A DNA stretch of 38,428 nucleotides, from NCBI GenBank assembly GCA_025361285.1, contig JANYAP010000102.1, positions 1 through 38,428 on the forward strand. Direction: 5' to 3'. A model generated the notes under the pieces. It made no database searches. It was not told where the DNA came from and was given only the letters and a program-made list of their open reading frames with translations. Made by a program: the position numbers and the translations under genes. Origin of the DNA: Bacteroidales bacterium (lineage in GTDB: Bacteria; Bacteroidota; Bacteroidia; Bacteroidales; JAAUTT01). Shown here in pieces: positions 1-38,428 of the stretch. Within the stretch, counting starts at the first letter, position 1; each line of letters starts with the position of its first letter.

Positions 1-1
1 G

Positions 2-430
2 GGCAATACAGGTAACGGTTTTGATCAAAATAACGCCGATTGCGTAGTCTTAATGTACAATAACACAGCTTACAACAATGGCAGATTAACTGCAAGCACT
101 TATGGAGCATACAAATACGGCTATCAATTTCAATATAAGAATTCGTATAATATTTTAAAAAATAATATAGCTTACAAAAATCTTAAATCGGAGTGTACAG
201 CATTATCAAACAGTACTCAGGATCATAATAGCTGGAACACAGGCTTTAGCGTAACTGATAGCGATTTTATTACCATCAACTCGGGTGGTTCCGATGGAGT
301 TCGTCAAGGCGATGGAAGCTTGCCATCTACCAATTTTTTAAAACTAAAACAGGGCAGCAAATTACTCAATGCTGGCGTTAACGTAGGCTTACCATACACA
401 GGATCGACTCCAAATTTAGGTGCAAATTAA
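2..430 (+). CDS. 3' end of a secreted pectate-lyase-like (PL9-type) beta-helix protein, 5' partial
   Basis: The reading frame is open from base 2 and runs off the left edge, so only about 142 C-terminal residues are visible. The text shows GNTGNGFDQNNAD, repeated NN-rich rungs (YNNTAYNNG, LKNNIAYKN) and a tail with DGVRQGDGSLPSTNFLKL followed by NAGVNVGLPYTGSTPNLGAN. This pattern matches the end of family 9 polysaccharide lyases and related right-handed beta-helix proteins, which are secreted and cleave pectin-type polysaccharides. There is no visible type IX sorting domain after the helix. The catalytic part lies outside the window, so activity cannot be judged. It sits 240 bp before block A of the duplicated module and may belong to the same polysaccharide locus. 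Family call fairly secure; substrate unknown. Confidence 0.75.
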   Translation, partial: GNTGNGFDQNNADCVVLMYNNTAYNNGRLTASTYGAYKYGYQFQYKNSYNILKNNIAYKNLKSECTALSNSTQDHNSWNTGFSVTDSDFITINSGGSDGVRQGDGSLPSTNFLKLKQGSKLLNAGVNVGLPYTGSTPNLGAN

Positions 431-502
431 AGGAAATTTTTCTTCATAGATAATCCTGCTAACTTGTATTTCATTGGTAGAAATCAATAAGTAACATGTA
501 TT

Positions 503-600
503 AAATAAGCTCCTACTGCGTTGTTGAGAAAATTTTACATCCTCACATACTTCAGTAAGCTGCGGTTTAAAATTTTATCATGCCTTGTAGGAACTTATTT
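503..600. repeat. Small palindromic intergenic element
   Basis: Bases 503-516 (AAATAAGCTCCTAC) pair with 587-600 (GTAGGAACTTATTT), 13 of 14 matching, around a 70-base interior that itself holds AAAATTTTA motifs in both halves. It lies just downstream of the lyase gene. It looks like a dispersed palindromic repeat rather than a simple terminator, because the arms are far apart and no T-run follows. Confidence 0.5.
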
Positions 601-669
601 TCTACACATTACTAACATAATGCCTGAACATTTCTAAATACTAATGAAAAACTCCCGATAAATTGTAAC

Positions 670-998
670 AGGACATTAAATATCGACAGCGAGGTATAAT
701 AACCATTGTATTAATTGCAAGTTTATGAAATAAAATTAGTTACTTTGTTATAAACCTATGCATAATTACGAGATTTTTAAAAACCGACTCAGTTCAATTC
801 CGCGCTAATGAGCTATAAATTAGAGTGTTTGGGTAATAATAAATGTTCTTCGAACCTGTTTGGGACAATTATATAACCCATTATACTATAGCATGCTTAG
901 AGCGAAGGCAACCAAAAGTAGACAGGCAAAATGAAGTTTTTTAGATAATGCTACTAAACTGATTTTTATATTTTCCCACCCAAAGAACATATGTAAGA
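670..998 (+). repeat. Block A, copy 1: duplicated promoter-leader block without its gene
   Basis: This 329-bp stretch is nearly identical to 2724-3053, with scattered substitutions and a one-base indel. It contains a candidate promoter (TTG at 715-717, near-consensus TTACTTTG at 740-747) and the conserved GTTCTTCGAAC mini-hairpin. In copy 2 the block ends 90 bp before an MBOAT gene. Here it is joined directly to block B at about 998 and no gene follows on the + strand. Confidence 0.85.
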
Positions 999-1097
999 CT
1001 TTCGAATTTTTCATAATCAATAATTTTAATAGTGAATAACATTTATCGAAAGACTAAAACTGACAAATATATAATAAATATTGACGAACTGCATAAT
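998..1097 (-). repeat. Block B, copy 1: promoter and first codons of a BACON/beta-helix gene (relic)
   Basis: These 100 bp match 7348-7447 with two substitutions. On the minus strand the block holds a perfect -7 box (TATATTTG, 1071-1064) and an ATG at 1014 followed by codons for MKNSKV, the same first residues as the intact lipoprotein starting at 7364. After six codons the homology stops and the sequence turns into block A, so only the 5' stub of a gene is left. Confidence 0.85.
1012..1014 (-). pseudogene. Start codon of the truncated MKNSKV gene relic
   Basis: This is the ATG of the 5' stub carried by block B copy 1. Reading leftward it encodes MKNSKV, then foreign residues from block A, and reaches a stop near 892. 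The signal peptide and lipobox of the intact homologue are missing, so no functional product is expected. Confidence 0.6.
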
Positions 1098-1116
1098 GAA
1101 TATAATACGCAACAAC

Positions 1117-1542
1117 CAGGGCAAACGCATTAAAATAAAAAGTTCTTAAAATCTCTTTTGTAACTTTTTGTCGTCACAAAAAGTCACCAAAAAAGACTTG
1201 ACGGGCTGAACTCGCGCCGCCTGCGGCTTCGCTCAGACAGCACCCCATCGAAGCGGTATTTATATTTTACGCTTCGCGGCACTTTGATTGATGTTTTGAC
1301 GAAAATTTAAAAAATTGCGCCCCGAAGGTTAAAAATAAATTCCTTATAAAACTGCGGGCTGTTTACTCACTATGTTCGTGAGACCGCTTCGCTAAGTTGA
1401 GCAAAGTCGAGGTACGAGACGGCGCGAGTTCCCGCAGTTCAGAATTTTTGGTTACTTTTTTTTCGACTGAAAAAAGTGACAATGAATTAATTATGAGGTG
1501 TATACAACTATAAAAGATAAATATTTTAATGCGTTTGCCCTG
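1117..1542. mobile_element. MITE-like element with 21-bp perfect terminal inverted repeats
   Basis: Bases 1117-1137 (starting CAGGGCAAACGC) are the exact reverse complement of 1522-1542 (ending GCGTTTGCCCTG). Inside is a second, imperfect inverted pair: AAAAGTCACCAAAAAAG...GAACTCGCGCCG near 1177-1219 and its complement near 1420-1470. The core is much more GC-rich than the surroundings. No coding frame of useful length is present, so this would be a non-autonomous element. I saw no clear target-site duplication. The CACAAAAAGT...GAACTCGC motif is a type I associate with dispersed Bacteroidota intergenic repeats. Confidence 0.65.
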
Positions 1543-1962
1543 CGTTTTGAATAACTAAACTTTTAAAATCATAAACAAGTGTTACCTCTGGTACCCACCA
1601 ATTTCCTAATCGCTCAATTTAGGTAAGTCTCACAAAACGGTCATTTTGAAAGACTGAAAAAAGAAATAAGGGAAATCCTCCCAGTCTACTCGACCTTCTG
1701 AAAACAATAATGTATTACAATAGTTATAAACTTGAGTAAATCTCAACGATTTATTAAAATATTAAATACCATCCCATTTATTTACTCGTTTACTTTAGAA
1801 TGTAAGAGAGAGAAAGAGAAAATTTGGTTCAATAAATAACTACTTATTGAACCAAATCTCATTGCGGTGAATTATATACTTTCTTTATAAAATTACCCCA
1901 AAAATAATTCCTTTAGGGGGTGTCGGCAATATTTACAAAATATACCTCAAATCATCTTTTGG
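1543..1962. other. Intergenic stretch without recognised features
   Basis: Between the inverted-repeat element and the DUF1566 gene I see no coding frame, RNA gene or strong repeat. A weak hairpin (GGTTCAATAAATAACTAC / TTATTGAACC, about 1826-1855) lies beyond the 3' end of the DUF1566 gene and may help end its transcript. A second AT-rich patch near 1880-1950 shows nothing clear. Confidence 0.5.
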
Positions 1963-2550
1963 TTAAAATGGTCGAATTGCTCTAACTCTGTAGGAATCAC
2001 CTTTTGTATAGGTGTCGGTATTCCCATTTGTGAAATGCTCAGCCCAAGCTAAATCGGTAGTACTATCAATATGTTTTTCTGTAGAACTCCAATAGCCGTC
2101 AGTAGTAAAGCCTCCTATAGCCAATTGATTTATGAAAAGTTTGCTTAATTCATCTTTGCTGGGCAAATACCAATCGCTATAACCACTTAAAACTAAATCG
2201 GAACAAATTTTTGCAGCATAATTTCCATTTCCCTGAGTACCAACTATAGTAATTGTATTTGCATTACCGGTACCTATTTTAACTTCATTTGCCCCAGTAT
2301 ATATTTCACTACCATTATTCCAAGTTGTACCTGTACTTTGATCGCTAGGTGCAGCAATTAAACCGTGTGTTAGATTTGCATCGTAAAGTGAATCGCCTGG
2401 TTGCAAAATATATGCAATTACCCCACCTTGGTAATTTTGACCTATTGCAAGTGGCACTGATGTCGAATCTTTCTTACAGCTATTAGTAAGAATTAATAAA
2501 GAACTAATTGATACAAATAGAAAGATTAAACTGCATTTTTTTGTTTTCAT
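1963..2550 (-). CDS. DUF1566-domain lipoprotein
   Basis: The protein has 195 residues. The N-terminus has a basic start (MKTKKC), a hydrophobic stretch and a lipobox ending LTNSC-KKD around residue 25, so the mature protein should be lipidated and membrane anchored. The remainder carries the DUF1566 (Lcl C-terminal) signature: NYQGGVIAYIL near residue 40, GYSDWYLPSKDEL near 124-136, GYWSSTE near 152, and a closing YRVRAIRPF. The fold is related to C-type-lectin/FGE-like modules of bacterial surface proteins, with no assigned enzymatic activity. A perfect -7 box (complement of CAAAATTA, 2597-2604) lies 47 bp upstream. It is transcribed alone and diverges from block A copy 2. Function unknown; a surface or adhesion role is inference. 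Confidence 0.85.
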   Translation of the reverse strand: MKTKKCSLIFLFVSISSLLILTNSCKKDSTSVPLAIGQNYQGGVIAYILQPGDSLYDANLTHGLIAAPSDQSTGTTWNNGSEIYTGANEVKIGTGNANTITIVGTQGNGNYAAKICSDLVLSGYSDWYLPSKDELSKLFINQLAIGGFTTDGYWSSTEKHIDSTTDLAWAEHFTNGNTDTYTKGDSYRVRAIRPF

Positions 2551-2596
2551 TTTTATAAATTTTAGGAATTGATAGATTAGATATGAATTAATGCTT

Positions 2597-2604
2597 CAAA
2601 ATTA
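2597..2604 (-). promoter_or_regulatory. Bacteroidota -7 box of the DUF1566 lipoprotein gene
   Basis: The minus strand reads TAATTTTG, an exact TAnnTTTG match, 47 bases before the ATG. No clear TTG -33 box was identified. Confidence 0.45.
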
Positions 2605-2723
2605 TAATAATTATTTTAGGAATCAGATTGTTTTGTTTAAATTCACAAGTCTTTTACAAAAAAAACTCCTGAATTCCCCTAAATTAACAATAATAATTGT
2701 AAGTCCTTTATTTACTTGAATTT

Positions 2724-3053
2724 AGGACATTAAATATCGACAGCGAGGTATAATAACCATTGTATTAATTGCAAGTTTATGAAATAAAATTAGTTACTTT
2801 GTTATAAACCTATGCATAATTTCGAGATTTTTAAAAACCAACTAAGTTCAATTTCGCGCTAATAAGCTCTAAATTAGAGTGTTTGGGTAATAACAAATGT
2901 TCTTCGAACCTGTTTGGGACAATTATATAACCCATTACACTATAGCAGGGCTTAGAGCGAAGGCAACCAAAAGTAGACAGGCAAAATGAAGTTTTTTAGA
3001 TAATGCTACTAAACTGATTTTTATACTTTCCCTCCCTAAGAACATATGTAAGA
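2724..3053 (+). repeat. Block A, copy 2: promoter-leader of the MBOAT gene
   Basis: This is the second copy of the 330-bp block also found at 670-998. It carries TTG at 2769-2771 and TTACTTTG at 2794-2801 (22-base spacing), which would start a transcript near 2808 and give an untranslated leader of about 330 nt before the MBOAT start. The leader contains GTTCTTCGAAC and CTCTAAATTAGAG mini-hairpins. I do not recognise a known riboswitch in it. Confidence 0.75.
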
Positions 3054-3142
3054 GACACAGGCTACAGCATACGGAACGAATCAACTATTGTTGTAAATAG
3101 GATATTTAAACATACTTTTAAATATTATAATTCCCAAAAAAT

Positions 3143-4573
3143 ATGCTCTTTAACTCGATTCAATTCGCAATATTCTTTATTGTAGTTACGTGTTTATATT
3201 TCATATTACATCACAAATATCGTTGGTTCTTATTACTAGCAAGCAGCTGCTATTTCTATATGGCGTTTGTGCCTATATACATTCTTATTCTTGGTTTTAC
3301 TATTATAATTGATTATTATGCTGGCATATACATAGAGAAATCTGAAGGTAAAAGACGAAAATTATTTCTAATTGCAAGTTTATTAGCGAATATAGGTGTA
3401 TTAGCAGCGTTTAAATATTATAATTTTTTAAACGAAAATCTTTCTATATTTTTAAATGGTCTAAATTATAAAAATCCAATTCCATATATATCAATTCTTC
3501 TGCCTATTGGTCTTTCCTTTCATACATTTCAAGCAATGAGCTATACTATTGAAGTATATAGAGGGAATCAAAAAGCAGAACGACATTTTGGTATCTATGC
3601 ACTTTATGTGATGTTTTATCCACAGCTTGTTGCTGGACCTATTGAACGACCTCAAAATTTAATACATCAGTTCCATGAAAGGCAATATTTTAATTACTTT
3701 AGAGTTGTCGAAGGATTAAAACTAATACTTTGGGGAATATTTAAAAAGCTTGTAATTGCCGACAGATTAGCGATATACGTTAATGCTGTATATAATAATC
3801 ATAGCCATCATAATGGTCCAACACTTTTATTGGCTTCAATTTTCTTTGCTATTCAAATATATTGCGATTTTTCTGCCTATTCGGAGATTGCAATTGGATC
3901 CGCAAGAGTGATGGGATTCGAACTAATGACAAATTTTAAGAGACCTTACCTTTCAAGTAGTATTGCAGAGTTCTGGAAACGATGGCACATATCGCTGTCA
4001 ACTTGGTTCAAAGATTATTTATACATTTCTCTTGGAGGAAATAGAGTTTCAATACCGCGATGGTATTTGAATTTATTTCTAGTTTTCATCATAAGTGGAC
4101 TCTGGCATGGCGCAAACTGGACATTTATTATATGGGGAGCCTTAAATGGATTTTATCTGGTATTTGCAATTGTAACTTTAAACCTTAGAAATAAACTGTC
4201 TCAACTCATTGGTTTCAATAGAATTCCAAAAATTAACCATATATTTCAATTATTAATGACGTTTACTTTAACGTCATTCGCATTTATATTCTTTCGAGCA
4301 AATAACGTAAGCGACGCTTATTCGATTATTAGTAAAATTGCAAAATGTAGTGGCACAATATATTACGACAATCCGTCAACAATGATTTATTCGTTTTTTG
4401 GAATATTGCTACTTTTTTTCGTTGAAGGCAAGCAAGAATTTTACGGTAGCAGCATTTCCTTTCTTCATAATAAACACTGGATTGTTCGCAATTTAACGTA
4501 TGTAATGTTGATAGTTACAATCTTCCTAATTGGCGTTTTTGACGGAGGACAATTTATATATTTTCAATTTTAA
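3143..4573 (+). CDS. MBOAT family O-acyltransferase (AlgI/DltB-like)
   Basis: This 476-residue polytopic membrane protein moves acyl (usually acetyl) groups across the inner membrane for modification of an extracellular polysaccharide. Family hallmarks are in order: LLPIGLSFHTFQAMSYTIEVYRG (119-141), PQLVAGPIERP (160-170), CDFSAYSEIAIG (241-252), FWKRWHISLSTWFKDYLY (277-294) with H282, and SGLWHGANWTF (318-328) with the expected catalytic H322. Length is typical for AlgI relatives. It starts after the long block A leader and is followed 11 bases later by an SGNH-hydrolase-like gene, the usual two-gene acylation arrangement (compare AlgI with AlgJ/AlgX or DltB with DltD). No complete glycan biosynthesis cluster is next to it, so the acceptor glycan is unknown. 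Confidence 0.93.
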   Translation: MLFNSIQFAIFFIVVTCLYFILHHKYRWFLLLASSCYFYMAFVPIYILILGFTIIIDYYAGIYIEKSEGKRRKLFLIASLLANIGVLAAFKYYNFLNENLSIFLNGLNYKNPIPYISILLPIGLSFHTFQAMSYTIEVYRGNQKAERHFGIYALYVMFYPQLVAGPIERPQNLIHQFHERQYFNYFRVVEGLKLILWGIFKKLVIADRLAIYVNAVYNNHSHHNGPTLLLASIFFAIQIYCDFSAYSEIAIGSARVMGFELMTNFKRPYLSSSIAEFWKRWHISLSTWFKDYLYISLGGNRVSIPRWYLNLFLVFIISGLWHGANWTFIIWGALNGFYLVFAIVTLNLRNKLSQLIGFNRIPKINHIFQLLMTFTLTSFAFIFFRANNVSDAYSIISKIAKCSGTIYYDNPSTMIYSFFGILLLFFVEGKQEFYGSSISFLHNKHWIVRNLTYVMLIVTIFLIGVFDGGQFIYFQF

Positions 4574-4584
4574 AAATTAGAGAT

Positions 4585-5538
4585 ATGTTCAAAAGCACAA
4601 TAAATACTATCGAAAAAAACGAATACAAATATTTTTTTTTTAAAGTATTTATATTTCTAGTTATGATTTTTTTGATTGATTTTGCAGTTGGAAAGGTTTT
4701 GAGTACTTTCTATTTTAAACAGAAATCGGGTACGCCCTATCGCACAAGTTTCTCAATTAATGAAACTAAAGCAGACCTAATTGTTGTTGGATCCTCCAGA
4801 GCTAATCACCATTACCACCCAGATGTTTTTGAAAAAGAATTAGCACTTTCTTTTTACAATATTGGACGCGATGGACAGCCTATTTTCTATCAATACGCAG
4901 TCCTAGTGAGTATATTAATAAGATATCAACCAAAAATTATTGTTTTGGATTTTATTGAGGAGGAGTTTGTATTTGATGAATCTGATTATGAGAGATTATC
5001 GTCGCTTCTACCTTATTATAAAAGCCATCCTGAAATTAGTTCGATAGTAGAATTAAAGAGTTCATTTGAGAAAATTAAATTTATTTCGAATATTTACCCT
5101 TATAACTCCTTGCTATTTACTATTGCTATTGGTAACACAAATTTAAACGCAGGCCGACGAAACAATAATGACATCAAAGGTTATGTACCCCTCAAAAACA
5201 AATGGAACGAACCTATAAAAACTTATAATAATAATCAAAAACTTAAAATAGATCCTAACAAAATCAAAGTGTTCGAATTATTTATTCAAGATTGCTTAAA
5301 AGAAAAAGTTAAACTTTATGTCGTCTGCTCTCCTTACTATCGTAATTTCATATCAACGCCTTCTTCAATCAAATTAGGTAAATCAATTTCCCAAAAATAC
5401 AATATTGACTTTTATGATTTCTCACAAAAGTCAATATTTAAGAATAATAGTTCACTGTTTTCAGACCCGTCTCATTTAAATGATGATGGAGCCAGAATAT
5501 TTTCGGACAGTATTGCTAGAATAATAGGAAAAAACTAA
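4585..5538 (+). CDS. SGNH-hydrolase-like acyltransferase partner of the MBOAT protein
   Basis: The protein has 317 residues. One membrane segment lies near residues 18-37 and the rest should face outward. The nucleophile region reads DLIVVGSSRANHH (S70/S71) and the C-terminal catalytic block is SDPSHLNDDG with D294 and H297, giving the SGNH/GDSL-type Ser-Asp-His set. In MBOAT-linked systems such proteins complete the acyl transfer from the membrane protein to the glycan, as AlgJ/AlgX or DltD do. The 11-base gap to the MBOAT gene supports co-transcription. The stop codon lies only 5 bases from the stop of the convergent beta-helix gene. Overall similarity to named families is weak, so the role rests on the motif and the neighbour. 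Confidence 0.8.
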   Translation: MFKSTINTIEKNEYKYFFFKVFIFLVMIFLIDFAVGKVLSTFYFKQKSGTPYRTSFSINETKADLIVVGSSRANHHYHPDVFEKELALSFYNIGRDGQPIFYQYAVLVSILIRYQPKIIVLDFIEEEFVFDESDYERLSSLLPYYKSHPEISSIVELKSSFEKIKFISNIYPYNSLLFTIAIGNTNLNAGRRNNNDIKGYVPLKNKWNEPIKTYNNNQKLKIDPNKIKVFELFIQDCLKEKVKLYVVCSPYYRNFISTPSSIKLGKSISQKYNIDFYDFSQKSIFKNNSSLFSDPSHLNDDGARIFSDSIARIIGKN

Positions 5539-5543
5539 TAAAA

Positions 5544-7364
5544 CTATTTAACGTATGCCCCATTTTGCCAATTCGAAACTTGAACCTTAGAAATTATATT
5601 ATTCCTATTCCATACATTTGAAACATCAATACCTGTGATATAATTTGTTCCTAAATTTACTGCACTTTGTGTTGTTTTTGAAGGTATTAAAGTTGCTGGA
5701 TCGAGTTCTGTGTTAAGTATCACAGAATGCTTATCGAAACCAAGTGCTTGCCACTGAGCAAAAGTGTAATAATGTTTAGTGCCGTCATTTACGAAAAATG
5801 CAATTTCTTGGTTGCTTCCTGATCTGTAGTAGACGTTATAATCGCATTGCAAACCTTCAAGTGAAGCAGCATCTTCAATTTGTATCATCAACCATTGCTT
5901 ACCAGTACTATAAAATATATTATTTTTAATTATTGTGCCTGTTGATCCTTTCCCACCTGTGGGATCCTTTAAAATTTCAATAAAGCTTGCATAACTTTTT
6001 ACCGAATTATCGGCATAAAATGTATTATTATATATTTTAGTATTCTGAATTCCTTTAACAATAACACCGTAATTAGTTGCATTTTTTATTAAATTGTAAG
6101 ATACAATACCAGCCGAATTATCATCTCCTTTTGCTTTTAAAACAATAGCATCAGGACAATTATCAAGAAAATTATACTTTACAATTCCTCCTCTGTTAAA
6201 TCCAAGAAATATAGCATGATTTTGCCCTAAGGTCATATCTCCTATACCGATTAGCTTGTTTCCAACAAATTCCGCGCCATCATAAAAGTTGTCGGAAACT
6301 CCTGAACCCTCAGATCCAACAGCCAATGAATGATTATTTACATTTTTAAACTGAAATACATTGTTGTAAAACTTTACTGTTTGTGCACTTTTGGCATTTG
6401 AAATTGTTATAAGGTCGGTTGCAGTATTATGATTAGCTTCGATATAATTACGCTCAAAGGTGACAGATTGATTGGCAAATTCAAACAATGGTTTGGTATA
6501 ACTACTTGGGGCAACAAATTTTTTATTAATTATTGTACCCCCAAAACCTAAAAATGGAGTTAGAGTGTAAACAGTTTCATTAATAATGGGTATAGGCGTA
6601 GGATCAGGTATTGGTGCTGGTGCTGCAGCTACCTGAAGCACATTTATTGAAGCGTTTTTAGCAACTCCTGTACCCGATATAATGATTGTACCTGTTCTTT
6701 GGATACCTGTATTTGCTTGCACCGTTACGGTTACATTAGCTTTACCAGTTCCTGTTAATGGGCTAACAGTTACCCAATTAGGGAAGCTTTCAATTTTCCA
6801 AGTGGTGTTAGAAGTTACAATAAAGTAATCCTTATCGCCCGCAATGGCCGAAAACGTTTTTAGCCAATCTACCGATAATGAACTTTGTATTGATGATCCG
6901 GCTAATTGAAGCGCGCTAATTGAAGCATCTCTCAATACACCAGTTCCCGAAATGGTAATCACATCGGTTCTTTGTGCACCAGTGTTTTCCTTAACTGTTA
7001 CGGTAATATGTGCATTTCCTGTACCACTTAATGGGCTTACTGTTACCCAACTCGGGTAACTTGCTATTTTCCAAGTAGTGTTCGATTGTAAAATGAAATA
7101 ATCGCTATCGCCAGCCTTAGCAGAAAAGGTTTTCAAGTAATCAACTGAAATAGATTCCGACTTTTCGGAAATTTTTAACGAATCGGTAGTTAAATATATT
7201 GTTGTTTTTGAAGTATCTGCGGATATAATAACCCTTTTATTTATAGTATCGCTTTTGGCAACCTGGTTACTCAATTGCGGATCAGGTAATAGCTCCTTCT
7301 GACAGCTCAACAGTGTAATAAGAACTATCAAACTCATTACAAAAATAACTTTCGAATTTTTCAT
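5544..7364 (-). CDS. Lipoprotein with two BACON domains and a right-handed beta-helix
   Basis: I chose the ATG at 7364 (MKNSKVIF). The longer frame from 7370 would need a TTG start. A hydrophobic segment ends in a lipobox LITLLSC-QKE near residue 22. Two tandem BACON domains follow, at about 72-160 and 165-250, each with the pattern TTWKI...PSWVTVSPLSGTG...TVTV..NTG.QR. A proline linker (APIPDPTPIPI) leads to a beta-helix with rungs such as YNNTFYADN and IIKNNIFYSTG. BACON domains are common in Bacteroidota glycan-binding or glycan-processing surface proteins. The beta-helix resembles that of polysaccharide lyases, but catalytic residues are not evident. It converges on the MBOAT/SGNH pair, so a role on the same surface polysaccharide is plausible but inferred. 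Its 5' end is duplicated at 998-1097. Confidence 0.85.
   Translation of the reverse strand: MKNSKVIFVMSLIVLITLLSCQKELLPDPQLSNQVAKSDTINKRVIISADTSKTTIYLTTDSLKISEKSESISVDYLKTFSAKAGDSDYFILQSNTTWKIASYPSWVTVSPLSGTGNAHITVTVKENTGAQRTDVITISGTGVLRDASISALQLAGSSIQSSLSVDWLKTFSAIAGDKDYFIVTSNTTWKIESFPNWVTVSPLTGTGKANVTVTVQANTGIQRTGTIIISGTGVAKNASINVLQVAAAPAPIPDPTPIPIINETVYTLTPFLGFGGTIINKKFVAPSSYTKPLFEFANQSVTFERNYIEANHNTATDLITISNAKSAQTVKFYNNVFQFKNVNNHSLAVGSEGSGVSDNFYDGAEFVGNKLIGIGDMTLGQNHAIFLGFNRGGIVKYNFLDNCPDAIVLKAKGDDNSAGIVSYNLIKNATNYGVIVKGIQNTKIYNNTFYADNSVKSYASFIEILKDPTGGKGSTGTIIKNNIFYSTGKQWLMIQIEDAASLEGLQCDYNVYYRSGSNQEIAFFVNDGTKHYYTFAQWQALGFDKHSVILNTELDPATLIPSKTTQSAVNLGTNYITGIDVSNVWNRNNIISKVQVSNWQNGAYVK
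6600..7160 (-). repeat. Internal tandem duplication encoding two BACON domains
   Basis: Two units of roughly 275 bp encode near-parallel protein stretches. STTWKIASYPSWVTVSPLSG in the first matches NTTWKIESFPNWVTVSPLTG in the second, and TISGTGVLRDASI matches IISGTGVAKNASI. This indicates in-gene domain duplication. Confidence 0.7.
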
Positions 7365-7447
7365 AATCAATAATTTTAATAGTGAATAACATTCATCGAA
7401 AGACTAAAGCTGACAAATATATAATAAATATTGACGAACTGCATAAT
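7348..7447 (-). repeat. Block B, copy 2: promoter and start of the BACON lipoprotein gene
   Basis: This 100-bp block matches 998-1097 at 98 positions. It includes the first six codons of the lipoprotein and a perfect -7 box, TATATTTG on the minus strand (7421-7414), 50 bp before the ATG. Homology between the copies ends at GCATAAT, apart from a short GAATAT match displaced by 9 bases. Confidence 0.85.
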
Positions 7448-7753
7448 TTCGATGACGAATATACCCAATAACGAGACGTTATAAAAAAAGTTGCGAGTGA
7501 GATAAATTTTTATTATCTAACATTAAGATTGCCAATAACTAAGCACTTATTCGAGCATTTATAAGTTAAAAATAAATTGTCTAATAATTTCAGTTTCAGT
7601 ATGTCACATTTCAGTTTCATTGTCAACTACTTAATGGCATCGTTAAATGAAAGGCCGCTCCAATGCTGTTTAGCTAGAATCGCAGCCATCCACCGAACTT
7701 AAAATTTACAGCCTCAGCTCAACGGGGATTGTTGAAAAGACCGCGCCACCAAG
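7448..7753. other. Intergenic region with no recognised feature
   Basis: About 300 bases separate block B from the NhaD stop codon. I see no convincing frame, tRNA or strong inverted repeat. The last 130 bases, near the antiporter's 3' end, are less AT-rich than the rest. Confidence 0.4.
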
Positions 7754-9034
7754 CTAAAACTTAAGAATAAGCTCCTCGAAAATATAAGTTATTGCACCAG
7801 CGAAGTAGCCTATTAATGCTAGCCACGATATATTTTTTACGTACCAAAAAAACTCAATTCGTTCCAACCCCATTGCGGCAACGCCAGCTGCAGAGCCTAT
7901 TATTAGAATACTGCCTCCAGTACCAGTGCAATACGCCAAAAGCTCCCAAAACGAATGGTCGGTGGGGAATTGCGTTAGTGGGTACATACCAATTGCGGCG
8001 GCAACCATAGGAACGTTATCTACCACGGCCGACAAAAGCCCTATACTTATACCTATAAGATTAATATTGTGAAAGTTATTGTCGAGAAACGACGCAAGTA
8101 CCGATAAATGACCGCTGGTTTGTAGAACTGATATTGCAAGTAATATTCCCAAAAAGAAAAGTACGCTTGGCATATCCATTTTTTCGAGGGCGTTCATTAC
8201 CGAATACGATTGTTTTGCTTGCTCGTCCTTTTTGCTGTGTAATATTTCGGTTACAAGCCACAACAAGCCTAGCCCAAACAATATACCCATAAACGGAGGC
8301 AAATGAGTTACCGTTTTAAATACGGGAACAAATAGCAGCACGCCAAGGCCTACAAAAAAAATTATTTTTTGCTCGGTTTCGTTCGTATGCTTTACAAAAG
8401 TGCTTTCAGTAATTCGATTAGTTATGTTTCCATTCATTTTATAACTTATTATTAATAAAGGGATTAATAAACTAACTAAACTTGGTAGAAAAAGGCGAAA
8501 AATAATATTTGTTGCAGTAATTTGATTACCAATCCAAAGCATAGTAGTTGTAACATCGCCAATAGGCGACCACGCTCCACCAGAATTGGCCGCAATTACA
8601 ACAATAGAGGCGAAAATTAATCGTTCCTTGCGCTCCGAAATTAGTTTTCGAAGCATAGTTACTAAAACGATTGTAGTTGTAAGGTTATCGAGTACTGCCG
8701 ACAGAAAAAATGCCAGAAATGCAATAATCCACAGTAACTTAAGCTTATTGGTGGTTTGTATTCGACGCGTTATCAATTCGAAGCCATTGTGAGCATCGAT
8801 AAGCTCAACAATGGTCATTGCTCCTATTAGAAAGAATAATATTCCTGAAATATCACCAAGATGTGTAACAAGTTGATGAGAAACAAGTTGATGATTACTT
8901 TGACTAAGAATATAAACCGACCAACATATTACTCCTGTAAGAAGCGAAGTGGCTGTTTTATTAATCTTTACAAAACTTTCGAGAGCAATAAAAACATAAC
9001 CAACAATAAATACTATTAGAAGTACTATCGACAT
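7754..9034 (-). CDS. nhaD: NhaD-family Na+/H+ antiporter
   Basis: The protein has 426 residues, almost all in hydrophobic helices, typical of the NhaD group of the ion-transporter superfamily. Recognisable motifs are AVLDNLTTTIVLVTMLRKL (near 113-131), ANSGGAWSPIGDVTTTMLWIGNQIT (near 148-172) and VDNVPMVAAAIGMYPL (near 337-352). The paired DN and DV acidic positions are those expected for cation exchange. It should exchange cytoplasmic Na+ (or Li+) for external protons and support pH and sodium homeostasis in the inner membrane. It reads leftward as a single gene. The upstream gap to citrate synthase holds one copy of an 85-bp dispersed repeat. No promoter match was found. Family assignment is strong; ion preference is inferred from the family. 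Confidence 0.92.
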   Translation of the reverse strand: MSIVLLIVFIVGYVFIALESFVKINKTATSLLTGVICWSVYILSQSNHQLVSHQLVTHLGDISGILFFLIGAMTIVELIDAHNGFELITRRIQTTNKLKLLWIIAFLAFFLSAVLDNLTTTIVLVTMLRKLISERKERLIFASIVVIAANSGGAWSPIGDVTTTMLWIGNQITATNIIFRLFLPSLVSLLIPLLIISYKMNGNITNRITESTFVKHTNETEQKIIFFVGLGVLLFVPVFKTVTHLPPFMGILFGLGLLWLVTEILHSKKDEQAKQSYSVMNALEKMDMPSVLFFLGILLAISVLQTSGHLSVLASFLDNNFHNINLIGISIGLLSAVVDNVPMVAAAIGMYPLTQFPTDHSFWELLAYCTGTGGSILIIGSAAGVAAMGLERIEFFWYVKNISWLALIGYFAGAITYIFEELILKF

Positions 9035-9069
9035 GCTATAAGTATCATTATCAATACTTCAGTAAACTC

Positions 9070-9154
9070 TTTGGTGGCTTGGTGATTTGGTGATTTGGTG
9101 GCTACTATATAATTTTTGCCATTAAAACACAAAAACACCAAATTGCACCAAATC
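9070..9154 (-). repeat. Dispersed GGTGATTTGGTG repeat, copy 1
   Basis: On the minus strand this 85-bp stretch reads GATTTGGTGCAATTTGGTG... and ends in ...CACCAAGCCACCAAAGA. A related copy in the opposite orientation lies at 11141-11220, with roughly four of five bases conserved along its length. The two halves are partly self-complementary, so the unit can fold into a long hairpin. Confidence 0.6.
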
Positions 9155-9223
9155 AAGGAGTTATAAAAATCAAATTTTCAAGTTTACCAAACTATTACAT
9201 TATATCAACATCCACTAAAACCT

Positions 9224-10606
9224 CTATTTTCGGTCGGTTAAATTTATATACGATTGCTGTGGGAAAACATTTTTGTATGCTGGGCGAATAATTCGGCGAG
9301 CCTCGAAAGTAAGTTCCTCCAAACGGTGCGAACACCAACCTGCAATGCGCGACATGGCAAATAGTGGGGTATATATCGAATCCTTAATGCCAATGCAGCT
9401 ATAAACGAAACCCGAGTAGAAATCGACATTTGCGCAAACACGCTTAGCAACCTTATCGCCTTTGTATTCGGCAAAAATTTTAGGTGCAAGTGTTTCAATC
9501 ATCGAGTAGAGTTCAAACTCGTCCAACCTACCTTTTTCTATTGCCAATTGGCGTGCTTGTTTTTTGAGAAGTATTGCACGCGGATCGGAAATAGTGTAAA
9601 CAGCGTGACCTATGCCATATATCTTTCCCGAGCCATCGTAAGCTTTTTTGTTTAGTATTTTGTACAGGTAATCGGTTACTTCCTTCTCGTTATCCCAATG
9701 TTTAATGTTTTGTTTAACGTTATCCATCATACATAATACTTCGTGGTTGGCGCCGCCGTGCAACGGACCTTTAAGCGAAGCAATAGCAGAGGCTACCGCC
9801 GAATATGTATCGGTTTCGGTTGAGCTAGTTACGCGTATTGTAAAGGTCGAATTGTTGCCACCGCCATGGTCGGCATGTAAAATAAGCGACAAATCGAGTA
9901 TATCGGCCTCAAGCTGAGTGTATTTACCTTCGCCTTTTAACATTAATAGGAAGTTTTCGGCTGTACTTAACTCGGCATTCGGATGCCTTATTGATAGTGT
10001 TTTGCGCTGATATGCATGGCGCATGGAGTGATATGAATAGGCTATAATAGTTGGGAACTTTGCAATAAGGTTCAACGATTGATCGACCATATTTTGTAGC
10101 GAAGTATCTTCAGCCTTTGTGTCGAGGGTATATAAGCCAAGCACCGATCGAGCAAGCATATTCATAATATCTTGACCTTTAAGGGTAAGTATCATGTTAT
10201 TAGTAAATTCGTCGGGTAGTTCGCGTAAAGCGCCCATGTATTGCATAAACTCTTCCAGCTCGCCTTTGTTGGGTAGTTTTCCGCAAAGTAAAAGGTAAAC
10301 AACCTCATCGAACCCATGACGATGTTGGGTTATAGCACCATTTACCAAATCTTCAACATCGATACCGCGGTAAATAAGTTTTCCATCAACGGGTACTATC
10401 TTATCGCCTTCTTTCTGATAACCAACAACATCGCCTACATTTGTAAGACCTACTAAAACTCCCGAATGATCGGCATTGCGCAAACCGCGCTTAACACTGT
10501 ATTTTTCAAATAGTTCGGGAACTATGTACGATGATTTTTTTACATCTTCCGATATTTTTGCAACAATGTTGCTGCCATTCGTGTGGGTTTGAGGCTTCTT
10601 ATTCAT
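9224..10606 (-). CDS. gltA: Citrate synthase
   Basis: The enzyme condenses oxaloacetate and acetyl-CoA to citrate at the entry of the TCA cycle. The protein has 460 residues and carries the family motifs. LHADHGGGNNSTF spans about 243-255. GPLHGGANHEV contains H283 and GIGHAVYTISDPRA contains H334. NVDFYSG contains D395. The two histidines and the aspartate correspond to the conserved catalytic triad. The roughly 30-residue N-terminal extension before the conserved core resembles other Bacteroidota citrate synthases. A perfect -7 box on the minus strand (10681-10674) lies 68 bases upstream. The gene appears monocistronic. A 2-methylcitrate synthase is a possible alternative because the families overlap. 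Confidence 0.95.
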   Translation of the reverse strand: MNKKPQTHTNGSNIVAKISEDVKKSSYIVPELFEKYSVKRGLRNADHSGVLVGLTNVGDVVGYQKEGDKIVPVDGKLIYRGIDVEDLVNGAITQHRHGFDEVVYLLLCGKLPNKGELEEFMQYMGALRELPDEFTNNMILTLKGQDIMNMLARSVLGLYTLDTKAEDTSLQNMVDQSLNLIAKFPTIIAYSYHSMRHAYQRKTLSIRHPNAELSTAENFLLMLKGEGKYTQLEADILDLSLILHADHGGGNNSTFTIRVTSSTETDTYSAVASAIASLKGPLHGGANHEVLCMMDNVKQNIKHWDNEKEVTDYLYKILNKKAYDGSGKIYGIGHAVYTISDPRAILLKKQARQLAIEKGRLDEFELYSMIETLAPKIFAEYKGDKVAKRVCANVDFYSGFVYSCIGIKDSIYTPLFAMSRIAGWCSHRLEELTFEARRIIRPAYKNVFPQQSYINLTDRK

Positions 10607-10673
10607 TGGTAAGGTTTATTTATTTACTATATTGGTTTTTATGGAACTACTTTCGTTTCGCAACGAATTTCTG

Positions 10674-10681
10674 CAAATTTA
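10674..10681 (-). promoter_or_regulatory. Bacteroidota -7 box of the citrate synthase gene
   Basis: The minus strand reads TAAATTTG, an exact TAnnTTTG match, giving an expected leader of about 60 nt. No firm -33 element was seen. Confidence 0.45.
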
Positions 10682-10877
10682 ATATTATCGGGGTTATTTT
10701 AGATAAACCTTTTGGAAAGTAATAGAATAATTATAACTTTTTTTAATAATAGAAGAATCGGAGGAGTAACATATTTACTATAACATGCTGACATATTAGG
10801 TATAATAACATTTGGGAGTATTTAAAACATGCGAATATAATTTGAAGTTATTTCAACAAAATGACCGAATTAAATTC

Positions 10878-11087
10878 TATATTCAGACCTCCTGACTTGG
10901 CGTAAACAATATTATCATAATTATCTCCATAAAAATAAGGTTTTTAACTATACTTTTTTCAACCTTAGTAGAAAAGTATGAACCCGAATAACCAACCCTA
11001 TTACCTTATTGTTACGACAGTAGTGTTTACTTTTAAACTCTAACAAACGACTGATTAACAACTAACGGGTCAGGAGTTCTGAATATG
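10878..11087. repeat. Inverted pair of the TTCAGAACTCCTGACC family
   Basis: Bases 10878-10896 (TATATTCAGACCTCCTGAC) pair with 11069-11087 (GTCAGGAGTTCTGAATATG) at 17 of 19 positions. The motif recurs in this window at 38292-38307, downstream of uvrB, so it is a dispersed unit. The 170 bases between the arms encode nothing recognisable. Confidence 0.55.
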
Positions 11088-11140
11088 TAAAAATGCTCCT
11101 AAAAATATTGACTTAATTTAATTAGTTTTGTCAACTATTT

Positions 11141-11220
11141 GATTTAGTGCAATTTGACGTTTTTGCGTTTTGGTGGCAAAATGTATGTAATAGCCACCAA
11201 GACATCACAACCCACCAAAC
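11141..11220 (+). repeat. Dispersed GGTGATTTGGTG repeat, copy 2
   Basis: Starts GATTTAGTGCAATTTGACG and ends ACCCACCAAAC. It aligns along its length with the reverse complement of 9070-9154. Both copies flank the citrate synthase region, at its 3' and 5' sides, in opposite orientations. Confidence 0.6.
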
Positions 11221-11239
11221 TTTTTACCGAAATATTGAT

Positions 11240-11545
11240 ATTACAAAGCCTTAGGAATTGTAATTAAATAAGTTGTACAAATGTTTGAATTGCAACACCA
11301 TCCACTAAGGCAATCCATAAAAGTATGCTGTCATTCCGACGCAGGTCGGAACGGCGAAGCCCTCACCGAAGGTAATCCAATACAAGTAAGCTATTGCATT
11401 ACTGGCGAACATTCGTTTGAGATCCCGACCTACGTCGGGATGACAGCACCACTAATGGTTTGCCTTCGGCGAGCTCGTAAACTCGGTTCCGACCTGCGTC
11501 GGAATGACACTAAATCACATGACTTATTTAATTACAAAGCCTTAG
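11240..11545 (+). repeat. 15-bp direct repeat flanking the GTCATTCCGAC cluster
   Basis: ATTACAAAGCCTTAG occurs at 11240-11254 and again at 11531-11545. The palindrome cluster lies between the copies. The second copy is next to the 3' end of the large surface-protein gene. Confidence 0.5.
11330..11508. repeat. Cluster of GTCATTCCGAC...GTCGGAATGAC palindromes
   Basis: A 23-bp arm at 11330-11352 (GTCATTCCGACGCAGGTCGG..) is the exact reverse complement of 11486-11508. A third related unit, GATCCCGACCTACGTCGGGA, lies between them at 11421-11440. Each unit is itself partly palindromic. A weaker relative occurs at 15023-15045. The pattern is of a dispersed intergenic repeat able to form hairpins. 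Confidence 0.7.
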
Positions 11546-11566
11546 TTCTGCATTTATATTCCCCTA

Positions 11567-14500
11567 TTACTGGTTTGGCTTACGATATAGCGGACCTGTT
11601 GTAGGGGTAGGGGTAACTGTAACTGTTGATGAGACTGCTGTTCCATTACAACCACCTGCCGAATAATTAACTGATACTGTTTTGCTTCCAGCGTTAAGCC
11701 ATTTAAGAGTAACTGTATAATCGGAGGTAGTAATACCGCCCGATGTTATGGAGTAATCGACGCTTAGCGTGCCCGGAACCACCCAAACATAGTTAGTTTT
11801 AGATTGTTGTGTTGAGTAAGTAACATCGGTTGATGTACATAAGTTAGAAATTGGCGAAGCTGTAAAACTAGGCGACGTATTGACAGAACTAACTGCTAAT
11901 GTACTACTTGGGCTTGCTCCGCAACTGTTATTTGCAATAACTACAATATTCCCGTTTTGCCCTGTAGTGCCCGAAGTAACTGTTATAGTATCTTTTAACG
12001 AGCCACTAGTTATATTCCACCCAACAGGCACAGTCCATGTATAATCAATTACATCGGTAGCACCCGAAACGTGGTAATTTGAACTTTGTGTAGGACAGGA
12101 AACTATATAGCCGGCAATTACACTCGGGGTTGAAGGCTTTGATGAGTGTACACGTAAAGTAGTAATTGCCGAATTTAAAGGTGAACATATATAAGCAGGA
12201 TGCGAAAGCTGTACACGGTACAAATATTTATCGTACGCAACTGTAACACCAGTAATGGTTAACGTATTTGTATTAACCGTGCTATATATGCCTGCGTTTG
12301 TTAAATTTGTCCAACTAGTTCCATTATTTGTACTTACCTGCCATATATAGGTAGCTGCACCTGTTGCGGTAACCGACAAACTAGTGTTCGAACCCGATAG
12401 TGAACATATATTTTTGTTAGTCGGTGGTTGTAAGGAAATTACGGGTCCTTTTTGGAGAAAATCGAAACCTCCACTTCCATCCAAGTTGGATGGTGTTGTG
12501 TAACCTCCAGCGCCTATAACCTTTCCTTTAGGTGTTACCGTTAAAGGTAATCCACCCAGTTTACCATCGAAATTAGTATCGGTAAACCCTGCTTCATTAA
12601 CGTCGTTACAGCCATCGGCATCGCTGTCGGAGTCAATGCGGTTAACAACACCATCGGTATCGGTATCGGCATTGGGCAAGGGTGTTCCGTTGGTAACTTC
12701 GATACCACCATGGCCCGAGTTTTTATTATCTAGAGCATCGGCCAATCCATCGCCATCGGTATCGGTTAAATTATCGTAAATTCCATCGTTTAGGGCATCA
12801 CTTCCACCAGCCTCAACGAGGTCGTAAATACCGTCGTTATCCGAATCTAAATCCAACCTATCGGGAATACCATCAGCATCCGAATCGCAATCGGCTCTGA
12901 AGGTACATGAAATATCGTCGAGTGCAAAATCGTTACCACCCGGATCGGTATTCAAATTTATGATTTCAAAAGTGGCAGAAGTAGCATTTCCCGAATTCCA
13001 TGTTGCTTGTACATGATCCCATGCACAAGTACTGGCAGTTGCATTAAACTGCGCCCCTATATTTGTGCCATTAATACGAAAAATTAATTGTGCTGGTGAG
13101 GTTGGATGTACAGAGGCAAGATTAAGGCTAAAAGTATAATCCTTAAACGATGTAATAGGTATAGAGCCAGAACTCCAAACACTTTTACCCGAAACGCTGC
13201 TAGCATTTACAACCATCATGTTCCCCGTGCCTGTTGTAGCATCGCCACAAGGTGAAAAGGCTGAATGCCAACTCAAAGGATTGGTGGTTACTGTATATAT
13301 TCCTTCAGGGTATCCATCACTTGACCGATAGACATAATCTGAAATAATGCCAGCTGCACCTGCATCGAAGTGGCTATTAGGAAACAGCTCCGTAAGAATG
13401 GCGTTGCAAGGTGCATTTTCAATATCATCAGGTATCCCATCGTTATCATCATCTAAATCGAAAGCGTCGGGCACTAAATCGCCATCCGCATCTACAATTA
13501 AAATAATAGTTTGAGGGCTTCCGGCAAAGGCCGTACCCGATTTTATACCCGACGAATAAGTTATATTGCTAGTAGTTAAAGCATTAACCGAAATGTTTTT
13601 GTTAATAGTAGCCGTAGAAGCGATATTGGCAGTTATCCATAAGTAGCCCAAAGATCCAGCATTTGTTACCTGCGATAATGCATTAAAGGTGTGTGCACCA
13701 GCAGCTAACGAAGTGGTAATATCGGAACCTATTTGGGTTGCTGACACTAAACTGTTAACTGTGTTATACCATAACTGAAATTTAAGCACATCGGTTGCGG
13801 CATAAGTACCACTAGTTGTGAAAGTTACCGAATTTAAAGTAACATTTGCCGATGTAACCGATGTTGAAAAAGTATAAATTGGTTGTTTAGTACTTGCTTG
13901 AAACAAATTGGCGGCTGCAATTGCTGGGTTAGATGATGATAGCGCAATGGCGGGTATAATAGTTAATGTTGAAGAATAACTATATTCACTACATGTAGGA
14001 GAAACACCACTGACCTTGCACCGATAAGTATATAAACTCTTTCCAGTAACATCGGAAATTACTAACGAGCTAGTTTTAGCCCCCGAATAAACACCTGTAT
14101 TTGTAAGTACGTTCCATCCAGAACCGCGATTTTCTTCCCAACTGAAACTAGGAGACGTAGCTGTTGTTGAAGTTATTAAAGTTGCCGAACTGCCTGCCGT
14201 ACAATTTACATTGGCAGGCCCTGTACTGCTAAAGGCGCAACTACCTGTTATATAGGTATTTATAAGTGTAAGAAGTGCAGCATCCGTTGGTAGTGTGGTA
14301 ATAACTGAACCAGGTGTAACAGATAAAGCGCTATAATCGGCATTTGGATTAACAGCATAAACTTGGTTTCCACCGTTTTGATTAACTATACCACTTGCAT
14401 TGCCCCCAATTACTAGGTTGCCTTGGTTTTGAAGCGTTGAGGTAACAGGAGAAACAAAATTGCCCACAACAATAACGTCGGCCTGATTTAGGTTGGCCGT

Positions 14501-14920
14501 TCCATTATTTGTTAAATTGCCTTTAACAACAAGAGTTTGCCCGCCACCACTTTTAAAGGCCAATGTGCCCCCATTATTAATTGTAAGGTTGTTTTCAACA
14601 ATATTGGTTATGTTCTTATCAACATTTATTGTTCCATTTATTACAACCGTTCGTGCGGCGGAATTTGCATCTACTGTAACTGTTACACTTGCGTTTATAA
14701 TAACATCGTCGGTTGAAGTTGGTATAGAAGCGCCACCCCATGTGGCGGTACTGCTCCAATTACCTGTAGTTGAAGCAGTGCGTGTAGCCGAATGTGCAAC
14801 AAAAACGATACTAAACAATAATAAGGTTACAACTAAAATTTCTTTTACAAAAAACTTAGTTTTTATAAAAGCGTTTTGTTCCCTTACGAGGCTAGATGCC
14901 AGATTTAAGAATATTTTCAT
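11567..14920 (-). CDS. Large secreted surface protein with Ig/PKD-like and thrombospondin type-3 repeats
   Basis: The protein has 1117 residues. A charged N-region of about 27 residues precedes a hydrophobic segment (ILVVTLLLFSIVFVAHSA, about 28-45), consistent with secretion. Residues 46-200 form repeated beta-strand rungs (NLTINNGGTLAF, VVKGNLTNNG). Ig-like segments follow around 230-330. Calcium-binding thrombospondin type-3 motifs occur near 480-505 and 675-790, for example DADGDLVPDAFDLDDDNDG and DSDADGIPDRLDLDSDNDG. The C-terminal third has Ig/PKD-type modules. The end, TPTTGPLYRKPNQ, has no recognisable type IX sorting domain or anchor, so the protein may be shortened at its 3' end. 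The stop codon lies 22 bases from a direct repeat. An adhesin or matrix role is inferred from the architecture only. Confidence 0.85.
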   Translation of the reverse strand: MKIFLNLASSLVREQNAFIKTKFFVKEILVVTLLLFSIVFVAHSATRTASTTGNWSSTATWGGASIPTSTDDVIINASVTVTVDANSAARTVVINGTINVDKNITNIVENNLTINNGGTLAFKSGGGQTLVVKGNLTNNGTANLNQADVIVVGNFVSPVTSTLQNQGNLVIGGNASGIVNQNGGNQVYAVNPNADYSALSVTPGSVITTLPTDAALLTLINTYITGSCAFSSTGPANVNCTAGSSATLITSTTATSPSFSWEENRGSGWNVLTNTGVYSGAKTSSLVISDVTGKSLYTYRCKVSGVSPTCSEYSYSSTLTIIPAIALSSSNPAIAAANLFQASTKQPIYTFSTSVTSANVTLNSVTFTTSGTYAATDVLKFQLWYNTVNSLVSATQIGSDITTSLAAGAHTFNALSQVTNAGSLGYLWITANIASTATINKNISVNALTTSNITYSSGIKSGTAFAGSPQTIILIVDADGDLVPDAFDLDDDNDGIPDDIENAPCNAILTELFPNSHFDAGAAGIISDYVYRSSDGYPEGIYTVTTNPLSWHSAFSPCGDATTGTGNMMVVNASSVSGKSVWSSGSIPITSFKDYTFSLNLASVHPTSPAQLIFRINGTNIGAQFNATASTCAWDHVQATWNSGNATSATFEIINLNTDPGGNDFALDDISCTFRADCDSDADGIPDRLDLDSDNDGIYDLVEAGGSDALNDGIYDNLTDTDGDGLADALDNKNSGHGGIEVTNGTPLPNADTDTDGVVNRIDSDSDADGCNDVNEAGFTDTNFDGKLGGLPLTVTPKGKVIGAGGYTTPSNLDGSGGFDFLQKGPVISLQPPTNKNICSLSGSNTSLSVTATGAATYIWQVSTNNGTSWTNLTNAGIYSTVNTNTLTITGVTVAYDKYLYRVQLSHPAYICSPLNSAITTLRVHSSKPSTPSVIAGYIVSCPTQSSNYHVSGATDVIDYTWTVPVGWNITSGSLKDTITVTSGTTGQNGNIVVIANNSCGASPSSTLAVSSVNTSPSFTASPISNLCTSTDVTYSTQQSKTNYVWVVPGTLSVDYSITSGGITTSDYTVTLKWLNAGSKTVSVNYSAGGCNGTAVSSTVTVTPTPTTGPLYRKPNQ

Positions 14921-15022
14921 TGCAAACGATATTTGTAATTAAATGTTTATCAATCTGTAATATACTGAATTAGTTCAAAAATATTAGACGACGCCAAAAT
15001 AGTGCTTTTTATCAGAAATATT

Positions 15023-15045
15023 ATTCCAACAAAGGTCGGAATGAC
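15023..15045. repeat. Degenerate single unit of the GTCGGAATGAC repeat
   Basis: ATTCCAACAAAGGTCGGAAT followed by GAC is an imperfect relative of the palindromes at 11330-11508. The surface-protein gene therefore has related repeats on both sides. Confidence 0.5.
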
Positions 15046-15166
15046 AGCAATATAGCATTCGCATACAAATATAATTACATATCGTTGAGGTTATCTAGGC
15101 ACATTCACTCATTTTTAAATAGTAGCAAAAGGCAGAGCTATTAAGTAAAATGCGCAATTAACTGAA

Positions 15167-15496
15167 TTAAATTTTGCGAAAATTGTCGCTTCCTTTGCGG
15201 CGTTCCATGTCGGTACCAAAAGGCGAAGTTAAGTATGGTATAATAGCAGGATCGAGGTTAGCCACTACGTTAACTTCAACCTCTTGACTATTATTGGGGT
15301 TGTCGATATAATTTTGGTGCTCGGTGCCCGATAGGAAGCGCCATCCGCTATCGTCGTTATTGTCGGGTTCTTCGCGGTACATAAATCCCACTTTCGAACC
15401 ATCGATAGCAATGGTGTTTGATACTGTGCAATAACCCATTGCAGGAACTAATTCCTTCATGTCTTCGGGCTTTAATAAGTTTTTCGATGCGTCCAT
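15167..15496 (-). CDS. DUF2185 (Imm33-like) domain protein
   Basis: I start at ATG 15496 (MDASKNLL), giving 109 residues. Thirteen extra codons upstream would need a TTG start. The sequence fits the DUF2185 family: TVSNTIAIDGSKVGFMYRE (about 25-43), DDSGWRFLSGTEHQNYIDNP (48-67) and a closing IPYLTSPFGTDMERR. The family is small, cytoplasmic and of unknown biochemical function. A related domain (Imm33) occurs as an immunity protein in polymorphic toxin systems. No toxin gene is visible nearby. It lies 87 bp after the CobW-type GTPase in the same orientation, with a perfect -7 box between them (15558-15565), so it can be transcribed alone or with that gene. Function not known. Confidence 0.8.
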   Translation of the reverse strand: MDASKNLLKPEDMKELVPAMGYCTVSNTIAIDGSKVGFMYREEPDNNDDSGWRFLSGTEHQNYIDNPNNSQEVEVNVVANLDPAIIPYLTSPFGTDMERRKGSDNFRKI

Positions 15497-15557
15497 AATG
15501 TTGATAATAAAGGTATTATAAAATATTTTCTTCAATATAAATTTTCTTTACAAGCTC

Positions 15558-15565
15558 CAAAGCTA
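15558..15565 (-). promoter_or_regulatory. Bacteroidota -7 box for the DUF2185 gene
   Basis: The minus strand reads TAGCTTTG, an exact TAnnTTTG match, in the gap between the GTPase stop and the DUF2185 ATG, about 60 bases before that ATG. Confidence 0.4.
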
Positions 15566-15583
15566 ATTAAAAGTGATGGAAAT

Positions 15584-16600
15584 TTACGATATACAGTTTA
15601 TTATACTTTCGGCAACAGCATCAAAATCTATTGTATCGTCCATAAATACAATTATTTCCATACGGCTGTCGTTACTTGCCGATACTGGCATAGCGCTAAA
15701 GTAATCGTTTACTCGGTTGAAGATAAAGTAACCGATGTCGGTTTTAAAAATGCCTTTAAGGCGAAGTACAGAAATTTTGCTGAGTACTTCGTATAGTGTT
15801 AGTTTATTAAATATATCGTTTGCCGAGAAAATTAAACCAAATGCTTTGTACCCCTCAACTTGATTGGGAATGCATAATGGTTTTCGTGGTTCGGGGCCAA
15901 TTCCGTTTAAAGCAGCTTCGATGGTTGCCAATGTCAATTTTTTGTCTTTTATAAAATGTACGAATGGCTTTTCGGGTTCGTTGAGGCTGGTGGCCGGGTA
16001 TAAATTCAACAAATCGAGCTCGATAAGTCCGTTGCTGGTTTTACCAATGTACTGCTTGGGGCCAATGTTTTCGGTCATCCACCATGTAAACTTATCGATA
16101 ATGATGGTTGTGGTTATGTCGGTTTTATTTATAAGCACCACATCGGAGGCCTTAAGCTGCGCCTTATAAATTTCGTTGTTCTGTATTCGCAAATCGTTCA
16201 ATTGGTTAGCATCAACCAGACAAATGGTAGCGCGTATATCGAGCATGTTTCGAACGCGTTCCGATTGCAAAGCCTCGTTAAGTGCCGATAAAAAGCCTAA
16301 GCCAGATGGCTCAACAATAATGCGTTGGGGCTTTATTTTGAAAATAATTGTAGCCAAGGCGGCCTGAAAAGGAGTGTTTGCGGTACAGCAAAGGCAACCG
16401 CCAGCAACTTCCTTAATATCAACACCGTCAATGTTATCGCTTTCGAGTGTTATATTATCGATAGCTACTTTGCCAAATTCGTTTACCAAAACAGCCCAGC
16501 GCTCGTTTGCAGGTTTGTGTTTTAGTAGGTTAAGCACGGCGGTAGTTTTACCAACTCCTAAAAAGCCTGTAATAATGTTAAGCGGAATACGGAATGACAT
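15584..16600 (-). CDS. CobW/G3E-family metallochaperone GTPase
   Basis: The protein has 338 residues. The family uses GTP hydrolysis to deliver metal ions (Zn, Co, Fe or Ni) to client proteins. Visible motifs are Walker A TGFLGVGKTT (11-20), the metal-binding GGCLCCT with C69, C71 and C72 (CxCC), VEPSGLG (97-102) and the guanine-specificity motif NKTD (158-161). A C-terminal CobW_C-like part follows, without a His-rich metal tail. It starts 20 bases after the pentapeptide-repeat gene and is followed by the DUF2185 gene, so the three may form one transcript. No Zur box or B12 element is visible, so the metal cannot be assigned. Confidence 0.9.
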   Translation of the reverse strand: MSFRIPLNIITGFLGVGKTTAVLNLLKHKPANERWAVLVNEFGKVAIDNITLESDNIDGVDIKEVAGGCLCCTANTPFQAALATIIFKIKPQRIIVEPSGLGFLSALNEALQSERVRNMLDIRATICLVDANQLNDLRIQNNEIYKAQLKASDVVLINKTDITTTIIIDKFTWWMTENIGPKQYIGKTSNGLIELDLLNLYPATSLNEPEKPFVHFIKDKKLTLATIEAALNGIGPEPRKPLCIPNQVEGYKAFGLIFSANDIFNKLTLYEVLSKISVLRLKGIFKTDIGYFIFNRVNDYFSAMPVSASNDSRMEIIVFMDDTIDFDAVAESIINCIS

Positions 16601-16620
16601 ATTAAAAAATTTGTTGTAAG

Positions 16621-17193
16621 TTACTCAATTACAATGTCGTGTTTATATAGAAGACCAACAATTCCCGGTTGCGAAAACTTAGCTTTCTTTATAATATTGC
16701 TTACAGGATCGATAGCATAGTTGTATGAAGTTCGTAAATCGACACCAAAAAGGTTTGTGCGATCGAAAACCGTATTTGCCAAGTCGCATTGCTCAAATAA
16801 CGAGCTAGTTAAGTCGGTTTCAGTAAAGTTAGCTTCCTTAATATTGCATTGGTTAAAGTGGGTTTTTTTCAACTTCTTTTTAAAGAAATACGAAAACTCG
16901 AGGTTGCATTTATCGAAACTTACCGACAGCAGCAAATCGTGGCACACACTAAAATCGACACCAATTATTTTGCAGCTAACAAACGTAACGCCCTTTAAAC
17001 CAGCACTAGCAAGCTTTACCAAACTTAAATTGCAACCCTCGAACTTACAATCGATAAAGCTTATATTAGCGAAGTTAGCATTTGTAAAATTACAATTAAC
17101 AAACGTACATCCATCGAACTCCCGTGTTATGGGCTTTGTATCGGAATAATCGATTCCCGAAAAGGTTTCGTTGTCGTAAAACGGTTGGGTCAT
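16621..17193 (-). CDS. Pentapeptide-repeat protein
   Basis: The protein has 190 residues, made largely of A(D/N)LXX-type pentapeptides: CTFVNCNFTNANFANISFID (about 29-48), DFSVCHDL, ANFTETDLTSSLFEQCDLAN (about 120-139). These form a right-handed quadrilateral beta-helix. A break of about 10 residues (YFFKKKLKKTHF, near 100-112) separates the two halves, and the C-terminus reads LRTSYNYAIDP...KKAKFS...LLYKHDIVIE, a layout shared with Qnr-type and related Bacteroidota pentapeptide proteins. Qnr proteins protect DNA gyrase, but the fold alone does not prove that here. The gene is upstream of the CobW-type GTPase with a 20-base gap. It begins about 100 bp beyond the dmsB stop. Confidence 0.85.
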   Translation of the reverse strand: MTQPFYDNETFSGIDYSDTKPITREFDGCTFVNCNFTNANFANISFIDCKFEGCNLSLVKLASAGLKGVTFVSCKIIGVDFSVCHDLLLSVSFDKCNLEFSYFFKKKLKKTHFNQCNIKEANFTETDLTSSLFEQCDLANTVFDRTNLFGVDLRTSYNYAIDPVSNIIKKAKFSQPGIVGLLYKHDIVIE

Positions 17194-17290
17194 AAATTTT
17201 GTTGATTGTTATCATGTAATTGTAAAGGACCAGCAACAGGCATTTACGCTAAGCACAAAAGTGGCGAAGATAATAGTAAGCCTCTTTCAG

Positions 17291-17968
17291 CTATCTAGCC
17301 TCTTTTATAATATTTGCCCCAATTGCATTTTTGGCTTTGGGGTTACTTTCGGGCAACGAAGCGGAATGGCCAACTCCATTGCTCAGCGCCTGCGTATGTT
17401 TATGTGGTGTTAATATCATCGATGGATTTGTAAGGTTTCCATCGGGAAGTGGATCGACGGCGGTTACGTTACCATGCTTAGCTCTTAGGTCGGTCATTTC
17501 GCCCCAATCTAACGCGCGAAGCGGACAGGCATCAACACATGCGGGATTTTTATCGATGGCACGCAAATCGGCACACATGTCGCATTTACTCATTGGTTCG
17601 CCGCGGCCACCAAACTGCGGTGCGCCATAAGGGCATGCCCACGAACAATACTGGCATCCCATACATTTTGCTGGATCTACAAGAACAACACCATCATCGC
17701 CTTTCCTAATAGCGGTTGTTGGACAAACAGGAAGGCACGGCGGATTTTCGCAATGCTGACAGGAAACCGTTAAATGATAAGTATATACGTTTACTGGCAC
17801 TAAATTATCGTTTTCGAATTCCCACGAGCCGCCATTATACTCAATAACCGTCCTCCAATTAATGTCGACGGGCAAATCGTTTTTATCTTTACAGGCTGTT
17901 TGACAAGCTTTGCAACCTATACACGCGCTGATATCTAGATAAAAGCCCAATTGTTTTTTCTCAACCAT
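17291..17968 (-). CDS. dmsB: DMSO-reductase-type iron-sulfur subunit (DmsB-like)
   Basis: The protein has 225 residues and carries four ferredoxin-type cysteine groups that bind four [4Fe-4S] clusters and pass electrons from the membrane anchor to the molybdoenzyme. The groups are CIGCKACQTAC near residue 16, CQHCENPPCLPVCP near 73, CMGCQYCSWACP near 102 with MSKCDMC following, and PACVDACPLRAL near 144. Architecture and length match DmsB. The ATG overlaps the end of the catalytic-subunit gene by 8 bases, so translation is likely coupled. The C-terminal 50 residues are low in motif content. Substrate depends on the catalytic subunit. A related polysulfide or tetrathionate reductase subunit is possible but less likely given the membrane anchor type. 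Confidence 0.9.
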   Translation of the reverse strand: MVEKKQLGFYLDISACIGCKACQTACKDKNDLPVDINWRTVIEYNGGSWEFENDNLVPVNVYTYHLTVSCQHCENPPCLPVCPTTAIRKGDDGVVLVDPAKCMGCQYCSWACPYGAPQFGGRGEPMSKCDMCADLRAIDKNPACVDACPLRALDWGEMTDLRAKHGNVTAVDPLPDGNLTNPSMILTPHKHTQALSNGVGHSASLPESNPKAKNAIGANIIKEAR

Positions 17969-20537
17969 GTTTGTCCTTTTTAAATAGAATGCGCGCTGGC
18001 CATTTATGGTCGGGAATAAGTTGCTTATGAAATTTCGCCACTTCCAACAAACACGAATTCCATCCGCTAGTGCCTTGTCCTGTGGTTATATCGCCTGTTA
18101 ACATATTTGCATTGCCTGCTTTGTCCACGCCAAGTTTATCGTCCATTTCGGTCCAAGCACCACCGCCCATGCAAGTTACCCCAGGGCGTATTCTACTTGT
18201 TACATGCGCACGCCGTATAACAGCTCCATGCTTGCTGTATGCTTTTATTGTGTCGCCGTGCTTAATGCCTCGTTGTTTTGCATCAACAATATTGATAAAA
18301 AAATCTTGAGTCCAAGCTTCGCGCAGCCACGATACGTTATTGTAGGTTGTTCCTGCCCTGCGAAGGTAATGAACGGAGTAAAATTGAAGTGGATACTCGC
18401 CTTTAGTTTTTGTTTGCCAGTTGGCGAAGCTTGCTTCGTAACCTTCTGTGGGAGTAATATATTCGGCTATGGGTTTAATATCGCTCCAACCGCACTCGGC
18501 AACAAACTCGGCAAGTTCGTTACAATGTATTTCGAGCTTTCCACTGCGCGTACTAACAGGATATTTTTCGGGATCGATACGGAATTTTTCGAGAGGAATA
18601 TGCCTAAAGTTATCGTTTGGCGAACGAGGAATCTGATAAATACCCTTCTCCTTTAGTTCTTTATATGATATTCGCCCTGTTTGCGGTGTTCCAACAGCTC
18701 CCATATTCTTTATATCCTCCTCGATAATGTTTACGAGAGGTTCATAATTTTTACCATCATCGGTAATAACCATTGCTCCACTTACAGAGTTGTAAATTTG
18801 CTGCGGTAATGTTGCCGATTCAATCAAATTTGTATCTAAGCCTAAGCGAGCGCCTATTTCGCGGGCAATCCACATGTCGTCTTTCGATTCATACAGAGGT
18901 TCCACGGCCTTACTACCAAGAAATATAGTTTCGCGGTTTCCGTCGTCCTGCAGCAAACCGTCGCGTTCCCATTGCGATGTTATGGGTAGAACCACATCGG
19001 AATACTGTGCCGTGGTATTTAGGAATTGCGAATGACAAACCATAAACTCGAGCTTTTTCACTGCTTCGAGGCCTTTTTTCTGACCTTCGCGCGAGGCGAG
19101 CATATTGGTTTCTCCGGCATGGTACATAAGGCGTATATCAACTTTTTGTTTTTTGTTTTTACTTGCAAGATATTCGCCGTTAAGTATTGCGCTCCACAGC
19201 TGATTGCCAGGAATACAAACGCCTCCATTTGGGCGACCGCCAACATAATTTGCTCCGGCACCAATTGGGTTGGGAATTTCTACTAGACCACGATCGCCAG
19301 CATAAACCAGCGGCGGACCGCCATTGCCCGACGCTATGTGCGTTGAAGTGCCTGTCATGCGACCCGATTGCCCTATATGCCCAGTCATGCAACCAAGTGT
19401 CATAAATGCTTGAGGCCACGAGTCGGCATTATTAATGCGTGCTGGCGACCAGCTGGCAAGTAAAGCAACTTTTTTGGTTGAGCCAATTTCGCGGGCTAAC
19501 TGTTTTATTCTGTCGGCAGGTATTCCACATATTTCCGATGCCCACTCGGCACTTTTGGGTTTATCGTCTTTTTTTCCTAATAAATAATCCTGAAAATTCT
19601 CAGCTGCATCAACGCCGTCGGGCATGTGTTTTGCATCGAAACCTACAGTACAACGGTTAAGGAAATCCCAATCGATAAGCGGATTGGTTGCTGGGTTATC
19701 TTCGAGTAATAGTGTATGCATTAAACCTAGCACCAGAGCATGGTCGGTGCCAGGGCGAACGGGAAACCAGTCGTCGGCTAAAAGAGCTGCCGAAGAGCTA
19801 TAAAAGGGGTCGATAAATATAAACTTCGCACCTGCTTTTTTTACTTGCAGGAAATGGTAAGTGGGGCTTCCCGGGCTGCTCCAAGCAGGGTTTACGCCCC
19901 ACATAATTACAAGCTCGCTGTTGCGAAGATCTATGCGGTCGCCAATAGAGGTGTAAGGCTCGAATTTATTGCCTTCCTTACGGTTATATAAACCAATTCG
20001 TTTTCCGGAACCCATCCACGAACCAAGCGAATCGGTCATCCAACTATCTACACAACCTCCAAAGAGGTTTAGAGTTCGTTTAACTTCTCCACCACGGCAG
20101 TATATTGATTCGTTGCCAAAATTTTCCTTAACACGTTTAAGTTCGCTAACAATAATATCCAAGGCCTCGTTCCAGCTAATTCGAACCCATTCGTCGTTTC
20201 CGCGAAGCGATTTATCGCCACCACCTGGCACCCAATGTTTACGGCGCATTGGGTATTTAAGGCGATCCGGAGCAAATACCTGCATACGTTGCGATCGACC
20301 ACGAACACAAGCCCGTTGCTGTGGAAAATCGGGGGTATCATCGTGGGTATCATCGCCTTTAAGGCGAATAACCCTATTATCGACAACCAAGGCTTTCAAG
20401 GCACAGCGTCCGCCACAATCGTGCCAGCAAACAACGGGTATCCATTTTCCGTCGGCAGGTCGAAGCAAACGGTGTGCGGCTTGAGACTGCGGTGGTACGG
20501 AAAAAATACCTTTAATTATATTGAGGATTTTATTCAT
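17961..20537 (-). CDS. dmsA: Molybdopterin oxidoreductase, DmsA-like catalytic subunit
   Basis: The protein has 858 residues. The N-terminal [4Fe-4S] ligands are C37, C41, C45 (CWHDCGGRC) and C77 (RACVRGRS). The next blocks follow E. coli DmsA closely: FAPDRLKYPMRR, ISWNEALDIIVSEL, GNESIYCRGG, FIDPFYSS, WFPVRPGTDHALVLGL and EWASEICGIPADRIKQLAREIGSTK. A serine in GGCVDSWMTDS aligns by position with the molybdenum ligand of DmsA. The C-terminal dinucleotide-binding domain includes QFYSVHYLRRAG near residue 730. The N-terminus (MNKILNIIKGIFSVPPQSQ) has no twin-arginine signal, unlike classical DmsA. A start further upstream is not evident, as the anchor gene ends 23 bases before. Likely an anaerobic reductase for DMSO, TMAO or a related oxide; the exact acceptor is unknown. 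Confidence 0.9.
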   Translation of the reverse strand: MNKILNIIKGIFSVPPQSQAAHRLLRPADGKWIPVVCWHDCGGRCALKALVVDNRVIRLKGDDTHDDTPDFPQQRACVRGRSQRMQVFAPDRLKYPMRRKHWVPGGGDKSLRGNDEWVRISWNEALDIIVSELKRVKENFGNESIYCRGGEVKRTLNLFGGCVDSWMTDSLGSWMGSGKRIGLYNRKEGNKFEPYTSIGDRIDLRNSELVIMWGVNPAWSSPGSPTYHFLQVKKAGAKFIFIDPFYSSSAALLADDWFPVRPGTDHALVLGLMHTLLLEDNPATNPLIDWDFLNRCTVGFDAKHMPDGVDAAENFQDYLLGKKDDKPKSAEWASEICGIPADRIKQLAREIGSTKKVALLASWSPARINNADSWPQAFMTLGCMTGHIGQSGRMTGTSTHIASGNGGPPLVYAGDRGLVEIPNPIGAGANYVGGRPNGGVCIPGNQLWSAILNGEYLASKNKKQKVDIRLMYHAGETNMLASREGQKKGLEAVKKLEFMVCHSQFLNTTAQYSDVVLPITSQWERDGLLQDDGNRETIFLGSKAVEPLYESKDDMWIAREIGARLGLDTNLIESATLPQQIYNSVSGAMVITDDGKNYEPLVNIIEEDIKNMGAVGTPQTGRISYKELKEKGIYQIPRSPNDNFRHIPLEKFRIDPEKYPVSTRSGKLEIHCNELAEFVAECGWSDIKPIAEYITPTEGYEASFANWQTKTKGEYPLQFYSVHYLRRAGTTYNNVSWLREAWTQDFFINIVDAKQRGIKHGDTIKAYSKHGAVIRRAHVTSRIRPGVTCMGGGAWTEMDDKLGVDKAGNANMLTGDITTGQGTSGWNSCLLEVAKFHKQLIPDHKWPARILFKKDKHG

Positions 20538-20560
20538 AATTTAAACAAACACTTAAATTG

Positions 20561-21388
20561 TTATCCTTTAAACAAATAAACTCCATAAGGTACTTGGGCT
20601 TCGTAAAATAGTACTCTGCCGTAAAATTCCGATAATAACGAAAATATAATTACCCCCAGCATTACAATAGGTTCATTTACAAAGAATAGCAGTATTGAGA
20701 TAATAGCGCCTGAAATTCCCAAACAAATGCGTACAATAAGCAACTTTCTAATATATGCATATTGATCGTTCGAACCCGATATTAAACGTATATAACCGTT
20801 AAATGAGAAAATTATGTTTATGATAATTAAAATGGACAAAATTGCTCCTGCGCGACTAATTAAGTGCAAGCTGTTTTCGGAGCCTCCAAAAATATAAGTT
20901 AATGAACCACAAAGCAATATACCCAGAACACAGGTGCTTGTATAAAAAGAAAATATAGTTTGCGGGGAATTCCAATACTTAACAGTTTTTAGTAGGTATG
21001 CCGAACCCATGCAGTATATCATAATTAATCCAGCAAAAAATGCCAACAATTTTGCAACATAAGCAATACCCGAAGTTACCGATGTAAGCATTAACACTAA
21101 TATTATCAACAAGATACCAGTATATATTGTTGCAAATAATATTTCGCGACTAAGCCACGAAGTTTTTAAATTGGTAACGCCGCGCCATGCATGCAGCGGA
21201 ACTTTTAAATGCAAAAACGACGAGGTTAAACCTATAAATGCAAGCATAAAACTAATAATCCACCCTAAAGGCCGATATGCTGTAAAACTTAATGCTGAGT
21301 TGCTCCAATCCAATATTGAAAGACCAACACATACACCAACCGAGGCTTGCATTAGAAGGGTGAAAAACACTAAAGATCGTTCTTTCAT
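20561..21388 (-). CDS. dmsC: DmsC-like membrane anchor subunit
   Basis: The protein has 275 residues with about eight hydrophobic helices. The N-terminus MKERSLVFFTLLMQASVGVCVG closely resembles the start of DmsC-type anchors, which oxidise menaquinol and hold the catalytic and iron-sulfur subunits at the membrane. The segment SFLHLKVPLHAWRGVTNLKTSWLSRE (about 59-84) is also typical. It is the first gene of the operon, in the order anchor, catalytic, iron-sulfur, which differs from the classical dmsABC order. A -7 box (21409-21416, minus strand) lies 21 bases before the ATG. No maturation chaperone gene (dmsD/torD type) is next to it. Confidence 0.87.
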   Translation of the reverse strand: MKERSLVFFTLLMQASVGVCVGLSILDWSNSALSFTAYRPLGWIISFMLAFIGLTSSFLHLKVPLHAWRGVTNLKTSWLSREILFATIYTGILLIILVLMLTSVTSGIAYVAKLLAFFAGLIMIYCMGSAYLLKTVKYWNSPQTIFSFYTSTCVLGILLCGSLTYIFGGSENSLHLISRAGAILSILIIINIIFSFNGYIRLISGSNDQYAYIRKLLIVRICLGISGAIISILLFFVNEPIVMLGVIIFSLLSEFYGRVLFYEAQVPYGVYLFKG

Positions 21389-21408
21389 TTCGGTATATGT
21401 TTTAATAG

Positions 21409-21416
21409 CAAATTTA
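21409..21416 (-). promoter_or_regulatory. Bacteroidota -7 box of the dmsC-dmsA-dmsB operon
   Basis: The minus strand reads TAAATTTG, an exact TAnnTTTG match, which places a transcript start about 15 nt before the dmsC ATG. No Fnr/Crp-like palindrome was identified with confidence. Confidence 0.5.
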
Positions 21417-21419
21417 TGA

Positions 21420-21758
21420 ATTTTTTTCGCTATTTAACCAATGGAAGTTTTTAGCCTAATTACAAACTGTCGAGGTTTTATGAAATACAAAATACACTTA
21501 GGATTTTACACATTACGGATGCACTAGAGTTGACAGTTAAAGCAATAGCTCCCTTTTGAAATGTTTTGAAATATATGCGATGAATATTAAACCAATTTAG
21601 TATTTTTACTGCCAAACATAGTAATAAGCATTTTTGTATTAAATATACAACGCATTCAACTCTGTAACATTTGTATCGTTTTGTAACTATTTACATTCCA
21701 TAACATAAGGCAGTTAGCAACAAATTGCGAAAAACGTAAAGCCATATGCTGTTGCTTT
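21420..21758. other. Intergenic stretch with no recognised feature
   Basis: From the dms promoter to the 3' end of the frameshifted HI0074-like pseudogene the sequence is AT-rich. I see no supported frame, RNA gene or notable repeat. Confidence 0.4.
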
Positions 21759-21940
21759 TTAGCTTGTTTTTACCTTACGAAGCAGCTTTCCGCTTTGTTC
21801 TAATATTATTTCGAACTCCTTAACGCAAGCCGAATGGTACATATCGTAATCGATATTTTCCGTATCTGTTTTTTTAGTAGTGTTTGCGCTTTATCAAGGG
21901 TTGCTATGCAACGCTCTAAAAAAGTAACATCAATAATCAT
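21759..21940 (-). pseudogene. Frameshifted, truncated HI0074-family nucleotidyltransferase partner
   Basis: From ATG 21940 the frame reads MIIDVTFLERCIATLDKA then QTLLKK and is lost at an A7 run (T7 on the + strand, 21869-21875). Shifting by one base there restores TDTENIDYDMYHSACVKEF, then EIILEQSGKLLRKVKTS and a stop at 21759. Both parts fit the HI0074 (nucleotidyltransferase substrate-binding, HEPN-like) family, which pairs with MNT-type nucleotidyltransferases in toxin-antitoxin-like modules. The reconstructed product is about 60 residues, less than half the usual length, and no MNT gene is next to it. It is therefore broken twice, by a frameshift and a truncation. Confidence 0.75.
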
Positions 21941-21991
21941 AGCGTAATTTAAGTTCGTTTAAATAACTTTTCAAAGATATAGCCTTTTATA

Positions 21992-22272
21992 ATTGTTAGC
22001 AATTGATTTAGGTTCAGTTATAAGAATAAATATGAAACATTGCTTTTCGAAATCGAAAGAATTCATTATCTTGCATATTATGATGCTGAACACAATATAA
22101 CACTCGAAGCCAGTTATCATAGGCAGCTATCAATACCGATACCTTGGAATTAGCTCAAATTGCAAATCAAATTGAAGTTGCCTACCTTGTTGAATCTGAA
22201 ATTATGCGACATTGCGTTAAGAACTTCGATTACAAACCTATAAAAGTTGCACTTGCGAAAATAACACCATAA
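21992..22272 (+). pseudogene. Unrecognised frameshifted gene fragment upstream of the hybrid kinase
   Basis: Two open stretches in different frames read as one protein-like sequence. The first (21992-22153) contains ETLLFEIERIHYLAYYDAEH and NITLEASYHRQLSIPIPWN, then a stop. The second (22123-22272) contains NTDTLELAQIANQIEVAYLV and ESEIMRHCVKNFDYKPIKVA, stopping at 22270. They overlap near 22125-22150, so one indel would join them. No ATG suits the first stretch, so the 5' end is also missing. I do not recognise the family. The fragment ends 3 bases before the kinase start. Confidence 0.45.
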
Positions 22273-22275
22273 AAT

Positions 22276-24369
22276 ATGAGCAATATTGCTACCGATGGAA
22301 CAATTTTAATTGTCGACGATTTGCCTGAAAATCTGCAAGTTCTATCGGAATTGTTAACTGTTAATGGGTATAGGGTTCGTGTCGCTAAAAGTGGTATCGA
22401 AGCAATAGACTCTATAAAAGCATTACTGCCCGATTTGGTAATTCTCGATATTAAACTGCCCGATATTAGTGGCTTCGAAGTATGCGCAAAACTTAAAGCC
22501 GATGCAAAAACTAAAAGCGTTCCCGTTATTTTTTTAAGTGCATTAAGCGGAACAACGGACATATTAAGAGGTTTCGAAGTTGGCGGTATCGACTACATAG
22601 TTAAACCATTCAAAACCATTGAAGTACTTGCTCGTGTGCAAACGCAAATTGACATGAGCCGTTTGCGAAACAAACTAAAACAACAAACGCTTGATCTGCA
22701 AAATGTAAACGATAAACTTCTTGCAGAAATTGAAAAAAGCCAAAGAAGCGAAAATGAATTGAAAATTCGCAATAATTTGCTTACTGCATTAATTAACAGC
22801 CCGAAAGACATCATAATTTTTTCACTCGACTGTCAATATTGCTACACCACCTTCAACGAAAAGCACCGTGCCGAAATGAAAGCCGTTTGGAATGTTGACA
22901 TTCAGGTAGGTGCCAGTTTGCTAGCATGCATGCATAATCCTCATATAGTGGCGTTAGCTAAAAAAAGTATCGATGCAGCGTTATCGGGCGAAGTTCTTTC
23001 CGAAATTCAACTTCAGTCTGAGGCGGGTATTTATTACGAGTTTAGCTGGAATCCTATTTTTCAAAGCAACGAAGTATTAGGCGTAACCTGCTTTATACGC
23101 GATATTACCGAACGTATTGCAAACGAAATGCTATTGAAAGAAAAAAACGAAGAAATCGAAGTCCAAAACGAGGAATATCAACAACTTAATGAGGAACAAC
23201 TACAAGTTAACGAGGAATTACAAGAAGCTAAAGAACGTGCCGAAGAAAGCGATAGACTGAAAACAGCCTTCCTGCAAAATGTAAGTCACGAAATACGTAC
23301 CCCCATGAATGCCATAATGGGTTTTTCGGAACTGCTAATAGATCAATACAATAACAAGGTAAAGCTCGAGCAATATTCGCGTATAATTAACCAACGCTGC
23401 GCGGACCTGCTCGACATTGTAACCGAAATACTCGATATCGCCAAAATCGAGTCGGGTCAATTAAATGTAAATATCGACGAGTGTAAGTTAACTTCTTTAT
23501 TTTCAGAAATATCACTGTTATTTAACGAACAGATAAAACGAACAGATAAAACTAACATACAGTTCGAACTTCAGATACAGTGCGGAGCCAATGAATCGGT
23601 TATTTTAACCGACAAAGTTAAGTTGAAACAAATATTTATAAACCTAATTGGCAACGCCTTTAAATTTACCAACATTGGCTCAATTGAAGCTGGCTGCAAG
23701 GTCGATAGTAGCGGGCATTTACAGTTTTACGTATCGGATACAGGCATAGGTATTCCCATCGAAAAGCAAAAGTTTGTTTTCGAACGTTTCACACAACTCG
23801 AGCAAACTCCAAATCATCTGTATGGTGGTGCTGGTCTAGGTTTGTCCATTGTACAAGGTTTGGTAAACCTAATGGGAGGAAAAATATGGTTAGAATCGGA
23901 AATAGGCAAGGGAACAACATTTTTCTTTTCATTTCCTTATATTTCGCTAAAAACAATATCGCACGATAACGTGTTAATTGAAAAGCCTCAAGCCTATAAC
24001 TTTTCGAATAAAACCATTCTAATTGTAGACGATGACACCTTCACAGCCGAATATATTACGGAAGTATTAATTACCACCGGAATTTCAATTTTGCTAGCCA
24101 CTTCGGGCGAAGATGCAGTTATAATATCGAAAACCGAACATTTAGATATAATACTGATGGACATTCGATTACCCGATATAGATGGCTACCAAGCCACTCG
24201 CCGTATTCGAAAACACAAACCCAATTTAAAAATAATTGCCCAAACATCTTATGTAGCCCAAAACGACAAGGAAAAAGCCCTCAATGCTGGTTGCAACGCA
24301 TATATTAGCAAGCCTATACGCAGGAACGCTTTGTTAACCCTTATAAACGAGCAGCTTACGGCAGAATAG
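22276..24369 (+). CDS. Hybrid sensor histidine kinase, REC-PAS-HisKA-HATPase-REC
   Basis: The protein has 697 residues with no membrane segments, so it is cytoplasmic. The first receiver spans about 8-125 with phospho-acceptor D58 (LVILDIKLPD) and K110. A coiled linker leads to a PAS-like domain (about 165-280, ending FIRDITER), then a glutamate-rich coiled coil (285-325). The HisKA box has H338 (NVSHEIRTPMNAIMGF). The ATPase has an N box (IFINLIGNAFKFTN), G1 (DTGIGIP) and G2 (GGAGLGLSI). A second receiver at about 575-697 has D629 (ILMDIRLPD). Phosphate could move D58-H338-D629. No DNA-binding output or neighbouring response regulator is visible, so it is an orphan whose signal is unknown. 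It is surrounded by pseudogenes. Confidence 0.92.
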   Translation: MSNIATDGTILIVDDLPENLQVLSELLTVNGYRVRVAKSGIEAIDSIKALLPDLVILDIKLPDISGFEVCAKLKADAKTKSVPVIFLSALSGTTDILRGFEVGGIDYIVKPFKTIEVLARVQTQIDMSRLRNKLKQQTLDLQNVNDKLLAEIEKSQRSENELKIRNNLLTALINSPKDIIIFSLDCQYCYTTFNEKHRAEMKAVWNVDIQVGASLLACMHNPHIVALAKKSIDAALSGEVLSEIQLQSEAGIYYEFSWNPIFQSNEVLGVTCFIRDITERIANEMLLKEKNEEIEVQNEEYQQLNEEQLQVNEELQEAKERAEESDRLKTAFLQNVSHEIRTPMNAIMGFSELLIDQYNNKVKLEQYSRIINQRCADLLDIVTEILDIAKIESGQLNVNIDECKLTSLFSEISLLFNEQIKRTDKTNIQFELQIQCGANESVILTDKVKLKQIFINLIGNAFKFTNIGSIEAGCKVDSSGHLQFYVSDTGIGIPIEKQKFVFERFTQLEQTPNHLYGGAGLGLSIVQGLVNLMGGKIWLESEIGKGTTFFFSFPYISLKTISHDNVLIEKPQAYNFSNKTILIVDDDTFTAEYITEVLITTGISILLATSGEDAVIISKTEHLDIILMDIRLPDIDGYQATRRIRKHKPNLKIIAQTSYVAQNDKEKALNAGCNAYISKPIRRNALLTLINEQLTAE

Positions 24370-24570
24370 TATTTAACCCAACTTGAAAATCGATGAACGT
24401 ATAGATTTGTAATACAACATGTTATAATTTAATTTTATACAATTGGGGGGTCTACTTTTGTTTTTCTCACATATGGTCGATGTCAAAAATTATGGATGTC
24501 AAAAATTTGTTTTTGTTCATTTGGCGAATGAACCAAGCGATAGTAAATGTATTGCTTGTCTGAAATTTAG
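24370..24570. other. Spacer after the hybrid kinase
   Basis: AT-rich, with a short direct repeat (GATGTCAAAAATTATGGATG followed by TCAAAAATT near 24479-24508). No gene or clear terminator is seen. Confidence 0.4.
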
Positions 24571-24726
24571 TTATTCGTTTACAACATTTTGCAAATTAGT
24601 AAAACAAAAAACATAAGCAAATTCTATTCTCGATTTGAAAACAACAAATCCGGTATTGAATTGTCGACATTTCGTAAAATTGTAGAAGCGGGATTAGGAA
24701 AGAAATTAACTTTACAGATAAAATAA
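24571..24726 (+). pseudogene. 3' remnant of an XRE-type antitoxin (HTH) gene
   Basis: From the in-frame stop at 24568 the frame runs to TAA at 24724. Its end reads ISKFYSRFENNKSGIELSTF, then RKIVEAGLGKKLTLQIK. This matches the closing half of helix-turn-helix antitoxins of the HigA/XRE type (ISRFEnGk...LSTLrKIaeALGkkL.L). The N-terminal helices and a start codon are missing, and no toxin gene is present. Treated as decayed. Confidence 0.65.
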
Positions 24727-25013
24727 AAATGGCAGGAGCTAACATCGGCTTATATTTTGAGTCCATCCAAAATGTACAAAATCCTCTAAATGGTAAATAA
24801 CAGTAAATCTTATTATTATCAAAACCTGTCTGAATTAATTACGCATATTATCGGCTTTACGAATGAACACTAATTAATGTGCTAAAGGCGAAACCTTTCC
24901 TCTGAGCATTCGATTATACGCTGCAATATGCTTATAATATGTTGTTTTATGAAAGGTTTCGCCTGTTACTTCATTTATTATTTACTTTACGGAATGAAAT
25001 CTAAATTACAAAC
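24727..25013. other. Spacer between the antitoxin relic and the EEP gene
   Basis: An open frame of 23 codons (MAGANIGLYFESIQNVQNPL.., 24729-24800) follows the antitoxin relic but has no support as a gene. The only firm structure is the 14-bp inverted repeat at 24886-24964. Confidence 0.4.
24886..24964. repeat. 14-bp perfect inverted repeat between convergent genes
   Basis: AGGCGAAACCTTTC (24886-24899) and GAAAGGTTTCGCCT (24951-24964) are exact reverse complements separated by 51 bases. They lie between the kinase and the convergent EEP gene, about 50 bases from the latter's stop. It may be a small palindromic element or a bidirectional transcript-ending structure. No T-run follows either arm. 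Confidence 0.6.
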
Positions 25014-26054
25014 TTACTTTTTCAAAAACAAGTCCAAAAATATAGGCAAGTGATCGCTGTAACCACCTATATATTGAGGTCCAGAGTATGTTGGGTATGT
25101 TTTGAATCCAACGTTTCGCTTGTCGGTTTGCAATAAAAATTTCTCGGAACATATATGCGCACTGTTCTGCGTAGTGCAATACCCTGTGTTTGAGAGTAGT
25201 AAGTCGCCCGAAACAATTATCTGATCTATTACCGCCCATTGCCCCTGAAAACAATGCGTTCCAATTTTCGATGTTCGCAACAAATTATAGGAAAGATTAT
25301 ACAATTGATTTTCTTGCGGCAAACTAGCATCGTAATTGGCTTTCATAACTTTAGCCAAACTTTCATTATCGGGGTCGTCGTTAAAGTCGCCCATAATAAT
25401 AATTTTTGTCATTGCATTTATAGCAAACAGAGAATCAATACTATGCCTTAATACAGTTGCAGCTGCTATTCGCAACGACTCACTTTCCAATTCTCCTCCA
25501 CGGCGCGATGGCCAATGGTTTACAAAGAAACATATTGTGTCGCCATTAACGAATTGCAATTGTACGAATAAAATATCGCGAGTTTTCTTCTGCGGATTAT
25601 CAGCAAACTCAATGCGAATAGGTTGTTGCTTTATTACTTTAGCTTTATCAGTCCGATACAGCATTCCAACATCGATACCGCGAGCATCGGGCGAATCGAA
25701 ATGAACAATGCTGTACCTAAATTTCGAAAGAGGTGTTTGATAAAGCAAATCGGCAAGCACTTGTCGGTTTTCGACCTCGCACAACCCAATAATTTCGGGT
25801 GGTTGCCAAGTTCCTACGGCTGCAATAGACTGATATATATGATTGAGTTTAAGATTATACCTTTTCGCTGTCCAATGCTGCTTTCCGCGTGGGGTAAAAT
25901 CGTCGTCGGCTGAGGTGGAATCGTTATATGTGTCGAATAAATTTTCAGTATTATAAAACATTACGCGAATATCGCCACGCATTTGAGCAATACATACATA
26001 ATTTGAAGTTATAAATAGTTGAAATATAACAAATTGTATAACACGTAAACGCAT
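25014..26054 (-). CDS. Secreted endonuclease/exonuclease/phosphatase (EEP) family protein
   Basis: I start at ATG 26054 (MRLRVIQF). A GTG at 26063 is possible and would overlap the upstream stop. The 346-residue product has a signal peptide ending near CIAQ (about residue 24). EEP metal-dependent phosphoesterase motifs appear in order: MFYNTENLFDTY, LCEVENRQVL (metal-binding Glu), RGIDVGMLYR, NHWPSRRGG, IIMGDFNDDPDN (catalytic Asp/Asn), and YSDHLPIFLD (terminal Asp-His pair). All key residues are present, so it is probably active on nucleic acids, phosphoesters or inositol-like phosphates outside the cytoplasm. It directly follows the beta-helix lipoprotein, with a 5-base gap or 4-base overlap depending on the start. 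Confidence 0.88.
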   Translation of the reverse strand: MRLRVIQFVIFQLFITSNYVCIAQMRGDIRVMFYNTENLFDTYNDSTSADDDFTPRGKQHWTAKRYNLKLNHIYQSIAAVGTWQPPEIIGLCEVENRQVLADLLYQTPLSKFRYSIVHFDSPDARGIDVGMLYRTDKAKVIKQQPIRIEFADNPQKKTRDILFVQLQFVNGDTICFFVNHWPSRRGGELESESLRIAAATVLRHSIDSLFAINAMTKIIIMGDFNDDPDNESLAKVMKANYDASLPQENQLYNLSYNLLRTSKIGTHCFQGQWAVIDQIIVSGDLLLSNTGYCTTQNSAHICSEKFLLQTDKRNVGFKTYPTYSGPQYIGGYSDHLPIFLDLFLKK

Positions 26055-26059
26055 TTTGC

Positions 26060-27463
26060 TCACTTTTCAATTCGTTCGTATGCCCCAATGTCGGGCACAG
26101 TAATAGTTCTGTCGTTATTATTCAGATCCTTCGGGTATAAAATTCCAATTTCTATATCGCCTTTATTTCGTGCCGACGATAATGTATCGAGCTGATAATT
26201 AAACTCATCGGGTGACTTAAATTTTGGATTACTGTTCCAAACTGTATTCGTAAACGAACCTAATTTCGAGTTGTCGTATTTCCTACTTCTAATAAGGCAG
26301 TTATTGAACTTCAAATTAAACGCGAGCGATGGAACCGAATCGATTACTAATTCATCAATACCGTTTCCATAAATTATTGAATTGTAGAAGTTTGCACTAA
26401 ATTCTTCCATAGGGGCTTTCGCATCGTTTATCTTATTGTTCGACATATATACCGAAAATCTATCGGAATTTCGACGGTCGTAACCGCCATAATAATTAGC
26501 TATGGTACAATGATAAAACTCGTAAGTGCCATTGCCTAATAGGGCGCAGGCATAAATTGAAGCATTAGCAATAACACAGTTTACAACTTTAATTTTTGCG
26601 TTATACACTAATAACGAAGTAGATGCATTGTTCCTAATAATGCTGTTCGAAACCTCCAAATTGGGTTTCGAAACATCGTTAGGTGCGCCCAAAATAATGC
26701 CCGACGTACCGTTTGCAGCAACTAACCAATTAATTGAATGGTCTTTACTTCCTGGAAGCAGAGCTATACTTCCCCACTGGCCAGGATAATCGTTATACTC
26801 TTTTTCGAGCCGGTCGCCCCTAAATGTAACAGGTTTACCAAATTCGCCTAAAACTTTAAGCGTTCCTTTTACCAATAAATTAGCGTTTTTATGGAAATAA
26901 ACAGTTGTACCCTTGCTAATTGTAAGTGTTTCCAAACTATCGATAGTTATATCGCCCAACAGAAGATACGGCTTATCGGCATTCCAAGTTGTAGTTTTAA
27001 GTGTTTTCGATTTAATAAGGTTAACATCCTGAGAGTAAGCCAACAACTTAACATTTTGAATATTTCCATTTACCGTAAATATCAATGAGTCAAGTAGTAC
27101 CAATGGTGTGTTCTGTTTTGTTAAAGCGGTATCAACTTGTACAAAAACGTACAAACTGTCGTTGGCACTAATTTCAACGTCGTATGCTTTATTTATATCT
27201 ATGCCGTTAATATTAACAACGAACGGAGAATTTTCGCCGCCTAGCTCAATGCTACTAATGTTTATTTTTTTACTATAAGGGTTGTAAATCATCAAACGTT
27301 TGGTTGATGTGCCAAGAGTGCTTATAACGGTGTCGAACGAAACCGTGTCCATCGAAAACCTCAACGTAGCATCTTTCCCTTCGTATATCAAATCCTTATG
27401 ACACGAAATTGATGCCAATGCAATGATTATAAAACTAATAGATAACAAAATGAAATTTCGCAT
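26060..27463 (-). CDS. Right-handed beta-helix lipoprotein
   Basis: I start at ATG 27463 (MRNFILLS). A longer frame reaches 27535, but a perfect -7 box at 27481-27488 sits inside that extension, which supports the shorter start. The 467-residue protein has a signal peptide with lipobox LASISC-HKD. The first 150 residues form a beta-sandwich (SFDTVISTLGTSTKRLMIYN). A right-handed beta-helix follows, with rungs such as VSNSIIRNNASTSLLVYNAK and FYNSIIYGNGIDELVIDSVP, ending VPDIGAYERIEK. That tail is common to Bacteroidota right-handed parallel beta-helix proteins of unknown function. Catalytic residues are not recognisable. It forms a two-gene operon with the EEP protein, suggesting both act on the same extracellular substrate (inference). 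Confidence 0.85.
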   Translation of the reverse strand: MRNFILLSISFIIIALASISCHKDLIYEGKDATLRFSMDTVSFDTVISTLGTSTKRLMIYNPYSKKINISSIELGGENSPFVVNINGIDINKAYDVEISANDSLYVFVQVDTALTKQNTPLVLLDSLIFTVNGNIQNVKLLAYSQDVNLIKSKTLKTTTWNADKPYLLLGDITIDSLETLTISKGTTVYFHKNANLLVKGTLKVLGEFGKPVTFRGDRLEKEYNDYPGQWGSIALLPGSKDHSINWLVAANGTSGIILGAPNDVSKPNLEVSNSIIRNNASTSLLVYNAKIKVVNCVIANASIYACALLGNGTYEFYHCTIANYYGGYDRRNSDRFSVYMSNNKINDAKAPMEEFSANFYNSIIYGNGIDELVIDSVPSLAFNLKFNNCLIRSRKYDNSKLGSFTNTVWNSNPKFKSPDEFNYQLDTLSSARNKGDIEIGILYPKDLNNNDRTITVPDIGAYERIEK

Positions 27464-27480
27464 GAATGTTTTATTTTTCT

Positions 27481-27488
27481 CAAAGATA
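27481..27488 (-). promoter_or_regulatory. Bacteroidota -7 box of the beta-helix/EEP operon
   Basis: The minus strand reads TATCTTTG, an exact match 18 bases before ATG 27463. Its position argues against the upstream start at 27535. Confidence 0.55.
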
Positions 27489-27593
27489 GTTGGAGTTATT
27501 GAATTGTTAAAAATATTTCGCCGTACGACACTCATTTATATACGTTAGTCAAAAAATTAATGATTAATGATAATGAACACAAAAGAAAAGTGA

Positions 27594-27601
27594 TAAATTT
27601 G
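27594..27601 (+). promoter_or_regulatory. Bacteroidota -7 box of the GNAT gene
   Basis: TAAATTTG, an exact TAnnTTTG match, 22 bases before the ATG at 27623. Confidence 0.5.
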
Positions 27602-27622
27602 CCATTACATTATTCGAACTAA

Positions 27623-28114
27623 ATGAGCGTTTTGCAAGCTACAACCTACGACCTGATAGAGATTTTATATCTCGTAAAGGTTTGCGTTCGCGAAATGAAT
27701 TATAAAGGCTGGTTACATTATAATTTACCGTTCGATTCGATTACTAACGACATTGACAAAGGACATGTTTTTCTGTTCAAAAAAAATGGTGTAACGTTAG
27801 GAATGGTAACCCTAGAAGTTGATGCCGAAGCGGAATACAAAAATGTTTCGTGGAACATTAAATCATCGAAACCAATAACAGCACATCGTTTAACTGTGCA
27901 TCCAAACTGGAAAAACCAAAATATCGAAAACGAAATACTCCAATTTATTGAACAGTTTGCACGCATAAAGGCATATACTTCTATTCGTATCGATGCCTAT
28001 GCCGAAGATATTGAAGCTATTACGGTTTACAATAACCTTCAATATTCCGAGGCTGGTCAAATTCAATTTCATTACCAAAAAGTTCCATTCACCTGTTTCG
28101 AAAAGTTATTGTAA
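27623..28114 (+). CDS. GNAT-like acetyltransferase fold protein
   Basis: The protein has 163 residues. The fold follows GNAT order: an N-terminal helix pair (LIEILYLVKVCVREMNYKGW), strands around GHVFLFKKNGVTLGMVTLEV (50-69), AHRLTVHPNWKNQNIENEIL (about 88-107) at the acetyl-CoA site, and SIRIDAYAEDIEAITVYNNL (about 118-137) with YSEAGQIQFHY at the end. The pyrophosphate-binding loop, usually Q/RxxGxG/A, reads NQNIEN here, so the glycines are missing and acetyl-CoA binding may be weak. Substrate unknown. It is transcribed alone and diverges from the beta-helix operon. Confidence 0.75.
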   Translation: MSVLQATTYDLIEILYLVKVCVREMNYKGWLHYNLPFDSITNDIDKGHVFLFKKNGVTLGMVTLEVDAEAEYKNVSWNIKSSKPITAHRLTVHPNWKNQNIENEILQFIEQFARIKAYTSIRIDAYAEDIEAITVYNNLQYSEAGQIQFHYQKVPFTCFEKLL

Positions 28115-28180
28115 GTATTAAATTGTGAATTAATTAGTGTCCATCCGTAATATCGATAATATGAAATGCATAAAAAAATA

Positions 28181-28240
28181 TGCCATAGATTATCAGATTA
28201 TCAAATATTTACAAATAACATAATCTGTGAATCTGTGGCA
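28181..28240. repeat. Imperfect palindrome downstream of the GNAT gene
   Basis: TGCCATAGATTATCAGATTA at 28181-28200 pairs with TAATCTGTGAATCTGTGGCA at 28221-28240, with about 17 of 20 matching. It resembles a dispersed Bacteroidota intergenic repeat and lies between the convergent GNAT and SUMF1-like genes, where it could also help end transcripts. Confidence 0.55.
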
Positions 28241-28277
28241 ATTTTCACTCAATGAATGAATACTAATTCATCATCCT

Positions 28278-29291
28278 CTATTTCTTTTTTTGCTCGATAC
28301 GAACTGTGCGAAAACCAAAATCTATATGAGCCCAGTCGATTGGGCATGTTTGTACATACGAACCAGCACGTGCAGCGCAGGCAAAGCCGCCAGGGTCATC
28401 AAACGAGGAGCCTCTCCATACCCTACCCTGCGCCTTGGAGGTTGTTGTTAACGGTCCATGGCAATCGTCGGCAGTTGCGCCCGGTTGGCTATACCATGTT
28501 GTTGAGCCTTTATCCCAACACCATTCTGCAGCATTGGCGGCCATATCGTACAACCCATAACCGTTTTTCATATCGCTACCGGCAGGAGTTTGAGTGCCGT
28601 TGTAATATCCTACTGGCGTACTCTGCTTCGGATCATCTTCATATACAGCATTATCGTACAAATCACCACTATTTTTGTAATTGCACATACTTCCATTAAA
28701 AGTATTGGTAGTGCTTGGCCAAGGATAAAAATTTTGAACCAATCCCCCACGTGCGGCTTTTTCCCATTCTGCTTCGGTTGGTAACCTAAAGCCATTTGCA
28801 TCCCAAATAACACAGTCGTTATCGAGCGAAATAGTGTCAGTTCGATATACTGTTTTTTTATCTGAACTTATATAGTAGCATGGCGTATAACCCATCATTT
28901 CCGATCGGGCATTGCACCACTTTACTGCATCAACCCAAGCAAGGTTAACAACGGGAAACCTATTTATTGAATCTTCAACTTCCGAGTGATCCTTGTCGCC
29001 AGTTTTAATAGAATAACCGTGTTCCTTAGCCCAGGTAAGAACCTTTGTCCATTTTGCCCAATATACCTCATAAACATCCATATTAAACTCGCTAACATAC
29101 ACTTTATGAACAGGCACAGCTCCAGCATCGATTGAACCACCTGTGTGATCGCCCATTAAAAAAGAACCAGCTGGTATTTTAACCATTTCCTCAACACCAC
29201 CCTCTAAAGGAATTATTCTGGCAATATTTGTCTGTGCAAAAATATATTGAGTTGAAACAACTCCCAATAAAATTAAAAATGCTCTACTCAT
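28278..29291 (-). CDS. Secreted SUMF1/FGE-sulfatase-domain protein
   Basis: I start at ATG 29291 (MSRAFLILL), because the longer frame begins with GTG and lacks a signal-like start. The 337-residue product has a signal peptide ending near YIFAQ. The FGE/SUMF1 domain reads MVKIPAGSFLMGDHTGG, FNMDVYEVYWAKW, FPVVNLAWVDAVKWCNARSE, GFRLPTEAEWEKAARGG, NGYGLYDMAANAAEWCWDKG and RVWRGSSFDDPGGFACAARA, closing FGFRTVR. True formylglycine-generating enzymes have two active cysteines a few residues apart near the end. Here only one cysteine (GFACAARA) falls in that segment, so enzyme activity is doubtful. Relatives include the GldJ/GldK gliding proteins, which are structural. It lies 15 bases after the dGTPase... 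reading leftward from 30728 to this gene, the two are in the same direction and may be co-transcribed. Confidence 0.85.
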   Translation of the reverse strand: MSRAFLILLGVVSTQYIFAQTNIARIIPLEGGVEEMVKIPAGSFLMGDHTGGSIDAGAVPVHKVYVSEFNMDVYEVYWAKWTKVLTWAKEHGYSIKTGDKDHSEVEDSINRFPVVNLAWVDAVKWCNARSEMMGYTPCYYISSDKKTVYRTDTISLDNDCVIWDANGFRLPTEAEWEKAARGGLVQNFYPWPSTTNTFNGSMCNYKNSGDLYDNAVYEDDPKQSTPVGYYNGTQTPAGSDMKNGYGLYDMAANAAEWCWDKGSTTWYSQPGATADDCHGPLTTTSKAQGRVWRGSSFDDPGGFACAARAGSYVQTCPIDWAHIDFGFRTVRIEQKKK

Positions 29292-29381
29292 TTTAATAAG
29301 TTTATTATTGCTAAATATTTTGCCCAATATATAAATTTTAACGAAACCCTCAAAATTTATTTTCACACAAAAGGGTACATA

Positions 29382-30728
29382 TCACACACCAGGAAACGAA
29401 ATGCCTTTAATTTTTCGAAAGAGTTCAACTGCGTATAAATCAGTCATTCCCGAAACGAAATCCAATACCGATTGAATCTTGCGATATGGCGTTTCGTCGG
29501 TTGGTTTAAACTGCAATGGTATAAGCTTTTGTAATTTGCTATGGTAGTGGCTCGAACCATCCATAACCGCTGGAACAAATTCTTCGAGCAATCCACTCAT
29601 TACCTTGTAGCCAGTAATTTCTTTTTCAATAACCGACCTGAAATTGTAAATTTTATCTTTCGAAACAACATCTATTTTATGTAATGTACTTTTAAAAGGC
29701 TCGGGCAAGCAATTGGCAAGGCTGTTGTTAAATTCGCCATTCATAATTTCGGGCAAATTACTTATAAACGCCGATGAACACTCATTAATAAGGCTATTGA
29801 TACACTTAGCTCGCAAAAACGAAATTTTGTCGTTCGAATCGAATATTTCATTTGCTCTATGCAATATTGATTGCGAGTCGTTTCCGAGAAGCCCAAGCAT
29901 GAGGTTCGATACTTCTGTGTCGGAAAAAATGCCAAGACGATGAGAGTCCTCGAGGTCAATAATATAGTAGCAAATATCGTCGGCTGCCTCAACCAAAAAT
30001 GTAAGAGGATGACGATAGCAAATAAACGGAGCACTTTGAAATTGTATAATACCAAGTTTAGCGGCTATTTTACGATAAGTGTCGGTTTCGGAAGCAAAAA
30101 AACCATATTTTTTGGTATATACCTTATCTTTTTTATGCCCTACCACCGATTCGCAAGGGTATTTTACAAGCGCCGCAAGTGTTGAATACGTAAGTGCAAA
30201 CTGGCTTTCCTGTTTGCCATGAAAAATATTGGTAAGAATGCGAAAAGCATTAGCATTACCTTCAAAGTTAGTAAGATCGCACCATTCGTGTTCCGACATC
30301 AAATTCTTGTACTGTTTTCCATCGCCATCGGTAAAATATCGCGAAATGGCTTTCTCCCCCGAATGCCCAAACGATGGATTACCCAGATCGTGAGCCAAAC
30401 ATGCCGACGATACTATATTGCCAATTTCTTCCAAAAACAAACACGTTTTGGTATCTTCTTGTTTCTTCAAATAATTAGCCAAAATAGTACCTAACGAACG
30501 CCCTACGCTAGCAACTTCCAAGCTGTGTGTTAATCGATTATGAACAAATACACTTCCCGGCAAGGGAAATACCTGTGTTTTATTTTGCAACCTTCGGAAT
30601 GGCGACGAAAATATTATGCGGTCGTAATCGCGCTGAAATTGAGAGCGCGCATAGTCGTAATTCGACAGGTTTGTATCATTTTCTTTGCCTAGTCGCTCAG
30701 CAGAAAGAAGTTTGTGCCAATTCATCAT
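29382..30728 (-). CDS. dgt: Deoxyguanosinetriphosphate triphosphohydrolase (dGTPase, HD superfamily)
   Basis: The protein has 448 residues. The enzyme splits dGTP (or other dNTPs) into nucleoside and triphosphate, tuning nucleotide pools and limiting phage or mutation pressure. Motifs include FSSPFRRLQNKTQVFPLPG (40-58), VHNRLTHSLEVASVGRS (62-78) with H68, and CLAHDLGNPSFGHSGEKA (110-127) with H113 and D114 as the HD pair. A later EAADDICYYIIDLEDSHRLG near 246-266 gives the second metal-binding Asp set. Length fits Bacteroidota dGTPases. It starts with ATGATG (30728 or 30725). A -7-like box CGAAGATA (30751-30758, complement; one mismatch to TAnnTTTG) lies 22 bases upstream. Substrate range is not deducible. 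Confidence 0.93.
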   Translation of the reverse strand: MMNWHKLLSAERLGKENDTNLSNYDYARSQFQRDYDRIIFSSPFRRLQNKTQVFPLPGSVFVHNRLTHSLEVASVGRSLGTILANYLKKQEDTKTCLFLEEIGNIVSSACLAHDLGNPSFGHSGEKAISRYFTDGDGKQYKNLMSEHEWCDLTNFEGNANAFRILTNIFHGKQESQFALTYSTLAALVKYPCESVVGHKKDKVYTKKYGFFASETDTYRKIAAKLGIIQFQSAPFICYRHPLTFLVEAADDICYYIIDLEDSHRLGIFSDTEVSNLMLGLLGNDSQSILHRANEIFDSNDKISFLRAKCINSLINECSSAFISNLPEIMNGEFNNSLANCLPEPFKSTLHKIDVVSKDKIYNFRSVIEKEITGYKVMSGLLEEFVPAVMDGSSHYHSKLQKLIPLQFKPTDETPYRKIQSVLDFVSGMTDLYAVELFRKIKGISFPGV

Positions 30729-30750
30729 AGTAATATGCTATAAAAACGCT

Positions 30751-30758
30751 CGAAGATA
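30751..30758 (-). promoter_or_regulatory. Near-consensus -7 box of dgt
   Basis: The minus strand reads TATCTTCG, matching seven of eight consensus positions (TAnnTTTG), 22 bases before the start. Confidence 0.35.
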
Positions 30759-30927
30759 CATATTTATGAAAGCACTTTCTATCAATTAGCACTTTTAAAC
30801 TATTACGCAGTTTATATAATTGCCTTAAACTATAAACTAATGTATTGATATAGTAATATTTATGCTTCTGCACAATGCAGGTATATGCTCTAAATATCCA
30901 CCAATCCTTCCGTATTTGTTATTTTGT

Positions 30928-30935
30928 TATCTTTG
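30928..30935 (+). promoter_or_regulatory. Bacteroidota -7 box of the thioredoxin-GT9-GT4 operon
   Basis: TATCTTTG, an exact match, 19 bases before ATG 30955. This rules in the short start of the thioredoxin-like gene and argues against an ATG at 30862. Confidence 0.55.
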
Positions 30936-30954
30936 CAAGAAAACAAAATATTTT

Positions 30955-31500
30955 ATGAAAAAAGTATTGGTGTTTGGCATACTGCTCATGTGTATTGTAA
31001 CATACACATTACAAGCGCAATCGGAAACGACCCTGAACGTTAAATTGTACACTATTAAACAAGCTTTAGAGCTTCAAAAAAAGCAACCCCGTAAAATTAT
31101 TATCGACGTATATACCGATTGGTGCGGTTGGTGCAAGAAAATGGATAAGGAAACATTCAATCATCCTGTTATTGCCGATTACCTAAACAAAAATTTTTAT
31201 TTTGTTAAATTTAATGCCGAATCGTTCGATTCTGTTGTGTTTAACAACCACACTTACGTGAACCAAAAAACAGGAACTCGATCGACCCACCAGTTTGCAT
31301 CGGCTTTGCTTAGCGGTCAAATTTCGTACCCTTCGGTGGCTTATTTAGACGAAAAACTTCAATTAATTGCAGCTGTACCAGGTTTCTATACAGCCGATAA
31401 GCTCGAACCGCTACTAACTTTTATTGTTGAAGATAAGTACAAAACTATATCGATGGAAGAATTTATGAAAACATTTGTTAGTAAAATAAAAAACCCATAA
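30955..31500 (+). CDS. Periplasmic thioredoxin-like protein
   Basis: Start chosen at ATG 30955 because the promoter box is just upstream and the product then begins with a signal peptide (MKKVLVFGILLMCIVTYTLQ, cleaved near AQS). The remaining 160 residues form a thioredoxin fold with the active-site motif DWCGWCKKMD (CGWC) and DKETFNHPVIADYLNKNFYF after it, then YPSVAYLD, the cis-proline loop. The spacing CxxC with G-W matches DsbD-gamma/DUF255-type reductases rather than classic thioredoxin (CGPC). It probably handles disulfides in the periplasm. It is the first gene of an operon with two glycosyltransferase genes (6-base gap), an unusual partner set. Confidence 0.85.
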   Translation: MKKVLVFGILLMCIVTYTLQAQSETTLNVKLYTIKQALELQKKQPRKIIIDVYTDWCGWCKKMDKETFNHPVIADYLNKNFYFVKFNAESFDSVVFNNHTYVNQKTGTRSTHQFASALLSGQISYPSVAYLDEKLQLIAAVPGFYTADKLEPLLTFIVEDKYKTISMEEFMKTFVSKIKNP

Positions 31501-31506
31501 CATTCT

Positions 31507-32610
31507 ATGATTGAACCACTTAAATTTAACTGCTTTCATTTTAAAGGACATATACCATGCACTCCAAACAAGCTACACAGCAAAACGTGTACTAATTGCG
31601 ACGAATACCGGCCTATATCGAAACGCATTCTTATTGTTAAACTTGGCGCTATTGGCGATGTTATAAGAACTAGTCCACTGGTAGTTAAATTTCACCAGCT
31701 TTATCCATATTGCCACATCACTTGGGTTACGCATTCGCCCGAAATAGTTTCGCAAAAGTATGTGAATACTATTTATCGGTTCGATTTTCCATCGATATAT
31801 GCTGTGTTGCACGCAAAATTCGATATTGCAATTAATCTCGACAAGGAGCCTGAAGCTTGCGCACTTTTAAAGGATGTGGATGCAACAGAAAAATATGGCT
31901 TTACATGGAACGATAACCATATCGATATAGCTACGCCAAGCGCCGAACATAAGCTAATAACAGGATTGTTCGACCAGAATTCGAAAGAAAACACGAGGCA
32001 TTACCTCAACGAAATTTTTGAAATATGCCATTTGCAATTTAACAATGAACCATATTTGCTCGATAACGACAGCCTTCTTGCAAGTAAATGGATGTCGCTG
32101 AAAAAGACTTCGAACGCCAAACCAATTATTGGACTTAATACTGGGTGCGGAAAACGATGGACTACACGCTTATGGCCCAACGAATATTGGGTTGAGCTTG
32201 TTAATAAACTCTTAGCGTATGACTATTTCCCCGTTTTACTTGGTGGTGAAGCTGAGGACGAAAACAACCTTATTCTAGCCAAGCTTTCGGGTGCTTATTA
32301 CCCTGGGTATTTTTCTCTAAAAGAATTTATTGCACTTACTTCGAATTGCGATTTGGTTGTAACACAGGTTTCGATGATGATGCACATTGTTACTGCGCTT
32401 AAAGTGCCATTGGTATTGATGAACAACATTTTTAACCGAAACGAATTTTACCTTTACAACATCGGCGTAATACTGGAGCCATCAACAGGTTGCGATTGTT
32501 ATTACGGGAACACCTGCAAGCGCGAAAATAGCTGCATGCACGATATATCAGTTGAAAAAGTAAGCGAATCGATTGTTAATTTATTGAATAGTAAAAAAAG
32601 TATTAACTAG
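31507..32610 (+). CDS. Glycosyltransferase family 9 (heptosyltransferase-like)
   Basis: The protein has 367 residues. GT9 enzymes transfer heptose or similar sugars from nucleotide donors onto lipid A-core or related acceptors at the cytoplasmic face. Visible motifs are ILIVKLGAIGDVIRTSPLVV (about 42-61), HITWVTHSPEIV near 76, GLNTGCGKRWTTRLWPNEYW (about 211-230) and VLLGGEAEDENN near 248. An N-terminal cysteine-rich patch (NCFHFKGHIPCTPNK...CTNCDEY) of about 35 residues precedes the catalytic core, and cysteines recur at the C-terminus (GCDCYYGNTCKRENSCMHD). These may bind zinc; the extension is common in Bacteroidota GT9 proteins as I recall. It sits between the thioredoxin-like and GT4 genes in one transcript. 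Donor and acceptor unknown. Confidence 0.88.
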   Translation: MIEPLKFNCFHFKGHIPCTPNKLHSKTCTNCDEYRPISKRILIVKLGAIGDVIRTSPLVVKFHQLYPYCHITWVTHSPEIVSQKYVNTIYRFDFPSIYAVLHAKFDIAINLDKEPEACALLKDVDATEKYGFTWNDNHIDIATPSAEHKLITGLFDQNSKENTRHYLNEIFEICHLQFNNEPYLLDNDSLLASKWMSLKKTSNAKPIIGLNTGCGKRWTTRLWPNEYWVELVNKLLAYDYFPVLLGGEAEDENNLILAKLSGAYYPGYFSLKEFIALTSNCDLVVTQVSMMMHIVTALKVPLVLMNNIFNRNEFYLYNIGVILEPSTGCDCYYGNTCKRENSCMHDISVEKVSESIVNLLNSKKSIN

Positions 32611-32621
32611 CCATCAAACCA

Positions 32622-33740
32622 ATGCGTATAGCTTATTTATCAACGTTTTATCCGTTTCGTGGAGGCATTGCACAGTTCAATGCATCGTTGTACCGCGAGT
32701 TTGAGCAAACCCATCAGGTAAAGGCGTTTACGTTTATCCGTCAGTACCCCGACGTGCTATTTCCTGGTAAAACTCAATACGTTAAAAACAACGAACAAGC
32801 TCAGGCAATACCTAGCGAAGCGGTTCTGGATTCGATAAATCCTTTTTCATATTTCTCGGCTGCCCGCAAAATAAAAGCCTTTCAGCCCGATTTGCTTATA
32901 ATGAAATATTGGATGACTTTCTTCGGACCATCGCTAGGCACAGTTGCTAAGCTGATGCCAAAACATACTAAAGTTATTACCATTCTCGATAACGTAATTC
33001 CTCACGAAAGTCGATTTTTCGACGAAATGTTCTCGAAATATTTCTTAAAACAAAACCATGGATTTGTGGCTATGAGCGATTCTGTAAAGCACGATTTACG
33101 CACTCTAGCGCCAAACGCCCGTTGTCTGCGGAAAGATCATCCGCTTTATAATCATTTTGGAGAAAAGCCTAATGCTGCCGAAGCTAAACTTAGTTTGGGT
33201 CTGGATGCCGATAAAAAAACACTTCTGTTCTTCGGTTTTATTCGCGATTATAAAGGCTTGGATGTACTTATAAAGGCATTCGATATGCTCGACAATTCCT
33301 ACCAGTTAATAATTGCTGGCGAAACTTACGGCAGTTTCGATAAATACCAAACGCTAATTAACTCAATTACAAAGCGAAACCAAGTATTTGTGTTTAACAA
33401 TTATATTGCCGACGATCAGGTGCCTAGGTTTTTTGCTGCTGCCGATGTTTGCGTACTTCCCTATCGTACGGCCACCCAAAGTGGCATAACATCTATCGCC
33501 TATCATTTTGATATTCCTGTTATTGCTACTGATGTTGGAGGACTAAAGGAATCGATAAAACACTTGCAAACAGGCTTAATTGTTACCGAGTGTGAACCCG
33601 ATACCGTGGCTTATAGCATTCGCGAGTTTTTCGACAAAAAATTATCGGCGAAGTTAGTAGCTGGTATCAAATCGTTAAAAGAAACCCTATCGTGGAAAAG
33701 CTTTGCCAACGATATTGTGGAATTTGCAAATGGTTTGTAG
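32622..33740 (+). CDS. Glycosyltransferase family 4
   Basis: The protein has 372 residues with a GT-B fold. The N-terminal half starts MRIAYLSTFYPFRGGIAQFN with a glycine-rich acceptor loop. The C-terminal donor-binding half has FFGFIRDYKGLDVLIKAF (about 204-221), VFNNYIADDQVPRFFAAADV (about 261-280) and VLPYRTATQSGITSIAYHFD with IPVIATDVGGLKE, the usual place for the donor phosphate contacts. The first glutamate of the EX7E motif is replaced by the TQSG-type variant, which is common among Bacteroidota GT4 enzymes. It follows GT9 by 11 bases and ends the operon. It likely adds a sugar to lipopolysaccharide core or another envelope glycan. Specificity unknown. Confidence 0.9.
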   Translation: MRIAYLSTFYPFRGGIAQFNASLYREFEQTHQVKAFTFIRQYPDVLFPGKTQYVKNNEQAQAIPSEAVLDSINPFSYFSAARKIKAFQPDLLIMKYWMTFFGPSLGTVAKLMPKHTKVITILDNVIPHESRFFDEMFSKYFLKQNHGFVAMSDSVKHDLRTLAPNARCLRKDHPLYNHFGEKPNAAEAKLSLGLDADKKTLLFFGFIRDYKGLDVLIKAFDMLDNSYQLIIAGETYGSFDKYQTLINSITKRNQVFVFNNYIADDQVPRFFAAADVCVLPYRTATQSGITSIAYHFDIPVIATDVGGLKESIKHLQTGLIVTECEPDTVAYSIREFFDKKLSAKLVAGIKSLKETLSWKSFANDIVEFANGL

Positions 33741-33846
33741 ATGCTAAAAACGTTTCGGTTTTATATAAGGTTCTGCGAACAAAATACTGATTAATAAGCA
33801 ACTAAGCGAAACAAATAAACGACCATTTGGGTTTTGGTAAGTTATG

Positions 33847-34249
33847 TTATTCAAATTCAAAACCTACATTATTCTTAAGGAAAACTCTAAAACCTTTTGC
33901 AACTTCTATTGCTTCCTCTCGATCTTTATTTGATAAATTGAACTTTACATCGGGATACCGTATTTCAATACCAAAAGCATTTAGTTTCATAATGCGCTCA
34001 TAAAATGCTCGGTCAAGTGGTATCGCGTCATCAAGTGAGTCTAATAGATATCTTAAATCGTGGCTTCTTTTAAATGAAATTGAGTTTTTTTTCGAGTAAA
34101 CATTTAATATACTTTTCGCTGGCTTGTTGGCAATGAAATGCAAGTGTATCGGAATATTCGGGAATATGTAAATTGATGACAATAGCCGTGCCAAGATCAT
34201 GGTCGGCCTTTTCAATCCAATCCTTTAATCTTTCCTCGCTAGCGTTCAT
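33847..34249 (-). pseudogene. HEPN-domain gene with a frameshift in an A8 run
   Basis: From ATG 34249 the frame reads MNASEERLKDWIEKADHDLG, TAIVINLHIPEYSDTLAFHC, QQASEKYIKCLLEKK and stops soon after an A8 run (T8 at 34085-34092). With one A fewer the frame continues as NSISFKRSHDLRYLLDSLDD through AFYERIMKLNAFGIEIRYPD to VGFEFE and a stop at 33847. The whole is a typical HEPN protein (about 133 residues), a toxin or RNase-like partner of MNT nucleotidyltransferases. The start overlaps the MNT gene's stop by 11 bases, so translation was coupled. It may be a true pseudogene, a phase-variable gene or a product of slippage at the run. A base-call error in the homopolymer is also possible. Confidence 0.8.
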
Positions 34250-34553
34250 ACATTAATTGGGCCTCTTTTATGGCTGTATTTACAAATGAATAACATTTCA
34301 TTTCCCCCTTTTCAAATTCATCATTAGTATATACTACTATATCAACAGGTAATTTCGAACCTATCAGTAACCTTTGAATCTCAATACTTCTTTTATACTT
34401 TGGTTCTAAAGTTTCTTTAATAACCAATAAATCAATATCACTGTCTTCATCTGCTAGCCCTGTTGCGTAGGAACCAAATAGAAACTTTTTATTGGGATTA
34501 ATATTCGAAGCAATCAGAAATACTATATTTGAAATTGTGCTTTTATCAATCAT
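34239..34553 (-). CDS. MNT-type nucleotidyltransferase (toxin-antitoxin module partner)
   Basis: The protein has 104 residues. The minimal nucleotidyltransferase motif is complete: KKFLFGSYATGLADEDSDID (about 21-40), with GSYA followed at the right spacing by DSDIDLLV (metal-binding D38 and D40), and a third acidic residue in LPVDIVVY (about 73-80). MNT proteins of this type modify (AMPylate) and neutralise a HEPN partner encoded next to them. Here the HEPN gene follows with an 11-base overlap and is frameshifted. A near-consensus -7 box (complement of TAAAGGTA, 34576-34583) sits 22 bases before the start. The MNT gene itself appears intact. Confidence 0.87.
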   Translation of the reverse strand: MIDKSTISNIVFLIASNINPNKKFLFGSYATGLADEDSDIDLLVIKETLEPKYKRSIEIQRLLIGSKLPVDIVVYTNDEFEKGEMKCYSFVNTAIKEAQLMYER

Positions 34554-34575
34554 AATATTGAACTATTTATGCAGA

Positions 34576-34583
34576 TAAAGGTA
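34576..34583 (-). promoter_or_regulatory. Near-consensus -7 box of the MNT/HEPN operon
   Basis: The minus strand reads TACCTTTA, matching seven of eight positions of TAnnTTTG, 22 bases before the MNT start. Confidence 0.35.
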
Positions 34584-34631
34584 GCTTAATTTTTTGCAAT
34601 GCTCTTGATCTCTTATTAATTGAAGTTGCAA

Positions 34632-36023
34632 CTAAGTAATTAATTGCCTTATTCGCTCTATTTGACTTTGCTTGTTTACCTCACGCAATCTGCGAGCTGT
34701 GTTTGTAAAATACTGATGACTTGAAATAAACGACAACTGGAGCTTGTTCCAATCGTTTAATGATCCTATTTTATTTCGCACTTTTAGTTCCTCGAAAAGC
34801 TTATTCGACACTGGAATAAAGTCTATCCGCCCTAAATAATCGAGGTCGGCATCGCAAATTATCGATTCGAGCAAATTTTTAGGCTTTGGTGGCAACTTTG
34901 TACTCATTATTATTTCGCATATTTTGTCAATCTGTTCCTGACTATAATTGTACTTTGGCAGTATGTCGCGGGCAATAACAGTTCCGTGAAATTCGTGGTT
35001 GTCATAATCAACGGTATGCCCACAATCGTGAAATAGGGCGGCCGTTTTAAGAATTAATAGATCGTTGTCCGACAGCCCTTCAGCCCAGCCAATAAGCTCC
35101 ACCTCGGTAACCACATCAACAGTGTGTTTTAGGTTATGATAATGCAAATCGGTAGGTAGCTCCTGCTCAAGCTTATCGAATACGCCTTCCTGTATATCGT
35201 GGAACTGAATGAGAGCAAATTTAGTTTTGAAGTTGCTATTTGGTTTAATTCCTAATCCGTCTTCCGACAGTTCGGGCTTAATACCTGTAACCGAATAAAT
35301 ATCGAGAAATCCCTTGTATTTTACAGGCAGTTTGCCATAATACTCGCAGGTAAATATTTCTTTTATTAGCTCGTACGTCATCACCGAAATAAGCAGTTCG
35401 CCGTTTCGGCCCGACGACTCCATCCTACTGGTAATGTTTACGGTATCGCCTTTTATGTCGTAAGTAACTCGTTGCTTGCCACTTACCAACGCCGATACTG
35501 GACCGGTATGTACTGCCAAGCAAATTTCCCACAATGGTTTTGTGGATGCATTAAAAGCCTTTACTGCATGCAGCATTTGCATGGCGGCAAGTATAACCTC
35601 AACGGGATTGGTAATATTTTTATCGGGTATTCCTCCGGCGCACATGTACGAATCGCCAATAGTTTTAATTTTGGCAATCGGGTATTTATCAATTATTTCG
35701 TCGAACTTTATAAATAATTGGTCTAGCTCGTCCATAAGGGCTTCCGTGTCCATTTCGGGCGTAATATCCGAAAAGCCATGTAGTTCGGCATAAAGTACGG
35801 TAACCATATTAAACTTTAACGATTGTGCCCTATCGGAACTCAAAACCTCCTTAACGTCGCTATAGTGAGCGTATTTGCTTACAATTTGCTCATATTCTTC
35901 ATTTTTGCGCATCAACTCGTTATACTCCTCGCGTACAAGCCTAAGTTCGTGCGTTAATTCCTTATTTTGCTGAACTAGCCGTGCAAATCGTTTTACCAGT
36001 TGGTTGTCTTGAACTTTGTCCAT
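34632..36023 (-). CDS. Class III nucleotide cyclase fused to an HD/phosphodiesterase-like domain
   Basis: The protein has 463 residues with no membrane segment. An N-terminal coiled coil (about 8-50) precedes a class III cyclase homology domain (about 70-250). The first metal-ligand motif, usually F-x-D-I-x-G-F, reads LYAELHGFS with E80 at the aspartate position. The second reads IKTIGDSYMCAGG with K120 and D124. YDIKGDTVNITSRMES supplies D189, N196 and R200, the set expected for adenine specificity and transition-state binding. The C-terminal half is an HD domain: HYHNLKHTVDVVTEV (294-308), ALFHDCGHTVDYDNHEFHG (329-347) and a later DADLDYLG. YHN..H and HDCGH resemble cyclic-nucleotide phosphodiesterases. 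It might make and degrade a cyclic nucleotide; this is inferred. It diverges from uvrB. Confidence 0.88.
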   Translation of the reverse strand: MDKVQDNQLVKRFARLVQQNKELTHELRLVREEYNELMRKNEEYEQIVSKYAHYSDVKEVLSSDRAQSLKFNMVTVLYAELHGFSDITPEMDTEALMDELDQLFIKFDEIIDKYPIAKIKTIGDSYMCAGGIPDKNITNPVEVILAAMQMLHAVKAFNASTKPLWEICLAVHTGPVSALVSGKQRVTYDIKGDTVNITSRMESSGRNGELLISVMTYELIKEIFTCEYYGKLPVKYKGFLDIYSVTGIKPELSEDGLGIKPNSNFKTKFALIQFHDIQEGVFDKLEQELPTDLHYHNLKHTVDVVTEVELIGWAEGLSDNDLLILKTAALFHDCGHTVDYDNHEFHGTVIARDILPKYNYSQEQIDKICEIIMSTKLPPKPKNLLESIICDADLDYLGRIDFIPVSNKLFEELKVRNKIGSLNDWNKLQLSFISSHQYFTNTARRLREVNKQSQIERIRQLIT

Positions 36024-36054
36024 TCGATCTATAATGCTTAAGGTTCGCCAGTCT

Positions 36055-36062
36055 CAAAGATA
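36055..36062 (-). promoter_or_regulatory. Bacteroidota -7 box of the cyclase-HD gene
   Basis: The minus strand reads TATCTTTG, an exact match 32 bases before the start. It faces away from the identical box used for uvrB. Confidence 0.5.
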
Positions 36063-36178
36063 TATATTTTGGTTGAAACATAAGCACTCAAAAAATCATT
36101 AAGTTTTTGGCGCTGTCTGATTTTTAAAGATCATTCAGGCTATAAAAACTTGACTGGTCTGTAAGGCTATCTTTTTCG

Positions 36179-36186
36179 TATCTTTG
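36179..36186 (+). promoter_or_regulatory. Bacteroidota -7 box of uvrB
   Basis: TATCTTTG, an exact match, 26 bases before the ATG. A TTG at 36150-36152 could be the -33 part, but the 26-base gap is long. No LexA-like box was recognised. Confidence 0.5.
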
Positions 36187-36212
36187 CGAATGCACTTCTT
36201 GCACAATATTTT

Positions 36213-38234
36213 ATGAATTTTAAAATTGTTTCCGATTTCGAACCTAGCGGCGACCAGCCAAATGCTATCGAGCAATTAGTCGATGGTATTAACGATGGCC
36301 GAACTTACCACACATTGCTAGGCGTTACAGGATCGGGCAAAACATTTACCATAGCCAATGTAGTGGAACGTTTACAACGACCCGTATTGGTATTGAGCCA
36401 CAACAAAACGCTTGCAGCACAGTTGTATGGCGAGTTTAAACAGTTCTTCCCACAAAATGCAGTGGAATATTTTGTTTCGTATTACGATTATTATCAACCA
36501 GAGGCATACCTACCCAGCACTGGTACATACATTGAAAAAGATTTATCGATTAACGAAGAAATTGAAAAACTTCGGTTAAGCACTACCTCCGCTTTACTTT
36601 CTGGGCGGCGCGATGTTATTGTTGTTTCGTCGGTTTCGTGTCTGTACGGCATAGGCAACCCTGCCGATTTCGAGAGTAACACCATAAGTATTAAGCAAGG
36701 TCAAGAATATGGCCGCAACCCATTTCTGCGTAAGCTTGTCGATAGCCTGTATTTTCGCAGCGAGGTGGAATTTAAACGCGGCAGCTTTCGCGTAAAAGGC
36801 GATACTGTTGATATATACTTGGCTTATAGCGATGTTGCCTACCGCGTAATTTTTTATGGCGACGAAATTGAGGAAATATATTCGTTCGATCCTATTTCGG
36901 GACACAAAATTGAAGTTTTAACCGAAGCACTAATTTATCCGGCCAATATATTTGTTACCACTCGCGAGAGGATGCAGGGCGCTATTCGGGAAATTCAGGA
37001 CGACTTGTTTAAGCAAGTGGAGTTTTTTAAGAAAATAAACAAACCGCTCGAAGCCAAGAGGTTGGAAGATCGTGTAACATACGATTTAGAAATGATAAAA
37101 GAGCTTGGCTATTGCTCTGGCATCGAAAATTATTCGCGATATTTCGACGGTCGCAAAGCTGGAACTCGCCCCTTTTGCTTAATGGACTATTTCCCCGACG
37201 ATTTTCTGATGGTTATCGACGAAAGCCACGTTACAATATCGCAAATACGAGCCATGTATGGAGGCGATCATTCGCGAAAGCAAAACCTTGTGGAATACGG
37301 TTTTAGGCTGCCCTCGGCTATCGACAACCGTCCTCTAAAATTCGAAGAGTTCGAAACGCTTGTAGGTCAAACGGTTTTTGTTAGTGCAACCCCAGCCGAT
37401 TACGAACTCGAAAAATCAGAAGGTATTATTGTAGAGCAACTTATTCGCCCAACGGGCTTACTCGACCCAATGATTACCGTTCGTCCTAGCTTAAACCAAA
37501 TCGACGATTTACTGGAAGAAATATCACTTTGCGTGAAAAAAAACGAGCGAGCGCTGGTTACCACTCTTACCAAACGCATGGCCGAGGAACTTACCACATA
37601 CCTAACGCGTTATGGCGTTAAATGCCGCTACATACATTCCGACGTGGAAACGTTAGATCGTGTAGAAATAATGGAAGGCTTGCGTGCTGGCAAGTTCGAC
37701 GTATTGGTGGGTGTTAACCTTCTCCGCGAAGGACTCGATTTACCCGAGGTATCGCTTGTGGCAATACTCGATGCCGACAAGGAAGGCTTCCTTCGTTCCG
37801 AGCGGTCGCTAACGCAAACATCGGGGCGTGCAGCCCGAAATATCAACGGCAAAGTAATAATGTATGCCGACAAAATTACAAATAGCATGCAACGCACCAT
37901 CGACGAAACCCTTCGCCGACGCGTTATACAGCTCGATTATAATCAGAAAAACAACATTACACCCAAACAAATACAAAAGGCACTTACATCAATTATGGGC
38001 AACGCCCCCGATAAATCGCCAAACAATAAAACGAAATATTACGCCGAAACAGGGCAAATTGATGTTGCAGCAGACCCCGTAGTACAATATATGAGCAAAG
38101 AAGCCTTGGGAAAAGCAATCGATAAAACCAAAAAAGCTATGCAAAAAGCCGCCAAAGAACTCGATTTTATTGAAGCTGCCCGCCTACGCGACGAAATGTT
38201 TGCCTTGCAGGAACTGCATAGTCGTAAGTCGTAA
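36213..38234 (+). CDS. uvrB: UvrABC system protein B
   Basis: The protein has 673 residues. It is the damage-verifying helicase-like subunit of nucleotide excision repair, loaded by UvrA and binding UvrC for incision. Motifs in order are SDFEPSGDQPNAIEQLVDGI (7-26), Walker A GVTGSGKTF (38-46), the beta-hairpin YYDYYQPEAYLPSTGTYIEK (about 91-110), Walker B VIDESHVT (near 336-343), LIRPTGLLDP, and helicase motifs DVLVGVNLLREGLDLPEVSL (about 493-512) and QTSGRAARN. The C-terminal UVR domain is AMQKAAKELDFIEAARLRDE (about 640-660), the UvrC contact. The final residues (LHSRKS) are encoded inside a short dispersed repeat. Length is normal for the family. Confidence 0.98.
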   Translation: MNFKIVSDFEPSGDQPNAIEQLVDGINDGRTYHTLLGVTGSGKTFTIANVVERLQRPVLVLSHNKTLAAQLYGEFKQFFPQNAVEYFVSYYDYYQPEAYLPSTGTYIEKDLSINEEIEKLRLSTTSALLSGRRDVIVVSSVSCLYGIGNPADFESNTISIKQGQEYGRNPFLRKLVDSLYFRSEVEFKRGSFRVKGDTVDIYLAYSDVAYRVIFYGDEIEEIYSFDPISGHKIEVLTEALIYPANIFVTTRERMQGAIREIQDDLFKQVEFFKKINKPLEAKRLEDRVTYDLEMIKELGYCSGIENYSRYFDGRKAGTRPFCLMDYFPDDFLMVIDESHVTISQIRAMYGGDHSRKQNLVEYGFRLPSAIDNRPLKFEEFETLVGQTVFVSATPADYELEKSEGIIVEQLIRPTGLLDPMITVRPSLNQIDDLLEEISLCVKKNERALVTTLTKRMAEELTTYLTRYGVKCRYIHSDVETLDRVEIMEGLRAGKFDVLVGVNLLREGLDLPEVSLVAILDADKEGFLRSERSLTQTSGRAARNINGKVIMYADKITNSMQRTIDETLRRRVIQLDYNQKNNITPKQIQKALTSIMGNAPDKSPNNKTKYYAETGQIDVAADPVVQYMSKEALGKAIDKTKKAMQKAAKELDFIEAARLRDEMFALQELHSRKS

Positions 38235-38258
38235 GACACAAGTCGTAAGTCGTAAGAC
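38220..38258 (+). repeat. Tandem AGTCGTAAGTCGTAAGAC repeat overlapping the uvrB stop
   Basis: The 18-base unit AGTCGTAAGTCGTAAGAC occurs at 38220-38237 and 38241-38258, and each unit holds an inner GTCGTAA duplication. A shorter AAAAGACAC follows. The uvrB stop codon (38232-38234) lies in the first unit. This GTCGTAAGTCGTAAG pattern is of a kind I associate with Bacteroidota intergenic repeats. Confidence 0.7.
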
Positions 38259-38291
38259 AAAAGACACATTTGTCATTTTCACATCTGTAAT

Positions 38292-38307
38292 TTCAGAACT
38301 CCTGACC
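38292..38307 (+). repeat. Third copy of the TTCAGAACTCCTGACC motif
   Basis: Sixteen bases are the exact reverse complement of part of the right arm of the inverted pair at 10878-11087, starting just outside that arm. No partner arm is seen before the window ends. Confidence 0.5.
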
Positions 38308-38428
38308 TCTCGCAGTTTATGTTGCAGTAGTTTTGAAAATAATCCGCAGGTTTGTACTTGGATATGTTGTTTCGGATTGTGTCAATAATATTGCCAGTTG
38401 ATTGGCTGCCTCATTATAATGCGGAGTT

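Follow-up and report, generated by a model that had tools for sequence, protein, structure and literature searches.

With a probability that we put at roughly 85%, the fused pair of flanks at 670-1097 is a derived structure that arose in a one-off event, rather than a cassette that moves or switches. It lies in a stretch of 38,428 nucleotides (contig C18, here called the window) from the draft genome of a Bacteroidales bacterium, which comprises 3.2 Mb in 202 contigs. In one place of the window two blocks, A and B, stand at the two ends of a cassette coding for an MBOAT O-acyltransferase, an SGNH-type protein and a BACON/beta-helix lipoprotein; in the other they are joined directly (Table 1).

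The two blocks and their outer ends

The two copies of block A (670-998 and 2724-3053) differ by 12 mismatches and one 1-base indel, and those of block B (998-1097 and 7348-7447) by two positions. Compared with the whole genome, the second copies of A and B score E = 1.9e-152 and E = 5.4e-44, respectively, and at this level of similarity an origin of the repeats by chance is excluded. In the fused copy the blocks meet at a single common base, the A at 998, and the MBOAT gene, the SGNH gene and the lipoprotein gene except for six codons are absent. The close match of both blocks, the missing interior and the one-base junction had all been described in an earlier note on this DNA and were borne out.

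The same note had described a clean stop of homology at both outer ends. This holds to the left of A, where homology ends abruptly and the anchored extension scored 0; to the right of B the stop is probably not clean at 1097. There the fused copy lacks the nine bases TTCGATGAC, and past this gap its homology probably resumes for about 19 bases, GAATATAATACGCAACAAC against GAATATACCCAATAAC, to about 1116. The score of this extension was equalled in 2-4 of 500 shuffles, and it is taken as probable only, since part of the scored alignment enters a repeat-like element. The left end of that element (1118) begins where the homology of copy 1 ends, and beyond the element the flanks of copy 1 showed no significant homology to the sequence from 7448 onward. 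The element, with 39.6% G+C as against 32.9% around it, may be a miniature transposable element; similar ends or pieces were seen on contigs C139, C63, C111, C154 and C193, several of them near contig starts.

Block A was found in no more than these two copies in its own genome, both in the window. It was absent from the four congeners (genus and family), occurred nowhere else in the order sample of 295 genomes (own genome and congeners included) and had no match in plasmid, phage or viral contig collections. Six-frame reading of the block gave no conserved reading frame, the fold of block A together with the MBOAT leader was no better than that of shuffles (z -0.38), and a scan of the window against Rfam returned no match. 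Lying upstream of the MBOAT gene, block A may contain its promoter. A signal-peptide-like short frame, SKKLHFACLLLVAFALS, occurs on the minus strand of both copies (2950-3040 and 895-985). It was rejected as a gene, as its ends differ between the copies and no start-to-stop frame is kept in both, and is possibly the remnant of a lost gene.

Table 1. Features in the left part of the window, in order of position.
Feature	Position	Strand	Remarks
PL9-like (Pel9A-like) beta-helix gene, 3' end, cut by contig start	1..430	+	match to Labilibacter sediminis protein
Block A, copy 1 (fused, derived)	670..998		317/330 columns identical to 2724-3053
Block B, copy 1, orphaned: leader and first six codons of BACON/beta-helix gene	998..1097	-	98/100 identical to 7348-7447; without TTCGATGAC at outer end
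Repeat-like element, about 424 bases	1118..1541		20-base perfect terminal inverted repeats (AGGGCAAACGCATTAAAATA)
Lipoprotein with Lcl_C domain, between the two copies	1963..2550	-	PF07603, E 7.8e-14
Block A, copy 2, upstream of MBOAT gene	2724..3053		no conserved reading frame, no unusual fold
MBOAT O-acyltransferase, ends FIYFQF	3143..4573	+	PF03062, E 3e-24; DltB relatives in PDB; 66% paralogue on contig C175
SGNH-type partner protein (assigned by motif and neighbour)	4585..5538	+	GSS near N-terminus, DPSHLN near C-terminus; 37% to protein beside the C175 MBOAT
BACON/beta-helix lipoprotein, two BACON domains	5544..7364	-	PF13004, E 3.4e-19; 56% relative in congener G003
Block B, copy 2, native place: leader and six codons	7348..7447	-	homology to C50 leader through coding start and past outer end

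Descent of block B and the direction of change

Block B consists of the 5' leader of the BACON/beta-helix lipoprotein gene together with the first six of its codons; the start codon lies at 7364-7362 on the minus strand. A gene on contig C50 of the same genome codes for a protein whose first 260 residues are 78% identical to the BACON/beta-helix protein of the window, and its leader matches that of the full copy with 76% identity over 154 bases, spanning coding sequence, block B and the TTCGATGAC outside it. In the congener G003, weaker, recognisable B-type leaders precede homologues on contigs C380 and C53, in the latter before one of two neighbouring genes. Since related leaders thus precede both the paralogue on C50 and the homologues in G003, block B, as judged from these alignments, belongs by descent to the BACON/beta-helix gene family. 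The fused copy also gave short matches in genomes elsewhere in the order, most of them to the A+T-rich start of B; these were attributed to chance or to a general resemblance among leaders.

Outside B, the full copy and the C50 leader, which serves as outgroup, both read TTCGATGACGA, and the fused copy is without its first nine bases. Because these nine bases are common to the full copy and the C50 leader and are missing at 670-1097, the fused copy is, by this comparison, the derived, truncated state and not an ancestral empty site. Had it been ancestral, the cassette would have had to land exactly between A and a leader already headed by the six codons of the lipoprotein itself, and the agreement with C50 would require a gain of the same nine bases; this argues strongly against insertion. 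The proposal of the earlier note that the cassette had moved into an existing A-B junction is largely contradicted, B being the gene's own leader and the fused copy ending short, at the outer end of B, of its full-length counterpart and of the C50 paralogue.

Origin of the fused copy

We would give even odds to 670-1097 being a non-functional relic, left when the whole module was copied locally and about 4.3 kb of the interior was subsequently deleted. By this route, the 4.7 kb that begin with A, include the MBOAT, SGNH and beta-helix genes and end just past B would have been copied once to a nearby place, the formerly full-length second copy would then have lost its interior by illegitimate joining of A to B at the single shared base, and the copies would afterwards have drifted to 96-98% identity. 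The divergence of A and that of B are similar (12/329 and 2/100, Fisher p = 0.54), which is consistent with joint arrival; a duplicated module of which one copy lost its interior, as the earlier note had envisaged, fits both this similarity and the truncation of the fused copy. The full second copy is not seen directly, because a comparison of the copy 1 spacer with the cassette gave no significant match and no trace of the cassette interior. Furthermore, no relative carrying A, and hence no intact A-cassette-B intermediate, was found among the four congeners and in the order sample, which is weak evidence against a two-step route. The copies are also not in tandem, 1.6 kb with the lipoprotein gene (Lcl_C) and the repeat-like element lying between them, so that a dispersed copy or later changes are needed. 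Partial dispersed duplication with interior deletion is a common bacterial rearrangement, and the present case resembles it in the two flank copies, one of them without interior, and in the one-base junction; it differs in that no available relative has the intermediate.

A tentative alternative is template switching in a single step of repair or replication, in which about 330 bases would have been copied from A, followed by a jump to B for about 100-120 bases and by rejoining, so that no full second cassette would ever have existed. The lack of an interior remnant in copy 1, the similar divergence of A and B and the one shared junction base all agree with such an event, from which the non-tandem placement would also follow naturally. 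It requires, however, an insertion as well as two template jumps, no scar diagnostic of it was seen, and the literature found on templated insertions concerns eukaryotes; to our knowledge there is no specific precedent in this lineage. The evidence does not discriminate between these routes, and duplication followed by deletion is slightly preferred because large deletions are common in redundant bacterial DNA.

It is improbable that another strain's variant was joined into the contig during assembly. Such an error would be favoured by the draft state of the 202-contig genome, by the start of the contig inside a gene and by the repeat-like element nearby. The copies, however, differ by 2-4%, lie in unique and different flanks of one contig and are separated by a 9-base deletion, unlike one sequence assembled twice.

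Very unlikely is the reading in which the MBOAT-SGNH-beta-helix cassette moves in and out of an A-B site, with 670-1097 as the empty state. The occurrence of the two states 1.6 kb apart on the same contig would suit it, but B holds the cassette gene's own leader and start codons, homologous to paralogue leaders elsewhere, and the truncation relative to the C50 outgroup largely refutes it. Moreover, no terminal repeats or target duplications of the cassette were seen, Pfam scans of the main ORFs of the window detected no recombinase or transposase family, and A is absent from every other genome searched. The search of related genomes for A and B with different or no cargo yielded A only here, and diverged B-type leaders before paralogous genes. 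The new kind of exchangeable polysaccharide-modification cassette suggested in the earlier note is thus not supported, with A at no other locus searched and no recombinase family among the window ORFs scanned; within the available genomes, and the diverged B-type leaders excepted, A and B occur only here and with no sign of mobility, the situation that the same note had associated with a one-off duplication with deletion.

Hardly credible, finally, is a functional fused copy in which the orphan B promoter, facing a reversed A, would produce an antisense RNA against the stretch in front of the MBOAT gene and so couple the expression of the beta-helix and acylation genes: B does keep a TATATTTG box, which we take to be of the Bacteroidota -7 type, on the minus strand at 1071 and pointing into A, and the A copies are still 96% identical, but the box is not conserved in the C50 or G003 leaders, such boxes number 59 in the window, no clear -33 box is present, and A has neither an unusual fold (z as above) nor an Rfam match.

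The cassette genes and their neighbourhood

In the PDB, the MBOAT protein of the window matches DltB (E about 1e-23). In MBOAT-SGNH systems the acyl group is carried by a conserved hexapeptide at the C-terminus, in which one tyrosine is invariant (PMC12148441), and the C-terminus FIYFQF of the window protein includes a tyrosine, as expected from that description. The product of the adjacent gene, for which neither Pfam nor the PDB gave a match, is SGNH-like by motif and neighbour. A paralogous MBOAT gene with its own partner is found on contig C175 (identities in Table 1), and from its surroundings this pair reads as part of a polysaccharide-export locus, with a large chain-length-regulator-like gene on one side and ABC-transporter-like genes on the other. 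For the beta-helix protein, the genome scan yielded no more than two named relatives, both distant, and those from the order search were all marginal; the structure model of its beta-helix part was unusable (mean pLDDT 45). The MBOAT-SGNH pair resembles the O-acylation pairs PatA/PatB, AlgI/AlgJ-AlgX, WssH/WssI and DltB/DltD in its MBOAT Pfam match, its DltB relatives, the adjacent gene of putative SGNH type and the C-terminal tyrosine; in contrast to them, it adjoins a BACON/beta-helix lipoprotein and not a known polymer synthase.

A 529-aa protein of Labilibacter sediminis matches the protein at the window start (P0001) with its residues 279-424 and a C50 protein with its residues 22-223, 55 residues lying between the two matches; the C50 part is assigned to Pfam PF22842. 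Since both pieces match this one protein, positions 1-430 of the window and 8696-10065 of contig C50 (L007) probably represent opposite ends of a single BACON/PL9-like gene, with a contig break of some 165 bases between them, and C50 would then sit directly left of the window. C50 also carries a cytochrome bd-like pair and further genes that resemble those of carbohydrate enzymes. The locus of L. sediminis (L043) is similar in having a PL9-like gene adjacent to a related beta-helix gene, with a Wzc-like gene beside them; it differs in that it has no MBOAT/SGNH match, that its genes lie on one strand and that no BACON match is reported. Two further observations were made elsewhere on the minus strand of the window. 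At 33847-34553, a nucleotidyltransferase-domain protein (PF01909) adjoins a 122-aa ORF, an arrangement that looks like an MNT/HEPN-type toxin-antitoxin pair, and 11567-14920 encodes a protein of 1117 aa that has a PKD-like domain and matches a G8 domain below threshold.

The MBOAT, SGNH, BACON/beta-helix and PL9-like set is a normal kind of locus, which, going by its gene content, plausibly modifies or makes an exopolysaccharide in this lineage of Bacteroidota. The 430-base fused stretch, real but ordinary and of little significance alone, is most likely a scrap of the joined outer ends of this gene set and the remnant of one old, local rearrangement. Fused flanks beside a gene cassette are not in themselves proof of mobility, and it is the comparison with a paralogous leader that reveals which state is derived.

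Follow-up and report, generated by a model that had tools for sequence, protein, structure and literature searches.

Some GGDEF-EAL proteins, such as Caulobacter PdeA, carry a degenerate GGDEF domain that senses GTP. Mammalian adenylyl cyclases combine a C1 and a C2 half, one of which is without the metal-binding aspartates yet keeps the asparagine and the arginine. GGDEF domains and class III cyclase domains are related in structure (PMC1183210). Fusions of an adenylyl cyclase (AC) with a phosphodiesterase (PDE) are described as CAPE (COMBINED AC with PDE) in Marchantia and other streptophytes, where both halves are active (PMC5159850), and oomycetes have CAPE-like proteins (PMC8115329). In the literature searched, with subscription papers mostly outside its scope, no report of a bacterial family of cyclase-HD fusions was found, and little was found on cAMP-type signalling in Bacteroidota.

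The window analyzed here is the whole stretch of 38,428 nucleotides from a Bacteroidales bacterium (GCA_025361285.1, JANYAP010000102.1). Positions 34632-36023 of its minus strand form one open reading frame with an ATG start, which encodes 463 amino acids in the order coiled coil, class III cyclase homology domain (CHD), and HD domain. The preliminary description had placed a cyclase and an HD domain in a single protein, which is borne out by matches of PF00211 to residues 70-245 (E 1.4e-37) and of PF01966 to residues 299-393 (E 1.3e-07), so that both domains lie far above chance. The AlphaFold model of the whole protein, built with 48 sequences and reaching a mean pLDDT of 84.9, shows a long N-terminal helix (residues 3-52), then a cyclase domain of the alpha/beta type and a C-terminal domain made up entirely of helices. 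The protein belongs to a clade of soluble proteins, here called S.

34632..36023, minus strand: whole gene, coiled coil, class III cyclase, and PDE-like HD domain, member of clade S (ORF, Pfam, FastTree clade)
35868..36017, minus strand: N-terminal long helix or coiled coil, residues 3-52 (AlphaFold model)

We read the S proteins as soluble, probably dimeric cyclic-nucleotide phosphodiesterases, in which a former cyclase domain would gate the HD domain and the messenger would come from a separate cyclase. This reading, which draws on sequence comparison, is given an even chance of being right.

A search for other proteins with this domain order, as the preliminary description had suggested, was productive. 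Among 295 genomes of the order, 178 contained a match to the window protein, many to the cyclase half only. When 395 genomes were sampled across the phylum, 158 had a match at E 1e-20, single-domain for the most part. The order, phylum, and genus searches together with a contig scan (70 loci) yielded an alignment of 205 distinct rows spanning both domains, the query included. Open reading frames that did not span query residues 85 to 360 or that scored 150 bits or less were dropped before counting, as were 16 duplicates. The family was sampled mainly in Bacteroidales. FastTree separated clade S (n = 125), soluble and without an N-terminal sensor in any member, from clade R (n = 80), where 71 of 80 proteins carry an N-terminal extension of at least 80 residues, with SH 99 on both sides. 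The columns of the first metal position (Me1), H300, H332, and D333 were excluded from the trees. Two proteins were counted in neither clade. One is a receptor truncated at the end of its contig (L264, G018), the other an S-like protein (L250, 344-1800, G033) that appears as two overlapping open reading frames, a cyclase of 301 and an HD protein of 257 amino acids, and may be a real split or a frameshift.

An HD gene was also found just after a cyclase gene, with gaps of 37 bp (L040), 572 bp (L126), and 553 bp (L129). The same kind of HD domain occurs fused to a YitT-family membrane domain and DUF2179 (L041, 601-2103; L044, 1474-2970), and Pfam matches of HD relatives include YitT and TPR fusions. 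One chain of 1865 amino acids combines kinase, AAA, GAF, cyclase, and HD domains (L252, 583-6177, G445).

The cyclase domain of the window protein scored 129.5 bits with PF00211 against a curated cut-off of 21.9, and its model matched the fold of solved cyclases with Z up to 23.3. All of the residues named in the preliminary description (E80, K120, D124, D189, N196, R200, YHN at 295, and HDC at 332) were recovered when read by script. The features of this domain are located as follows.

35289..35816, minus strand: class III cyclase homology domain, residues 70-245 (PF00211, E 1.4e-37; model against solved cyclases, Z 20-23)
35784..35786, minus strand: E80, first metal position, Me1 (script read, family alignment, trees)
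35664..35666, minus strand: K120, adenine-specifying lysine position (script read, alignment)
35652..35654, minus strand: D124, second metal position, Me2, D in 123/125 S (script read, alignment)
35457..35459, minus strand: D189, adenine-specifying aspartate position (script read, alignment)
35451..35453, minus strand: K191, lysine at the tryptophan of the cyclases' YD-I-W-G motif, K in 120/125 S, W in 78/80 R
35424..35438, minus strand: N196 and R200, transition-state pair, R in 125/125 S (script read, alignment)

The canonical adenine pair, which we take to be K120 and D189, and the canonical transition-state pair, presumably N196 and R200, are present in the window protein. The two metal-binding aspartates are incomplete, with E80 at the first and D124 at the second position. 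The family alignment assigns E80 to the column of the first metal aspartate, which is D in 71 of 125 S and 73 of 80 R proteins. As controls, all 20 additional cyclases fetched from genomes with an S have D in this column, as do 34 of 35 further CHDs from Bacteroidota, the exception being the cyclase frame of the split G033 protein. That a glutamate is odd at the expected first metal aspartate is thus confirmed by the alignment. The preliminary description had named homologues with aspartate at this position and separately acting domains as an argument against its own reading; the aspartate part of this holds in the 71 close soluble relatives, and because of them E80 is seen as one of many substitutions at a drifting position and not as a new metal site. 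A sequencing error was rejected, as a second genome of the genus carries the same glutamate in a protein of 85% identity. A novel glutamate-based metal site as a general reading was also rejected, since the column of clade S holds E (18), N (17), Y (10), S (5), Q (2), and H (2) besides aspartate. The aromatic residue of the YD-I-W/F-G motif is absent, with K191 in its place. At this position, R proteins have W in 78 of 80 cases, all 20 additional cyclases from S genomes have W or F, and 34 of 35 other CHDs have W or Y. E80 probably abolishes or weakens cyclisation in the window protein, and E80 and K191 together would be expected to abolish or cripple it. Because E80 retains a carboxylate, weak metal binding or weak Mn-dependent activity is possible.

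The two clades are conserved in opposite halves. The HD triad (H300, H332, and D333) is complete in 125 of 125 S proteins versus 52 of 80 R proteins, while the metal aspartate changed at least 20 times within S in the FastTree tree (at least 19 in IQ-TREE) and 4 times within R. The sequence flanking the substituted position in S is clean. Mean column entropy in S was 0.96 for the HD domain and 1.44 for the CHD, whereas the R proteins with a lost HD triad showed 2.04 and 0.65, respectively. Among the 54 S proteins without the metal aspartate, D124 and R200 occurred in all 54, N196 in 52, K120 in 42, and D189 in 35. The nucleotide pocket therefore appears to have been kept while one catalytic residue was lost, as D124, R200, and N196 remain almost complete in these proteins. 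A general decay of the S cyclase half was considered and is not supported by the persistence of D124, N196, and R200. The pattern suggests that S keeps the destroying half and that the making half may have turned into a control part.

The loss hits the metal half of the site and leaves R200 and N196 nearly untouched, which would also suit a heterodimer. The S cyclase domain would then serve as a C2-like half (N196/R200), the receptor would give both metal aspartates, and the PDE would be carried to the site of synthesis. Of 35 testable contigs, 12 have S and R in one locus, which agrees with this arrangement. However, the second metal aspartate is retained in 54 of 54 metal-lost S proteins, the adenine residues expected from a C2-like half vary (35 of the 54 have D at position 189), and the receptors are already complete alone, so that we regard such a heterodimer as very unlikely.

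For the preferred reading of S as a gated phosphodiesterase, the HD domain is the part that would carry the activity. Its features are given below.

34635..35222, minus strand: HD domain, residues 268-463 (PF01966; model against PDE10A/PDE7A, Z 16-17, and against the YpgQ type, Z 16-17)
35124..35141, minus strand: YHNxxH, residues 295-300, H300 in 125/125 S (script read, alignment)
35016..35030, minus strand: HDCGH, residues 332-336, H332 and D333 in 125/125 S, H336 in 106/125 (alignment)
34992..34997, minus strand: H343-E344, 124/125 and 125/125 S (alignment)
34842..34856, minus strand: CDADL, residues 390-394, with D393 as candidate last metal aspartate, D393 in 124/125 S (one gap) and 46/80 R
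34725..34739, minus strand: QLSFI, residues 429-433, PDE-like QxxF, Q429 in 123/125 S, F432 in 122/125 S

The PF01966 match with its H...HD...D residues places the domain in the HD phosphohydrolase superfamily. The motifs YHNxxH, HDxxH, DL, and QxxF, which we take to be those of class I PDEs, are all present in the window protein, and the DL of CDADL and the QxxF at 429-432 are PDE-like features beyond the YHNxxH and HDCGH already reported. The Q and F of the QxxF motif presumably hold the purine in PDEs. In the R proteins with a lost HD triad, Q is found in 14 of 28 and F in 3 of 28; among 14 HD proteins that are not joined to a cyclase, 13 have Q and all 14 have F. We infer that the HD substrate would be cAMP or another 3',5'-cyclic purine nucleotide.

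PDEase_I (PF00233) remained below its cut-off of 24.8 in the window protein, with 15 bits for the whole protein and 18.4 bits for the HD domain alone, and it matched 25 of 25 HD members at E 0.1 or better. A sequence-profile search of the PDB with the HD domain returned yedJ first, an HD hydrolase also leading, and PDE9A next at E 0.15. The HD-only model (mean pLDDT 88.7) covered about 190 of 196 residues of the domain over PDE10A and PDE7A, with an rmsd of 2.6-2.8 and Z 16-17. YpgQ-type hydrolases aligned over 162-174 residues at the same Z of 16-17, level with the PDEs, and YpgQ came first in the Foldseek E-value order; the generic HD nucleotidases that matched the fold at this level were YpgQ and 2pq7. 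With yedJ as the top profile match and YpgQ and other HD hydrolases level in the fold search and first by Foldseek, the domain could be a nucleotidase of the YpgQ/YedJ kind that acts on dNTPs or other nucleotides, with the cyclase half as an unrelated regulatory sensor of ATP or GTP. The joint conservation of YHNxxH, HDxxH, DL, and QxxF and the occurrence of the HD domain fused to or adjoining cyclases argue against a nucleotidase, which we consider unlikely.

The window genome contains exactly two PF00211 proteins, the S protein and an R receptor. The latter, of 934 amino acids, has a Y_Y_Y sensor and a cyclase domain whose metal sites are canonical; its HD domain is broken, with no Pfam HD match left. 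The genome table comprised 104 genomes, 103 from the order search and one (G003) from the genus search; G016, with a stop between the domains, is absent from it. One S and one R occurred together in 38 genomes, S only in 39 (two with two copies), and R only in 27. In the 38 genomes with both, the S protein has the metal aspartate in 16 and an intact HD domain in all 38, while the R protein has the aspartate in 37 and an intact HD domain in 24. Each of the 22 metal-lost S proteins alongside an R is accompanied by an R with aspartate, and each of the 14 HD-lost R proteins in these genomes by an S with an intact HD domain. Single S proteins without an R have the aspartate in 27 of 37 cases, and R-only genomes have an intact HD domain in 25 of 27 and both sites intact in 20 of 27. 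Irrespective of the metal residue, 37 of the 39 S-only genomes encode a further PF00211 protein (in G020 and G040, both S copies are among the PF00211 matches, plus a third), and the additional cyclases were mostly response-regulator-linked among the 20 fetched. In all 32 genomes whose single S is substituted at the metal position, a separate canonical cyclase is present; for the 10 of these that lack a full-length R, the second cyclase has the aspartate in every case.

Genome-level Fisher tests on the pairing of S and R gave p 0.010 and 0.008. Tree-aware independent pairs gave no association (median p 1), and the only pairs that differed for R pointed the opposite way, so that shared ancestry apart, the data do not demonstrate mutual compensation. 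In the window's genus, the HD domain of R is broken in three species whose S carries E or N and intact in the two whose S carries D, a pattern that may reflect few events. A cAMP-CRP output was sought in the window genome, and its four CRP/FNR-like proteins (L260-L263) showed no canonical cAMP pocket by eye, judged by the motif that we take to mark this pocket.

The preliminary description had raised the possibility that one protein makes and destroys a messenger. In such a true bifunctional enzyme, the cyclase half would still make cAMP despite E80, possibly with Mn as the metal, and the HD half would destroy it, giving turnover or a pulse as in CAPE. The aspartate in 71 of 125 S proteins, the almost invariant N196, R200, and D124, the two intact sites in 20 of 27 R-only genomes, and the precedent of CAPE, which has both activities (PMC5159850), are in line with it. 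It is made less likely here by the lysine in place of tryptophan at K191 in 120 of 125 S proteins, by the repeated and independent loss of the metal residue, and by the second canonical cyclase that is almost always present, including the 32 genomes above. We therefore consider a bifunctional enzyme improbable.

PorZ (NF052228), a type IX secretion protein, follows S in 24 of 43 loci with enough flank among 55 S loci, and RecO precedes S in 26 of 51. In 12 S loci (L071, L124, and others), porZ and an rdgB-type gene are flanked by S and R, which ties the S-R pair to a type IX secretion gene neighbourhood. The divergent neighbour of the gene in the window is outside the system.

36213..38234, plus strand: uvrB, with UvrB near S in 12/55 loci

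On the other side, at 33847-34553 of the minus strand, a HEPN protein (PF05168) adjoins a small MNT-type nucleotidyltransferase (PF01909; the MntA model stays below its cut-off), and the two look like a toxin-antitoxin pair. Another protein of the HD superfamily, an ordinary dGTP triphosphohydrolase, is encoded at 29382-30728 of the minus strand.

If S is a gated phosphodiesterase, as we prefer, a receptor or response-regulator cyclase would make the messenger, and in the window genome this would be the sensor-linked R with canonical residues and a broken HD domain. The HD domain of S would be the working enzyme that hydrolyses this messenger. The S cyclase domain would have lost cyclisation largely or wholly and retained its pocket, and by dimerising and reading a nucleotide it would gate the HD domain. 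Control of the HD domain by nucleotide binding to the cyclase domain reverses the direction proposed earlier, in which the HD domain senses the cyclase product; a cyclase-like domain that reads a nucleotide or a partner and controls the HD domain seems the likelier arrangement. Regarding its origin, an ancestral bifunctional enzyme may have been duplicated into a receptor cyclase with a decaying PDE and a soluble PDE whose non-catalytic cyclase half reads a nucleotide or docks to the receptor and sets the lifetime of the messenger, a history that we put forward tentatively and with some doubt. If true, a two-protein signalling circuit would have been born from the reciprocal wear of one two-domain enzyme. 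The family, with 104 genomes tabulated, offers a candidate PDE and its cyclase as a pair in Bacteroidota. It also forms a natural experiment, with opposite halves worn in sister clades and intermediates within one genus. Since the same two-domain protein wears in opposite ways, with intermediates, the idea of a dead cyclase domain as a nucleotide-gated switch is directly testable.

Among the described systems, CAPE resembles the window protein in joining a class III cyclase and a class I-type PDE-like domain in one protein (PMC5159850, PMC8115329). While the PDE is N-terminal and the AC C-terminal in CAPE, with transmembrane helices between them, the window protein is soluble and bacterial and has its cyclase ahead of the HD domain, so that it falls outside CAPE. 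It further differs by its substituted cyclase residues and by an HD domain of 196 residues with a weak PDEase_I match. Class I PDEs such as PDE10A and PDE7A overlay on the HD model over about 190 residues, level with YpgQ-type hydrolases, and share YHNxxH, HDxxH, DL, and QxxF, but the window HD domain is shorter (196 amino acids) and its PF00233 score is below the cut-off. HD hydrolases of the YpgQ/YedJ type are similar in size and match the fold at the same level, and differ in that the window HD domain is fused to a cyclase domain. Compared with the mammalian C1/C2 halves, the window protein loses the first aspartate only and keeps the second. GGDEF-EAL proteins, with a worn cyclase-type domain ahead of an active phosphodiesterase, would by analogy be closest to S in working principle; they belong to other enzyme families and use another messenger, and gating by GTP in S is a proposal. 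AC-PDE fusions are already known from plants as CAPE; a pair of bacterial paralogues worn in reciprocal halves would seem to be a new form of such fusions.
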